45,494 nt of DNA. Origin: an uncultured Clostridia bacterium (GTDB lineage Bacteria; Bacillota; Clostridia; Christensenellales; Borkfalkiaceae). The notes under the pieces are model-generated. The model was not told the DNA's origin, did no database searches, and saw nothing but the letters and a program-made list of their open reading frames with translations. A program made the translations under genes and the position numbers. Positions 1 through 45,494 of the stretch are shown in pieces. The stretch's first letter is position 1, and every line of letters begins with the position of its first letter. The DNA is taken from positions 1-45,494 of the forward strand of contig CALVME010000009.1 in assembly GCA_944342055.1 (NCBI GenBank), read 5' to 3'.

Positions 1-1471
1 GCTTACGCGCTTCCGCTCGTTTTTCTACTTCTTTCAGAGAGATTTGCCCCTCCCCTTCGCCGAACTCAATATTTACGCTGATATGACTGTCCGGTTCTTT
101 GTGGGACAAAAGAACCAGCGTCTCAACGTGAGAGGTCTGCGGAAACATATCAAACGGCTCCACCGATTCGATGCGGTACGCGCCATCTCCCGTTCCCTTG
201 ACGATCGCTCCGTTCTCCTCGCGAAGGGAGCCCGTCAAAAGCCCCAGATCGCGCGCGAGCGTCGCGGGATTGCACGAGATCATCACGACCCGCTTTATCC
301 CCGAAGCGGCAATGGCGGACACCACGCTCCGCTCCAAACCCTTGCGCGGCGGATCCACCGTCAGCGTCGCCTGCTCTCCGACCGTCCGCATGAGCCGGGG
401 CAGGACCTCCTCCACGCTCCCGCAATGATTCTCCATATTGACAAGTCCGTTCTCCCGCTTGAGCGCATCTGCGCAAGCGACCGCTTCGGGCACGATCTCG
501 ATGCCGTATGCCTGTCTGCACTTCTTCGCAAACATTGCCGTGAGCAGTCCGCCGCCCGCATAGCAATCGATGACTGTCGCGTCTTCGGAGACCTTGGACA
601 GCGCCGCCTCGTACAATTTTCCGCGGATGTCTCCGTTCACCTGCACGAAGGTGTTCGCACCCGCGCTGTAGCGAATGCCGTTTTCCTCCGCACCAAACAC
701 ACCGGCGCCGTACACCAGACGAAATTCCTTGCCGAAGATCACGTTGCTGCGCGACGCGTTTTTGTTGTGCCAGAGAGTAAAATCCGCAAAAACCTCTTTC
801 AGCATCCCGACGAGCTTCTTCTCCTGCGGCAAGCTCCCCGTCGTGACGAAAGTCACGATGTACTTTCCCGCAAGTTCCCGAATGACGACGTGGCGAAGAA
901 CGCCCTTGCCCGTCGCCTCATCGTATCCCTCCGCGCCGCACTCCTTTGCATAGCGTCTGATCAGCCCGATCGCGCGCGCCGACCACGGCGTGACGGGGCA
1001 ATCCCCGATCGGCACGATCCGATGCGAGCGGGGCGCGTAAAATCCGACGACCGTCTCTCCCGCCGCCTGCCCCACGGGCAGCTGCAGCTTGTTGCGATAG
1101 CCGTATTGCGCCTCGCAAGGCACGACGGGAGACACTTCCGCCTCGATGTTCCCGAGTTTTCTGAGCGCCGAAGCGACTTTCTCGCGCTTCCAGGCGAGTT
1201 GCGCCTCATAGCGCATGTGCTGCAGATGGCAACCGCCGCATTTTCCGTACGCCGCGCAAGCGGGTTCAACGCGATCGGGAGAGGGGACGAGCACTTCCAA
1301 AAGCTTGCCGTAAGCGGCGCCGCCCTTTGCCCTGACGATATGCACCCGCACGGTTTCGCCGACGAGGCAAAACGGGACGAATACCCTGCCGCCTTCCGTC
1401 TCGACGACGCCTTCCCCTTCCGAGCCGAGCGCGCTGACCGTTCCGATGAATTCTGTATTTTTTTTCAACAT
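1..1471 (-). CDS. rlmD: 23S rRNA (uracil-C5)-methyltransferase, RlmD/RumA family, 3' end off the window
   Basis: SAM-dependent enzyme that methylates C5 of a uracil in 23S rRNA. About 490 residues are visible. An N-terminal TRAM-like domain (residues 7-65) is followed by iron-sulfur cysteines C72, C78, C81 and probably C158. The SAM loop is VIDCYAGGG (300-308), then VDPPRKGLE (372-380) and the catalytic cysteine C400 in MISCNPATL. The family core ends near residue 456 (HVETLVLLS), but the frame stays open through at least 34 more residues and runs off the left edge, so there is a C-terminal extension. The ATG at 1471 is preceded by GGGGAGC. The acetyltransferase gene upstream ends 45 bp away with no terminator between, so co-transcription is likely. 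The exact target base (U1939, U747 or other) cannot be told from sequence. Confidence 0.9.
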   Translation of the reverse strand, partial: MLKKNTEFIGTVSALGSEGEGVVETEGGRVFVPFCLVGETVRVHIVRAKGGAAYGKLLEVLVPSPDRVEPACAAYGKCGGCHLQHMRYEAQLAWKREKVASALRKLGNIEAEVSPVVPCEAQYGYRNKLQLPVGQAAGETVVGFYAPRSHRIVPIGDCPVTPWSARAIGLIRRYAKECGAEGYDEATGKGVLRHVVIRELAGKYIVTFVTTGSLPQEKKLVGMLKEVFADFTLWHNKNASRSNVIFGKEFRLVYGAGVFGAEENGIRYSAGANTFVQVNGDIRGKLYEAALSKVSEDATVIDCYAGGGLLTAMFAKKCRQAYGIEIVPEAVACADALKRENGLVNMENHCGSVEEVLPRLMRTVGEQATLTVDPPRKGLERSVVSAIAASGIKRVVMISCNPATLARDLGLLTGSLREENGAIVKGTGDGAYRIESVEPFDMFPQTSHVETLVLLSHKEPDSHISVNIEFGEGEGQISLKEVEKRAEARK

Positions 1472-1516
1472 ACGCTCCCCGCGTTCTTTCCTTCTTCTCT
1501 CTTTTGCAGCAGCTCG

Positions 1517-2110
1517 TCAAAGATAATCCCGCGAGGGATCTTCCTTGTGTTTGATCTGCCCAGGGTTGCCGATGACCACGGAATTGTCCGGGACGTCGAA
1601 ATTCACGAATGCATTCGCCGCGATCAGCACGTCGTTGCCGATCCGCACATTGCCGCAGACGAATGCGTTGCAACAGATCGTGACCCTGTCTCCGATCGTC
1701 GGCACGCCCTTGTTTTTGCCGCTTCGGACGGAACCGATCGTCGCTCCCTTAAAAATCGTGACGTTCTCTCCTATGATCGCGGAAGGATTGATCGTGATCC
1801 CGTAAGGATGCACCAAAACCAAACCTTTCCCCACTTTGGTATAATCGATCTCTAACCCGCACTTCTTTCCGATGCATTTCGCTCGAAAGCGATAGTACTT
1901 GTTCAAAAATCCGATCTTGGACTGTTTTCTCCCGAAATATGCAAATTTCAAAGCGGGATTCAACAAAAGGCGCAGGCGCCCTCCGAAAAAAGTCCATTCT
2001 TTGCGGTACGTTCTCTTATAATCGCATTGAAAAGTCTCATTCATCTTTCTGTCCCGAAAATCCGCAGACTTCCGATTCTCCCTCTCCAGCGTTTTCAAAA
2101 AAGCAAACAT
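1517..2110 (-). CDS. Hexapeptide-repeat (LbH) acetyltransferase, serine acetyltransferase-like
   Basis: Left-handed beta-helix acyltransferase of the serine O-acetyltransferase/CysE-like superfamily. The C-terminal half carries hexapeptide-type repeats (IGENVTIFKGATIGS, IGDRVTICCNAFV, IGNDVLIAANAFV) and a closing IGNPGQIK. The N-terminal region is short and basic, unlike full CysE, so the acceptor could be serine or a cell-surface sugar. The frame is open back to an ATG at 2167, but a near-consensus promoter (2146-2174) overlaps that codon, so transcription should start near 2139. The first usable start is ATG 2110, preceded immediately by GGAAAGGA; ATG 2044 is a second possibility. No cysteine-synthesis gene is adjacent. 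Function beyond acetyl transfer is uncertain. Confidence 0.75.
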   Translation of the reverse strand: MFAFLKTLERENRKSADFRDRKMNETFQCDYKRTYRKEWTFFGGRLRLLLNPALKFAYFGRKQSKIGFLNKYYRFRAKCIGKKCGLEIDYTKVGKGLVLVHPYGITINPSAIIGENVTIFKGATIGSVRSGKNKGVPTIGDRVTICCNAFVCGNVRIGNDVLIAANAFVNFDVPDNSVVIGNPGQIKHKEDPSRDYL

Positions 2111-2145
2111 TCCTTTCCGAATCGTTCGCACATCCTGTTGAAAGC

Positions 2146-2174
2146 AGTATATCACATTGCCGCACATAAGTCAA
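2146..2174 (-). promoter_or_regulatory. Sigma70-type promoter for the acetyltransferase gene
   Basis: On the minus strand TTGACT (2174-2169), a 17-base spacer and TATACT (2151-2146). Predicted start is near 2139, about 29 bases before the ATG at 2110. It places the more distal ATG (2167) outside the transcript. Confidence 0.75.
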
Positions 2175-2210
2175 ATGCGCGATTCTCTTTTATCTTTTCA
2201 CTGCGCTACA

Positions 2211-2242
2211 AAAGAAAAAAGGCAACACTCCTTTGCCTTTTT
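2211..2242 (-). terminator. Rho-independent terminator of the trpS operon
   Basis: Read on the minus strand, AAAAAGGCAA and TTGCCTTTTT form a 10-bp stem around a 7-base loop and end in a T-rich run. It lies 30 bases after the membrane-protein gene at 2272 and before the acetyltransferase promoter. Confidence 0.75.
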
Positions 2243-2271
2243 CTCTTCGTTGCCGTCGGGCAATCGTATTC

Positions 2272-2796
2272 TCATCTGCGACGAATGCGCGACACCAGGG
2301 CGTCCACCGACATCTGACAGCGGAACATCATGTAATCGTAAGGATAAAACAATAAGATCCCGACAGGGAACATGATCCAGGGCATATACGCGTCGAGCAC
2401 GGGGAAGTTGGTCATCATGCCGAACACAAACCGCCAGACGAGATAGAGCATGACGTCAAACCAAACCGCCTTGACGATAAAGCAGACGACTCTGTTCCAG
2501 CGCTTTTTGACCTGGAAATAGTTGAACACGGGGTGCAACCCGAAAAAGACGAGAAACGGAAGCAACCGCCAGAAATAGCCGATCGAACCGAACAGCAGAG
2601 ACAAAAGCGACGAAGCGACGTACGTCATCGCGCTGCCCCAGGGAAATTGCCGCGCAAGCGGAAGCATCACGGCGAACGTGCCGAAGAGATACCCCGTCAT
2701 CAATAAGTACGAATTGAGCGTGCCGAGCGTCAGAAACAGCGCCGCGATCGCCGAGGCGATGCCCGAAAGAGCAAGCTCAAACGATTTCCGCTTCAT
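2272..2796 (-). CDS. Small polytopic membrane protein in the DUF5685/J-protein cluster
   Basis: Protein of 174 residues with about five hydrophobic segments (roughly 8-30, 33-50, 56-72, 76-92, 105-155) and a basic C-terminus. I do not recognise a named family with certainty; the overall look resembles small ECF-type or ThiW-like integral membrane proteins, but no substrate signature is visible. It starts three bases after the stop of the J-like gene, so it is translated from the same message as trpS, DUF5685 and the J-like gene. It is the last gene before the terminator at 2211-2242. A role linked to the J-like protein is inferred only from position. Confidence 0.7.
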   Translation of the reverse strand: MKRKSFELALSGIASAIAALFLTLGTLNSYLLMTGYLFGTFAVMLPLARQFPWGSAMTYVASSLLSLLFGSIGYFWRLLPFLVFFGLHPVFNYFQVKKRWNRVVCFIVKAVWFDVMLYLVWRFVFGMMTNFPVLDAYMPWIMFPVGILLFYPYDYMMFRCQMSVDALVSRIRRR

Positions 2797-2799
2797 CGA

Positions 2800-3417
2800 T
2801 CAACGGCAGCCGCAGCAGATGTTGAACAGACAGTTCACGCACATATAGGTATAGCAGCAGCTGATGCAGTCCGAACACCAGTTCCCGCCCATCTGTTCGT
2901 TTGGCTGACCTGCGGGCTGAGGCTGAGGATTGTAGCGGTTCCCTTCGCCGCCCGACTGCTGCTCGTAATTCATTTTCGCGTTGAGCTTGTCGTAGGCGTT
3001 TTTGTATTTCGTGTTGCCGGGGTCCATCTGCATCGCGATCTCGAGCTGTTTCTTGCATTCGTTCATCCACTCCTTGCGGAAAAAGACGACGGATTGCAGA
3101 TAGTGCCACTCTGCGTTGCGCTCGTTGAAGGAATCGAGCTTGCTCTGCGCGCCGGCAACGTCGCCGCTTCGGATGCAGTCCTCCACGTCTTTGAGGGCGG
3201 AAGCGCCTTCCGTGTTCTCCCCCTTTTCCTTGCGCTCGGATTTGAGTTCGCTGTAAGCGACGTTGAGCTTATGCAGCATTCTCGCCGCTTCGTTGCCCTC
3301 TTCGCCCGCCTTGAAGCTGTCTTCGCGGTATTTCGCCTTCAGCTCCTGATACTTTGCCTCGATCTCCTCGTCGGTGGCGTCCTCGCCTACCCCCAATATC
3401 TCGTAATATTCTTTCAT
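2800..3417 (-). CDS. J-domain-like protein lacking HPD, with TPR-like middle and cysteine-rich tail
   Basis: Protein of 205 residues. The N-terminus (MKEYYEILGVGEDATDEEIE) is a clear J-domain start. However, the loop where Hsp70 co-chaperones carry His-Pro-Asp reads Arg-Glu-Asp at residues 31-33, so stimulation of DnaK is not expected. Residues about 75-145 look like one or two TPR-type helical hairpins. After a Pro/Gln/Gly linker, the last 25 residues contain nine cysteines and alternate with aromatic or hydrophobic residues. This suggests metal binding or membrane contact. It lies 9 bp after the DUF5685 gene and 3 bp before a membrane-protein gene. The cluster context suggests a conserved but uncharacterised complex. 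Confidence 0.8.
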   Translation of the reverse strand: MKEYYEILGVGEDATDEEIEAKYQELKAKYREDSFKAGEEGNEAARMLHKLNVAYSELKSERKEKGENTEGASALKDVEDCIRSGDVAGAQSKLDSFNERNAEWHYLQSVVFFRKEWMNECKKQLEIAMQMDPGNTKYKNAYDKLNAKMNYEQQSGGEGNRYNPQPQPAGQPNEQMGGNWCSDCISCCYTYMCVNCLFNICCGCR

Positions 3418-3426
3418 GCTTCACCT

Positions 3427-4308
3427 TTATAGCTTTTTTAACATCTTGTCTTTTTTGCAATCCGTGCAATTTTCGCACCGCAAAATGCGTTTGGTCGCAT
3501 TCGGCAGTCCGAGCATCAGAATGTTGTCGGTCAGATCGTGATTGAAGTGCAGCCGCACCCGACCCAACCGCTCCCGCAAGCCGAAAAACAGCGTCCTGAA
3601 AATAAAATCGATGTCCCCGCCGTTTTTCTGCAGGAGCTCCGCCTTATCTTTTGCCCCGTACGCGAGGCGAAAGACGTTGTAGCAGCCCTTTCTGACGTCC
3701 TTGTCGTAATCGTCCACGGCGTCGATGAGATAGATCCACTTGCCGATGAGATAAAACAGCTCGCCCGTCTCCTCCGTCGCCGATTCGCCCAACGCGTAAT
3801 CGGATATCTCGCGCACCATCATTGCCGTCTGATCCGCCGCACGGTCGGGCGAATCGCACCCTGCCTTTTCCGACTCCGCGTTCAGCGCGAGCCGCCGCTG
3901 AATGATCTCGACGACCTTCGGATGCCGCTTTTTTGCGAGCCGATACCCCTTCGCGAACCACAATCTCTTGAGCCTGCCCTTGCCTTCATCCTCGATGTCG
4001 TCGGTCAGTTTGTAATAGATCCAAACGGTGTTGACGCAGGCGAGCAGATCGCTCAACTCGTCGGGGACGGCGACGGGCCGTTTGCTGATGAGATGCTCGA
4101 TGCAATGCTGCTGTTCGACGCGGATGTCCGCATTCTTCAGATTGTGCAATAGCGCAGACAAAAATGTGACGTCGTACGAGAGCCCCATGCGCGCGAGCGT
4201 GCCGCAGGTACCGCCGATGCTCTTGCACAGGCCGCAGTAAAGCGCCTTATAGAGCATCGCGTCCTTGATATACAAATTGGGAAGATCCGGGCTGACGTAA
4301 CCGAACAA
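3427..4308 (-). CDS. DUF5685 family protein, TTG start
   Basis: Protein of 293 residues beginning MFGYVSPDLPNLYIKDAMLY, then a CGLCKSIGG motif typical of DUF5685, a family of unknown function found in Clostridia. The body is helical, with conserved-looking Asp/Tyr segments (YYKLTDDIEDEGKGRLKRL; YLIDAVDDYDKDVRKGCYN) that recall all-alpha prenyl-transferase-like folds. That resemblance is only an impression. The C-terminus has CENCTDCKKDK, a possible metal site. The start is TTG at 4308, directly after the trpS stop (TAA at 4311-4309), with GGAG eight bases upstream. Translation is therefore probably coupled to trpS. Confidence 0.8.
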   Translation of the reverse strand: MFGYVSPDLPNLYIKDAMLYKALYCGLCKSIGGTCGTLARMGLSYDVTFLSALLHNLKNADIRVEQQHCIEHLISKRPVAVPDELSDLLACVNTVWIYYKLTDDIEDEGKGRLKRLWFAKGYRLAKKRHPKVVEIIQRRLALNAESEKAGCDSPDRAADQTAMMVREISDYALGESATEETGELFYLIGKWIYLIDAVDDYDKDVRKGCYNVFRLAYGAKDKAELLQKNGGDIDFIFRTLFFGLRERLGRVRLHFNHDLTDNILMLGLPNATKRILRCENCTDCKKDKMLKKL

Positions 4309-5313
4309 TTATCTGTCTCCTTGATAGAACCCGATTTTTCTGTACACTTTGTCGAGTGTCTTTCTCGCCGTGCGGAACGCCTGTTCCGCGCCCGACTTGA
4401 GCACGCTTTCCAGATAGCCTTTGTCCGCGAGCAACCGCTTCTGTTCCGCCTGAACGGGCTCGATGCGGTCGGCGACCGCTTCGCCCACGGCGAGCTTGAA
4501 TTCGCCGTATCCCTTGCCCTCGAATTCCTTCTGGCTCTCCTCGATGCTCTTGTCCGTCATGACGGAATAGATCGAAAGGAGGTTGGAAACGCCGGGCTTG
4601 TTCTCGGGATCGTAGCGCACGCAAGCCTCGCTGTCCGTGACCGCGCGCCTGAGTTTGCGGATGACGGTATCCCTGTCGTCCGAAAGAAAGATCGCGCCGT
4701 TGGGATCGTCCCCGCTCTTCGACATTTTCTTGCTCGGGTCCTGCAGATCGTTGATCTTTGCGCCCACCTTGCCATAGATCCCCTCGGGAACGGTGAAAGT
4801 GGGAGAATAGCGGTTGTTGAAGCGGATCGCTATGTCGCGGGTGATCTCCAGATGCTGGCGCTGATCGATGCCCACGGGCACGACGTCCGCCTGATACAGA
4901 AGAATGTCCGCCGCCATGAGCACGGGATAGTCCATGAGTCCCATGTTGATGTTTTCCGCGTGGCGCGCGCTCTTGTCTTTGAACTGCGTCATACGCTCCA
5001 TCTCGCCCACATAGGTGATCGTGTTGAGCACCCAGGCGAGCTCCGCATGGCAGGGAACGTGCGACTGCACATAGAGCACGCACTTTTCGGGATCGATGCC
5101 GCAGGCGATGTAAAGGGCGAGAAGCTGCAGCGTATTTTTGCGCAGCGCGGCGGGGTCCTGTCTGACCGTGATCGCGTGCATGTTCGCTATGGCGTAATAA
5201 CAGCGGTATTCGTCCTGCAGTTGCACCCAGTTGCGGATCGCGCCGACATAGTTGCCGATCGTCAGGTTGTTCGTCGGCTGGACGGCGGAATACAAAACTT
5301 TTTTCTCTTCCAT
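4309..5313 (-). CDS. trpS: Tryptophan–tRNA ligase
   Basis: Class I aminoacyl-tRNA synthetase that charges tRNA-Trp in the cytoplasm. It has 334 residues, the usual bacterial length. The HIGH-equivalent is TIGN (18-21) in the segment PTNNLTIGNYVGAIRNW, and the KMSKS loop is intact at 196-200. Motifs around the tryptophan pocket (MDYPVLMAADILLY, VPVGIDQRQHLEITRDIA) are standard. The ATG at 5313 has GAGAGG upstream, and a promoter lies at 5336-5364. The leader is only about 20 bases, so there is no T-box riboswitch. It is the first gene of a four-gene operon with DUF5685, the J-like protein and a membrane protein. Confidence 0.97.
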   Translation of the reverse strand: MEEKKVLYSAVQPTNNLTIGNYVGAIRNWVQLQDEYRCYYAIANMHAITVRQDPAALRKNTLQLLALYIACGIDPEKCVLYVQSHVPCHAELAWVLNTITYVGEMERMTQFKDKSARHAENINMGLMDYPVLMAADILLYQADVVPVGIDQRQHLEITRDIAIRFNNRYSPTFTVPEGIYGKVGAKINDLQDPSKKMSKSGDDPNGAIFLSDDRDTVIRKLRRAVTDSEACVRYDPENKPGVSNLLSIYSVMTDKSIEESQKEFEGKGYGEFKLAVGEAVADRIEPVQAEQKRLLADKGYLESVLKSGAEQAFRTARKTLDKVYRKIGFYQGDR

Positions 5314-5335
5314 ATCTTACCTCTCATTTTCAGAA

Positions 5336-5364
5336 ATTATAACACAAGCAATCTCAAAATGCAA
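5336..5364 (-). promoter_or_regulatory. Promoter of the trpS operon
   Basis: Minus strand TTGCAT (5364-5359), 17-base spacer, TATAAT (5341-5336). The start is predicted about 20 bases before the trpS ATG. Confidence 0.75.
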
Positions 5365-5427
5365 TCTTTTTGCCGACAATGCGCGCGGATTCACAAGGAT
5401 TCACGGATTTTATCATGCAACGGACAC

Positions 5428-5463
5428 AAAAAAACCGCATATCCGGCTGTTCCGAATATGCGG
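5428..5463 (-). terminator. Terminator after thrC
   Basis: A 12-bp stem with one G-U wobble (arms 5435-5446 and 5452-5463) around a 5-base loop. On the minus strand it is followed by seven Ts. It starts about 40 bases downstream of the thrC stop. Confidence 0.85.
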
Positions 5464-5503
5464 CAGTCTTCTTTTGGGTGCGGCGCGCCCGCAAAAAAGG
5501 GCG

Positions 5504-6988
5504 TTATTCGAGAAATTTGAGCACTTCCTTGAACGCGTCGGCGACGGGCACGCTCTTTCTGAAGCGGACGGGCTTGTCCCTGAGCCCCGCAAGCGAAGCG
5601 GGGATCGCCATGGCGGTCAGCGCGTTGATGCGCTTGACGCCCTTGAAACTGTCCTTCACGTCGTTCCCCGTGAGCGCGTACAGCACGTCCTGCGGGAATT
5701 TATACGGGCTCGCCGTGGAGACGATGACCATGTTCCGCTTGTCGTCCTTCTCCTTTTCGAAATAATCGCGCGCGACGCTCATCGCCACGCCCGTATGCGT
5801 ATCCATCGGATAGCCGATCTCCGTGAAGAGGTCGTAGATACACTCCACCGTCTGATCTTCCGTCGCATAACCCGCGAAGAACTCCTTCTGCATCGCCTGT
5901 CTCTCCTCTTCGGAGATCTCGTAGCAACCCTTCTGCGAAAGGTCGCGCATGCGCTCTGCCGTCAGGGCGGCGTTTCTGCCCGAAAGCTCGAATACGAGCC
6001 GCTCCAGATTGGAGGAGATGAGAATGTCCATGGACGGAGACATCGTCTTATGGAAGGCTCGCCCCTCCGTCTTATACTTGCCGCTGCGGATGAAATCGGT
6101 CAGCACGTTGTTGCGGTTGGACGCGCAGACGAGCTTCCCGACGGGGAGCCCCATGCGCTTCGCGTAATACGCCGCGAGAATGTTGCCGAAGTTGCCCGTC
6201 GGCACGGTGAAATTCACCTCTTCGCCGGGCTGAATCTGATCAGAAGAGAGCAGGTCGAGGTATGCGGAGAAATAATAGGCGATCTGCGGCGCGAGGCGGC
6301 CGAAGTTGATGGAATTCGCGCTCGAAAGGATGGTATTTTTCTCTTTGAGCTGCGCCTTGCACTCCTCGCTCGCGAAAATCTTTTTGACCGCCGTCTGGCA
6401 GTCGTCAAAATTTCCCTTCACCGCCACGACGTTGACGTTGCCGCCCTCTTGCGTGCACATCTGCAATTTCTGCATCTTCGATACGCCGTCGTCGGGATAG
6501 AACACCATGATCTTGATGCCCTCCGCGTCCCTGAAGCCTTCGAGTGCCGCTTTGCCCGTGTCGCCGCTCGTCGCGACGAGGATGAGGATCTGCTCCTTCA
6601 CGCCCAGCATGTCGCTGCCCGCGCGCAGAAGGTAGGGAAGGAGAGTGAGCGCCATGTCCTTGAAGGCGCACGTCGGGCCGTGGAAGAGTTCGAGCATATA
6701 CACGCCCTCGTCCAACCGCACGAGAGGCGCCGCGTCCTTGCCTTCAAACTTAGAGTACGCTTTTTCGCAGGCGGCGAGCAACCCCGCCTTGTCGTACTCC
6801 TCCAGATATTTGGAGAGGACGAAGCAGGCGCGCTCCGCATACGACATCGGGATCATCGCATCCAGTTCTTCTTTGGTAACCTGAGGAAACCGCTCGGGGA
6901 CGAAGAGCCCTCCGTCCTTCGCGAGTCCCTGCACGATCGCCTGCGCCGCGGTCACCTTCTCATTGCCGCGCGTACTGATAAAATACAT
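5504..6988 (-). CDS. thrC: Threonine synthase
   Basis: PLP enzyme converting O-phosphohomoserine to threonine. It has 494 residues, the length of the long bacterial ThrC class. The N-terminal MYFISTRGN block and the PLP lysine K110 in LFHGPTCAFKDMALTLLPY are diagnostic. The phosphate-binding region VATSGDTGKAALEG and TVPTGNFGNILAAYYAKRMG are present. The start ATG at 6988 has AAGGAGAG six bases upstream. The 60 bases to the previous gene are mostly occupied by that gene's terminator, so thrC either uses a weak promoter I cannot see or is read through from the P-loop gene. No homoserine kinase or dehydrogenase gene is adjacent. Confidence 0.96.
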   Translation of the reverse strand: MYFISTRGNEKVTAAQAIVQGLAKDGGLFVPERFPQVTKEELDAMIPMSYAERACFVLSKYLEEYDKAGLLAACEKAYSKFEGKDAAPLVRLDEGVYMLELFHGPTCAFKDMALTLLPYLLRAGSDMLGVKEQILILVATSGDTGKAALEGFRDAEGIKIMVFYPDDGVSKMQKLQMCTQEGGNVNVVAVKGNFDDCQTAVKKIFASEECKAQLKEKNTILSSANSINFGRLAPQIAYYFSAYLDLLSSDQIQPGEEVNFTVPTGNFGNILAAYYAKRMGLPVGKLVCASNRNNVLTDFIRSGKYKTEGRAFHKTMSPSMDILISSNLERLVFELSGRNAALTAERMRDLSQKGCYEISEEERQAMQKEFFAGYATEDQTVECIYDLFTEIGYPMDTHTGVAMSVARDYFEKEKDDKRNMVIVSTASPYKFPQDVLYALTGNDVKDSFKGVKRINALTAMAIPASLAGLRDKPVRFRKSVPVADAFKEVLKFLE

Positions 6989-7012
6989 AGCTTACTCTCC
7001 TTGTCTTCATTG

Positions 7013-7039
7013 AAAAAACCGAAAGGCGCATCCTTTCGG
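7013..7039 (-). terminator. Terminator after the P-loop gene
   Basis: Perfect 8-bp stem CCGAAAGG/CCTTTCGG (7019-7026 with 7032-7039) and a 5-base loop. On the minus strand it is followed by six Ts. It sits 10 bases after the P-loop gene stop and just before thrC. Confidence 0.85.
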
Positions 7040-7048
7040 TTTTCATTC

Positions 7049-7459
7049 TCATGCCAGATGCTTCTTGATAAAGTCGGGCAGATCTTCGGGTGCCGCGCTG
7101 CAAGTGAGCGTGATCTTGAGATCCAGGTCTTTGCTGACCTTGTCCAACATATAGAAGAACCCCGCCATCTGATCGAGCGGCTTGCCCGCGATCCGCGCGA
7201 CGCCGTCGATGAAAATGTATTCGTTATCGTGATTGCCTGCGATAACGCCCTTGACAAATCCGCACAGGGCGTCTTCCCCTGCAATGTCAAATTCGCTTGA
7301 ATCGATAAATCTGACTCCACGGTCGATGTCGTACATATACCGTTTCGTATCCGTGATGAAGATCAGATGTCCCTTCGCCGTTTGGACGGCGGCGTTTGCC
7401 GCGTCGATTATCTTTTTCGTCTTCCCCGAGCCTTTTGCGCCGGCGATCACTTGAATCAT
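7049..7459 (-). CDS. Small P-loop NTPase of unknown function
   Basis: Protein of 136 residues. Walker A GAKGSGKT sits at residues 7-14 and a Walker B-like YIFIDG near residue 82. There is no transmembrane segment and no obvious partner domain, so it is a minimal P-loop fold, much shorter than PilT-type ATPases or nucleoside kinases. The frame is open further upstream (to 7516), but ATG 7459 has a textbook AGGAGGG six bases before it, and upstream residues look untranslated. It has its own promoter (7507-7535) and terminator (7013-7039), so it is a single-gene unit between aspC and thrC. I cannot assign a function. Confidence 0.85.
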   Translation of the reverse strand: MIQVIAGAKGSGKTKKIIDAANAAVQTAKGHLIFITDTKRYMYDIDRGVRFIDSSEFDIAGEDALCGFVKGVIAGNHDNEYIFIDGVARIAGKPLDQMAGFFYMLDKVSKDLDLKITLTCSAAPEDLPDFIKKHLA

Positions 7460-7506
7460 GAAAAACCCTCCTGTTCTGTTGGCGGAACTTTTTCCGCCTT
7501 TGTACC

Positions 7507-7535
7507 ATTGTAACAAGTTTTTCGAAGAATTTCAA
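7507..7535 (-). promoter_or_regulatory. Promoter of the P-loop gene
   Basis: Minus strand TTGAAA (7535-7530), 17-base spacer, TACAAT (7512-7507). It gives a leader of about 40 bases ending in AGGAGGG. Confidence 0.7.
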
Positions 7536-7572
7536 GACCTTTGACGAATTTTTTTTGCAAAAAACGAAAGAA

Positions 7573-8766
7573 TCAGTCGAGGCTCTCCACAAACGTTTCG
7601 ATCCTGCGCAAACCTTCTACCATATCCTCCATGGAAAGGCTGTAGGAAAGGCGCACGCAACCGTCGTCGCCGAACGCGATGCCGGGGACCGCCGCGACCT
7701 TCACCTTTTCGAGAAGGGCGTCGCAGAAGGACACGGAGCCGTCGATCAGCTTGCCGTCGCAATGCTTGCCGTAGAAATGGTCGACCGTGAGCATGACGTA
7801 GAACGCGCCGTCCGGACGGACGTACTGCAGATCGGGATGCGCGTCGAGCATCTCCATCATCTTGAGCCTTCTCTCGTTGAAGATGCTGACCATGCGCTGC
7901 GTCTCCTCTTCGGGGCCCTCGAGCGCCGCGATCGTCGCGTACTGCGTGATTGAGGACGCATTCGAAGTCGCATGGCTCTGGAAAGAATCGATCGCCTTCG
8001 CAATGTCCTTGGGAGCGGCGAGATAGCCCAGCCTCCAACCCGTCATGGCGTACGTCTTGGAAACGCCGTTGACGACGATGGTGTGCTCCTTCATATAGTC
8101 GGACACGCACGCGATGGAGAAAGGCTTCGTGCCGTTGTAGATGAGCTTTTCATAGATCTCGTCGGACAAGACATAGATGCCTGCGCGCTCGCAGACCGCC
8201 GCGATCGCGCGGATCTCCTCTTCCGTATAGACCGCGCCCGTGGGGTTGGCGGGAGAGTTGAGGATGAGCAGTTTCGTCTTCTCAGTGATCGCCCTTTCGA
8301 TCTGCTCCGCCGTCACTTTGAACTGATTGCTGCGCTCGCCGAGTACGGGGACGACCACGCCGCCGCAGACCTTGACGACCTCGGGATAGGTGACCCAATA
8401 GGGCGAGGGAAGGATAACTTCGTCACCGTCGTCGAGGAGGGCGAACAGAGCGTTGAAGATGGAATGCTTCGCGCCGTTGGAAACGATGATCTGGGAAGGC
8501 TCGTAGTGCAGATTGTTGTCCTTCTCGAATTTGCGGCAGATGAGCTTGCGAAGCGCGGGAAGTCCGGAAGACGGCGTGTACTTCGTATAGCCTTTTTCCA
8601 TCGCGTCGATCGCGGCGCGGATAATGTGTTCGGGCGTGTTGAAGTTCGGTTCGCCTACGCCGAACGAGATGACGTTTTCACCCGCTTCCTTCATCGCCTT
8701 CGCCTTTGCGGATACGGCGAGCGTCAGGGACGGGGAGATCGATAACATTCTTTTCGAAACACTCAT
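7573..8766 (-). CDS. Class I PLP aminotransferase, aspartate aminotransferase type
   Basis: Protein of 397 residues, matching the AspB/AspC-like subgroup Ib of fold-type I aminotransferases. The N-terminus has ISPSLTLAVSAKAKAM and FGVGEPNFNTPEHI. The substrate/PLP residues lie in NSPANPTGAVY, and the PLP lysine is K237 in VSKTYAMTGWRLGY. The C-terminal FGDDGCVRLSYSLS has the arginine that binds the alpha-carboxylate. Likely reaction: aspartate plus 2-oxoglutarate to oxaloacetate plus glutamate; related amino acids are possible. ATG 8766 has GGAGGTG upstream, and the promoter at 8852-8880 gives a leader of about 80 bases. No clear hairpin terminator follows the stop. Confidence 0.93.
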   Translation of the reverse strand: MSVSKRMLSISPSLTLAVSAKAKAMKEAGENVISFGVGEPNFNTPEHIIRAAIDAMEKGYTKYTPSSGLPALRKLICRKFEKDNNLHYEPSQIIVSNGAKHSIFNALFALLDDGDEVILPSPYWVTYPEVVKVCGGVVVPVLGERSNQFKVTAEQIERAITEKTKLLILNSPANPTGAVYTEEEIRAIAAVCERAGIYVLSDEIYEKLIYNGTKPFSIACVSDYMKEHTIVVNGVSKTYAMTGWRLGYLAAPKDIAKAIDSFQSHATSNASSITQYATIAALEGPEEETQRMVSIFNERRLKMMEMLDAHPDLQYVRPDGAFYVMLTVDHFYGKHCDGKLIDGSVSFCDALLEKVKVAAVPGIAFGDDGCVRLSYSLSMEDMVEGLRRIETFVESLD

Positions 8767-8851
8767 GGGAGCACCTCCGATTTTCGTTCATCGCGCCGCC
8801 GCAGAGCGGAACGTGCGCGCGCATAACGTCTTTTGCTGATAAATCTTATAT

Positions 8852-8880
8852 ATTTTACTGAAAAACGCCCGAAAAAGCAA
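8852..8880 (-). promoter_or_regulatory. Promoter of the aminotransferase gene
   Basis: Minus strand TTGCTT (8880-8875), 17-base spacer, TAAAAT (8857-8852). It lies in the 319-base gene-free interval 8767-9085. Apart from this promoter and the hairpins at 9002-9063, I see nothing in that interval. Confidence 0.6.
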
Positions 8881-9001
8881 GCCATCCGCCGAAAATTCCG
8901 TCGTTTGAAAGAAATATGGAAAAAGACACAAAAATATGTGCATTTTTTACATTTTGAGCGCAAAGCGCAGGGAGCTCGCCCGTTTTACGCCCTTTTTTCC
9001 G

Positions 9002-9023
9002 AAAAAAAAGAGCCTTGCGGCTC
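9002..9023 (-). terminator. Terminator after the prfA cluster
   Basis: GAGCC/GGCTC stem (9010-9014 with 9019-9023), loop of four, followed on the minus strand by eight Ts. It is the second of two hairpins after the DUF1461 gene. Confidence 0.8.
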
Positions 9024-9030
9024 CCCTCTC

Positions 9031-9063
9031 TTCTCCTTTTGCGGCGCCGCCGCAAAAGGAGAA
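9031..9063 (-). repeat. Perfect 15-bp inverted repeat upstream of the terminator
   Basis: Arms 9031-9045 and 9049-9063 are perfectly complementary around a three-base centre (GCC). The arms end GCGGC/GCCGC at the loop side. There is no T-run directly after it on the minus strand; the true terminator hairpin follows seven bases later. It probably blocks 3' exonucleases or assists termination. Confidence 0.75.
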
Positions 9064-9085
9064 GAAAAGAAAAAACGAATTGCTT

Positions 9086-9745
9086 TCATCGAAGATTCCG
9101 CGCCCTGCGCTTCATAAGCGCGTAAACGACGCACCCGACCGCCCAGACGATCACGGAAACGCCGATCAGAATCGCGCAATTTAAGAAAAACTGCTCGGGC
9201 AGGATCTCGATGATCTGATCTTCCCGATAATCGAAGATCCAGTTGTCCTTCCCCGGGAAAAAGATCTTGTGAAAGACGACGAACGCGCGGTCAAAATCCG
9301 CCGCGGCAAGCGCCCCGATCGCCAGGGGCAGGACGATCGCCGCGATGCCGACGAACAGTTCGGGCCGAAGCCCCGCGACCGTCCCCATTCTCACGATCTT
9401 CTTTTGCTCCAGCACGCGCACGCACACGACGGCGCAAAACGAGACGATGAACACCCAAAGATTGAGATCGAACAGCATTTTGCAGTCGACAAAGTGCTGA
9501 TAGCCGCTCTCCGAGTATCTGAGCTGCCCCGTGCCGAAGGGAGCGCCGAGGGTCAGGTAGTCCAAAAGTTCGTTGTACGCCTCGACGATCACGTCGCGGG
9601 AAAAGCCGCTGTCCGCCTCGATCCCGAGCGCGCCGATCTGCCAGAAATAGAAAAAACGGCAATAGATGGGAAGTCCGATGGAAAACGTCAAAATCAGAAA
9701 GAAGAGCGCGACCGCATAGACGGCGGTGGCAATTTTATGTTTCAT
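9086..9745 (-). CDS. DUF1461 (TIGR01906-type) integral membrane protein
   Basis: Protein of 219 residues. It has an N-terminal membrane segment (residues 6-28), a long extracytoplasmic loop containing YNELLDYLTLGAPFGTGQLRYSESGYQHFVDCK, then three more hydrophobic segments. The loop motif and WIFDYREDQIIEILPEQFF are the marks of the TIGR01906/DUF1461 family; function unknown. The frame is open further upstream, but ATG 9745 is chosen because the previous gene ends at 9735 in an 11-bp overlap, so the two are translationally linked. It is the last gene of the rpmE–prmC–prfA cluster. Confidence 0.85.
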   Translation of the reverse strand: MKHKIATAVYAVALFFLILTFSIGLPIYCRFFYFWQIGALGIEADSGFSRDVIVEAYNELLDYLTLGAPFGTGQLRYSESGYQHFVDCKMLFDLNLWVFIVSFCAVVCVRVLEQKKIVRMGTVAGLRPELFVGIAAIVLPLAIGALAAADFDRAFVVFHKIFFPGKDNWIFDYREDQIIEILPEQFFLNCAILIGVSVIVWAVGCVVYALMKRRARNLR

Positions 9746-10409
9746 AATCCTCCAAAGCCGCAGAGAGCGCAATGAGCGTCTGCGAGGGGAAATAGAATCC
9801 CCACATGCCGTACGCCGCGAAATCGTACAGAGCGGACGGCAATTCCACGCTGACGAACGCGCCAAGGTTGAAGAGCCCCACGCACACGTCGCATCCGACG
9901 AAGAGAAGCAGGCCCGCGGCAAACAGCCACCCCGCGCCCCTTGCGCGGAGGAAGGCGTCCGCCGTATTCATCAGAAGATTGACGAAATAGAGCGCGGCGA
10001 GCGCCGTCAGCAGGGTGAAAAGGTGCAAAATGGCGAACGCCGCCCATGCGAGCGCCGCCAAAGCGAAGCGCAGAGGCAGTCCGACCTTCGGGAATTTCCC
10101 GCCCCCGAGGCGGACGCAATAGAGCGCCTGCACCGCACAGAACGCGACGAGCCCGACCTCGAAATGGTCCTGCCGAATGAGCAGAAACCAGTCGGATACG
10201 AGCGTAAAGGCGAACGCGACGCAGGTGATGCGCGCCGATCGTCCCCCCAGGCAGGCGAAAAACAGCGCAACGAGAAAACACAGCACGATGCCCGCATATT
10301 TGACGGCGTCGGCGTTCTGCCCGAACGGATCCGCCCAATACAGCGCATACAGGACGAGTTCCGCCGCCAGGAACGGGAACAGAACGTACTTACTCTTCGC
10401 TGCCCGCAA
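9735..10409 (-). CDS. Polytopic membrane protein, YhhN/TMEM86-like, TTG start
   Basis: Protein of 224 residues with about eight hydrophobic helices. The segment FTLVSDWFLLIRQDHFEVGLVAF followed by an FCAVQALYCVRL helix resembles the YhhN (lysoplasmalogenase-like) family, in which an Asp-containing helix pair forms the active site. The similarity is by eye and moderate. The only early start is TTG at 10409, inside the end of prfA (20-bp overlap), with GAGAGG six bases upstream. It overlaps the next gene by 11 bp. A membrane-lipid role is inference. Confidence 0.7.
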   Translation of the reverse strand: MRAAKSKYVLFPFLAAELVLYALYWADPFGQNADAVKYAGIVLCFLVALFFACLGGRSARITCVAFAFTLVSDWFLLIRQDHFEVGLVAFCAVQALYCVRLGGGKFPKVGLPLRFALAALAWAAFAILHLFTLLTALAALYFVNLLMNTADAFLRARGAGWLFAAGLLLFVGCDVCVGLFNLGAFVSVELPSALYDFAAYGMWGFYFPSQTLIALSAALEDYET

Positions 10410-11460
10410 GCTGCGCCTCTCTGTCCGCGAGGGCGAGCGCGTCCAGCATTTCCTGGATGTCGCCCATCATGAATCCCTCGATGTTGAACGTGCTGAAGCC
10501 GATGCGGTGATCGGTGACGCGGGACTGCGGGAAATTGTAGGTGCGTATGCGCTCGCTTCTGTCGCCCGTGCCGACCATGCTCTTGCGGTTCTGCGCGTAT
10601 TCGCTCTGATTCTGCTGATTGTAATAATCGTACAATCTGGAGCGCAACACTTTGAACGCGCGCTCCTTGTTCTTGAGCTGAGAGCGCTCGTCCTGACAGG
10701 AGACGACGATGCCCGTCGGGAAGTGCGTGATGCGGATGGCGGTCTCCGTCTTGTTGACCTTCTGTCCGCCCGCGCCAGAGGAGCGATAGACGTCCACCCG
10801 AATATCCTTTTCGTTGATCTCGACTTCGACGTCCTCCGCCTCGGGGAGCACGGCGACCGTCACCGTCGAGGTGTGCACTCTGCCCTGCGACTCCGTCTCG
10901 GGGACGCGCTGGACGCGGTGAACACCGCTCTCGTACTTGAGCGCCTTGTACGCGCCCTTGCCCGAAATGTTGACGACCGCCTCTTTCATGCCGCCGAGCT
11001 CCGTCTCGTTGAGTTCGACGGGCTCGAACTTGAATCGGCGCTTTTCGCAATAGCTCTGATACATGCGATAGAGCTCGTAGGCAAAGAGCGCCGCCTCGTC
11101 GCCGCCAGCGCCGCCGCGGATCTCGAGGATGCAGTTTCTTTCGTCGTTTTTGTCTTTGGGGAGCAGAAGGATCTTGAGTTCCTCCTGAATTCCCGCGAGC
11201 TTCTCCTTGCAGGCATGCCCCTCTTCGTTGAGCATATCCCGCATCTCCTTGTCTTCCTCCGATTCCGCCGCGGCGAAATCGTCGTTCATCTCCTTCTCAA
11301 CAGCGCAGTATTCCCTGTATTTCTCCGCGACCTCTTCGATCTCGGCGCGCTCTTTGGAATACTTCGTCCACTGCTCCATGTCTGCGAGCACGTCTCCGTC
11401 CGCGAGCAGGCGGTTGAGCTCTTCGTAGCGTCTGATGATGTCGTCCAACTTTTTCAGCAT
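10390..11460 (-). CDS. prfA: Peptide chain release factor 1
   Basis: Reads UAA and UAG and releases the finished peptide at the ribosome. It has 356 residues, normal for RF1. The codon-recognition motif is Pro-Glu-Thr at 187-189 (RF1-type PxT), and the catalytic GGQ is at 231-233 in RSSGAGGQKVNKTETAIR. The frame is open 33 codons further upstream, but ATG 11460 begins MLKKLDDII as in other RF1 proteins. It overlaps the stop of the upstream prmC fusion in ATGCTGA. PrmC methylates the Gln of this GGQ, so enzyme and substrate are encoded side by side. Confidence 0.97.
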   Translation of the reverse strand: MLKKLDDIIRRYEELNRLLADGDVLADMEQWTKYSKERAEIEEVAEKYREYCAVEKEMNDDFAAAESEEDKEMRDMLNEEGHACKEKLAGIQEELKILLLPKDKNDERNCILEIRGGAGGDEAALFAYELYRMYQSYCEKRRFKFEPVELNETELGGMKEAVVNISGKGAYKALKYESGVHRVQRVPETESQGRVHTSTVTVAVLPEAEDVEVEINEKDIRVDVYRSSGAGGQKVNKTETAIRITHFPTGIVVSCQDERSQLKNKERAFKVLRSRLYDYYNQQNQSEYAQNRKSMVGTGDRSERIRTYNFPQSRVTDHRIGFSTFNIEGFMMGDIQEMLDALALADREAQLAGSEE

Positions 11461-13238
11461 ATCTTTACGATCCTTTCCACTCCTTCCAGGTCTTTGATGA
11501 TCTCCGTCTTCCTCCCCTCGAAAAAGGAACAGATCGAATGCGCCTGTTCCTCGCCGCACTCAAACAAGATCGCACCGCCCTCCTTGAGGTGTGCGGGCGC
11601 CTCCTCTGCCATGCGCCGATAAAAATCCATGCCGTCTTCTCCGCCGTCGAGCGCCATGTGCGGCTCGAACTCCCTGACCTCGCGCTGCATCTTTGCGATG
11701 AAGCCCGTCGGCACATAGGGCGGATTGCAGACGATGAGATCGAACTTCCCCTCGACCTTTTCGAGCAGATCGCTCTCGACGAAAGTCACGCCGACGCCGT
11801 TTGCCTCCGCGTTTTCCTTTGCGAGGGAGAGCGCCTCCGCGCTCAGATCGGAGGCGGTCACCTCCGCGCCCGTCTCCTTGGCGATCGCAATCGCAATGCA
11901 GCCGCTGCCCGTACAGACGTCGAGCACGGTGCGCCTGCCCCGCTTCACCTCGCGGATGGCGGCGGCGGCGAGCTCCTCCGTCTCAGGCCTCGGAATGAGG
12001 GCGCGCGCATCCGTCTTGATCGTCACGCCGCAAAAATCGGTATCCCCCGTGATGTACCACAGCGGTTTTCCCGTCAGCCGCTCCTCGACCGTCTTCTGTA
12101 TCTCTCTCTGCGCGGAAGGCGCGACCATGCGCTCCGCGGCAAGTTCGCTCCTGTGGATGCCGAGCCCCATCGCATAGATCCACTCCGCATCCGACTCGTC
12201 GATATCCGCCTCGGAAAATTGCTTTTTCGTCCTCTCCAACAGCACGGAAAGCTTTTCGGAGAGCACGAACCTGCTCTCGGGTATGGCTGCGTCCCCGTCC
12301 ATGTCGCGCACGCGCGTGAACGCCGCGATCGCCACTTCGATCATGTCGTCCGTCGGCTCCTGCGTCGTGATGCGCTGCAACAAGAGCCCGGGCGCCTTCA
12401 ACGGGAGCACAAGTTTGCTGTCCGTCTTTGCGAGTGCCTTCAAAAGCTCATAGGAAATGCCCGCGACCACGGGCAGGAGCACGATCTCGGTGCCCAGCCG
12501 CGCGAGGAGGCGCAGCGCGCCGTTCTCGATCGCGCCCAGCCGCAGGAAGTACCCCACCAGCGCAAAGAGCAGAATGTTCACCGCGACGACGAGAAAGAGG
12601 AAGGTCGTGCCGCACCTGTCGTGCACGCGGGAGCAGCCGCGCACGTTTTCCACGGTGAGCTCTCTGCCCGCTTCGAAGCAGGAAATCGTCTTATGTTCCG
12701 CGCCGTGATACATGAAGGTGCGGCGCATGTCCTTGATCAGGAGCATGCAGAGAAGGTATAAAATGAAGATGACGAGTTTGATCGCTCCGACGACGACGTA
12801 ATACCACGCGCTCTCTTTGGGGAGCCCCGAAACGTCAAAGATGAGCCCCGTCAGAAACTGCGGCAAAAAGAAGAAGAGTCCGAGCGCGAGCAGAACTCCG
12901 AGCAAAAGGGAGACCGTCGCCACCGCGTCCATGATGTCGATGTGCAGCTTTTCGGCAAAAAATTTTTCCGTCTTGCTCGGTTCTTCCTCCTCGTCGGCAT
13001 AAACTTCCGCCGAGCGCATGAGGCATTTGGTGCCGTCGATCGTGGAGACGAGCAGATTTTTGACGCCCCGCACGAACGGCAGATCGAAAAACGAACGCTT
13101 CCTCGCGGGGAGCCGCTCCGCCTCGATCTGAATGTTGCCTTCGCCGTCGCGCACGGCAGACGCCATCGCCGTCTTGCCGCGCATCATGACGCCTTCGATG
13201 AGCGCCTGACCGCCGATATACGTTTTTTTTGCTTTCAT
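11454..13238 (-). CDS. prmC: Fusion: DUF1385 membrane domain + PrmC release-factor glutamine methyltransferase
   Basis: One 594-residue frame. Residues 1-310 are a complete DUF1385 (YqhQ) protein: GGQALIEGVMMRG start, transmembrane segments near 104-136, 148-169, 211-231 and 245-265, HGAEHK at 178-183, and the usual family end (LLLQRITTQEP…EVAIAAF). Residues 320-594 are PrmC: helical N-terminal domain, IPRPETE (415-421), SAM loop VLDVCTGSG (438-446) and substrate-Gln motif NPPY (505-508). Related genomes usually have DUF1385 and prmC as neighbours; here no stop or start separates them. PrmC modifies the GGQ of RF1 and RF2. The fusion would tether it to the membrane. It lies 54 bp after rpmE, past a terminator, and overlaps prfA by 7 bp. 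Confidence 0.92.
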   Translation of the reverse strand: MKAKKTYIGGQALIEGVMMRGKTAMASAVRDGEGNIQIEAERLPARKRSFFDLPFVRGVKNLLVSTIDGTKCLMRSAEVYADEEEEPSKTEKFFAEKLHIDIMDAVATVSLLLGVLLALGLFFFLPQFLTGLIFDVSGLPKESAWYYVVVGAIKLVIFILYLLCMLLIKDMRRTFMYHGAEHKTISCFEAGRELTVENVRGCSRVHDRCGTTFLFLVVAVNILLFALVGYFLRLGAIENGALRLLARLGTEIVLLPVVAGISYELLKALAKTDSKLVLPLKAPGLLLQRITTQEPTDDMIEVAIAAFTRVRDMDGDAAIPESRFVLSEKLSVLLERTKKQFSEADIDESDAEWIYAMGLGIHRSELAAERMVAPSAQREIQKTVEERLTGKPLWYITGDTDFCGVTIKTDARALIPRPETEELAAAAIREVKRGRRTVLDVCTGSGCIAIAIAKETGAEVTASDLSAEALSLAKENAEANGVGVTFVESDLLEKVEGKFDLIVCNPPYVPTGFIAKMQREVREFEPHMALDGGEDGMDFYRRMAEEAPAHLKEGGAILFECGEEQAHSICSFFEGRKTEIIKDLEGVERIVKIC

Positions 13239-13253
13239 AACATTCCCCGCTTC

Positions 13254-13287
13254 AAAAAAACAGCCCCAAGTGTTAAGCTTGGAGCTG
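13254..13287 (-). terminator. Terminator after rpmE
   Basis: 10-bp stem with one wobble (13261-13270 with 13278-13287). On the minus strand it is followed by seven Ts. It starts six bases after the rpmE stop and probably lets a fraction of transcripts continue into the prmC/prfA cluster. Confidence 0.8.
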
Positions 13288-13292
13288 CGTGA

Positions 13293-13496
13293 TCAGATAC
13301 CGTATCTCTTCTTGAATTTATCGACACGACCACCGGTGTCCACAAGCTTCTGTCTGCCTGTGAAGAAAGGATGGCACTTGCTGCAAATATCGACTCTGAG
13401 GACGTCTCCCTCTTTGGTCGAACCCGTCTTAAAGGTCTCGCCGCAAGCACATACTACTGTTACTTCATGGTACTTGGGATGGATATCAGCCTTCAT
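13293..13496 (-). CDS. rpmE: Ribosomal protein bL31, zinc-binding type
   Basis: Protein of 67 residues beginning [22 protein letters not shown]. The four zinc ligands are present: C16 and C18 in VCACG, and C38/C41 in [11 protein letters not shown]. This is the zinc-containing bL31 form rather than the zinc-free YtiA paralogue. It belongs to the large ribosomal subunit and intersubunit bridge. A strong promoter precedes it and a terminator follows. The downstream order DUF1385–prmC–prfA is a common Bacillota arrangement. Confidence 0.97.
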
Positions 13497-13537
13497 GATT
13501 TTTACCTCGCTATAAACTATCTGTTAAGACAAGGTTC

Positions 13538-13566
13538 ATTATATCCCGTTTTCCCCCTTTCGTCAA
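13538..13566 (-). promoter_or_regulatory. Strong promoter of rpmE
   Basis: Minus strand TTGACG (13566-13561), 17-base spacer, consensus TATAAT (13543-13538). Leader of about 35 bases. Confidence 0.85.
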
Positions 13567-13646
13567 TCTTTTTTGCAAGGAAATCCGAAAAATTTTCCTC
13601 TCTTCCCTAAAAAATTTCGAAAGCACATAAAAACATATGTGAAAGG

Positions 13647-13675
13647 TTGCTTTTTGGAACAAAATATGTTATACT
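13647..13675 (+). promoter_or_regulatory. Promoter of the MDR–HAD–YfcE operon
   Basis: TTGCTT (13647-13652), 17-base spacer, TATACT (13670-13675). It faces away from rpmE and starts transcription about 23 bases before the MDR gene. Confidence 0.7.
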
Positions 13676-13704
13676 TGTCCCAATATTCTTTCTTTGGAGT
13701 AGAT

Positions 13705-14721
13705 ATGAAAGTTTGGCTGTTGCAAAAAAGCGGATATGTGGAAATGCAAGATCGACCGGAAAAGGTGACCGAACAGATGCAGATCAAAGTTCGGATCTCG
13801 AAAGTTCTGCTGTCGGAGCCCGATCGCGAGCTTATGCTCGGACAGGATCCCGCCGCCGTCTTACCCGTCATCCCCGGGCGCAGCGCCGTCGGCGTCATCT
13901 CTGAAAAATGCGACTGCTCCATCCAGCTCGAAAAGGGCATGCGCGTCTATCTGCACCCCGTATATGCCTGCGGCGTCTGCGAAAACTGCAAATCGGGCAT
14001 GCCTCTGCAATGCACCGACGCCAAAGTCGCGGGCTGCAACGCACACGGCTTCCTCAGGGAATTCGCCGTGGTCAGCCTCAACGACGTGACCATCCTGCCT
14101 CCTTCCGTGTCCGAAGAAGTGGCGCTCTTTACGGAATGGCTCGCCATCGCGGAAAGCGTGCTCGACACCCTGCAGTGTTCGAAGGGCGATCACGTCCTCG
14201 TGCTCGGCGCAAACCTGCTCGGCAACGTCATCTCCCAGCTTCTCATCTACCGCCAGATCGTGCCCGTACTCGTCGATCACGACCCCGAAAAACTTGCCTA
14301 TGCGAAACATTGCGGCATCTATTATACCTTCCTCTGCGACGAAACGCTGCAGGAAAACGTCGTCCGCGTGACGGGCGGCAGGCTCGCGAGCGCGGCGGTT
14401 CACGCTTCGGAGCGCGACATCGACCCGTCCCTTGCGTTCTCGCTCTCCGCGCCCCGCGCCAACGTAGTGTACGCGGGATTCGGTCAGCGCGATCTTAATG
14501 TCAACCTGCGCACCGCAATGGCGCGCAAACAGCGCATTTTCTGCGTCACGGAAGGCAAAAAGCACATTGCGTCCGCCATCAACCTCCTCGCCAACAAGGC
14601 GATCGCTCTGCCGGATCTGCACTTTGACTACCACGGCGCGGACGAGATCAAATCCGTCCTCGAAAGTCTCAAACAAGCGCCTCAGGATTTCAGAAATCCT
14701 CCCGTCATCAGAATGCTCTGA
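13705..14721 (+). CDS. MDR (zinc-type alcohol dehydrogenase-like) protein without catalytic zinc ligands
   Basis: Medium-chain dehydrogenase/reductase of 338 residues. The structural zinc loop is intact: C89, C92, C95, C103 (CGVCENCKSGMPLQC). The nucleotide-binding turn is VLVLGANLLG (164-173). The usual catalytic Cys (VCGICGTD-type) is replaced by VLLSEPDREL, and the GHE motif by PGRSAVGVI, so the catalytic zinc site is missing. The C-terminal half is also divergent. The frame is open upstream to 13573, but ATG 13705 has GGAG five bases before it and lies downstream of the promoter. The HAD phosphatase follows after 32 bp. Whether it keeps redox activity is unknown. Confidence 0.82.
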   Translation: MKVWLLQKSGYVEMQDRPEKVTEQMQIKVRISKVLLSEPDRELMLGQDPAAVLPVIPGRSAVGVISEKCDCSIQLEKGMRVYLHPVYACGVCENCKSGMPLQCTDAKVAGCNAHGFLREFAVVSLNDVTILPPSVSEEVALFTEWLAIAESVLDTLQCSKGDHVLVLGANLLGNVISQLLIYRQIVPVLVDHDPEKLAYAKHCGIYYTFLCDETLQENVVRVTGGRLASAAVHASERDIDPSLAFSLSAPRANVVYAGFGQRDLNVNLRTAMARKQRIFCVTEGKKHIASAINLLANKAIALPDLHFDYHGADEIKSVLESLKQAPQDFRNPPVIRML

Positions 14722-14753
14722 CCCGATCCGCAACCGCGGCGCAAGGATACCTC

Positions 14754-15545
14754 ATGATAAAATTCATTGCCTCGGACTTGGACGGGACGCTTCTGCCTCC
14801 CGACAAATCTTTTCCTGCGGAAATTTTTCCGCTCATCGAACAATTTTACGAAAAAAAAGTGCTGTTCGCCCCCGCGAGCGGGAGACAATACGCAAACCTG
14901 CAAAAGCTGTTCGCGCCCGTCTCCGATAAAATTCTGTACATCGCGGAGAACGGCGCGCTCGTCGCCTACCGCGGAGAAGTCCTCTTTACCGATCTCATTC
15001 CGCAGAAAGAACTCAAAAACGCCGTCGACGTCATCCGCTCGATCGACGGGCTGTACCCCATGCTCTGCAGTACCGATTACGCCTACATCGAGAGCATGGA
15101 GCGGCCTTTTTCCGATTACGCCTTCGCAAGCTATACGCACTGTCGGCACGTGGAAACGCTCGAGTCGGTCATGGACCGCCCCATCTGCAAGATCGCGGTC
15201 TACGACAGATACGGTTCTGCGGTCAACTGCATCCGAAAGCTGCCGCAGCTCCTCCCCAATCTGCGCACGATCATTTCGGGAGAAGACTGGTGCGACGTCT
15301 CGTCGCTCACGGCGAACAAGGGAGAAGCCATCCGTTTCGTACAGCAGAAATTCGGTTTCAGCAGAGAGGACTGCGTCGCCTTCGGCGATCACATGAACGA
15401 TTATGAAATGCTCTCCGAATGCGGCACGGCATATGTGCCGAGCAACGGCTACTGCACCATGCGCGAGGCTTTCAAACAACACATTCCTTCGAACGCCGAG
15501 GGCGGAACGCTCCGGCAACTCAAACTGATCTTGGAGAAATTATGA
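14754..15545 (+). CDS. HAD-superfamily phosphatase, Cof type
   Basis: Protein of 263 residues of the HAD IIB (Cof/YidA-like) group. Motif I is SDLDGTLLP with nucleophile Asp near residue 8. Motif II lies in FAPASGRQY. The late motifs are the lysine in TANKGEAI and FGDHMNDYEML. The mid-protein insert (about 85-185) is the C2 cap that sets specificity. Likely substrate is a sugar phosphate or a flavin/PLP phosphate; it cannot be narrowed. ATG 14754 has AAGGA upstream. Its stop overlaps the next ATG by four bases (ATGA), so it is coupled to the phosphodiesterase. Confidence 0.9.
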   Translation: MIKFIASDLDGTLLPPDKSFPAEIFPLIEQFYEKKVLFAPASGRQYANLQKLFAPVSDKILYIAENGALVAYRGEVLFTDLIPQKELKNAVDVIRSIDGLYPMLCSTDYAYIESMERPFSDYAFASYTHCRHVETLESVMDRPICKIAVYDRYGSAVNCIRKLPQLLPNLRTIISGEDWCDVSSLTANKGEAIRFVQQKFGFSREDCVAFGDHMNDYEMLSECGTAYVPSNGYCTMREAFKQHIPSNAEGGTLRQLKLILEKL

Positions 15546-16072
15546 AACTTCTCATCGCTTCCGACCTGCACGGCTCGGCTTATTACTGCAAAAAACTCAT
15601 CGGGCGCTTTCAGGCGGAAGGCGCGGACAAACTCATCCTGCTCGGCGACCTCCTCTATCACGGCCCGAGAAATCCCCTGCCCGCGGAGCACGATCCGAAG
15701 GCGGTCTGCGCCATGCTCAACCCGCTTTCCGACCGCATTTTTGCCGTTCGCGGCAACTGCGACGCGGAAGTCGATCAGCTCGTGCTCGATTTCCCCGTCC
15801 TCGCGGATTACGCCGTCCTCTTTCTGAACGGCAAGACGGTATATCTCACGCACGGTCACAAGGAAATTCCCGCGCTGCAAAAGGGCTCCCTCCTCATCAA
15901 CGGACATTTCCATGTTCCCGCATGCGAAGACCGCGGGGATTACCGCTATCTCAACTGCGGCTCGCTCGCCCTGCCCAAAGACGGAACGCCGCACTCGTAT
16001 CTCCTCTACGATGAGGGCACGTTCCTCTGGAAGGACGCGGACGGGAACGAATTCCTGCGCGAGACGATCTGA
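15542..16072 (+). CDS. YfcE/MJ0936-family metallophosphodiesterase
   Basis: Protein of 176 residues, the normal size of this calcineurin-like family. Metal ligands are visible in order: SDLHG (Asp8/His10), LLGDLLYHG, RGNCD (the GNCD motif), LTHGHK and NGHFHVP. Activity is against phosphodiesters or small phosphate esters with a divalent metal; the physiological substrate is unknown. It starts in an ATGA overlap with the HAD gene, and a terminator follows 16 bases after the stop. Pairing of a HAD phosphatase and YfcE is seen in other Bacillota. Confidence 0.9.
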   Translation: MKLLIASDLHGSAYYCKKLIGRFQAEGADKLILLGDLLYHGPRNPLPAEHDPKAVCAMLNPLSDRIFAVRGNCDAEVDQLVLDFPVLADYAVLFLNGKTVYLTHGHKEIPALQKGSLLINGHFHVPACEDRGDYRYLNCGSLALPKDGTPHSYLLYDEGTFLWKDADGNEFLRETI

Positions 16073-16087
16073 AACCTCAAAAAAACG

Positions 16088-16120
16088 AAACATCCGCCTA
16101 TCGCCGGATGTTTTCATTTT
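16088..16120. terminator. Bidirectional terminator between yfcE-type gene and queH
   Basis: 9-bp stem AAACATCCG/CGGATGTTT (16088-16096 with 16105-16113). On plus it is followed by TTTTCATTTT; on minus a T-rich run follows. It serves the two convergent genes. Confidence 0.75.
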
Positions 16121-16127
16121 GTCACGC

Positions 16128-16790
16128 TTACGTCCGTTTTTCTTCTCTCCCTGCGCCGCCAGCCTCCGAGAGCTCTTCCGCCCGCGCGGTGTGCCGCGAA
16201 AGCGCCTCACGCTCGGAAAAGACGCATCCGCAGAAGTTCTGCCGATACAGCCCGTATCGCTTGGACAGCTCGATGCTTCTGAGATACCCGCCCTTCTTTT
16301 TGAAATCGCTCGGCAAGAAGGCGACGCCGTACTTCTCAGCACAGGCAAAGCCGATCTGATTGAGCCACTCCGCGTTTTTGAGCGGGCTGACGGTGAGCGT
16401 CGTGGCAAAATAATCGTATCCTCCCTCCCTGGCGCGGTGCGCCGTCTCCTCCAGCCGAAGCGAAAAACAACGATAACACCTGGCTCCGCCCTCGGGAGCG
16501 CCTTCGTATCCCGCGGCGACGCGCAAAAACGCCTCTTCGTCGTGGTCGCAATCGACAAAATCCGCCCAGCCCGTCTCCGAGAGAAGCCGCTTTTGTTCCT
16601 GCTTCCTCTTTTCGTATTCCTCGCCGCAGATATTCGGGTTGTAATAGAGCACGCTCACGCGGAAAACGGCGTGCAGCACCTCGAGACAATGCGAAGAGCA
16701 TGGCGCGCAACAGCTGTGCAGAAGAAGCGAACTGCCCTGCGAACGCGCCATGATCTCTTCCATTTCCCGATTGTAATTTCTCTTGTTCAT
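16128..16790 (-). CDS. queH: Epoxyqueuosine reductase QueH
   Basis: Reduces epoxyqueuosine to queuosine in tRNA anticodons, the non-cobalamin alternative to QueG. It has 220 residues. The family motifs are intact: LLHSCCAPCSS (residues 23-33), a second cysteine pair in CYRCFSLRLEETA, and NFCGCVFS near the C-terminus; together they hold the Fe-S cluster and redox centre. The N-terminus MNKRNYNREMEEIMARSQ matches the usual start of clostridial QueH. The ATG at 16790 lies exactly six bases after a consensus -10, with no room for a Shine–Dalgarno. No other queuosine gene is in the window. Confidence 0.94.
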   Translation of the reverse strand: MNKRNYNREMEEIMARSQGSSLLLHSCCAPCSSHCLEVLHAVFRVSVLYYNPNICGEEYEKRKQEQKRLLSETGWADFVDCDHDEEAFLRVAAGYEGAPEGGARCYRCFSLRLEETAHRAREGGYDYFATTLTVSPLKNAEWLNQIGFACAEKYGVAFLPSDFKKKGGYLRSIELSKRYGLYRQNFCGCVFSEREALSRHTARAEELSEAGGAGREEKRT

Positions 16791-16796
16791 GCCGAC

Positions 16797-16825
16797 ATTA
16801 TAACCCGCTTTCCCGCATTTGTCAA
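16797..16825 (-). promoter_or_regulatory. Consensus promoter of queH, abutting the start codon
   Basis: Minus strand TTGACA (16825-16820), 17-base spacer, TATAAT (16802-16797): both hexamers are perfect. The ATG begins six bases after the -10, at the expected transcription start, which predicts a leaderless mRNA. Confidence 0.88.
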
Positions 16826-16959
16826 CCGCCGCGCTTGCACATTTCCCTCCCGCCCTTGACGCCCCGCCGCCCGCAAAGGGAAAGAAGCTTTTGAAGCGGC
16901 GTCGGCTTTCAACGACAAACCGCCTAAGATCCATCCTCCATCCGCAGATTTTACCATAC

Positions 16960-16990
16960 AAAAACGCCCGCCTCCGTTGGGAGGCGGGCG
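16960..16990 (-). terminator. Terminator after xfp
   Basis: Perfect 11-bp GC-rich stem (16965-16975 with 16980-16990) and a GTTG loop (CAAC on the minus strand), followed on minus by five Ts. The remaining 16826-16959 stretch shows nothing recognisable. Confidence 0.88.
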
Positions 16991-17011
16991 CCTTGGTTTT
17001 AAGCGGAACGC

Positions 17012-19459
17012 TTATTTCTTGTCGATATACTGATCTCTCTCTTCGGGAGTATGCCACTTCCAAGCCTGGATCTCGGGAAGGTCTTCGCCCTTATCCGCGA
17101 TGTAGTTCTTATGCTCGACGAGCTTGTCGTTCATAAGCTGTACGAGGAAGGACGCCTTGTTTCCGAGCTGAGGCAGAGCCATGACTGCCGCCTTGACGAG
17201 GTGGAAACGGTCGATGTGGTTCTGGACGCGCATATCGAACGGCGTCGTGATCGTGCCCTCTTCCTGATATCCGAATACCTGCAAGTTCTTGTTGTGACGG
17301 GTATAGGTGAGCTCGTGGATGAGCTTGGTATAGCCGTGGTAAGCCATGACGATGGGCTTATCCTTCGTGAAGATCGCATCGTATTCCGCATCGGTCAAGC
17401 CGTGAGGATGCTTCTCGTGAGACTCGAGCTTGAACAGGTCGACCACGTTGACGAAACGGATCTTGATGTTCGGCAGATAGTCGCGGAGAATCGTTGTAGC
17501 GGCAAGCGCTTCGAGCGTCGGCGTATCGCCGCAGCAAGCCATGACGAGATCGGGCTCTTCACCCGCGTCGGAGCTTGCCCAGGACCAGATGCCGATGCCC
17601 TGCGTGCAGTGGTTGACAGCCTCTTTCATGGTGAGCCACTGGAAGGAAGGATGCTTGGACGCAACGATGACGTTGACGTAGTTCTTGCTCTTCAGGCAGT
17701 GATCCATGCAGGAAAGGAGGCAGTTTGCATCGGGCGGAAGGTACATTCTGACGACGTCTGCCTTCTTGCAAGCGACGTGGTCGAGGAATCCGGGATCCTG
17801 ATGCGTGAAGCCGTTGTGGTCCTGCTGCCATACGTTGGAAGTCAGGATGAGGTTCAAAGAAGCGATGGGCTGACGCCACTGCAATTCCTCGCAGACTTTC
17901 AGCCACTTCGCATGCTGTGCAACCATGGAGTCGACGACACGGATGAAGGACTCATAGGAAGCGAAGAATCCGTGACGGCCGGTCAGGATGTAGCCTTCCA
18001 GCCAACCTTCGCACATATGCTCGGACAGATAGGAATCCATGATTCTGCCGTCTTTTGCGAGCGCGGAGCCGTCCTTCGTCGCGGGATTGTAATCATCGTC
18101 GGTATCGAGCGTCTTCGCCTGCCAGTCGCGGGACGTCGCCTCGAACGCATAGTAGAGGCGGTTGGACATCGTCTCGTCCGGTCCGAAGATGCGGAAGTTC
18201 TTGGTGTCCGCATTGAGCTTGAAGACATCGCGAATGTACGCGCCGAGCTCCATCATATCCTGCGCCTTGACGCCGCCGGGTACGGGAACGTCCACGCCGT
18301 ACTTCGTGAAGTCGGGCAGGCGGAGGTTGCGGAGCATCTTGCCGCCGTTTGCGTGGGGATTTGCGGAAATTCTGCTGTCACCCGTGGGAGCGAGCGCTCT
18401 CAGCTCGGGGATCAGACGATAGTTCTCGTCGAACAGCTCTTCGGGGCGATAGCTCTTGAGCCATGCTTCGAGTTTTGCGAGGTGCTCGGGCTTGGACATA
18501 TCGATGGGAACCTGATGCGCGCGGTAAGAACCCTCGATGGGCTTGCCTGCGTCGTTGAACTTGGGTCCCGTCCAGCCCTTCGGCGTGCGGAGCACGATCA
18601 TCGGCCAGAAAGGTCTCTCGGTCAGCTCGCCGCTTCTCGCCTTCTGCTGAATGTCCTTGATCTCCTTGATGCACTTGTCGAGCGTCTCCGCCATCAGTCG
18701 ATGCATCGCCATGGGTTCGCTGCCTTCGGACTCTACGAAATAAGGCTTCCAGCCGCAACCGTGGAAGAAGCTCTTGACTTCGTCCTCAGAAATGCGCGCG
18801 AATACGGTCGGGTTGTTGATCTTGTAACCGTTGAGGTGCAGGATGGGCAATACCGCGCCGTCCGTTGCGGGATTGAGGAATTTATTGCTGTGCCATGCGG
18901 TAGCGAGAGGGCCGGTCTCCGCCTCGCCGTCGCCGACGGTAACGGCAGCGATCAGGTCGGGGTTATCGAATACCGCGCCGAAGCCGTGAGCCAGGGAATA
19001 ACCGAGCTCACCGCCCTCGTTGATGGAACCGGGGGTTTCGGGCGCGACGTGGCTCGAAATACCGCCGGGGAAGGAAAACTGTTTGCACAGTCTCTTCATA
19101 CCCTCTTCGTCCTGACCGACGTTCGGATACACTTCGGAATACGTTCCCTCCAGATAGGAGTTCGCGACGAAGAAGTTTCCGCCGTGTCCGGGACCGGACA
19201 GAAGAATCATATCGAGATCGAACTTCTTGATGACTCTGTTCAGATGCACATAGATGAAGTTCTGTCCGGGCACCGTTCCCCAGTGACCGACGATCTTCTT
19301 CTTGACCTGTTCTCTGGTGAGAGGCTTTCTGAGAAGAGGGTTGTCGAGCATATACAGCTGTGCCGCTGCCAGATAGTTGGCGGCGCGCCAATATGCGTCC
19401 AGCTTCTTCAGGTATTCCTCAGTCAGAGGCTTCTTCTCGGGACAGTCTGCTGTTCTCAT
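17012..19459 (-). CDS. xfp: Phosphoketolase (Xfp)
   Basis: Thiamine-diphosphate enzyme splitting xylulose 5-phosphate (and often fructose 6-phosphate) with phosphate into acetyl phosphate plus glyceraldehyde 3-phosphate or erythrose 4-phosphate. It has 815 residues, full length for the family. Both phosphoketolase signatures are present: [20 protein letters not shown] and [20 protein letters not shown]. Also present are [12 protein letters not shown] in the N-terminal domain and the C-terminal TWHS-region [14 protein letters not shown] 19459 has AAGGAAGG 12 bases upstream, and the leader is about 85 bases. Codon use favours C-ending codons, suggesting high expression. It is a stand-alone unit, with acetate kinase not nearby. 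Confidence 0.97.
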
Positions 19460-19549
19460 GTTTTGAATAAACCTTCCTTCTGAATTATTTTCTCCATTCT
19501 CCTACTCGCGCCCGCGGCGGCAAGTATGATACCAAATGAACCTATTTCT

Positions 19550-19577
19550 ATTGTACCTTATTTCTTGCCGATGTCAA
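19550..19577 (-). promoter_or_regulatory. Promoter of xfp
   Basis: Minus strand TTGACA (19577-19572), 16-base spacer, TACAAT (19555-19550). The untranslated leader of about 85 bases shows no clear attenuator. Confidence 0.75.
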
Positions 19578-19606
19578 GCACCTTTGAGAAAATTTTTCTT
19601 ACTTTT

Positions 19607-20695
19607 TTATAGTAAACTATAAATTTTTTCAAGATCTTGTTCGGAAAGGGGGATCGGATTGTTCGAAAGGCGCGAAACGTTGACCGCTTTGACGAGTGCA
19701 GGCAGTTCTTCGGGCTTGATTTTCGGCGCGACGACGCCGAAGCGCGAGAGATTTTCGGAAAACTTCGCGATCGCGTCCTCCGCGCTCTCCGTCCCGTAAG
19801 CGCGCGCGATCTTCAGAAACTGTCCGCGCACATAGTCCATGCCGCGCGGATCGTTCGTCTCCTCCTTTCCGAGCATGACTTTCCAGATGTGCGGCAACGT
19901 CAGCGCGACCGCCTTGCCGTGCGGTACGCCGTAATCGGACGTCAGGCGATAGCACATCGCGTGAGCCGCCGTCGTCTTGGTGCGTTCGATCGCCTGCCCC
20001 GCGAGCGAAGAAGCCTCCATGATCTCCCTTGCGATCTCTTGGTCATGCGGCGCGAACAGGTATGCCTCCTGCGCCGCCGCGATCTTTTGCACAGCGAGGA
20101 GCGCGAGCGTCTCGCTCGCCTCGTCGGAGCGCACCGACCACGCCGATTCGATGCCCTGGCAGAGCGCGTCGAGCATCGTCGACACCTTCTGTTCGTGCGG
20201 CAGCCCTTCCAGCCAACCCTCCCAGAGAAGCGCGACGTCGGGAAGGCAAACGGGATCGTCCAGCGAAATTTTTTTCCCGTCCCGATAAAAGATGGAATAG
20301 CGCGTGGATTCCGCGCCCGTTCCCGCCGTGGTCGGCACGGCGACGAGCGGGATCGCCCTGACATATTCCGAAGTCTTGCGCTCGAGAAGGTCCTCTTCCT
20401 CCTTCGCGTCCGCGTGCAGTCTGATCGCCTTCGCCACGTCCATGGCGGAGCCGCCGCCCACCGCCAGGATGCAGTTGCAGCGCGAGAGAGCGAACAATTC
20501 GATCCCCGCCTTGATCTCCTCGTATTTGGGATTGGGCGAATACCCTTCGAAGAGGGTGCATTCGAACAGCCGCTCAACCTCTCTCCTGAGCGCGGAATCG
20601 CGATAGGCGCGCCCTGCCACGACGAACACGCGCGCGTTTTTATCCAGCACGGACCCGATCAACCGCTCGGGCTGTCCCCAAAGAATTTCCTGCAT
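19607..20695 (-). CDS. Iron-type (group III) alcohol dehydrogenase, phosphonoacetaldehyde-reductase-like
   Basis: NAD(P)H-dependent alcohol dehydrogenase fold of 362 residues. The dinucleotide motif is GGGSAMDVAKAIRL, followed by VPTTAGTGAEST. Metal ligands of the family are Asp and three His. Here the Asp is in MLDALCQGIESAWS, and two His are in TTAAHAMCYRL and GVPHGKAV. The His normally four residues after the Asp is Gln. The DALCQxIES pattern and the YRDGKKISLDDP region recall reductases acting on phosphonoacetaldehyde rather than simple alcohol dehydrogenases, but no phosphonate gene is nearby. ATG 20695 is chosen for GGAGG four bases upstream. No good GC-rich terminator separates it from xfp, which has its own promoter. 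Confidence 0.85.
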   Translation of the reverse strand: MQEILWGQPERLIGSVLDKNARVFVVAGRAYRDSALRREVERLFECTLFEGYSPNPKYEEIKAGIELFALSRCNCILAVGGGSAMDVAKAIRLHADAKEEEDLLERKTSEYVRAIPLVAVPTTAGTGAESTRYSIFYRDGKKISLDDPVCLPDVALLWEGWLEGLPHEQKVSTMLDALCQGIESAWSVRSDEASETLALLAVQKIAAAQEAYLFAPHDQEIAREIMEASSLAGQAIERTKTTAAHAMCYRLTSDYGVPHGKAVALTLPHIWKVMLGKEETNDPRGMDYVRGQFLKIARAYGTESAEDAIAKFSENLSRFGVVAPKIKPEELPALVKAVNVSRLSNNPIPLSEQDLEKIYSLL

Positions 20696-20745
20696 GTCTC
20701 CTCCCCGCCGCCTCAAACCGGCGAACGATTTCTTCTTTTTCCGAC

Positions 20746-20774
20746 ATTATAGCACATCTGAAGCCGAAAGACAA
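20746..20774 (-). promoter_or_regulatory. Promoter of the iron-type dehydrogenase
   Basis: Minus strand TTGTCT (20774-20769), 17-base spacer, TATAAT (20751-20746); leader of about 45 bases. Confidence 0.75.
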
Positions 20775-20844
20775 GACTCGCGCAAAAAATCGGCCTCGAC
20801 TTTTCGCTTTCTTTGCAAAATTGCAAGTTTTTTCGGGTCGGGTA

Positions 20845-20873
20845 TGGACAAACGCAAAAAAATGTGCTATGAT
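20845..20873 (+). promoter_or_regulatory. Promoter of the phosphoribosyltransferase-like gene
   Basis: TGGACA (20845-20850), 17-base spacer, TATGAT (20868-20873). It is divergent from the iron-dehydrogenase promoter. Confidence 0.65.
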
Positions 20874-20908
20874 GGTTGCAAAACAAAACAAAGAGGGAAA
20901 TGATCATT

Positions 20909-21535
20909 ATGGAAAAGAGAGCAGTCGTCAGACAGTCGTCTTTCAACAAGAACATCACCGTCACGGTGATCCCCGGTCACTTCGCGACCAACCATTCGCA
21001 CATCAACTATTTCGTCGATCTGACGAACATCAAATCCATGCACAAAATGGCGAAAGCGGCGGCTTCGCGTTTCGGCGCGGCATATGCGAATACGCCCATC
21101 GATACGATCGTCTGTCTCGAACGCACCAAAATGGTCGCCGCGTTCCTCGCGGATTATCTCTCCGAACACGGCATCAACCAAAACCAGGACATCGCGGTGC
21201 TCACCCCCGAACTCAAAAACGGACAGGTGCTCCTGCGCGACAATCTGCAGAGCCTCGTCTGGGGCAAAAACGTCCTTCTGCTCTTCGCCAACGTCTCCAC
21301 GGGTCTGACGGCGACCTCGACGCTGGAAGGCATCCGCTACTACGGCGGCAATCCCGTCGGCATCGCCTCTCTCTTTACCACGAACACCGAAGTGTCGGGC
21401 TTGCCCGTCGTCGGCATCTTCACCTCGGACGACATTGCGGGCTATGAGACGCACTCGGCGGCAGACTGCCCGCTCTGCAAAAACAAAGTCAAGCTCGACG
21501 CGCTCGTCAACAGCTACGGCTATTCCAAACTTTGA
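20909..21535 (+). CDS. Phosphoribosyltransferase-like protein with a degenerate PRPP motif
   Basis: Protein of 208 residues with the type I PRTase layout seen in orotate PRTase-like proteins. There is an N-terminal hood region, ERTKMVAAFLADYL at 71-84, the core strand NVLLLFANVSTG at 121-132, and a terminal CPLCKNKVKLDAL (187-199). The PRPP loop normally reads hydrophobics, Asp-Asp/Glu, then T-T/S-G-x-T. Here the acidic pair is Ala-Asn, although STGLTAT remains. It may therefore bind a ligand without catalysing transfer. Starts at 20900 and 20909 are both possible; 20909 is taken because GAGGG is about 11 bases upstream. A bidirectional terminator follows. Confidence 0.75.
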   Translation: MEKRAVVRQSSFNKNITVTVIPGHFATNHSHINYFVDLTNIKSMHKMAKAAASRFGAAYANTPIDTIVCLERTKMVAAFLADYLSEHGINQNQDIAVLTPELKNGQVLLRDNLQSLVWGKNVLLLFANVSTGLTATSTLEGIRYYGGNPVGIASLFTTNTEVSGLPVVGIFTSDDIAGYETHSAADCPLCKNKVKLDALVNSYGYSKL

Positions 21536-21612
21536 CCCCCGCCCGCCGACGCGACGGGCAAACCTTCTGAAAAGCGCTTGCCGCTTCCCGACAGTCAACG
21601 CACCGATAATCG

Positions 21613-21638
21613 AAAAGAGAGCCGATCGGCTCTCTTTT
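21613..21638. terminator. Bidirectional terminator
   Basis: AAAAGAGAGCC/GGCTCTCTTTT stem with a GATC loop, flanked by A and T runs. It lies between two convergent genes (ends 21535 and 21646). Confidence 0.88.
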
Positions 21639-21645
21639 TTTCGTT

Positions 21646-22467
21646 TCATCGGATGCGGATGCGCGTACAGGGCACCTCTCCCGCGCGGATCTCCGCAAGG
21701 GAATACTTTGCGTTGGCGATGAGCACCTCGGTGCCGAGCGCCGCCGCCTCTTTGACGTATTCGAGCTTCGCGCGCGCTCCGCCCGCGAACTTGCGGGAAG
21801 CGCCCGCGCAGTATGCTTTGTATCGCTCGATCTCGGAGACGAGCTCAAGATCGTCCTTGCCGGCGATCTCTCTCACCAGCGTAGAAGGGTCGGCGGGGTC
21901 GGTGTAGATGCCGTCCACGCACGTCAGGATCACGAGCGTCTTCGCATGCACGAGGCTCGCGATGTGCGCCGCCGTCTCGTCGTTGTCCACGCCCTCATAG
22001 ACGTGCTCGCAGGTGGTGGCGAGGCTCGCGATCTCCATGCGCCTGTTCTCCTCCGCAGAGACGCAGTCGTTGTAATTGACGATGGGGATCGCGTTCTGCT
22101 CGGCGCAGCGGAGGAGCAGGCGCTTCAGATGTTCGCACTTTTCGGGCTGATTGAAGTGCTGATGCTCGACGAGCACCTGCCTCACCCCGTAATTCGGATT
22201 GATGTAGCGGCGGTACGTCTCCATGAGAATGGTCTGTCCCTGCGCCGCGTAATCCGCCTTGTATTCCTCGGTATCGGGCAGATCCTGCCCCGTGCGCATT
22301 CTGTAATCGAGCCTTCCGATCTCCGTCGCGCCCGAAGACACCCAGATATAGCCGGGCTTCAGCTCAGCGGAAAGGCGCGCCACCCGCGTATAATCTATGA
22401 TGCGGTCCTTCTTGCTGATCAGCGCCATCGAACCGATCTTTCCCACAAGTTCTACGTCGAACTGCAT
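21646..22467 (-). CDS. Amino acid kinase family protein, glutamate 5-kinase-like, no PUA domain
   Basis: Kinase of 273 residues with the amino-acid-kinase fold. Seen in order: VGKIGSMAL (phosphate/ATP loop), WVSSGATEIG, YAAQGQTILME, IPIVNYNDCVS, the nucleotide region VDNDETAAHIASLV, LTCVDGIYTDP and GGARAKLEYVKEA. These match ProB best (glutamate to glutamyl-5-phosphate, proline synthesis). The C-terminal PUA domain of classic ProB is absent, no proA is adjacent, and the N-terminal half diverges, so another acid or nucleotide substrate is possible. ATG 22467 has AGAGG upstream. The frame is open to 22566 but passes through the promoter. Confidence 0.82.
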   Translation of the reverse strand: MQFDVELVGKIGSMALISKKDRIIDYTRVARLSAELKPGYIWVSSGATEIGRLDYRMRTGQDLPDTEEYKADYAAQGQTILMETYRRYINPNYGVRQVLVEHQHFNQPEKCEHLKRLLLRCAEQNAIPIVNYNDCVSAEENRRMEIASLATTCEHVYEGVDNDETAAHIASLVHAKTLVILTCVDGIYTDPADPSTLVREIAGKDDLELVSEIERYKAYCAGASRKFAGGARAKLEYVKEAAALGTEVLIANAKYSLAEIRAGEVPCTRIRIR

Positions 22468-22488
22468 GATAAAACCTCTTTTTTTCTC

Positions 22489-22517
22489 ATTATACACACT
22501 TTTCCGCGAAAATGCAA
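22489..22517 (-). promoter_or_regulatory. Promoter of the ProB-like kinase
   Basis: Minus strand TTGCAT (22517-22512), 17-base spacer, TATAAT (22494-22489). Confidence 0.75.
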
Positions 22518-22528
22518 ATACTTTTGTC

Positions 22529-22945
22529 ATGAGAAACGCATTCCGGATTGCGGGATTTTCCCGCATTGTCTGCTCGCTCGTCGCCCTTCTCGCCCTCTTG
22601 TGCGTCTGCGGCTGCCGCGCGAGCGAGCTTTCCCCCCTCTCCGCCGTCTCCAGGCCCTACCTCGCCCTCTACGATTGCGAGCGCATGCGCTTAGGCGAGA
22701 CCGACCTGCTCGCCGATTTTTCGCACGTCTCCCTCGAGCTGCGCGCGAAAGGCTTCGTCTACACCGCCGAAACCGCCGACGGGACGCTCCTGAAGGAGGA
22801 GGGCGCCTACGGCTACGACGAAGCGGCGGGGACGCTCACCCTCTTTTCCCGCCGAGGCGCCTTCCGCGCAAGGCTGGAGGACGGCGAGATCGTGCTCGTC
22901 AAGCAGTACGGAGACCGCATATTCTATGCGCTGTTCCGCAGCTGA
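22529..22945 (+). CDS. Small predicted lipoprotein
   Basis: Protein of 138 residues. The N-terminus has basic residues, a hydrophobic stretch (SLVALLALLCV) and a Cys-rich lipobox-like VCGC, so lipid attachment at a cysteine near residue 30 is likely. The mature part alternates charged and hydrophobic residues and looks beta-rich (GFVYTAETADGTLLKEEGAY; GTLTLFSRRGAFRARLEDGE). I do not recognise a family. No strong ribosome-binding site is visible before ATG 22529, and the gene is divergent from the kinase promoter, so the exact start is unsure. It lies 63 bp before the helicase gene, which has its own promoter. Confidence 0.65.
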   Translation: MRNAFRIAGFSRIVCSLVALLALLCVCGCRASELSPLSAVSRPYLALYDCERMRLGETDLLADFSHVSLELRAKGFVYTAETADGTLLKEEGAYGYDEAAGTLTLFSRRGAFRARLEDGEIVLVKQYGDRIFYALFRS

Positions 22946-22973
22946 AATAGCATAAAACATTTGTTCATAACGC

Positions 22974-23002
22974 TTGCAATTTGCATGCGCCTGTGATACA
23001 AT
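22974..23002 (+). promoter_or_regulatory. Promoter of the RecD-like helicase, abutting the start codon
   Basis: TTGCAA (22974-22979), 17-base spacer, TACAAT (22997-23002). ATG at 23009 follows after six bases, which predicts a leaderless mRNA. Confidence 0.75.
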
Positions 23003-23008
23003 GGGCGT

Positions 23009-24262
23009 ATGGACGGCGTGAAACTTACTTCCGATCAGGAAAAAGCAAAAGAATGTATGCTCGACTGGTTTTTCAACCGCAGCGCGCAGACGTTTGTCCT
23101 GTTCGGCTACGCGGGGACGGGGAAGACCTTTCTCATCGACTACGTCGTACGCGAGTGTTTTCGCCTCGTCCCCGATGAAAGCGCCATGTTCGTCACGCCG
23201 ACGGGAAAGGCGGCGACCGTGCTCATTCGGGCAGGGACCCCGGCAGGCACCATTCACAGCCTCATCTACCGCAAAGAAGAGGCGGAGGAAACATACGTCG
23301 ACGAAGAGACGGGCGAAATTTTTAAGCGGGAGCGGCTCGTCTTCAAAAAACGAGGCTCCATCGCCGACGAGATCAAACTGCTCGTCATCGACGAGGCGTC
23401 CATGGTCAACGACGAGACCATAGGAGATCTTCTCAGCTTCGGCGTCAAATGTCTCTTTTCGGGGGACGACGCCCAGCTCCCGCCCGTACAGGGCAGAAAT
23501 TCCCTCATCCCGGACGTGACGCTCACGGAGATCGTGCGCCAGGAGGCGGAAAACCCCATCGTTCGCGTCGCTTCCCTCGCGCGCGAGGGAGGGCCCATTC
23601 CTTACGGCACTTACGGCGACAGCGTGTGCGTCATTCCGCGCAGAAAATTTCAAGGCGACGTCCGCGCGCGCCTGCTCAAGGCGGCCGATCAGATCCTGTG
23701 CGGCACCAACTCGACGCGCAACAAAGTCAACGCCGAAGTCCGCTCGCTCCTCGGCTACGAGGGCACCCTGCCGCAGAGCGGGGAAAAGCTCATCTGCACC
23801 CTCAACAACTGGGACAGGAGCATCGATTGCGAGGAAAAATTTCACCTCGTCAACGGCATCATCGGCTATTGCCAAAACCCCGCATATTTTGCAGACGACC
23901 TCGCAAAATGCGCTTTCCGCGCCGAGTTTTTGGACGACGTCATCGACGACGTCCCCTTCGATACGGGCATTTTTTCGCACGGGACGTTCCGTTACGGATT
24001 CGGAAAAGAGCGCATGGTCTGCCTGCTTTCGGACGGAAGCGTCGTCACGCAGGACGAAGGCAGGCGCGGCAAGACGTTCGTCGAAGAAGTAGAGCCCGCC
24101 AACCGCTTCGAATTCGGCTACGTTATCACCTGCCACAAGGCGCAGGGGTCCGAATTTGACTTTGTCATCGTATTCGACGAATCGTATTGCTTTTCCGAAA
24201 GGAGCAAATGGCTGTACACCGCCATCACGCGCGCAAAGCAGAAATTGCTCATCGTCCGATGA
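23009..24262 (+). CDS. RecD-like / Dda-like superfamily 1B DNA helicase
   Basis: ATP-dependent 5'-3' helicase of 417 residues. Motifs in order: LTSDQEKA (Q-motif region), Walker A GYAGTGKT (33-40), VTPTGKAATVL (Ia), TIHSLIY, Walker B LLVIDEASMV, FSGDDAQLPPV (III), LTEIVRQ (IV), and the C-terminal TCHKAQGSEFD (V) and WLYTAITRAKQKLLIV (VI). The size and lack of an N-terminal RecD extension resemble phage Dda and stand-alone bacterial relatives. A role in repair or replication restart is likely, without a RecBC partner nearby. The mid-region 255-330 is variable. The start is fixed by a promoter ending six bases before ATG 23009. Confidence 0.92.
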   Translation: MDGVKLTSDQEKAKECMLDWFFNRSAQTFVLFGYAGTGKTFLIDYVVRECFRLVPDESAMFVTPTGKAATVLIRAGTPAGTIHSLIYRKEEAEETYVDEETGEIFKRERLVFKKRGSIADEIKLLVIDEASMVNDETIGDLLSFGVKCLFSGDDAQLPPVQGRNSLIPDVTLTEIVRQEAENPIVRVASLAREGGPIPYGTYGDSVCVIPRRKFQGDVRARLLKAADQILCGTNSTRNKVNAEVRSLLGYEGTLPQSGEKLICTLNNWDRSIDCEEKFHLVNGIIGYCQNPAYFADDLAKCAFRAEFLDDVIDDVPFDTGIFSHGTFRYGFGKERMVCLLSDGSVVTQDEGRRGKTFVEEVEPANRFEFGYVITCHKAQGSEFDFVIVFDESYCFSERSKWLYTAITRAKQKLLIVR

Positions 24263-24316
24263 GCGCACAGACGACAAAAACGGAGGCGGCGACGCCCCGA
24301 AAACAAGGAGTTCTCT

Positions 24317-24685
24317 ATGATCACTTTCAATCACTTCAATTTCAACGTGCTCGACCTCGAAAGAAGCCTGCGTTTTTACGACGAAGCGCTCGGGCTCAAG
24401 GTCAGATCGGTCAACGACGCGGCGGACGGAAGGTTCCGCATCGTCTTCCTCACCGACGGCGTCACCGACTTCGCCCTCGAGCTCACCTGGCTGAGGGACC
24501 GCACCGAGCCTTACAACCTCGGGGACGAGGAATTTCATCTCGCCTTCCACGTCGACGACTACGAAGGGCTGCACAAGAAGCACGCCGAGATGGGTTGCAT
24601 CGCCTTTGAAAATCCCGAAATGGGCATCTACTTCATCACCGACCCCGACGGCTACTGGCTGGAGATCGTCCCCGCCCGCAGATGA
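24317..24685 (+). CDS. VOC-superfamily (glyoxalase I-like) protein
   Basis: Protein of 122 residues with two beta-alpha-beta-beta-beta modules. FNHFNFNVLDLERSLRFYDEALGL carries the first His ligand. TDFALELTWL, FHLAFHVDDYEGL and FITDPDGYWLEIV carry the remaining Glu/His-type ligands. The DPDGYWLEIV ending is typical of lactoylglutathione lyase-like proteins. In Bacillota the thiol cofactor is not necessarily glutathione, so methylglyoxal detoxification is plausible but unproven. ATG 24317 has AAGGAG six bases before it. The gene is 54 bp after the helicase and probably read through from it. Confidence 0.88.
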   Translation: MITFNHFNFNVLDLERSLRFYDEALGLKVRSVNDAADGRFRIVFLTDGVTDFALELTWLRDRTEPYNLGDEEFHLAFHVDDYEGLHKKHAEMGCIAFENPEMGIYFITDPDGYWLEIVPARR

Positions 24686-24692
24686 CAAATAC

Positions 24693-24725
24693 AAAAACCG
24701 CCCTGCCTCGCAGGACGGTTTTTTT
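24693..24725. terminator. Terminator between convergent genes
   Basis: 9-bp stem CCGCCCTGC/GCAGGACGG with a CTC loop. The C-A mismatch on plus becomes a G-U wobble on minus. It has A and T runs on both sides, so it likely works in both directions. Confidence 0.82.
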
Positions 24726-24741
24726 ACAGATGCAGGCGCCC

Positions 24742-26319
24742 TCAGTTCGCCTTCCGCGGCGTTTCTTCCGCTTTTCTCTGCCAGAGCTGCACGACCTCGC
24801 CGCGCAACGTGCGCGCAGAGGTCACAAACTCATAGCGCTCTTCCAGGAGCGCACGCGCCTGCGCGTCCGGCAAATTGAACTCGCAGACGGTGACGTAATC
24901 GGGGATCCCCGCCGCAACGAGCGATTTCTGCTCCTCGTACAGTTCGGGGAACTTTTCATACGGCACGTTGACGAGACAGTAATATTTGTTGAACGGAAGC
25001 GTATCCGTCAGCGCGTAGAGCCCTCGGTCATAATCATAATAGCACAGAAGGGTCGGATTTTTCCCTTCCATGCGCTCGGCGAGGGAATACGGCGCGTAAT
25101 AAAGGCGGTATTCCCGCACGAAGCCCTTGTCGAGGGCATACGCCGCGCCGCACGCCGCGCCGCCGATCAGGCACAAAAAAGCGGCGACGGAAGCCGAAAA
25201 CCGCACACAACGCTGCATTCTCGGCACGCGCCGCGGCAATCTTTCCCAGACGAAGAAGACAAGCTTTGCCGCCGCGACCAACCCGAGCGCGGAAAACGCA
25301 TAAAATGGCAGGTAGTAGTAAAAGAGCGTGACCCCGCCGACGTAGACGAAAAACCACATGCTTCCCGCAAAAGCGAACACGGAAGCGCCGCTCCCGCGCA
25401 TGCCTGCATAGCATCCCCCCGCCAGCAGAAGCAACGCCGCTAAGACGTAAGAGGGAGCAAGTCCGTTGGCCATGCCGCAGAGAATGCCCGCCCAACCCGC
25501 AAAGCGTTCCGCAAGCGTATGAGAAGAGGGATAGAGCACGAGATTGAAATAGAAATAGGAACGGAACATCGCCCCGAGCGCTCCGTTGAGCGCGAAGTAC
25601 ACAAAGACGGGGACAGAGACGAGCGCCATGCCGCAAAGGACGGCGAGCATGCGCGAAAGCGCCGCGGCAAACCCGCTCCGCTTCCAGGTCAGGACGCCGA
25701 AGTAGGCGCACCAGCCGATCCAGAACCCGAGGAGGGTAAACTTGCTCCAAAGGACGAGCCCCGCGAGCATGCCGCTTCTGAAAAACGTGCCGATCTCCTG
25801 CAGGGCACCCCGCCTTGCGAGCAGCAGCCCGTGATACAATCCGTAAACAACGAGGGGCAGAACGAACTCCTCCACCGAGCCGCCCGTGTACATCGCGTCG
25901 CTCTGATAGGTGAGGAAACCGCTCAAAAGAGCGATGCCGCCGCAGAGCCGCACGTCTTCCAGGTACAGACGGGCGATGCGGTAGAGATAGAGCATGTAGA
26001 CCGTCGCCGCCGCCGCCTCAAAGAGGTACACCACAAAAAAGGGGTTCTGCACGGGAAAAAGCCCGTTCAACTCTGCCGCCACGCCGTAGAGCAGGTACAA
26101 ATAGAGCCCCTTGTGATCGAATGCGTCCACATAGAGCACTTCCCCGCGCATGATCGCGCGACCGATCGTCAGAAAGAGGTTGTCGTCCACCCATTCCTGC
26201 AACAAAAACAAGAAGGAACAGGAGGAAAACACCGCCAGCATTCCAAGAGCGGCGACCGCGAAGATCGCCGCAATCGGCAGAAGTTCCGCCCCGCGTGCCT
26301 CCGCACTTTTTCCGAGCAT
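24742..26319 (-). CDS. GT-C-type membrane glycosyltransferase (family 39-like)
   Basis: Polytopic protein of 525 residues with about eleven hydrophobic helices. The first extracytoplasmic loop contains EWVDDNLFLTIGRAIMRGEVLY then DAFDHKGLYLYLLYG. That acidic-pair-plus-DHKGL arrangement is typical of lipid-linked-sugar glycosyltransferases of the PMT/ArnT-like clan. The C-terminal 110 residues are soluble and probably outside. It begins at ATG 26319, 10 bp after the alpha-galactosidase stop, with AGGAGG six bases upstream, so both are in one operon. The donor is probably a polyprenyl-phosphate sugar; the acceptor is unknown. Confidence 0.82.
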   Translation of the reverse strand: MLGKSAEARGAELLPIAAIFAVAALGMLAVFSSCSFLFLLQEWVDDNLFLTIGRAIMRGEVLYVDAFDHKGLYLYLLYGVAAELNGLFPVQNPFFVVYLFEAAAATVYMLYLYRIARLYLEDVRLCGGIALLSGFLTYQSDAMYTGGSVEEFVLPLVVYGLYHGLLLARRGALQEIGTFFRSGMLAGLVLWSKFTLLGFWIGWCAYFGVLTWKRSGFAAALSRMLAVLCGMALVSVPVFVYFALNGALGAMFRSYFYFNLVLYPSSHTLAERFAGWAGILCGMANGLAPSYVLAALLLLAGGCYAGMRGSGASVFAFAGSMWFFVYVGGVTLFYYYLPFYAFSALGLVAAAKLVFFVWERLPRRVPRMQRCVRFSASVAAFLCLIGGAACGAAYALDKGFVREYRLYYAPYSLAERMEGKNPTLLCYYDYDRGLYALTDTLPFNKYYCLVNVPYEKFPELYEEQKSLVAAGIPDYVTVCEFNLPDAQARALLEERYEFVTSARTLRGEVVQLWQRKAEETPRKAN

Positions 26320-26329
26320 GCCCCGCCTC

Positions 26330-28450
26330 CTACCTGCGCGCGGGTGCGCGGCGCAGGAAGAGCATGCGCGCGTAAACGGAATTCGTATCATTCTCCGTGT
26401 CGCAGAACAGATCGGTCGGCACGCCGCCCTGCATGAGCATATCGCCCGCGGCGGTAAATTCCTCGCAGGAGGCGTAATTGCTCTGCTCGCGCGGCTTGAC
26501 GATGTAGTCGTACTGCGGGTTGAGCCCCTTGAGCCGATAGCGTGCGTTCGCCTGTCCCGTGACCTTCTCTTTTGCCGTCACGACGGCGATCGCCTTCGTC
26601 TGATCGGCAGAAACGAACACAAATCCGCCCGTGCCGTCCTTCTCTTCGAGGCGATAGTATCTGCCGAACTGGAAGAGCTCTCTGTATTTTTTATAGTAAG
26701 CGATCTGCGCCTTTACGATCTCCTTTTCCCGATCGTCCAGGCGGCTGATGTCCATTTCATAGCCGAGCACGCCCCCGCAGGCGACGTTGAATCTGGTTTC
26801 GAGCGGCGTGCGGTTGCCGCTCTGATAATTGGGGCTCGCCGAGACGTGAGCGCCCATGGAGATCGTGGGATAGGCATATGCCGTTCCCTCCTGAATGGTG
26901 AGCCGCTCGCGTGCGTCGGTGTTGTCGCTCGTCCAGGTCTGTGGCATAAAGGCGAGCATGCCCGGATCGAACCTGCCTCCGCCCGAAGCGCAGGACTCGA
27001 ACAGCACGAGCGGGAATTTCTCCGTCAGTCTCTGCAAGACGGCGTACAGTCCCAAAATGTATCTGTGCGCATATTCTCCCGCAGCGACGCCCTTGCCGTA
27101 AGGGTCGGTGATGTGGCGGTTGTAATCCCATTTGACGTATGCCGCCTTTGTGGAAGCAATGATGTTCGAGACGGCGCGCACGACGTAATTTTGCACCTGT
27201 TTGTCCGCAAGATTGAGCATGAGCTGGTTGCGCATCCGCGCGGGCTCCCTGCGCATGGGGCGCATCGCAAATTCGGGGTGCTTTGCGTAGAGCTCGCTGT
27301 CCTCGCTGATCATTTCGGGTTCCATCCAGATGCCGAACTTCAGTCCGAGCGCGCGTATTTCATCCGCAAGAGAGGCGAGCCCGCCCGTCTTTTCGGCATA
27401 GTCCGTCCAATCTCCCAGCGAAGAAGTGTCGTCGTCTCTGTGCCCGAACCAGCCGTCGTCGAGGACGAACAGCTCCGCACCCGCCTCCGCGGAAGCTTTG
27501 GCGATGGTCAGGATGCGCTCGCGGTCAAACGCAAAATACGTCCCCTCCCAGTTGTTGACGAGCACGGGGCGGACGCGCTTCTGCCATCTGCCGCGCACGA
27601 TGTGCTCGGCGGCGAACGTCTGCATGGAAGAAGTCACCTCGTCCCTGTTCTCGCCGAACGTCATGACCGCCTCGGGAGCGGTGAACGTCTCTCCCGCTTC
27701 GAGCGTCCACTCGAACAGCCCGCCGATGCCGCTCAGAAAGCGGAGCTGGCGGCGGTTATTCCCTTCCGCCGTCTCGCGATGATTGCCCGAATAGACGAGA
27801 TTGAAGCCGTAGACTTCCCCCTTCCGCTCCAGCATGACGAAGGGATTGTGGAAGGGCGAAGAGGAACCGGTGCGCGATTCGTTGCACACGAGCGTGCCGT
27901 TTACGGGCGTCTCGTGGCGGGTGCGCTCCGCGCCCCAGCTGCCGTCGAACGTCACCAGCGAATACCCTTCGCCGATCAGATCGAGCTGCAGCGAGGAAAT
28001 CTTGCGGATGCGCACGGGTTTCTTGCCCGCATTGGTCAATTGCACGTTGACCGCGATCGCGTCGCAATCGGAAAACACGCTGTAATACAGATACAGGCGC
28101 AATTTTGCATATTCGTCCGCAAATTCGAGGCAGACGGTGTCCGCCTCCCCATAAGAAGCGGGCAGCGGAAGCGCGGAAGGCTTTTCCATGCGCCGCACGC
28201 GGACGAACGAAAAGCGCGTCGCCGCCGATCCGTCCGAAAGCAGGACGACAAGTCCGCTCTCACGGAAATCGACGCTGCCGTAAGAGGAAAAAAGAAGCCG
28301 CTTGTCCTCTCCCGAAAGCAGGGAGAAATCGGGACCGAAGCGCACGGTCTTCCCGTAATAGAGAAGTTCCGCGCCGTCCCCTTCTGCCTTCAGCACGAGA
28401 GAAGTGTGCGGCGTATCCATTTTGATCAAATTACCTTTTCTGCGTATCAT
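26330..28450 (-). CDS. Alpha-galactosidase, glycoside hydrolase family 36
   Basis: Hydrolyses alpha-1,6-galactosides such as melibiose and raffinose. It has 706 residues, near the 720-740 usual in GH36. There is an N-terminal beta-sandwich to about residue 285, then the barrel with VLVNNWEGTYF, FVLDDGWFGHRDDD and GIWMEPEMIS. The nucleophile is Asp442 in VKWDYNRH, followed by SCASGGGRFD and the acid/base Asp509 in WTSDNTDA. No signal peptide is present, so it is cytoplasmic and would need imported sugar; no transporter is adjacent. Two starts are possible (28450 and the ATG ten codons later); neither has an ideally spaced ribosome site. Confidence 0.95.
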   Translation of the reverse strand: MIRRKGNLIKMDTPHTSLVLKAEGDGAELLYYGKTVRFGPDFSLLSGEDKRLLFSSYGSVDFRESGLVVLLSDGSAATRFSFVRVRRMEKPSALPLPASYGEADTVCLEFADEYAKLRLYLYYSVFSDCDAIAVNVQLTNAGKKPVRIRKISSLQLDLIGEGYSLVTFDGSWGAERTRHETPVNGTLVCNESRTGSSSPFHNPFVMLERKGEVYGFNLVYSGNHRETAEGNNRRQLRFLSGIGGLFEWTLEAGETFTAPEAVMTFGENRDEVTSSMQTFAAEHIVRGRWQKRVRPVLVNNWEGTYFAFDRERILTIAKASAEAGAELFVLDDGWFGHRDDDTSSLGDWTDYAEKTGGLASLADEIRALGLKFGIWMEPEMISEDSELYAKHPEFAMRPMRREPARMRNQLMLNLADKQVQNYVVRAVSNIIASTKAAYVKWDYNRHITDPYGKGVAAGEYAHRYILGLYAVLQRLTEKFPLVLFESCASGGGRFDPGMLAFMPQTWTSDNTDARERLTIQEGTAYAYPTISMGAHVSASPNYQSGNRTPLETRFNVACGGVLGYEMDISRLDDREKEIVKAQIAYYKKYRELFQFGRYYRLEEKDGTGGFVFVSADQTKAIAVVTAKEKVTGQANARYRLKGLNPQYDYIVKPREQSNYASCEEFTAAGDMLMQGGVPTDLFCDTENDTNSVYARMLFLRRAPARR

Positions 28451-28482
28451 TTTTGTCTTTTCCTTCCATAATACTGAAATCC

Positions 28483-28511
28483 ATTATACAGGAACGCAGA
28501 AAAAAAGTACA
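28483..28511 (-). promoter_or_regulatory. Possible promoter of the alpha-galactosidase operon
   Basis: Minus strand consensus TATAAT (28488-28483). Seventeen bases upstream the hexamer is only TGTACT (28511-28506), a weak -35, so an activator may be needed. Confidence 0.45.
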
Positions 28512-28530
28512 GTATTTCGGCAATTATTTT

Positions 28531-28821
28531 TTATTTTGCGGACAATTCTTTCAAGGTCTTTTGAAAATCAGTCGCTTTTTGCGAGATTTCCTCCTCGTTT
28601 GCCTCCTGCGTGCGATAATAACCGAGATTGGACATCTGTTCAAACAGATCGTACTGCCCCTCCCCCACGGACTGATAATGCCGCATCAGCTCCTTGCGGA
28701 GCGCCTTGGAACCGCCCTCGCGGTAGGCAAACGCGTACAGATCGAGCAATCTCTTTTCGGTGTCCAGCATGTCCTGCAACGAATCGCGCTCGTTGAGCGT
28801 AGTGGTCTGTCTGTCCTTCAT
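28531..28821 (-). CDS. CotF-family spore coat protein
   Basis: Protein of 96 residues. The segment LNERDSLQDMLDTEKRLLDLYAFAYREGGSKALRKEL and the following GQYDLFEQMSNLGYY are characteristic of the CotF (PF07875) ferritin-like helical family of Bacillota. Members are spore coat components or, in non-spore-formers, proteins of unknown role. It overlaps the preceding small gene by four bases (28818-28821, ATGA), so they are coupled. It suggests that the organism or its ancestors sporulate but does not prove it. Confidence 0.85.
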   Translation of the reverse strand: MKDRQTTTLNERDSLQDMLDTEKRLLDLYAFAYREGGSKALRKELMRHYQSVGEGQYDLFEQMSNLGYYRTQEANEEEISQKATDFQKTLKELSAK

Positions 28822-29012
28822 TTCTTCCCTCCGATCAGCGCCGTCAGTTCGGAAAACCGCCGCTCGTGTTCCTTAGAAAGTGCGGAAAAGCTCTCCGCAA
28901 GCGCGGTATCCGTCAGCGTCGCCGCGTAGATACGCGCCTTTTTGCAGCCGATCTCTTCGCCGCGCAGCACTTCGGAGAGCGCGGTCAGATCTTTCGTCGT
29001 CAAATGTTCCAT
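28818..29012 (-). CDS. Small helical protein paired with CotF
   Basis: Protein of 64 residues, MEHLTTKDLTALSEVLRGEE and onward, almost wholly helical with a KEHERRFSELTALI end. It resembles a single ferritin-like helix hairpin, as found in small proteins encoded next to CotF-type coat proteins. ATG 29012 has GGAGG eight bases before it, but that GGAGG sits in the 3' arm of a hairpin (29021-29045). It is first in a two-gene operon with the CotF gene, and no promoter of its own is evident. Confidence 0.75.
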   Translation of the reverse strand: MEHLTTKDLTALSEVLRGEEIGCKKARIYAATLTDTALAESFSALSKEHERRFSELTALIGGKK

Positions 29013-29045
29013 AAAAAATACCTCCGCACACAGTATGCGCAGAGG
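29013..29045 (-). terminator. Hairpin plus T-run overlapping a ribosome-binding site
   Basis: 10-bp stem with two wobbles (29021-29030 with 29036-29045) and a five-base loop. On the minus strand it is followed by TATTTTTT and then ATG 29012. It can act as a terminator after the glycosyltransferase gene. Its 3' arm also contains the GGAGG of the following gene. Confidence 0.6.
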
Positions 29046-29081
29046 CGTTTCGTTTATCCTGTTCTACCCGCAAGCCGAAGC

Positions 29082-30689
29082 TCAGCCGATCTTGTACACG
29101 TCGCTGTGCGCGCAGTCCACCGAATCGACTTGCGTGTATCTCCCCAACGTCTCAAAGGAGATCCCGTTTTCCTCGCAAAGTTCGCGCACCAGAGCGAGCG
29201 CGTCCGCGGGGAAGGCGTCGCTCGCAAAGAGCCAGACCGTTTTTCCCGCCTGTGCGCTCTCCACCATATCGTCCGCCTCCCACATGACGGGATTCTGATG
29301 CACGACCCAGGATTCCTCCACCGAAGGGCCGTACGCATAGCAGCGCCCCGAGCCGAGCATCGCCGTCAGCGCCGTCCGCGCAAAGACGCCGTCCGCCACG
29401 ACGATGTCGTCCTCGCCGATCTTGTCCAGCACTTCCGCGCGGTAAATGTAATATTCGTCGCGCTCCTTTGCGTAAGCCTTCCACGCCTGCACGGTATTGA
29501 TCGAGCCGCTGATCGCAAGGCAAACGGTGAGAAGGGACAAAAAAGCGACGTTCACAAAGGGCATCGCCTTTTTTGCGATCGCCTTCGCGTCCTTACCCGC
29601 CTCCGAGAGCGTGCGGAAGGGATTTTCGAACAGCCGCGCCGACATGACACACACGGGATACCAGACGCACCCGAGCGCGGGGAAAATGTAGCGGTTGAAC
29701 ACGGGATGATTGGTCAGCGCGGGAATCAGCGTCAGCGACAGCGAAACCGCGAGGAAGGTCGCAATGCCGATGAGCCCCGTCAGATTGACGGCGTCGAGAC
29801 GGTGCCTGACGAACGCAAGCGCGAGGCAGACAAGGCAGATTGCCGAGACGAACCAGTGGAAATCCTTCCACGCCGCGGGGAAGTAGAAGGCAAAGACGTA
29901 ATACTGCTGCCAGTCGCCCCAGTTGACCGCGCCGGAGCTTCCCTCCGAATACGTGTTGATCTGCCGGAGGAGGTAGTACATCCAGGGCGCGTACAAAAGG
30001 ACGGTCGCGCCCGCAAAGATGGCAAATCTGACGAGCGCCCTGCGGTTTCGGACGATCAGATAAATGAAGAGCCCCAGCCACAGGAAGAACACGGACAACA
30101 AGGCAAAGTACTGCGTGTATGCCGCGCACAGCGTATGGAACGAGAGCGCGCACCAGGCAAAAATGCTGTTCGGATCTTTTATGACCTGATACAGGTGAAT
30201 GAGCGCCGCCGTCACAAATCCCATGCTCCAGGAATACATGCGGATCTCGCTCGCGTAAGTGAACAGATTGGGCATGGTGACGATGAGCAGCGCAAACGCG
30301 CCCGAGACGATCCACCCGAAATCCCTGCGCACGAAAATCAGGCTGTACACCCACAGCGCGACGTAAGGGAACACAGAAAAGCACTTTGCAACGACGATGC
30401 GGTCGGCGCCGACGAGGCTCGTGGCGTCGATGCAGAATTTCAGCATGCAGTAATAGAGCGGCGGATGCACGTCGTGCGCGGTCAGATAGACGAGACGCAG
30501 ATAACCCTGCTCGGTGAGCCAGAACGAAAAGTACTCGTCCCACCAGACGCTTCCCGCCGCACAGGAAGCGAACATCATCCCGATGACCGCCGCCGCAAGC
30601 GCATAAAGCACGACGGCGATCCGGAATTCTTTTCGATGCGCAAGCGCATGCAAGCTCTCTTTCAGGTTCTCCTTCAAGCCCGTTTTCAT
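29082..30689 (-). CDS. GT-C-type membrane glycosyltransferase (mannosyltransferase-like)
   Basis: Polytopic protein of 535 residues with about ten hydrophobic helices. The first outer loop has VWWDEYFSFWLTEQGY followed by HDVHPPLYYCML. This is the D/E plus H-P-P-L-Y-Y signature of GT39/GT83-type enzymes using polyprenyl-phosphate sugars. SEIRMYSW and NRYIFPALG further along are also typical. A soluble C-terminal portion (about 430-535) follows the last helix. ATG 30689 overlaps the nth stop by four bases (ATGA), with GGAGG upstream, so it is translated with nth. A longer reading through upstream frame is not supported. The acceptor is unknown. Confidence 0.85.
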   Translation of the reverse strand: MKTGLKENLKESLHALAHRKEFRIAVVLYALAAAVIGMMFASCAAGSVWWDEYFSFWLTEQGYLRLVYLTAHDVHPPLYYCMLKFCIDATSLVGADRIVVAKCFSVFPYVALWVYSLIFVRRDFGWIVSGAFALLIVTMPNLFTYASEIRMYSWSMGFVTAALIHLYQVIKDPNSIFAWCALSFHTLCAAYTQYFALLSVFFLWLGLFIYLIVRNRRALVRFAIFAGATVLLYAPWMYYLLRQINTYSEGSSGAVNWGDWQQYYVFAFYFPAAWKDFHWFVSAICLVCLALAFVRHRLDAVNLTGLIGIATFLAVSLSLTLIPALTNHPVFNRYIFPALGCVWYPVCVMSARLFENPFRTLSEAGKDAKAIAKKAMPFVNVAFLSLLTVCLAISGSINTVQAWKAYAKERDEYYIYRAEVLDKIGEDDIVVADGVFARTALTAMLGSGRCYAYGPSVEESWVVHQNPVMWEADDMVESAQAGKTVWLFASDAFPADALALVRELCEENGISFETLGRYTQVDSVDCAHSDVYKIG

Positions 30690-31333
30690 GTCTCCTCCTT
30701 TTCGCCGTGCGATGCGGCGTATTCGCACCATGCGCGCAGGGCGCATGTCCCGCAATCGGGCTTCTGCGCATGGCAGACCTGCCTGCCATGATAGATAAGC
30801 CAGTGGTGCGCCTTCGACCAAAGCTCCTTGGGGATCGCCGCCCTCAGCTGAAGCTCCGTCTTCTCGGGGCTGTCCGCATGCGCGAGCCCCAGGCGGTTGC
30901 TCACGCGGAAGACGTGCGTATCCACGGCGATGGCGTCGCCGCCGAACCAGACGGAATAGACGACGTTCGCCGTCTTCTGCCCCACGCCCGCGAGCGATTT
31001 GAGCTCCTCCGTCGTCCCGGGCACCTCTCCGTGAAAGCGCTCCAGAATGTCGCGGCTCGCGGAGAGAATGTGCTTCGCCTTGCTCTTGTATAGCCCGCAA
31101 GGAAAGACGATGCGGGAAAGCTCCTCTTCGGAGAGCTCCAGCATGGTCTGCGGCGTATTGTGCTTTGCAAACAGCACTTCCGTGACGAGGTTGACGCGCA
31201 CGTCCGTACATCGCGCGGACAGGTTCACCGCGACGAGCAGCTCGTACGCCGAGCGGTAACGGAGCGCGGGCTTCGCTTCGGGATACGCCGCCTGCAATGT
31301 CTCTATGATCTTTACGCGTGTTTCTTCAGTCAT
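30686..31333 (-). CDS. nth: Endonuclease III
   Basis: DNA glycosylase/AP lyase for oxidised pyrimidines, 215 residues. Helix-hairpin-helix LAGVGQKTANVV has catalytic Lys120, and Asp138 is in VDTHVFRVSNRL; both match E. coli numbering. The 4Fe-4S loop C-x6-C-x2-C-x5-C is intact near the C-terminus. The Gln41 of the E. coli enzyme, which fills the gap left by the flipped base, is Arg here (NLSARCTDVRVN). ATG 31333 lies six bases after a TATAAT, so the mRNA is predicted to be leaderless. A membrane glycosyltransferase follows in an ATGA overlap. Confidence 0.95.
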   Translation of the reverse strand: MTEETRVKIIETLQAAYPEAKPALRYRSAYELLVAVNLSARCTDVRVNLVTEVLFAKHNTPQTMLELSEEELSRIVFPCGLYKSKAKHILSASRDILERFHGEVPGTTEELKSLAGVGQKTANVVYSVWFGGDAIAVDTHVFRVSNRLGLAHADSPEKTELQLRAAIPKELWSKAHHWLIYHGRQVCHAQKPDCGTCALRAWCEYAASHGEKEET

Positions 31334-31339
31334 ATCTGC

Positions 31340-31368
31340 ATTATACTACACTTACGGCAATTTTACAA
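31340..31368 (-). promoter_or_regulatory. Promoter of nth, abutting the start codon
   Basis: Minus strand TTGTAA (31368-31363), 17-base spacer, TATAAT (31345-31340). It overlaps the 3' end of the DUF3343 gene. The ATG follows the -10 after six bases. Confidence 0.78.
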
Positions 31369-31603
31369 TCTTTTTTCCGTAATTGCCGTTCGTTTTATAG
31401 AAGCCGACAAAGCTCTCGCGCAGGGCGTTTGCCGCCGTGCGCGCCTTGGGAAGATCTGTCTCCTCAAATCGTGCGGAGAGCCCGCACCCGACGCTTGCCT
31501 CCTGCGGGGTGGAGACCACGGAAGCATTCCCTCCGAGCGAACGCAGGACGTCGAGAAAGCGAAAGAGCTGTGTTCTGGAACGAAAAACTGCCAATATCAT
31601 CAT
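31352..31603 (-). CDS. DUF3343 protein, putative Se/S carrier-like
   Basis: Protein of 83 residues, MMILAVFRSRTQLFRFLDVL then STPQEASVGCGLSARF. This is the DUF3343 family, annotated in databases as putative Se/S carrier-like, with one conserved Cys in the GCG motif (residue 40). Such proteins are often encoded beside NifS/SufS-like enzymes. Here a class V enzyme of that type is divergently encoded 52 bp away. GAGG lies close before ATG 31603. The family function is not experimentally established, so sulfur or selenium delivery is inference. Confidence 0.85.
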   Translation of the reverse strand: MMILAVFRSRTQLFRFLDVLRSLGGNASVVSTPQEASVGCGLSARFEETDLPKARTAANALRESFVGFYKTNGNYGKKIVKLP

Positions 31604-31655
31604 AGCACCTCATTTGTCCGAATATATTACAGTATATGTCTTCGGAGGTGACATC

Positions 31656-32744
31656 GTGATTTATCTCGACAATGCGGCGACGGGCGGGGTCAAGCCCGAA
31701 ACGGTCAGGCTCGCCGTCGCAAAAGCTTTGGAACAGTGCGCCAATCCCGGGCGAAGCGGGCATACCGCCTCCGTCCGTTGCGCGGAACAGGTCTTCCGCG
31801 CGAGGGAGGCGCTCTCCCGCTACTTTGACGGTTATGGCGCGGAGCGCGTCGCGTTTACAAAAAACTGCACGGAGGCGCTCAACATCGCCATCCGTTCCCT
31901 GCGCGGACACGTCGTGACCACGGAACTCGAACACAACAGCGTTCTGCGTCCCCTTCTTTCCCGCGGGAACGTCTCTTTCTGTCCCGCAGACGGGGGCGGG
32001 ATCGACCCCTACGCCCTCGTGCGGCTGGTGCGGCGGGACACGGAAGCGGTCATCCTCACCCTCGCATCCAACGTCACGGGCTACGCGCCCGATTTCAGGC
32101 TGGTGAGAAAGCTCCTGCCCGACAGGATCCTTCTCGTCTGCGACGGAGCGCAGTACTGCGGGCATCTCCCGCTCTCCCTCAGAAAATCGGGCATCGACGC
32201 GCTCGCCGTCGCGGGGCACAAGGGCATGCTTGGCATCCAGGGCAGCGGCGCCCTGCTCTTTTCCGACCGCTTTCATCCCGTTCCCGTCCTCTACGGCGGC
32301 ACGGGGACGGAGAGCTTTTCGGCGGAAATGCCCGACTATTATCCCGAACGCCTGGAGGCGGGCACGCTTTCCTATCCCGCGATCGTCTCTCTGCTCGCGG
32401 GTACGCAATACCTCGAAAAACACGGGGAACAGGACGAATCGGCGCGCTCCGCGCTCCTGCACAGGGAAATGTCGAAGCGGCGCGTCTTTCTCTATTCCGC
32501 CCCCAACCCGTTCGGCATTCTGTCCTTTGCGCACGCAGAGATCGGCTCGGAAGAATTTGCCGCGCTCCTTTCGGAGCGTTACGACATCGCGGTGCGCGGC
32601 GGGCTGCACTGCGCGCCGCGCGCCCATGCGGCGATCGACCGCACCGCAGGCGGGAGCGTCCGCGCAAGTTTCGGTTTCGGCAACACAGACGAAGAGATAT
32701 CGCCCTTTCTCGCGGCGATCGACGAGATCGTCGCAAGGGCGTGA
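31656..32744 (+). CDS. Cysteine desulfurase-like class V aminotransferase
   Basis: Fold-type I PLP enzyme of 362 residues starting at GTG 31656, with GGAGGTGACATC directly upstream. It has IYLDNAATGG at the start, TKNCTEALNIAI, CDGAQYCGHLPL, the PLP lysine K189 in VAGHKGMLGIQGSGAL, and C319 in VRGGLHCAPRAH. C319 is the position of the persulfide-forming cysteine of SufS-like (group II) enzymes. It probably releases sulfur or selenium from cysteine or selenocysteine as a persulfide/selenide. Length is shorter than SufS (about 400). No suf or isc genes are adjacent; the DUF3343 gene is divergent. Confidence 0.9.
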   Translation: MIYLDNAATGGVKPETVRLAVAKALEQCANPGRSGHTASVRCAEQVFRAREALSRYFDGYGAERVAFTKNCTEALNIAIRSLRGHVVTTELEHNSVLRPLLSRGNVSFCPADGGGIDPYALVRLVRRDTEAVILTLASNVTGYAPDFRLVRKLLPDRILLVCDGAQYCGHLPLSLRKSGIDALAVAGHKGMLGIQGSGALLFSDRFHPVPVLYGGTGTESFSAEMPDYYPERLEAGTLSYPAIVSLLAGTQYLEKHGEQDESARSALLHREMSKRRVFLYSAPNPFGILSFAHAEIGSEEFAALLSERYDIAVRGGLHCAPRAHAAIDRTAGGSVRASFGFGNTDEEISPFLAAIDEIVARA

Positions 32745-32807
32745 GGCGCGCCGCTCGTTTTCCCCTCGCGCCTGAACGCACTTTCCCTTCGCCCTCCCTT
32801 CGACGTC

Positions 32808-32835
32808 AAAAAAACGCGCTGTCAGCGCGTTTTTT
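32808..32835. terminator. Bidirectional terminator between the desulfurase-like gene and glnS
   Basis: CGCGC/GCGCG stem (32815-32819 with 32825-32829) extended by seven As and six Ts on the two sides. It separates convergent genes ending at 32744 and 32840. Confidence 0.82.
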
Positions 32836-32839
32836 CCGA

Positions 32840-34477
32840 TCATTTGTTGAAGTTGTCTTTGAGCGACACGATCTCCGACAGGCAGAACCCGTCTTCGTCC
32901 GTGCAGGTCTTATAATACCCCGTCCGCATCAGCTGAAAGCTCTTATCCATCTGCTCGGCGAGATAGGGTTCCGCCTTGCCCTGCAGAATGTGCTCACTGT
33001 CGCAGTTCATGCGCTCGGAGAAATCCTGACCGGGATACGCCGCGTCGCAGAGCAGACACTCGTACTGCTTGACGGTGACGTCCTGCGCGTCCGCCGCGTT
33101 CACCCAGTGGATGACGCCCTTCGCCTTGACGCCAGAGGTGTCGTTTCCGCTCCTGCTCTCGGGAATGTAGGAGCAGAGCACTTCGGTCACGTTGCCGCCT
33201 TCGTCTGTACGATAGCCGTCGCAGCGCACGATGTACGCGCTCTTGAGCCGCACGACGCCGCCTACCTTGAGCCGATAATACTTCGGCGGCGGGTCGAGCG
33301 AGAAATCGCTCCGCTCGATGTAGAGCGTCTTGCCGAATTTCACCTTGCGGGTGCCAAGTTCGGGCTTGAACTGATTGATCTCGAAATCCAGCTCTTCCTC
33401 GCCCTCATAGTTTGTGATCGTCAGCTTGAGCGGATCGAGGACCGCCATGGCGCGCTCCGCGTTCGCGTTGAGGTAGTCGCGGATGCACGCTTCGAGATAG
33501 GAATACTGGCACTCGGAATTCGCCTTGGAGACGCCGATCTTGTTGCAGAAGTCCTTGAGCGCCTCGGGCGGCACGCCCCTGTTTTTCAAGCCCGCGAGCG
33601 TGGGCATGCGGGGGTCGTCCCAGCCGTGTACCTTGCCCTCGTCCACAAGTTTTTTGAGATAACGCTTGGACATAACCGTGTTGGTGAGATTGAGCCTTGC
33701 GAACTCGATCTGGCGGGGGAGCGGCTCGGGGAAGCCCGAATGCTCCACCACCCAGTTATACAGCGGCCTGTGATCTTCGAATTCCAGCGTGCAGATGGAG
33801 TGCGTGATGCCCTCGATGGCGTCCGAGACGGGGTGTGCGAAGTCGTACATCGGATAGATGCACCACTTGTCTCCCGTGCGGTAATGCGTCGCCCGCGCAA
33901 TGCGGTACAGAATGGGGTCGCGCATGTTGATGTTCGGAGACGCCATGTCGATCTTGGCGCGGAGCACCTTCGCCCCGTCCGCATATTTGCCCGCCTTCAT
34001 GTCGCGGAAGAGCTGCAGATTTTCCTCGACGGTGCGATTGCGGTACGGGCTCTCCGTGCCGGGCTCCGTCAGCGTGCCGCGCGTCGCAGTGATCTCCTCT
34101 GCTGACAGGTCGCAGACGTAAGCGTCGCCCGACAAAATCAGTTTCTCTGCGATCTCATACATTTTATCATAGTAATCGGACGCGTAAAGAATGCGATCGT
34201 AGTGAAAGCCGAGCCAGTCGAGAGAATCGATGATGGATTGCACATACTCCATCGTCTCCTTCGCAGGGTTGGTGTCGTCCATGCGCAGATTGCACTCGCC
34301 GTTGTATTTTTCCTTCACGCCGAAGTTGATGCACAGGCTCTTGCAGTGACCGATGTGAAGATAGCCGTTCGGCTCGGGAGGGAAACGCGTGACGATCTTG
34401 TTGCCGCGGCTCTCGAACTTTCCCGCCTCCAACTCCTCGTTGATGATTTGTTCGATGAAATTCGTTGTTTCAGCCAT
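32840..34477 (-). CDS. glnS: Glutamine–tRNA ligase
   Basis: Class I synthetase charging tRNA-Gln directly, 545 residues. The GlnRS-specific start NFIEQIINEELEAGK is followed by RFPPEPNGYLHIGH (HIGH at 41-44) and the KMSKS equivalent VMSKRYLKKLV. The C-terminal anticodon-binding beta-barrels include YVKQYECL-type sequence (VKQYECLLCDAAY). Many Bacillota instead use GatCAB, so direct GlnRS is a lineage marker. ATG 34477 has GGAG upstream. It starts 16 bp after the fhs stop, with no promoter between, so it is co-transcribed with fhs. No T-box leader is present. Confidence 0.96.
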   Translation of the reverse strand: MAETTNFIEQIINEELEAGKFESRGNKIVTRFPPEPNGYLHIGHCKSLCINFGVKEKYNGECNLRMDDTNPAKETMEYVQSIIDSLDWLGFHYDRILYASDYYDKMYEIAEKLILSGDAYVCDLSAEEITATRGTLTEPGTESPYRNRTVEENLQLFRDMKAGKYADGAKVLRAKIDMASPNINMRDPILYRIARATHYRTGDKWCIYPMYDFAHPVSDAIEGITHSICTLEFEDHRPLYNWVVEHSGFPEPLPRQIEFARLNLTNTVMSKRYLKKLVDEGKVHGWDDPRMPTLAGLKNRGVPPEALKDFCNKIGVSKANSECQYSYLEACIRDYLNANAERAMAVLDPLKLTITNYEGEEELDFEINQFKPELGTRKVKFGKTLYIERSDFSLDPPPKYYRLKVGGVVRLKSAYIVRCDGYRTDEGGNVTEVLCSYIPESRSGNDTSGVKAKGVIHWVNAADAQDVTVKQYECLLCDAAYPGQDFSERMNCDSEHILQGKAEPYLAEQMDKSFQLMRTGYYKTCTDEDGFCLSEIVSLKDNFNK

Positions 34478-34493
34478 ATTCTTCTCCAAAATT

Positions 34494-36143
34494 TTATGAA
34501 AGACCGGAAATTTTACCGTTGTCGTCGATGTCGATGGACTCCGCCGCAGGATGCGCGGAAAGCCCGGGCATGAGCATGAGCGCACCCGTGACCGCGACGA
34601 CGAACCCCGCGCCGCCCTTCAGAATGACGTCCCGCACCGTGATGCGGAAATGCTTCGGGCAGCCCACAAGCTCCTTGTTGTCCGAAAGGGAATATTGCGT
34701 CTTGGCGATGATGACGGGAAGGTTTCCGTACCCGGCGCCCTCGATGTGCGCGATCTTCGCCTTCGCCTCGTCCGTAAAGTCGACACCGTCCGCGCCGTAC
34801 ACCTTCGTCGCGACGTCTTCGATCTTGCGCTCGATCGGATCGTTCAGATCGTACGCATAGTGCAGTTCCGAAGGCACGTCGCACGCCTTTGCGACCGCCT
34901 CGGCGAGCTCCCTGCCGCCCTCGCCGCCGCGCAGGAACACGTCGGTGAAGACGACCTCGGCGCCCGCCGCGCGCACCGCTTCGAGCACGGCGTCGATCTC
35001 CGCCTGCGTGTCCGTCGCAAAGTGGTTCATCGCGACGACGACGGGCTTTCGATAGACGTTTTTAACGGTGTCGATGTGTTTGAGCAGGTTGGGAAGCCCC
35101 GCCTTCAGTGCCCCGACGTTCTCCTCGGAGAGCGTCTCCTTCTTTGCGCCGCCGTGCAGTTTGAGCGCCTTGACCGTCGCGACGAGCACGACGGCGGCAG
35201 GCTCGATACCCGCGATGCGGCACTTGGTGTCGAGGAATTTTTCCGCGCCGAGGTCCGCGCCGAACCCCGCCTCCGTGACGACGTAGTCCGCGAGGCTCAT
35301 CGCCGTATAGGTGGCGAGCACGGAGTTGCATCCGTGCGCGATGTTGGCGAACGGTCCGCCGTGCACGATGGCGGGCGTCCCCTCGAGCGTCTGCACAAGG
35401 TTGGGCTTGATCGCGTCCTTCAGCAGGGTAGCCATGGCGCCCACCGCGTTCAGATCGCGCGCATAGACGTAGTCCCCTTCCTCGTTGACGCCGACGATGA
35501 TGTTGCCCAGCCGCCTCTTCAGATCGGAAAGCGAAGTGGAGAGACACAGGATCGCCATGATCTCGCTCGCCGCCGTGATCTCAAAATGCTCTTCGCGCTC
35601 GACGCCCCTGCCCTTCTGCCCGATCGTGATGTTGATGAGCGAGCGGTCGTTCATGTCCATGCAGCGGCGGAAGGTGACCTTCTCCGGCACGATCCTGAGC
35701 GCGTTGCCGCGGAAAATGTGGTTGTCCAGCATCGCGCACAACAGATTGTTCGCCGCCGTGATCGCGTGCAGGTCCCCCGTAAAATGCAGATTGATGTCCG
35801 CCATCGGCACGACCTGGGCGTAACCGCCGCCCGCCGCGCCGCCCTTGATGCCGAACACGGGACCGAGCGAGGGCTCTCTCAGGGCGAGGCAGACCTTTTT
35901 GCCGATCTTCTGCAGTCCGTCCGCAAGGCCGATGGAGACCGTCGTCTTGCCTTCGCCCGAAGACGTCGGATTGATCGCCGTCACCAAAATGAGCTTCGCC
36001 TTGCGGTCGGAGCAAGGCGCATTGATCTTCGCCTTGTACTTTCCGTACAGTTCCAAAGAATCTTCTTTCAGCCCGATGCGCGCCGCCACTTCGCGAATGT
36101 CCCGCATGGGTACGCTTTCCGCTATTTCGATGTCTGACAACAT
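34494..36143 (-). CDS. fhs: Formate–tetrahydrofolate ligase
   Basis: ATP-dependent formation of 10-formyl-THF from formate, entry point of the one-carbon pool. It has 549 residues, full length. P-loop PTSSGEGKTT is at 59-68. Family signatures REPSLGPVFGIKGGAAGGGYAQVVPM, GDLHAITAANNLL and EAGFGADLGAEKF are present. ATG 36143 has GGAGGAGAG upstream; the open frame continues to 36206 but passes the promoter. It heads an operon with glnS. With metF and metH 1-5 kb away it makes a formate-to-methionine methyl route; folD is not in the window. Confidence 0.97.
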   Translation of the reverse strand: MLSDIEIAESVPMRDIREVAARIGLKEDSLELYGKYKAKINAPCSDRKAKLILVTAINPTSSGEGKTTVSIGLADGLQKIGKKVCLALREPSLGPVFGIKGGAAGGGYAQVVPMADINLHFTGDLHAITAANNLLCAMLDNHIFRGNALRIVPEKVTFRRCMDMNDRSLINITIGQKGRGVEREEHFEITAASEIMAILCLSTSLSDLKRRLGNIIVGVNEEGDYVYARDLNAVGAMATLLKDAIKPNLVQTLEGTPAIVHGGPFANIAHGCNSVLATYTAMSLADYVVTEAGFGADLGAEKFLDTKCRIAGIEPAAVVLVATVKALKLHGGAKKETLSEENVGALKAGLPNLLKHIDTVKNVYRKPVVVAMNHFATDTQAEIDAVLEAVRAAGAEVVFTDVFLRGGEGGRELAEAVAKACDVPSELHYAYDLNDPIERKIEDVATKVYGADGVDFTDEAKAKIAHIEGAGYGNLPVIIAKTQYSLSDNKELVGCPKHFRITVRDVILKGGAGFVVAVTGALMLMPGLSAHPAAESIDIDDNGKISGLS

Positions 36144-36206
36144 GATATTTCTCTCCTCCGAACGAATTTTCCCGCAAAGCGCGCCCCGCGGCTCTGCTCT
36201 TTCCAA

Positions 36207-36235
36207 ATTATAGCAAATTCAAACGAGTTTGTACA
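36207..36235 (-). promoter_or_regulatory. Promoter of fhs–glnS
   Basis: Minus strand TGTACA (36235-36230), 17-base spacer, TATAAT (36212-36207); leader of about 55 bases. Confidence 0.65.
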
Positions 36236-36255
36236 CGATTTTTGCGGATTTTCTC

Positions 36256-36290
36256 AAAAAAACGAGGCGGCTCTCCGCAGAGAACCGCCT
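36256..36290 (-). terminator. Terminator after rubrerythrin
   Basis: 11-bp stem with one G-U wobble (36265-36275 with 36280-36290), loop of four, followed on minus by CG and seven Ts. Confidence 0.85.
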
Positions 36291-36302
36291 TTTTCGTCTT
36301 TC

Positions 36303-36857
36303 TCAGTCTTTGAAATATCTCTCGAGCAGTCCCGCGAACGCTCTGCCGTGGCGCGCTTCGTCCTTCGCCATCTCGTGAACGGTGTCGTGGATCGCGTCGA
36401 GGTTGAGCGCCTTCGCCTTCTTCGCAAGGTCAAACTTGCCCGCGCAAGCGCCGTTCTCCGCCTCTACTCTCATCTCGAGGTTCTTCTTCGTGGAAGAGGT
36501 GACGCACTCGCCGAGCAGCTCGGCAAATTTCGCCGCATGCTCCGCCTCTTCGTGCGCAGCTTTCTCCCAGTAAAGCCCGATCTCGGGATAGCCCTCGCGG
36601 TATGCCACGCGGCTCATCGCAAGATACATGCCGACTTCCGTGCATTCGCCGTTGAAGTTCGCTCTCAACCCTTCGATGATCTCCTCGGGAACGCCCGCGT
36701 CCTTGCCCACGCCGATGACGTGCTCGCTCGCCCAGCTCATCTTCTCCTCAACGACCTCGACGAACTTCTCGCCGGGCGCCTTGCAAAGAGGGCAAGCCTC
36801 AGGTCTTACGTCGCTCTCTACGATCTCACCGCAAACTGTACATCTCCACTTTTTCAT
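36303..36857 (-). CDS. Rubredoxin-first (reverse) rubrerythrin, NADH peroxidase type
   Basis: Non-haem di-iron peroxidase of 184 residues. The rubredoxin-like domain comes first (C6, C9, C22, C25; [11 protein letters not shown]…[12 protein letters not shown]), followed by a ferritin-like four-helix domain with [25 protein letters not shown] and [10 protein letters not shown] carrying the Glu/His iron ligands. This domain order marks the reverse rubrerythrins of Clostridia, which reduce hydrogen peroxide in oxygen stress. It is 30 bp after perR with AGGAG before the ATG and no separate promoter, so it is co-transcribed with its likely regulator. Confidence 0.94.
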
Positions 36858-36887
36858 ATTTTATTGTCTCCTTTTTTGAATTTCTGA

Positions 36888-37289
36888 TCATTGTTTCGCC
36901 TCTGTTTGTTCCCGCGCCTTGCAATCGCGGCAGATCCCGAAGAAGGAAAGCTCATGCGAGAGAATTTCCATTCCCGTCTCCGCCTCGACGCGGGCAGCCA
37001 GCTCGTCCATGTATTGCAGCGGTACGTCCCCCACCCTTCCGCACGAGCGGCAACGGACGTGATAGTGCGGAGAAAGCGTCTTGTCGAAGATCTCCCCGCT
37101 GTCGGGAACGTACACCGAGCGAAGTTTCCCCTCCGCGGCGTAGCCCTTGAGCACGCGGAACACGGTCGCCCTGCCGATGCCGGGATCCTTTTGCAAGACA
37201 GCCTCGTACACCTCGGTCGCCGTGGGGTGATCGAGTCGGAGCGCCGTTTCCAAAATGATCTGTTTCTGCCGTGTGTTCCTGTGTATCAT
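36888..37289 (-). CDS. perR: Peroxide-responsive Fur-family repressor, PerR type
   Basis: Fur-family regulator of 133 residues: winged helix at 1-65 (IGRATVFRVLKGYAAEGKL) and a dimerisation domain. The structural zinc site is C80/C83 and C120/C123. The regulatory metal ligands of B. subtilis PerR (H37, D85, H91, H93, D104) are all matched at the same spacing by H21, D69, H75, H77 and D88. The Asp rather than Glu at the last position favours PerR over Fur. It heads an operon with reverse rubrerythrin. A PerR-box-like element overlaps its own -10, indicating autoregulation. Confidence 0.9.
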   Translation of the reverse strand: MIHRNTRQKQIILETALRLDHPTATEVYEAVLQKDPGIGRATVFRVLKGYAAEGKLRSVYVPDSGEIFDKTLSPHYHVRCRSCGRVGDVPLQYMDELAARVEAETGMEILSHELSFFGICRDCKAREQTEAKQ

Positions 37290-37311
37290 GCCGTTTCCTT
37301 ATTGAGACTTT

Positions 37312-37326
37312 GTAACATTATTATAG
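37312..37326. promoter_or_regulatory. Candidate PerR box
   Basis: The 15-base GTAACATTATTATAG matches 10 of 14 defined positions of the B. subtilis Per box (TTATAATNATTATAA). It covers the -10 of the perR promoter, a position where bound repressor would block RNA polymerase. Confidence 0.55.
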
Positions 37327-37347
37327 CAGATATAAAAAATTTGTCAA
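37320..37347 (-). promoter_or_regulatory. Promoter of perR–rubrerythrin
   Basis: Minus strand TTGACA (37347-37342), 16-base spacer, TATAAT (37325-37320); leader of about 25 bases. Confidence 0.82.
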
Positions 37348-37354
37348 CTGTTTT

Positions 37355-37371
37355 TCAGAAAATTTTTCTGA
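37355..37371. repeat. Perfect AT-rich palindrome upstream of the perR promoter
   Basis: 17-base palindrome with 8-base arms TCAGAAAA/TTTTCTGA around a single base. It ends eight bases before the perR -35 and 20 bases after the metH stop. There is no T-run on the minus strand, so it is not an evident terminator; it may be an operator. Confidence 0.5.
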
Positions 37372-37390
37372 CAAAATACGGAAAAACATT

Positions 37391-39733
37391 TTATTTTTCT
37401 TCAAAGAGCGACTGCGCATAGCGCACCGTCTCCATCGCGTCGGAAGCGTATTTGTCCGCGCCGATCGCGTCGGCGTATTCCTGCGTCAAGACCGCGCCGC
37501 CCACCACCGTCTTTGCGTAGGGAGCCTCCCGCTTCAGAAGGGCGATGGTCTCCGCCATATACGGCACCGTAGTCGTCATGAGCGCGCTCAGACCGACCAG
37601 GCGGCAGCGGCGGGAAACCGTCTCCGCGACGATCGTCTCTGGCGGGACGTCCCTGCCCAGATCGACGACGGCAAAGCCGAAGTTTTCGAGGAGGGCTTTT
37701 ACGATGTTCTTGCCGATGTCGTGGATGTCGCCCTTGACCGTGGCGAGCACGATCTCGCCCTTCTTCGCCGCAGAAGCGGGCAGCGCCGCCTGCACGGCGG
37801 CAAACGCCTCTTTCGCCGCGTCCGCGCTCATCAGAAGCTGAGGCAGGTACACTCGCTTTTCTTCAAATCCCTTTCCCACTTCGTTGAGCGCGGGAATGAT
37901 CTTTTCATTCACGAGGGAGAGCGGGTCCTCCGTCTTCAACAGCTCGCGCGCAGCCTCGCCCGCCCGCGCGGCCAGTCCCTTGACGATCGCCCGTTCGAGC
38001 GGCTCTTCCCCGCGCGGCGCGGCGGTCTCCGCGACGCCGTCCGCATAGGCGATATACGCCGAGAAGTTCGCGTCCAGCCCCTTGAGCGCCAAAAAGGTAC
38101 GATATGCCTTCTGCATCTCCGCGGAGAAGGGGTTCATGATCGCGCAGTCCAGCCCTCTGCCCAGCGCCAGCGTAAAGAACGAAGCGTTGAGGCACTCGCG
38201 CGCGGGCAAGCCGAACGAGACGTTCGAGACGCCGAGGCTCGTGCGACAGCCGAGCCGCTCGCGAATGAGGGAAAGCGCGTCCAGCGTGACCTGCGCGGCG
38301 GTCGGATCGGAGGAGACGGTGAGCGTCAGCGGGTCGAATATGAGGTCTTTTTTGGAGATCCCGTACCGCTCCGCCTCGCGCACGATGCGCTCCGCGATCG
38401 CAAACCTGCCCTCCGCCGTGGAGGGGATGCCGCTTTCGTCCATCGTCAGCGCAACGATCGCGCCGCCGTATTTCTGCGCAAGGGGAAACACGCTGTCCAT
38501 GCTCTCCCGCTTGCCGTTCACCGAATTGATGAGGGGTTTGCCGTTGTAGAGGCGCAGGCTGCGCTCCAGCGCCGCGGTGTTGACCGTGTCGATCTGCAGC
38601 GGCAGATCGCAAACCGCCTGCAATTTTTCGACGGCGCAGGCGAGCACGGCGGGCTCGTCCAGTTCGGGAAGCCCCGCGTTGACGTCGAGGATGTGCGCGC
38701 CCTTCTCCTGCTGCGACGTACCCTCTTGCAAAATATAACTCCAATCCCCCTCGCGCAGCGCCGCCTTCAGGCGCTTTTTACCCGTGGGGTTGATGCGTTC
38801 GCCGATGAGAACGGGGCTCAGCCCGATCTCCTGCGCGTGCGTGTACGAAGAGACGAGCGTCCTGCCTTTTTTCGTCGGCGGGACGATCGGCACGTCCCGA
38901 ATCGCGCTGACCATGGCGGCGATGTAAGCGGGTGTCGTGCCGCAACAGCCGCCGAGCACGTTCGCACCCGCCTCCGCCGCGCGGCGCATATCCGCCGCGA
39001 ACGCCTCCGCCGAGACGTCGTACACCGTCTCCCCGTTCTCCTCGCGGGGGAGCCCCGCGTTCGGTTTGACGAGGACGGGAACGGAAGCATAGTCGCGGAA
39101 GAGAGGGACGAGCTCGCACATGCGGTCGGGCCCGAGAGAACAGTTGAGCCCGAGCGCGTCCACGCGCAGTCCTTCGAGCAGAGCGACCATCGCGGGGATG
39201 TCCGCGCCCGTCATGAGTTTGGCGGACGCGTCGTACACGTTCGCCGCGAACACGGGCAGGCCGGATTCCTTTGCGGCGAGCACCGCCGCCTTCGTCTCGT
39301 AGGAATCGTTCATCGTCTCTACGAGAATGCCGTCGGGCGCAAACGCGAGCGCGGCGTTTACGACGAAGCGGAAGCTCTCGTAAGCCGCTTCGAAGGGGAG
39401 CTCGCCGTAGGGGCGGAGCAATTTCCCCGCAGGGCCCAGGTCGAGGAGGATATACTTGCCCGCCGTGCGCGCCCTCTCCGCGCAGGCAAACGCCGCGCCC
39501 AGCAGGCGCAGGCAGGTCTCTTCGCCGTAGCGAAGGGGGTTGACGCCGAACGTATTCGCCGATACCGCGTCGCTACCCGCTTCAAAATACTCCCGATGAA
39601 TGCGTTCGACCAGCTCGGGATGCGTGAGGCAGGCGAGTTCGGACGCGCCCGAAACGCCGTAAGACTGCAACAGCGACCCCATGCCTCCGTCGAGTATGAG
39701 CCGCCCCGTTTTGAGTTTTTCCAAAAGCGTCAT
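37391..39733 (-). CDS. metH: Cobalamin-dependent methionine synthase, lacking the activation domain
   Basis: Transfers the methyl of 5-methyl-THF to homocysteine through cobalamin. It has 780 residues against about 1,230 in E. coli MetH. The homocysteine domain (1-290) has zinc ligands C198 (GLNCSLGP) and C263/C264 (GGCCGTTP). The pterin domain is about 305-560 (IGERINPTGKKRLK, ILDVNAG). The helical cap and B12 domain occupy 570-780, with axial-ligand motif GDIHDIG at 668-674 (His671). The reactivation domain is missing here but encoded as the separate preceding gene, overlapping by four bases (ATGA). ATG 39733 begins MTLLEKLKTG; a longer reading is a frame artefact. No terminator is evident after the stop. 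Confidence 0.95.
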   Translation of the reverse strand: MTLLEKLKTGRLILDGGMGSLLQSYGVSGASELACLTHPELVERIHREYFEAGSDAVSANTFGVNPLRYGEETCLRLLGAAFACAERARTAGKYILLDLGPAGKLLRPYGELPFEAAYESFRFVVNAALAFAPDGILVETMNDSYETKAAVLAAKESGLPVFAANVYDASAKLMTGADIPAMVALLEGLRVDALGLNCSLGPDRMCELVPLFRDYASVPVLVKPNAGLPREENGETVYDVSAEAFAADMRRAAEAGANVLGGCCGTTPAYIAAMVSAIRDVPIVPPTKKGRTLVSSYTHAQEIGLSPVLIGERINPTGKKRLKAALREGDWSYILQEGTSQQEKGAHILDVNAGLPELDEPAVLACAVEKLQAVCDLPLQIDTVNTAALERSLRLYNGKPLINSVNGKRESMDSVFPLAQKYGGAIVALTMDESGIPSTAEGRFAIAERIVREAERYGISKKDLIFDPLTLTVSSDPTAAQVTLDALSLIRERLGCRTSLGVSNVSFGLPARECLNASFFTLALGRGLDCAIMNPFSAEMQKAYRTFLALKGLDANFSAYIAYADGVAETAAPRGEEPLERAIVKGLAARAGEAARELLKTEDPLSLVNEKIIPALNEVGKGFEEKRVYLPQLLMSADAAKEAFAAVQAALPASAAKKGEIVLATVKGDIHDIGKNIVKALLENFGFAVVDLGRDVPPETIVAETVSRRCRLVGLSALMTTTVPYMAETIALLKREAPYAKTVVGGAVLTQEYADAIGADKYASDAMETVRYAQSLFEEK

Positions 39734-40308
39734 AAAATACCTATTATGGCGGTGACGCTCTTGCTCGGACGGAGCATCAGCCCCTCCGTCAGCGTCACGC
39801 CGATCGTTCGCTCCGTCTGCAGGAGCCTGACCATCGTTGTCTGCGCTTCGATCGGAAAATCGCCGTAACCGGGCGAATAGCGAAAGACGAAGCGCTCTTG
39901 CAGTTCGCGCTCCAGCGCGTCGCACACCGCCTCGACGAGCACAGAGCCCGCCGCGTCCGCGGCGAGCGCGAGCGTCCCCGACATCGCGGAAGCCATGGCG
40001 ATCGCGCGATCGGCGCCCGACCCCGCCGTCGCCGCAAAGACGACCGCCTCGCGGCAGGGAGAGAGATGCTTGGCAAGGGAGCGGGAGGAGATCTCCCACT
40101 CGCCGACGCGGACGAGCCCGCCCCCTTCCTCCGCCGAGACGGGGAGGCGGAGAAAACACGCCTTGCAGTCCGCCGCCTGCCGCACGAGCGCGCAGGCGCG
40201 GAGGGCGACCTCTCTCGCGCTCTCGTCCTGCCCCGCGCGCATATACCAGAGCACCTCTTTCAAGTCGATCTCGGGCGTCGGAAAGACGAGCGTCCTGAGC
40301 GTCTTCAT
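39730..40308 (-). CDS. Methionine synthase reactivation-domain protein
   Basis: Stand-alone version of the MetH activation domain, 192 residues. The SAM-binding signature RYSPGYGDFPIEAQ (the RxxxGY motif) and the terminal LMLRPSKSVTAIIG are clear. It binds SAM and remethylates oxidised cob(II)alamin on MetH with an electron donor. It starts in an ATGA overlap with metF and ends in one with metH, so the three are translated as a unit. Such split MetH systems are known in Clostridia and Thermotoga. Confidence 0.9.
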   Translation of the reverse strand: MKTLRTLVFPTPEIDLKEVLWYMRAGQDESAREVALRACALVRQAADCKACFLRLPVSAEEGGGLVRVGEWEISSRSLAKHLSPCREAVVFAATAGSGADRAIAMASAMSGTLALAADAAGSVLVEAVCDALERELQERFVFRYSPGYGDFPIEAQTTMVRLLQTERTIGVTLTEGLMLRPSKSVTAIIGIL

Positions 40309-41159
40309 AACAGCGCCGAGAGGTTGTCCTTGATCTTGGCGGCGACTTCGGGCTTATTCATCGAATAGACATGCACGCCCTTCACGCCGTTGGCGAACAG
40401 ATCGACGATCTGCTCCGTCGCAAACGCAATTCCCGCCTGCGCCAGCGCTGCGGGATCGTCCCGATACTTGTCGATGATGCGGCGGAAGCGCTGGGGAAGC
40501 GCCGTCCCCGAGATCGCGCAGATGCGTCTGATCTGCTTCGCGTTCGTCACGGGCATGATGCCTGCGACGATGGGCACGTCGATGCCCGCCTCGCGTGCGC
40601 GGTACAGGAAGTTGTAAAAAATATCGTTGTCGAAGAACATCTGCGTCGTCAGAAATTCACAGCCCTCGTCCACCTTCTCTTTCAGATGCCGCACATCGTC
40701 CATCCAGGTCGCGCTCTCGGGGTGTCCCTCGGGATAGCAGGCTCCGCCGATGCAGAAATCTCCCCTGCCGCGAATTTCGGCGACGAGCTCGGACGCATAG
40801 CGATAGACGAGCGGGCTCTCCATGTCCGCGGGAATGTCGCCGCGCAGGGCGAGCACGTTCTCCACGCCCGCCTCTCTGAGGGCGGCAAGTTCGTTCTCCA
40901 CCCGTTCGCGCGTGGAGGACACGCAGCTCAGATGGGCGAGCGGCGTCACGCCCAGTCCCTTCAGCCGTTTTGCGATCTCCGTCGTATAGGCGGAAGTGCC
41001 TCCGCCCGCGCCGTACGTCACGCTCATGAAGGAGGGGGAAAGCCCGGCAATCTGCTCGATCGCCTCTTTGACCGAATCGAATCGGTCGCTCGTCTTGGGG
41101 GGGAACACCTCGAACGAGAGGCTGGGTCTCTCCCCGTGCAATATATCGATAATCTTCAT
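40305..41159 (-). CDS. metF: 5,10-methylenetetrahydrofolate reductase
   Basis: FAD enzyme reducing methylene-THF to 5-methyl-THF, the methyl donor for MetH. It has 284 residues, typical of bacterial MetF. Motifs: SFEVFPPKTSDRFD, FMSVTYGAGGGTSAYT, LALRGDIPAD, CIGGACYPEGHPES and FLTTQMFFDND. ATG 41159 has CGGAG upstream. The open frame continues 34 codons but crosses the promoter. It is first in the metF–activator–metH operon. The leader is about 20 bases, too short for a SAM or cobalamin riboswitch. Confidence 0.96.
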   Translation of the reverse strand: MKIIDILHGERPSLSFEVFPPKTSDRFDSVKEAIEQIAGLSPSFMSVTYGAGGGTSAYTTEIAKRLKGLGVTPLAHLSCVSSTRERVENELAALREAGVENVLALRGDIPADMESPLVYRYASELVAEIRGRGDFCIGGACYPEGHPESATWMDDVRHLKEKVDEGCEFLTTQMFFDNDIFYNFLYRAREAGIDVPIVAGIMPVTNAKQIRRICAISGTALPQRFRRIIDKYRDDPAALAQAGIAFATEQIVDLFANGVKGVHVYSMNKPEVAAKIKDNLSALL

Positions 41160-41178
41160 AGAATCACTCCGTCTTTTT

Positions 41179-41207
41179 ATTATAACAAATTCCTCGCGCT
41201 TTGTCTC
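41179..41207 (-). promoter_or_regulatory. Promoter of metF–activator–metH
   Basis: Minus strand GAGACA (41207-41202), 17-base spacer, TATAAT (41184-41179). Confidence 0.65.
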
Positions 41208-41306
41208 GCAAATGCGCCGCAAAATTCGAATTTTTTTTACAGCCGCCTCTTTTCGGGACAATTTGTGAAAATATGAAAAAATTTAAAATAATTTTCAAAA
41301 ACACTA

Positions 41307-41335
41307 TTGAAATTGATAGAAATATATACTATAAT
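41307..41335 (+). promoter_or_regulatory. Promoter of the EF-G-like gene
   Basis: TTGAAA (41307-41312), 17-base spacer, TATAAT (41330-41335), set in an AT-rich stretch 41240-41370. Confidence 0.75.
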
Positions 41336-41373
41336 AGCTTTATATTAAACAATTACTGTTAAGGGAGAACATT

Positions 41374-43425
41374 ATGAGCATCAAACCTACAGACATCCGC
41401 AACATTGCCGTCATCGGTCACAGCGGCGAGGGCAAAACCACCCTGTGCGAGGCAATGCTGTTCAACGGCGGCGCCATAGACCGCATGGGCAAAGTGACGG
41501 ACGGCACGACCGTCATGGATTATGACGATCTCGAAAAGGCAAAAAAGTCTTCCGTCTATGCGTCCGTCGCTTACCTCATCTGGAAAGGCGTCAAGATCAA
41601 CCTGCTCGATCTGCCCGGATTTTACGACTTTGAAGGCGAACGCCGCGAAGGTCTTACGGCGGCGGGCGGCGCCCTGCTCGTCATCGGTGCGAACGGAAGC
41701 ATCCCCGTAGGCGCGGAGAGCGTCGTGGAGACCTGCCGCAGAATGCATAAGCCGCTCGTCATCTTCATCAACGGCATGGACAAAGACAACGCCGACTACG
41801 TCGGCACCGTGCGCGCTCTGCGCGAGCGGTATCCCGGCAAGATCGCGCCCATTCAGATTCCCATCATGACGGGCGGAAAGATGACGGGCTTTGTCAACGC
41901 TCTGCAGGACAAGGCGTACCGATTCTCTTCGCAAGGTCCGCAGGAGATCCCCATCCCCGACGACATGATCTCCCAGACGGAAGAGATGCAATACAGCCTC
42001 ATGGAAACGGCGGCGGAAAACGACGACGGTCTGCTCGACAAATATTTCGAGACCGGTCACCTCACCCGCGAAGAGGCCATTCACGGCATTCGCAAAGGCA
42101 TCGCCTCCATCAATACCGTACCCGTGCTCGCGGGCAGCGCCCTGCAGAACCGCGGCGTCATCAACCTGCTCAACGAGATCGTGCGCTACATGCCGACCGC
42201 AGAAGAGCGGAGCGGCGTGTTCGCCACCGACCTCGATCTCGATCAGCTCGTCTCCGTCAACTGTGAAGAAGACGCACCGTTCGCGGCACAGGTCTTCAAG
42301 ACGGTGTCCGATCCCTATTCGGGAAAACTCAACTACATCAAAGTATTCCGCGGCAATCTCCGCTCGGGCATGACCGTCAAAAACAGCAAAACGGGCAAGG
42401 AAGAGCGCATCGGGCAGATCTACCTCTTGCGCGGCAAAAAGAACGAGCTGGTCACCGAGTTAACCGCAGGCGACATCGGCGCCGTCAACAAACTCTCCGA
42501 GACCAACACGAACGACACGCTCTGCGACGTGAGCACCAACATTCTCTTTGATCCCATCACCTTCCCCAAACCCACCCTTTCCATGGCGGTGTTCGCAGAA
42601 AAGAAGGGGGAAGAGGAAAAACTCGTCGCGGGGCTCAGCAAGATCGCAGAAGAAGATTACACGTTCTCCTTTGAAAAGGCAGAGACGGGCGAACTCATCA
42701 TCAAGGGGCAGGGAGAAGTACAGCTCGACCTCGTCGGCAAAAAGCTCAAACAGCGCTACGGCATCGGCATCACGCTGGCAGAGCCGAAGATCGCCTACAA
42801 GGAGACCATCCGATCTGTCGCCAACGCCGAAGGCAAGCACAAAAAGCAGTCGGGCGGACACGGACAATACGGACACTGCAAGATACGCTTCGAACCCTGC
42901 GAAGAGGAATTCGTCTTCGAAGAGGAAGTCGTCGGCGGCGCAGTTCCCAAGCAATACATCCCCGCCGTCGAAAAGGGACTGCGCGAATGCATATCGAAAG
43001 GCCCCCTCGCGGGCTATCCCGTCACGGGGCTGAAAGCCGTGCTCACGGACGGAAGCTATCACGACGTAGACTCCTCGGAAATGGCGTTCAAGCTCGCCGC
43101 CGCGCTCGCCTATAAGGACGGACTGAAAAACGCTTCTCCCGTCCTGCTCGAGCCCATCGTCAAGCTGAAGGTCGCCGTTCCCAACGGATATTTGGGCGAC
43201 GTCATGGGCGACATCAACAAGCGGCGCGGCCGCATCGTCGGCACGAGCGCCGAGGGCGAGACCGCCATCGTGACAGCGGAAGTTCCCCTCGCAGAGATCA
43301 CCAAGTACACCACCGACCTGCGCGGCTTTACGCAGGGCAAGGGCAGATTCTCCATCGAGCCGCTCCGCTACGAGGAAGTTCCCTATCAGATCGCGGAGAA
43401 GATCATCGCCTCCAGAGCGGAATGA
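41374..43425 (+). CDS. EF-G-like translational GTPase (non-canonical paralogue)
   Basis: Protein of 683 residues with the five-domain EF-G layout, but divergent G motifs. The P-loop is GHSGEGKTT (15-23) instead of AHIDAGKTT. G3 is DLPGFYDF, lacking the catalytic His of DTPGH. G4 is NGMD (133-136), where NKxD is normal. Domain IV contains SGGHGQYGHCKIRFEP and domain V IVGTSAEGE plus LRGFTQGKGRFSIEP. Clostridial genomes often carry such an EF-G-like protein besides true FusA. The role may be ribosome rescue, recycling or regulation, and is not established. ATG 41374 has GGGAG upstream; single gene with its own promoter and terminator. Confidence 0.88.
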   Translation: MSIKPTDIRNIAVIGHSGEGKTTLCEAMLFNGGAIDRMGKVTDGTTVMDYDDLEKAKKSSVYASVAYLIWKGVKINLLDLPGFYDFEGERREGLTAAGGALLVIGANGSIPVGAESVVETCRRMHKPLVIFINGMDKDNADYVGTVRALRERYPGKIAPIQIPIMTGGKMTGFVNALQDKAYRFSSQGPQEIPIPDDMISQTEEMQYSLMETAAENDDGLLDKYFETGHLTREEAIHGIRKGIASINTVPVLAGSALQNRGVINLLNEIVRYMPTAEERSGVFATDLDLDQLVSVNCEEDAPFAAQVFKTVSDPYSGKLNYIKVFRGNLRSGMTVKNSKTGKEERIGQIYLLRGKKNELVTELTAGDIGAVNKLSETNTNDTLCDVSTNILFDPITFPKPTLSMAVFAEKKGEEEKLVAGLSKIAEEDYTFSFEKAETGELIIKGQGEVQLDLVGKKLKQRYGIGITLAEPKIAYKETIRSVANAEGKHKKQSGGHGQYGHCKIRFEPCEEEFVFEEEVVGGAVPKQYIPAVEKGLRECISKGPLAGYPVTGLKAVLTDGSYHDVDSSEMAFKLAAALAYKDGLKNASPVLLEPIVKLKVAVPNGYLGDVMGDINKRRGRIVGTSAEGETAIVTAEVPLAEITKYTTDLRGFTQGKGRFSIEPLRYEEVPYQIAEKIIASRAE

Positions 43426-43460
43426 TTCCGCTTTTGCCATTGCGCCTGCGGGCGCAAAGC

Positions 43461-43488
43461 AAAAAACCGCCGTTTTCGGCGGTTTTTT
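43461..43488 (+). terminator. Terminator after the EF-G-like gene
   Basis: CCGCCG/CGGCGG stem with a TTTT loop, preceded by six As and followed by six Ts. A second short hairpin (GCGCC/GGCGC) lies just before it. Confidence 0.88.
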
Positions 43489-43570
43489 GCGCTTCGCACG
43501 GACACATACGAAAAACGGGGCGTTTTGTCTTCGCTCCCTCGCGGGCGCGGCGCATCCGAAGAACCGAAAC

Positions 43571-43595
43571 AAAGAGAGAGGCGACCGCCTCTCTC
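43571..43595 (-). terminator. Probable terminator of the GH31 gene
   Basis: Perfect 10-bp stem (43574-43583 with 43586-43595), starting eight bases after the GH31 stop on the minus strand. The following T-run is interrupted (TTTGTTTC). Confidence 0.6.
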
Positions 43596-43602
43596 CTGTC
43601 TT

Positions 43603-45494
43603 TTAATTTCTGCGTTTTTTCTGTTTTCTGAATACGGGAATGGTGTCGAGCGGCGCGGCGACCGTACAGGTCAACCCGCCCGGATACACCGTGCCGTCTT
43701 CCGCGACCCAGTCCGCCTCCTTCGGGAAATACACTTCGCGCATGCGGATGCCCACATGGAAGACGGGGCAGACGAGAATATCGTGTCCGAAGAGGAATTC
43801 TTCGTGATCTTCCCAGCAAGTTTTATCCTGCGGGAAATCGTAGAAGAGCGGTTTGATGACGGGAGTGCCCTTCTCGTGCGCCTCGCGCATCGCCTCGCGG
43901 ATGTAATCCTTCATGGAGTCGCGCACATGGATGTATTTCGTCATGGCGTCGCTGATGTACGGCGGATAAGACCAGACCTCGTTGTCCGCGCCGGAAGCGC
44001 ACATACCTCCGCCGTCCGTGCCGATGGGCGGCTTGTCGTGCGGATCTCTGTCGCCGTGCAGGCGCATGACGGGAAGGTACGTCGCAAACTGGAACCAGCG
44101 CAGCAACAGCTCCCAGAAGGCGGGCTCCTTGATGTTGCCGCCGTGGAAACCGCCGATGTCCGCCGTCCACCAGGGAATGCCCGCAAGCCCCATGTGCAGC
44201 CCCGCCGCATACTGATTTTTCAGCTGCGTGAACGTGGAAGGCACGTCTCCCGACCATACCAGCGCGCCGTATTTGGCGGAACCTGCCCAGGCACAGCGGA
44301 TGAGATTGATGGGAAGTTCTTCCCCGTCCGCCTTTTCACCTTCATAGAAGGCGCGCGCATAATGTACGGGATAGCGGTTCGCGCACTCGAGCGCGGGGCC
44401 CTCGTAATAGCGGTAAATATCCCAATCCGCCTTCGTGTATTCGGGCTCCGCTTCGTCCAGCCAGAACAAGCCGACGCCCTTGTCCCGATAATTGTTTTTA
44501 CAGATCTTCCAAAGGTACTCGCGCGCCTCGGGATTCGTCATGTCGATGAACTGCTCGAAGCCGAAACAATCCATCGTCACGGGCAGGCCCTTGTCGCACC
44601 GCACGAGGAGATCGCGCTCCTGCATCTCCCGATAATGCACGCTCTTTCTGTCCACCGTCGGCCAGACGGAGACCATGAGTTTGACGCCCATTTCCTCCAA
44701 CTCGCGCGCCATTCCTTCGGGATCCGGCCAATAGCGCGGGTCGTAGCACCAATCGCCCTGCTGCGTCCAGTGGAAGAAGTCCACCACGATGACGGAGAGG
44801 GGAATGTTTCTCTTTTTATACTCTCTCGCGACGGAGAGGAGCTCGTCCTGCGTCGCATAGCGCAGCTTGCACTGCCAGAACCCCATGGCGTAGTCCGGCA
44901 TCATGGGAGGAAGTCCGACCACGGCGGCGTAGCGCTCCAGGATCTGCGCGGGCGTATCCCCCGCAGTCACCCAGTAATCGATCTGCCGCGTCGAATACGC
45001 TTCGAATTCGGTGAAATTCGTCCCGAGCGAAGCACGCCCGATCGCGGGGTTGTTCCAAAAGAACCCGTAGCCTTTGGAGGAAAGCAGGAAAGGCACGCTC
45101 GCCTGCGTGTTCTTCTGTTCAAGTTCGAGCACGCTGCCCTTTAAGTCGAGGCGGGACTGCTGATACTGCCCCATGCCGAAGAGCTTTTCGTCGTTCGCTT
45201 CAAAGCGGACGGAGACGCGATAGCGGTCCCCTCCCGCCGCCGCATATGTACGGGCGGCGCGGCGCATCATCGTGATCTGATCGAGATCGCGCCAATTCTC
45301 CGTCCCGTAATCCCAGGAGCGGTAATATTCCTTCAGAAGCAATTTGTCCTCTTTGTTGTAGAAGGAGATCTTTCCGTAATCCGTAATGATCGCCTGGATG
45401 TCTCCGTTCTCTATATTCGCCTCCGTCTCGCTGAGCGTTATCTTTGCAGGTCTCTGCATCGGCGTGTCCAGCGCCCAAGGCAAATCGGCAAACT
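43603..45494 (-). CDS. Glycoside hydrolase family 31 enzyme, 5' end off the window
   Basis: Alpha-glucosidase/alpha-xylosidase superfamily. About 630 residues are visible and the frame is still open at the right edge, so the true start lies outside; the TTG at 45483 is not a credible start. A beta-sandwich (about 10-175, with KLFGMGQYQQ) precedes the barrel: MPDYAMGFWQCKLRY, SVIVVDFFHWTQQGDW, the nucleophile region GLFWLDEAEPEY and the acid/base Asp in VWSGDVPSTF. MRLHGDRDPH and the C-terminal GHDILVCPVF follow. The WLDEAEPE form resembles alpha-xylosidases and transglucosidases more than maltases, but substrate cannot be fixed. No signal peptide can be judged. Confidence 0.93.
   Translation of the reverse strand, partial: FADLPWALDTPMQRPAKITLSETEANIENGDIQAIITDYGKISFYNKEDKLLLKEYYRSWDYGTENWRDLDQITMMRRAARTYAAAGGDRYRVSVRFEANDEKLFGMGQYQQSRLDLKGSVLELEQKNTQASVPFLLSSKGYGFFWNNPAIGRASLGTNFTEFEAYSTRQIDYWVTAGDTPAQILERYAAVVGLPPMMPDYAMGFWQCKLRYATQDELLSVAREYKKRNIPLSVIVVDFFHWTQQGDWCYDPRYWPDPEGMARELEEMGVKLMVSVWPTVDRKSVHYREMQERDLLVRCDKGLPVTMDCFGFEQFIDMTNPEAREYLWKICKNNYRDKGVGLFWLDEAEPEYTKADWDIYRYYEGPALECANRYPVHYARAFYEGEKADGEELPINLIRCAWAGSAKYGALVWSGDVPSTFTQLKNQYAAGLHMGLAGIPWWTADIGGFHGGNIKEPAFWELLLRWFQFATYLPVMRLHGDRDPHDKPPIGTDGGGMCASGADNEVWSYPPYISDAMTKYIHVRDSMKDYIREAMREAHEKGTPVIKPLFYDFPQDKTCWEDHEEFLFGHDILVCPVFHVGIRMREVYFPKEADWVAEDGTVYPGGLTCTVAAPLDTIPVFRKQKKRRN

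Follow-up and report, generated by a model that had tools for sequence, protein, structure and literature searches.

Leaderless initiation itself is already known, and the queH gene described here, from gut Clostridia, is a well-documented new case predicted from sequence. According to the passages of Zheng et al. 2011 (PMC3160421) drawn on here, leaderless genes recognised by a TANNNT signal occur in 56 of 209 Firmicutes genomes at an average of 4.2% (2.4-16.6%). In those genes, as at queH, a -10 box about 12 bases before the start codon takes the place of the Shine-Dalgarno sequence. These passages take Lactococcus lactis as their Firmicutes example and describe the phylum as mostly low in GC, whereas the lineage considered here is an uncultured Clostridia lineage with 56% GC. 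Moreover, unlike in those passages, one orthologous gene was traced across genera. Leaderless transcripts make up 8.6% of the mRNAs in Streptococcus pyogenes, and 81% of them lack a leader in S. agalactiae as well (PMC6431027), indicating that the conservation of leaderless starts is already known. The 5' ends of the streptococcal transcripts were measured, while those of the queH lineage are predicted from conserved geometry. Transcript maps of Enterococcus also contain leaderless mRNAs, which are mostly AUG-initial and account for less than 1% of the mRNAs (PMC7724050). In the literature searched, no paper was found that names leaderless genes together with the Christensenellales.

The window, the whole stretch of 45,494 nucleotides that was analysed, contains queH on the minus strand (16128..16790), encoding a protein of 220 amino acids. 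A Pfam profile search matched the QueH domain (PF02677) at full length, covering profile positions 1-175 of 175 with a value of 3.9e-63. Cysteines C27, C28, C31, C35, C81, C105, C108, C187 and C189 are invariant in the alignment. Judged by its sequence, the protein is an ordinary PF02677 member, for which epoxyqueuosine reductase activity is predicted from family membership; the noteworthy part is the expression mode alone. The closest named relatives are found in Clostridia MAGs and in Candidatus Borkfalkia avistercoris (59% identity). Borkfalkia is placed in the Christensenellales by NCBI, and the bases immediately upstream of the Ca. B. avistercoris queH match those of a genome of genus g11. 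The lineage studied here belongs to the Clostridia and is probably close to Borkfalkia.

The gene caller had missed the RecD/PIF1-like helicase gene and shortened queH, and the starts were then set from homologues. The initial annotation had regarded the queH ATG (16788..16790) as probably right on account of a conserved N-terminus. M1 was indeed invariant in an alignment of 12 orthologous proteins, and the homologues did not place the start downstream behind a Shine-Dalgarno sequence. A further TACAAT-N6-ATG occurs inside the gene (16763, minus strand), where Tyr-Asn codons lead to M10 at codon 10, a residue that all aligned family members share. This internal match is probably a coincidence.

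The region upstream of queH was read on the minus strand (16825-16788) as TTGACA AATGCGGGAAAGCGGGT TATAAT GTCGGC ATG, exactly the perfect promoter that had been claimed for it. The -35 box (16820..16825) and the -10 box (16797..16802) are separated by a 17-base spacer, six bases lie between the -10 box and the ATG, and both boxes are conserved in orthologues. A promoter scan showed this to be the sole 12/12 sigma-70-type site within 15900-17300. There is no usable Shine-Dalgarno site before the ATG at 16790, its place being taken by the -10 box, in agreement with the initial annotation, which held that no ribosome-binding site would fit.

The upstream neighbour of queH is a phosphoketolase gene on the same strand (17012-19459). 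The gap between the two genes holds a terminator-like hairpin (16965..16990) of 11 pairs, GC-rich, which is not assigned to one strand and is followed by five T on the minus strand too. A second terminator-like hairpin lies downstream of queH (16088..16113, minus strand). Since the promoter is the only strong one nearby and terminator-like hairpins stand on both sides, queH is probably a single-gene transcription unit. The predicted transcript begins 5'-AUGAACAAG, and its first 60 nucleotides fold weakly (z = +1.4). A search against Rfam found no RNA families in the window and hence no sign of a riboswitch. A TAAAAT-N6-ATG at 16953-16939 (minus strand), in the gap upstream of queH, heads a very short open reading frame and is probably due to chance.

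From the geometry of the promoter, its conservation and the absence of a Shine-Dalgarno site, all of which were read directly from the sequences, we infer both the exact 5' end and the route of translation. The queH mRNA is very probably leaderless and transcribed from the A of its own ATG (16790) by a consensus promoter of the sigma-A type. The prediction of leaderless expression in the initial annotation is supported in silico by the distance spectrum, the geometry of 25 orthologues, the invariant M1 and the conservation of the nth and helicase starts, as described below. RNA polymerase would start seven bases past the -10 box, where a pyrimidine-purine step coincides with the start codon. 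Against this stands the fact that bacterial polymerases are able to start 6-9 bases past the -10 box, and a sequence by itself does not fix the exact base chosen. The queH mRNA would then open with 5'-AUG, leaving no room for a Shine-Dalgarno site. By the most likely route, the ribosome, as a 70S particle or assisted by IF2, would bind the 5'-terminal AUG directly together with initiator tRNA, as leaderless mRNAs are described to do in the parts of PMC9031893 and PMC6431027 relied on here. The same arrangement would serve a minority of genes, among them nth and those encoding a RecD-like helicase, a PcrA/UvrD-type helicase, a DinB-type polymerase, RsmG and PrmA.

The frequency of this geometry was evaluated in the genome, which comprises 1.76 Mb in 104 contigs, is 84.6% complete and has 56% GC. 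In the window, TATAAT-N3-20-ATG occurs seven times against 0.74 expected. Genome-wide, there are 31 matches to TATAAT-N6-ATG, compared with four for the reversed pattern and ten at distance 13. The counts for the 31 distances from 0 to 30 sum to 385, or about 12 for each distance apart from six. Furthermore, the genome contains 57 perfect TTGACA-17-TATAAT promoters and none of the reversed control. An ATG lies exactly six bases past seven of the 57, whereas the ATG frequency of 1.4% (24,572 ATGs on both strands of 877,319 bases) would give about 0.8 such cases.

A distance spectrum was obtained from 680 gene models, representing half the genome, with matches of at least 5/6 to the -10 box and at least 4/6 to the -35 box. 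The genome-wide count proposed in the initial annotation gave a sharp peak: there were no ATG starts at distances 3-5, 21 at 6, eight at 7 and at most two at each distance from 8 to 15, beyond which the spectrum rises broadly with the ordinary leaders. GTG and TTG starts showed no peak, with zero and one, respectively, at distance 6. The contigs analysed first had mostly been selected for carrying the pattern, so contigs holding an exact TATAAT-N6-ATG are over-sampled and the height of the exact-TATAAT peak at six is inflated. For this reason the whole-genome counts are given alongside, as are the boxes other than TATAAT, which fall outside the sampling criterion; these number six at distance 6 and zero or one at the other distances between 3 and 15. 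A simple classification of 671 genes gave 38 leaderless-like genes, 460 with a Shine-Dalgarno site and 173 with neither; the majority of the genes in the genome retain a Shine-Dalgarno site. Allowing for the sampling, the leaderless share may be roughly estimated at 3-5% of genes. This rough figure falls inside the Firmicutes range reported in the cited passages of PMC3160421 and differs from the value below 1% of mRNAs in Enterococcus (PMC7724050).

The base preceding the ATG was also evaluated. A pyrimidine is present in 30 of the 31 TATAAT-N6-ATG matches in the genome, compared with 45% of all ATGs. Because starts led by a Shine-Dalgarno sequence already have a pyrimidine at this position in 73% of cases, the fair probability for 30 of 31 is p = 0.0008. 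Six other genomes of the family had a pyrimidine in 115 of 144 matches (80%), and six genomes from other families of the class in 64 of 148 (43%).

The queH gene was present in 96 of the 101 genomes of the family. In most of those examined from genera g1, g3, g5, g8 and g11, the -35 and -10 boxes are 17 bases apart and the -10 box is six bases from the ATG. When 25 orthologues from these five genera were aligned on the ATG without gaps, strong information was found at the -35 box, the -10 box, position -1 and the first codons, and a G-rich stretch precedes the -10 box. At positions -5 to -2 the sequence is close to random (0.15-0.20 bit). All 25 orthologues have C or T at position -1, giving a pyrimidine-A step at every predicted transcription start. 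These sequences were selected for distance six, while the pyrimidine at -1 was no criterion; they are related and hence not independent.

The initial annotation had proposed a recurring expression mode in this lineage, and the proposal held for some genera of the family. In other genera (g2, g4, g6, g7, g9, g10, g13, g14 and g17; loci L048-L051, L053 and L101-L134), the queH start often lies inside an upstream open reading frame or almost touches it. A clear Shine-Dalgarno sequence is often absent from these starts, and the overlapping arrangement suggests translational coupling. One genome of genus g3 (G020, locus L060) has a perfect queH promoter about 50 bases upstream, together with a GTG start, a properly spaced AAGGAGG and an N-terminal extension, so that here the leader comes with a Shine-Dalgarno site. 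By its sequence, this genome represents a change between leaderless and Shine-Dalgarno-led queH within one genus. In one named relative (L142), a consensus promoter lies 11 bases from the ATG and no Shine-Dalgarno site is evident. In the Lachnospiraceae and other Clostridia, queH is mostly without the six-base promoter and lies for the most part behind an upstream gene or a Shine-Dalgarno site. The AT-rich genera of the family showed no excess of N6 over N13. Since AT-rich genomes swamp the signal, the class-wide N6/N13 ratio, for which the non-family total covers a subset of the class genomes, is weak as a sole measure. Some genomes of two other families of the class (f2 and f44) have more TATAAT-N6-ATG than N13 matches, and the mode may therefore be common elsewhere in the Clostridia.

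The two further genes to which the initial annotation had ascribed the six-base geometry both proved to have it, and in both it is kept in relatives. The nth gene, encoding endonuclease III (30686..31333, minus strand; TIGR01083 above its cut-off), is preceded by TTGTAA-17-TATAAT (31340..31368), six bases from the ATG at 31333. This distance is kept in g1, g12, g8 and g11 and in one of two genomes each in g3, g5 and g10; it is not shown in most AT-rich genera. The gene for the RecD/PIF1-like helicase (23009..24262, plus strand) has TTGCAA-17-TACAAT (22974..23002) six bases before the ATG at 23009; the distance is six in g1, g8 and g10 and eight in g5. Genes for RsmG, a DinB-type polymerase, a PcrA/UvrD-type helicase and PrmA also look leaderless in the same genome (L001:10327, L002:7575, L003:9342 and L014:541). 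Ten further leaderless-looking genes were checked, and several, these four among them, function in repair or modification. This is a lead from ten genes towards a possible functional enrichment. Elsewhere in the window, the open reading frame at 11454-13238 (minus strand) is an apparent fusion of a DUF1385 domain (residues 53-311) and a PrmC-type methyltransferase (about residues 333-512).

The possibility was considered that the polymerase starts one to three bases before the A, or at several adjacent positions, which would leave a leader of too few bases to contain a ribosome-binding site. The choice of transcription start site naturally varies over a few bases. Moreover, some genes have a distance of 7 (eight, against 21 at 6), and the helicase relatives in g5 have a distance of 8. 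However, all 25 of the aligned queH orthologues have a distance of six and a pyrimidine at -1, which favours the A itself, and a slightly earlier start is regarded as a real but distinctly lesser possibility. Since translation would still be of the leaderless kind, such a start is a variant of the preferred explanation and not its opposite.

Two other explanations depart further from it. One is that queH is expressed mainly from a longer transcript, by read-through from the phosphoketolase gene or from another promoter, with translation starting behind a leader and the near promoter being incidental. Upstream of queH no stop codon closes the frame as far as about 17090, and this stretch includes an in-frame ATG at 16934 with GGAGG directly before it. 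However, the GGAGG touches this ATG, so that the spacing is wrong for use as a Shine-Dalgarno site, and the stretch that holds the ATG has no counterpart in the orthologue alignment. In addition, the GC-rich hairpin with its five T stands between the genes and orthologues in other genera keep the near promoter, which together make a longer transcript very unlikely as the main source of QueH. The other explanation is that transcription from this promoter, which would be real, begins inside the ATG and translation of QueH at a later codon such as M10, given that this methionine does not vary among the aligned family members and lies six bases past a TACAAT. However, both M1 and the Asn-Tyr region at the N-terminus are kept even in Lachnospiraceae sequences that lack M10 (MNKINYQ or similar). 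The internal TACAAT encodes Tyr-Asn, the best -35 box there matches at only 3/6 positions, and no Shine-Dalgarno site precedes M10. A start at this codon is thus very unlikely, and leaderless expression from the A of the first ATG is the preferred explanation.

Leaderless starts are easily mis-annotated by gene finders that expect a Shine-Dalgarno sequence. The conserved six-base geometry provides a test for uncultured genomes that needs nothing beyond their sequence and locates the transcription start as well as the start codon. A further proposal, which we consider unlikely, is that selection in this Clostridia family keeps leaderless initiation in a functionally related group of low-abundance housekeeping genes for DNA repair and for the modification of RNA or protein (nth, the RecD-like and PcrA/UvrD-type helicases, the DinB-type polymerase, rsmG, prmA and queH). 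This would give them a shared route of entry into translation, whose response to stress or to altered initiation factors would differ from that of genes led by a Shine-Dalgarno sequence. Within one family, queH occurs in leaderless, Shine-Dalgarno-led and overlapping arrangements, which makes it useful for studying how modes of initiation evolve.
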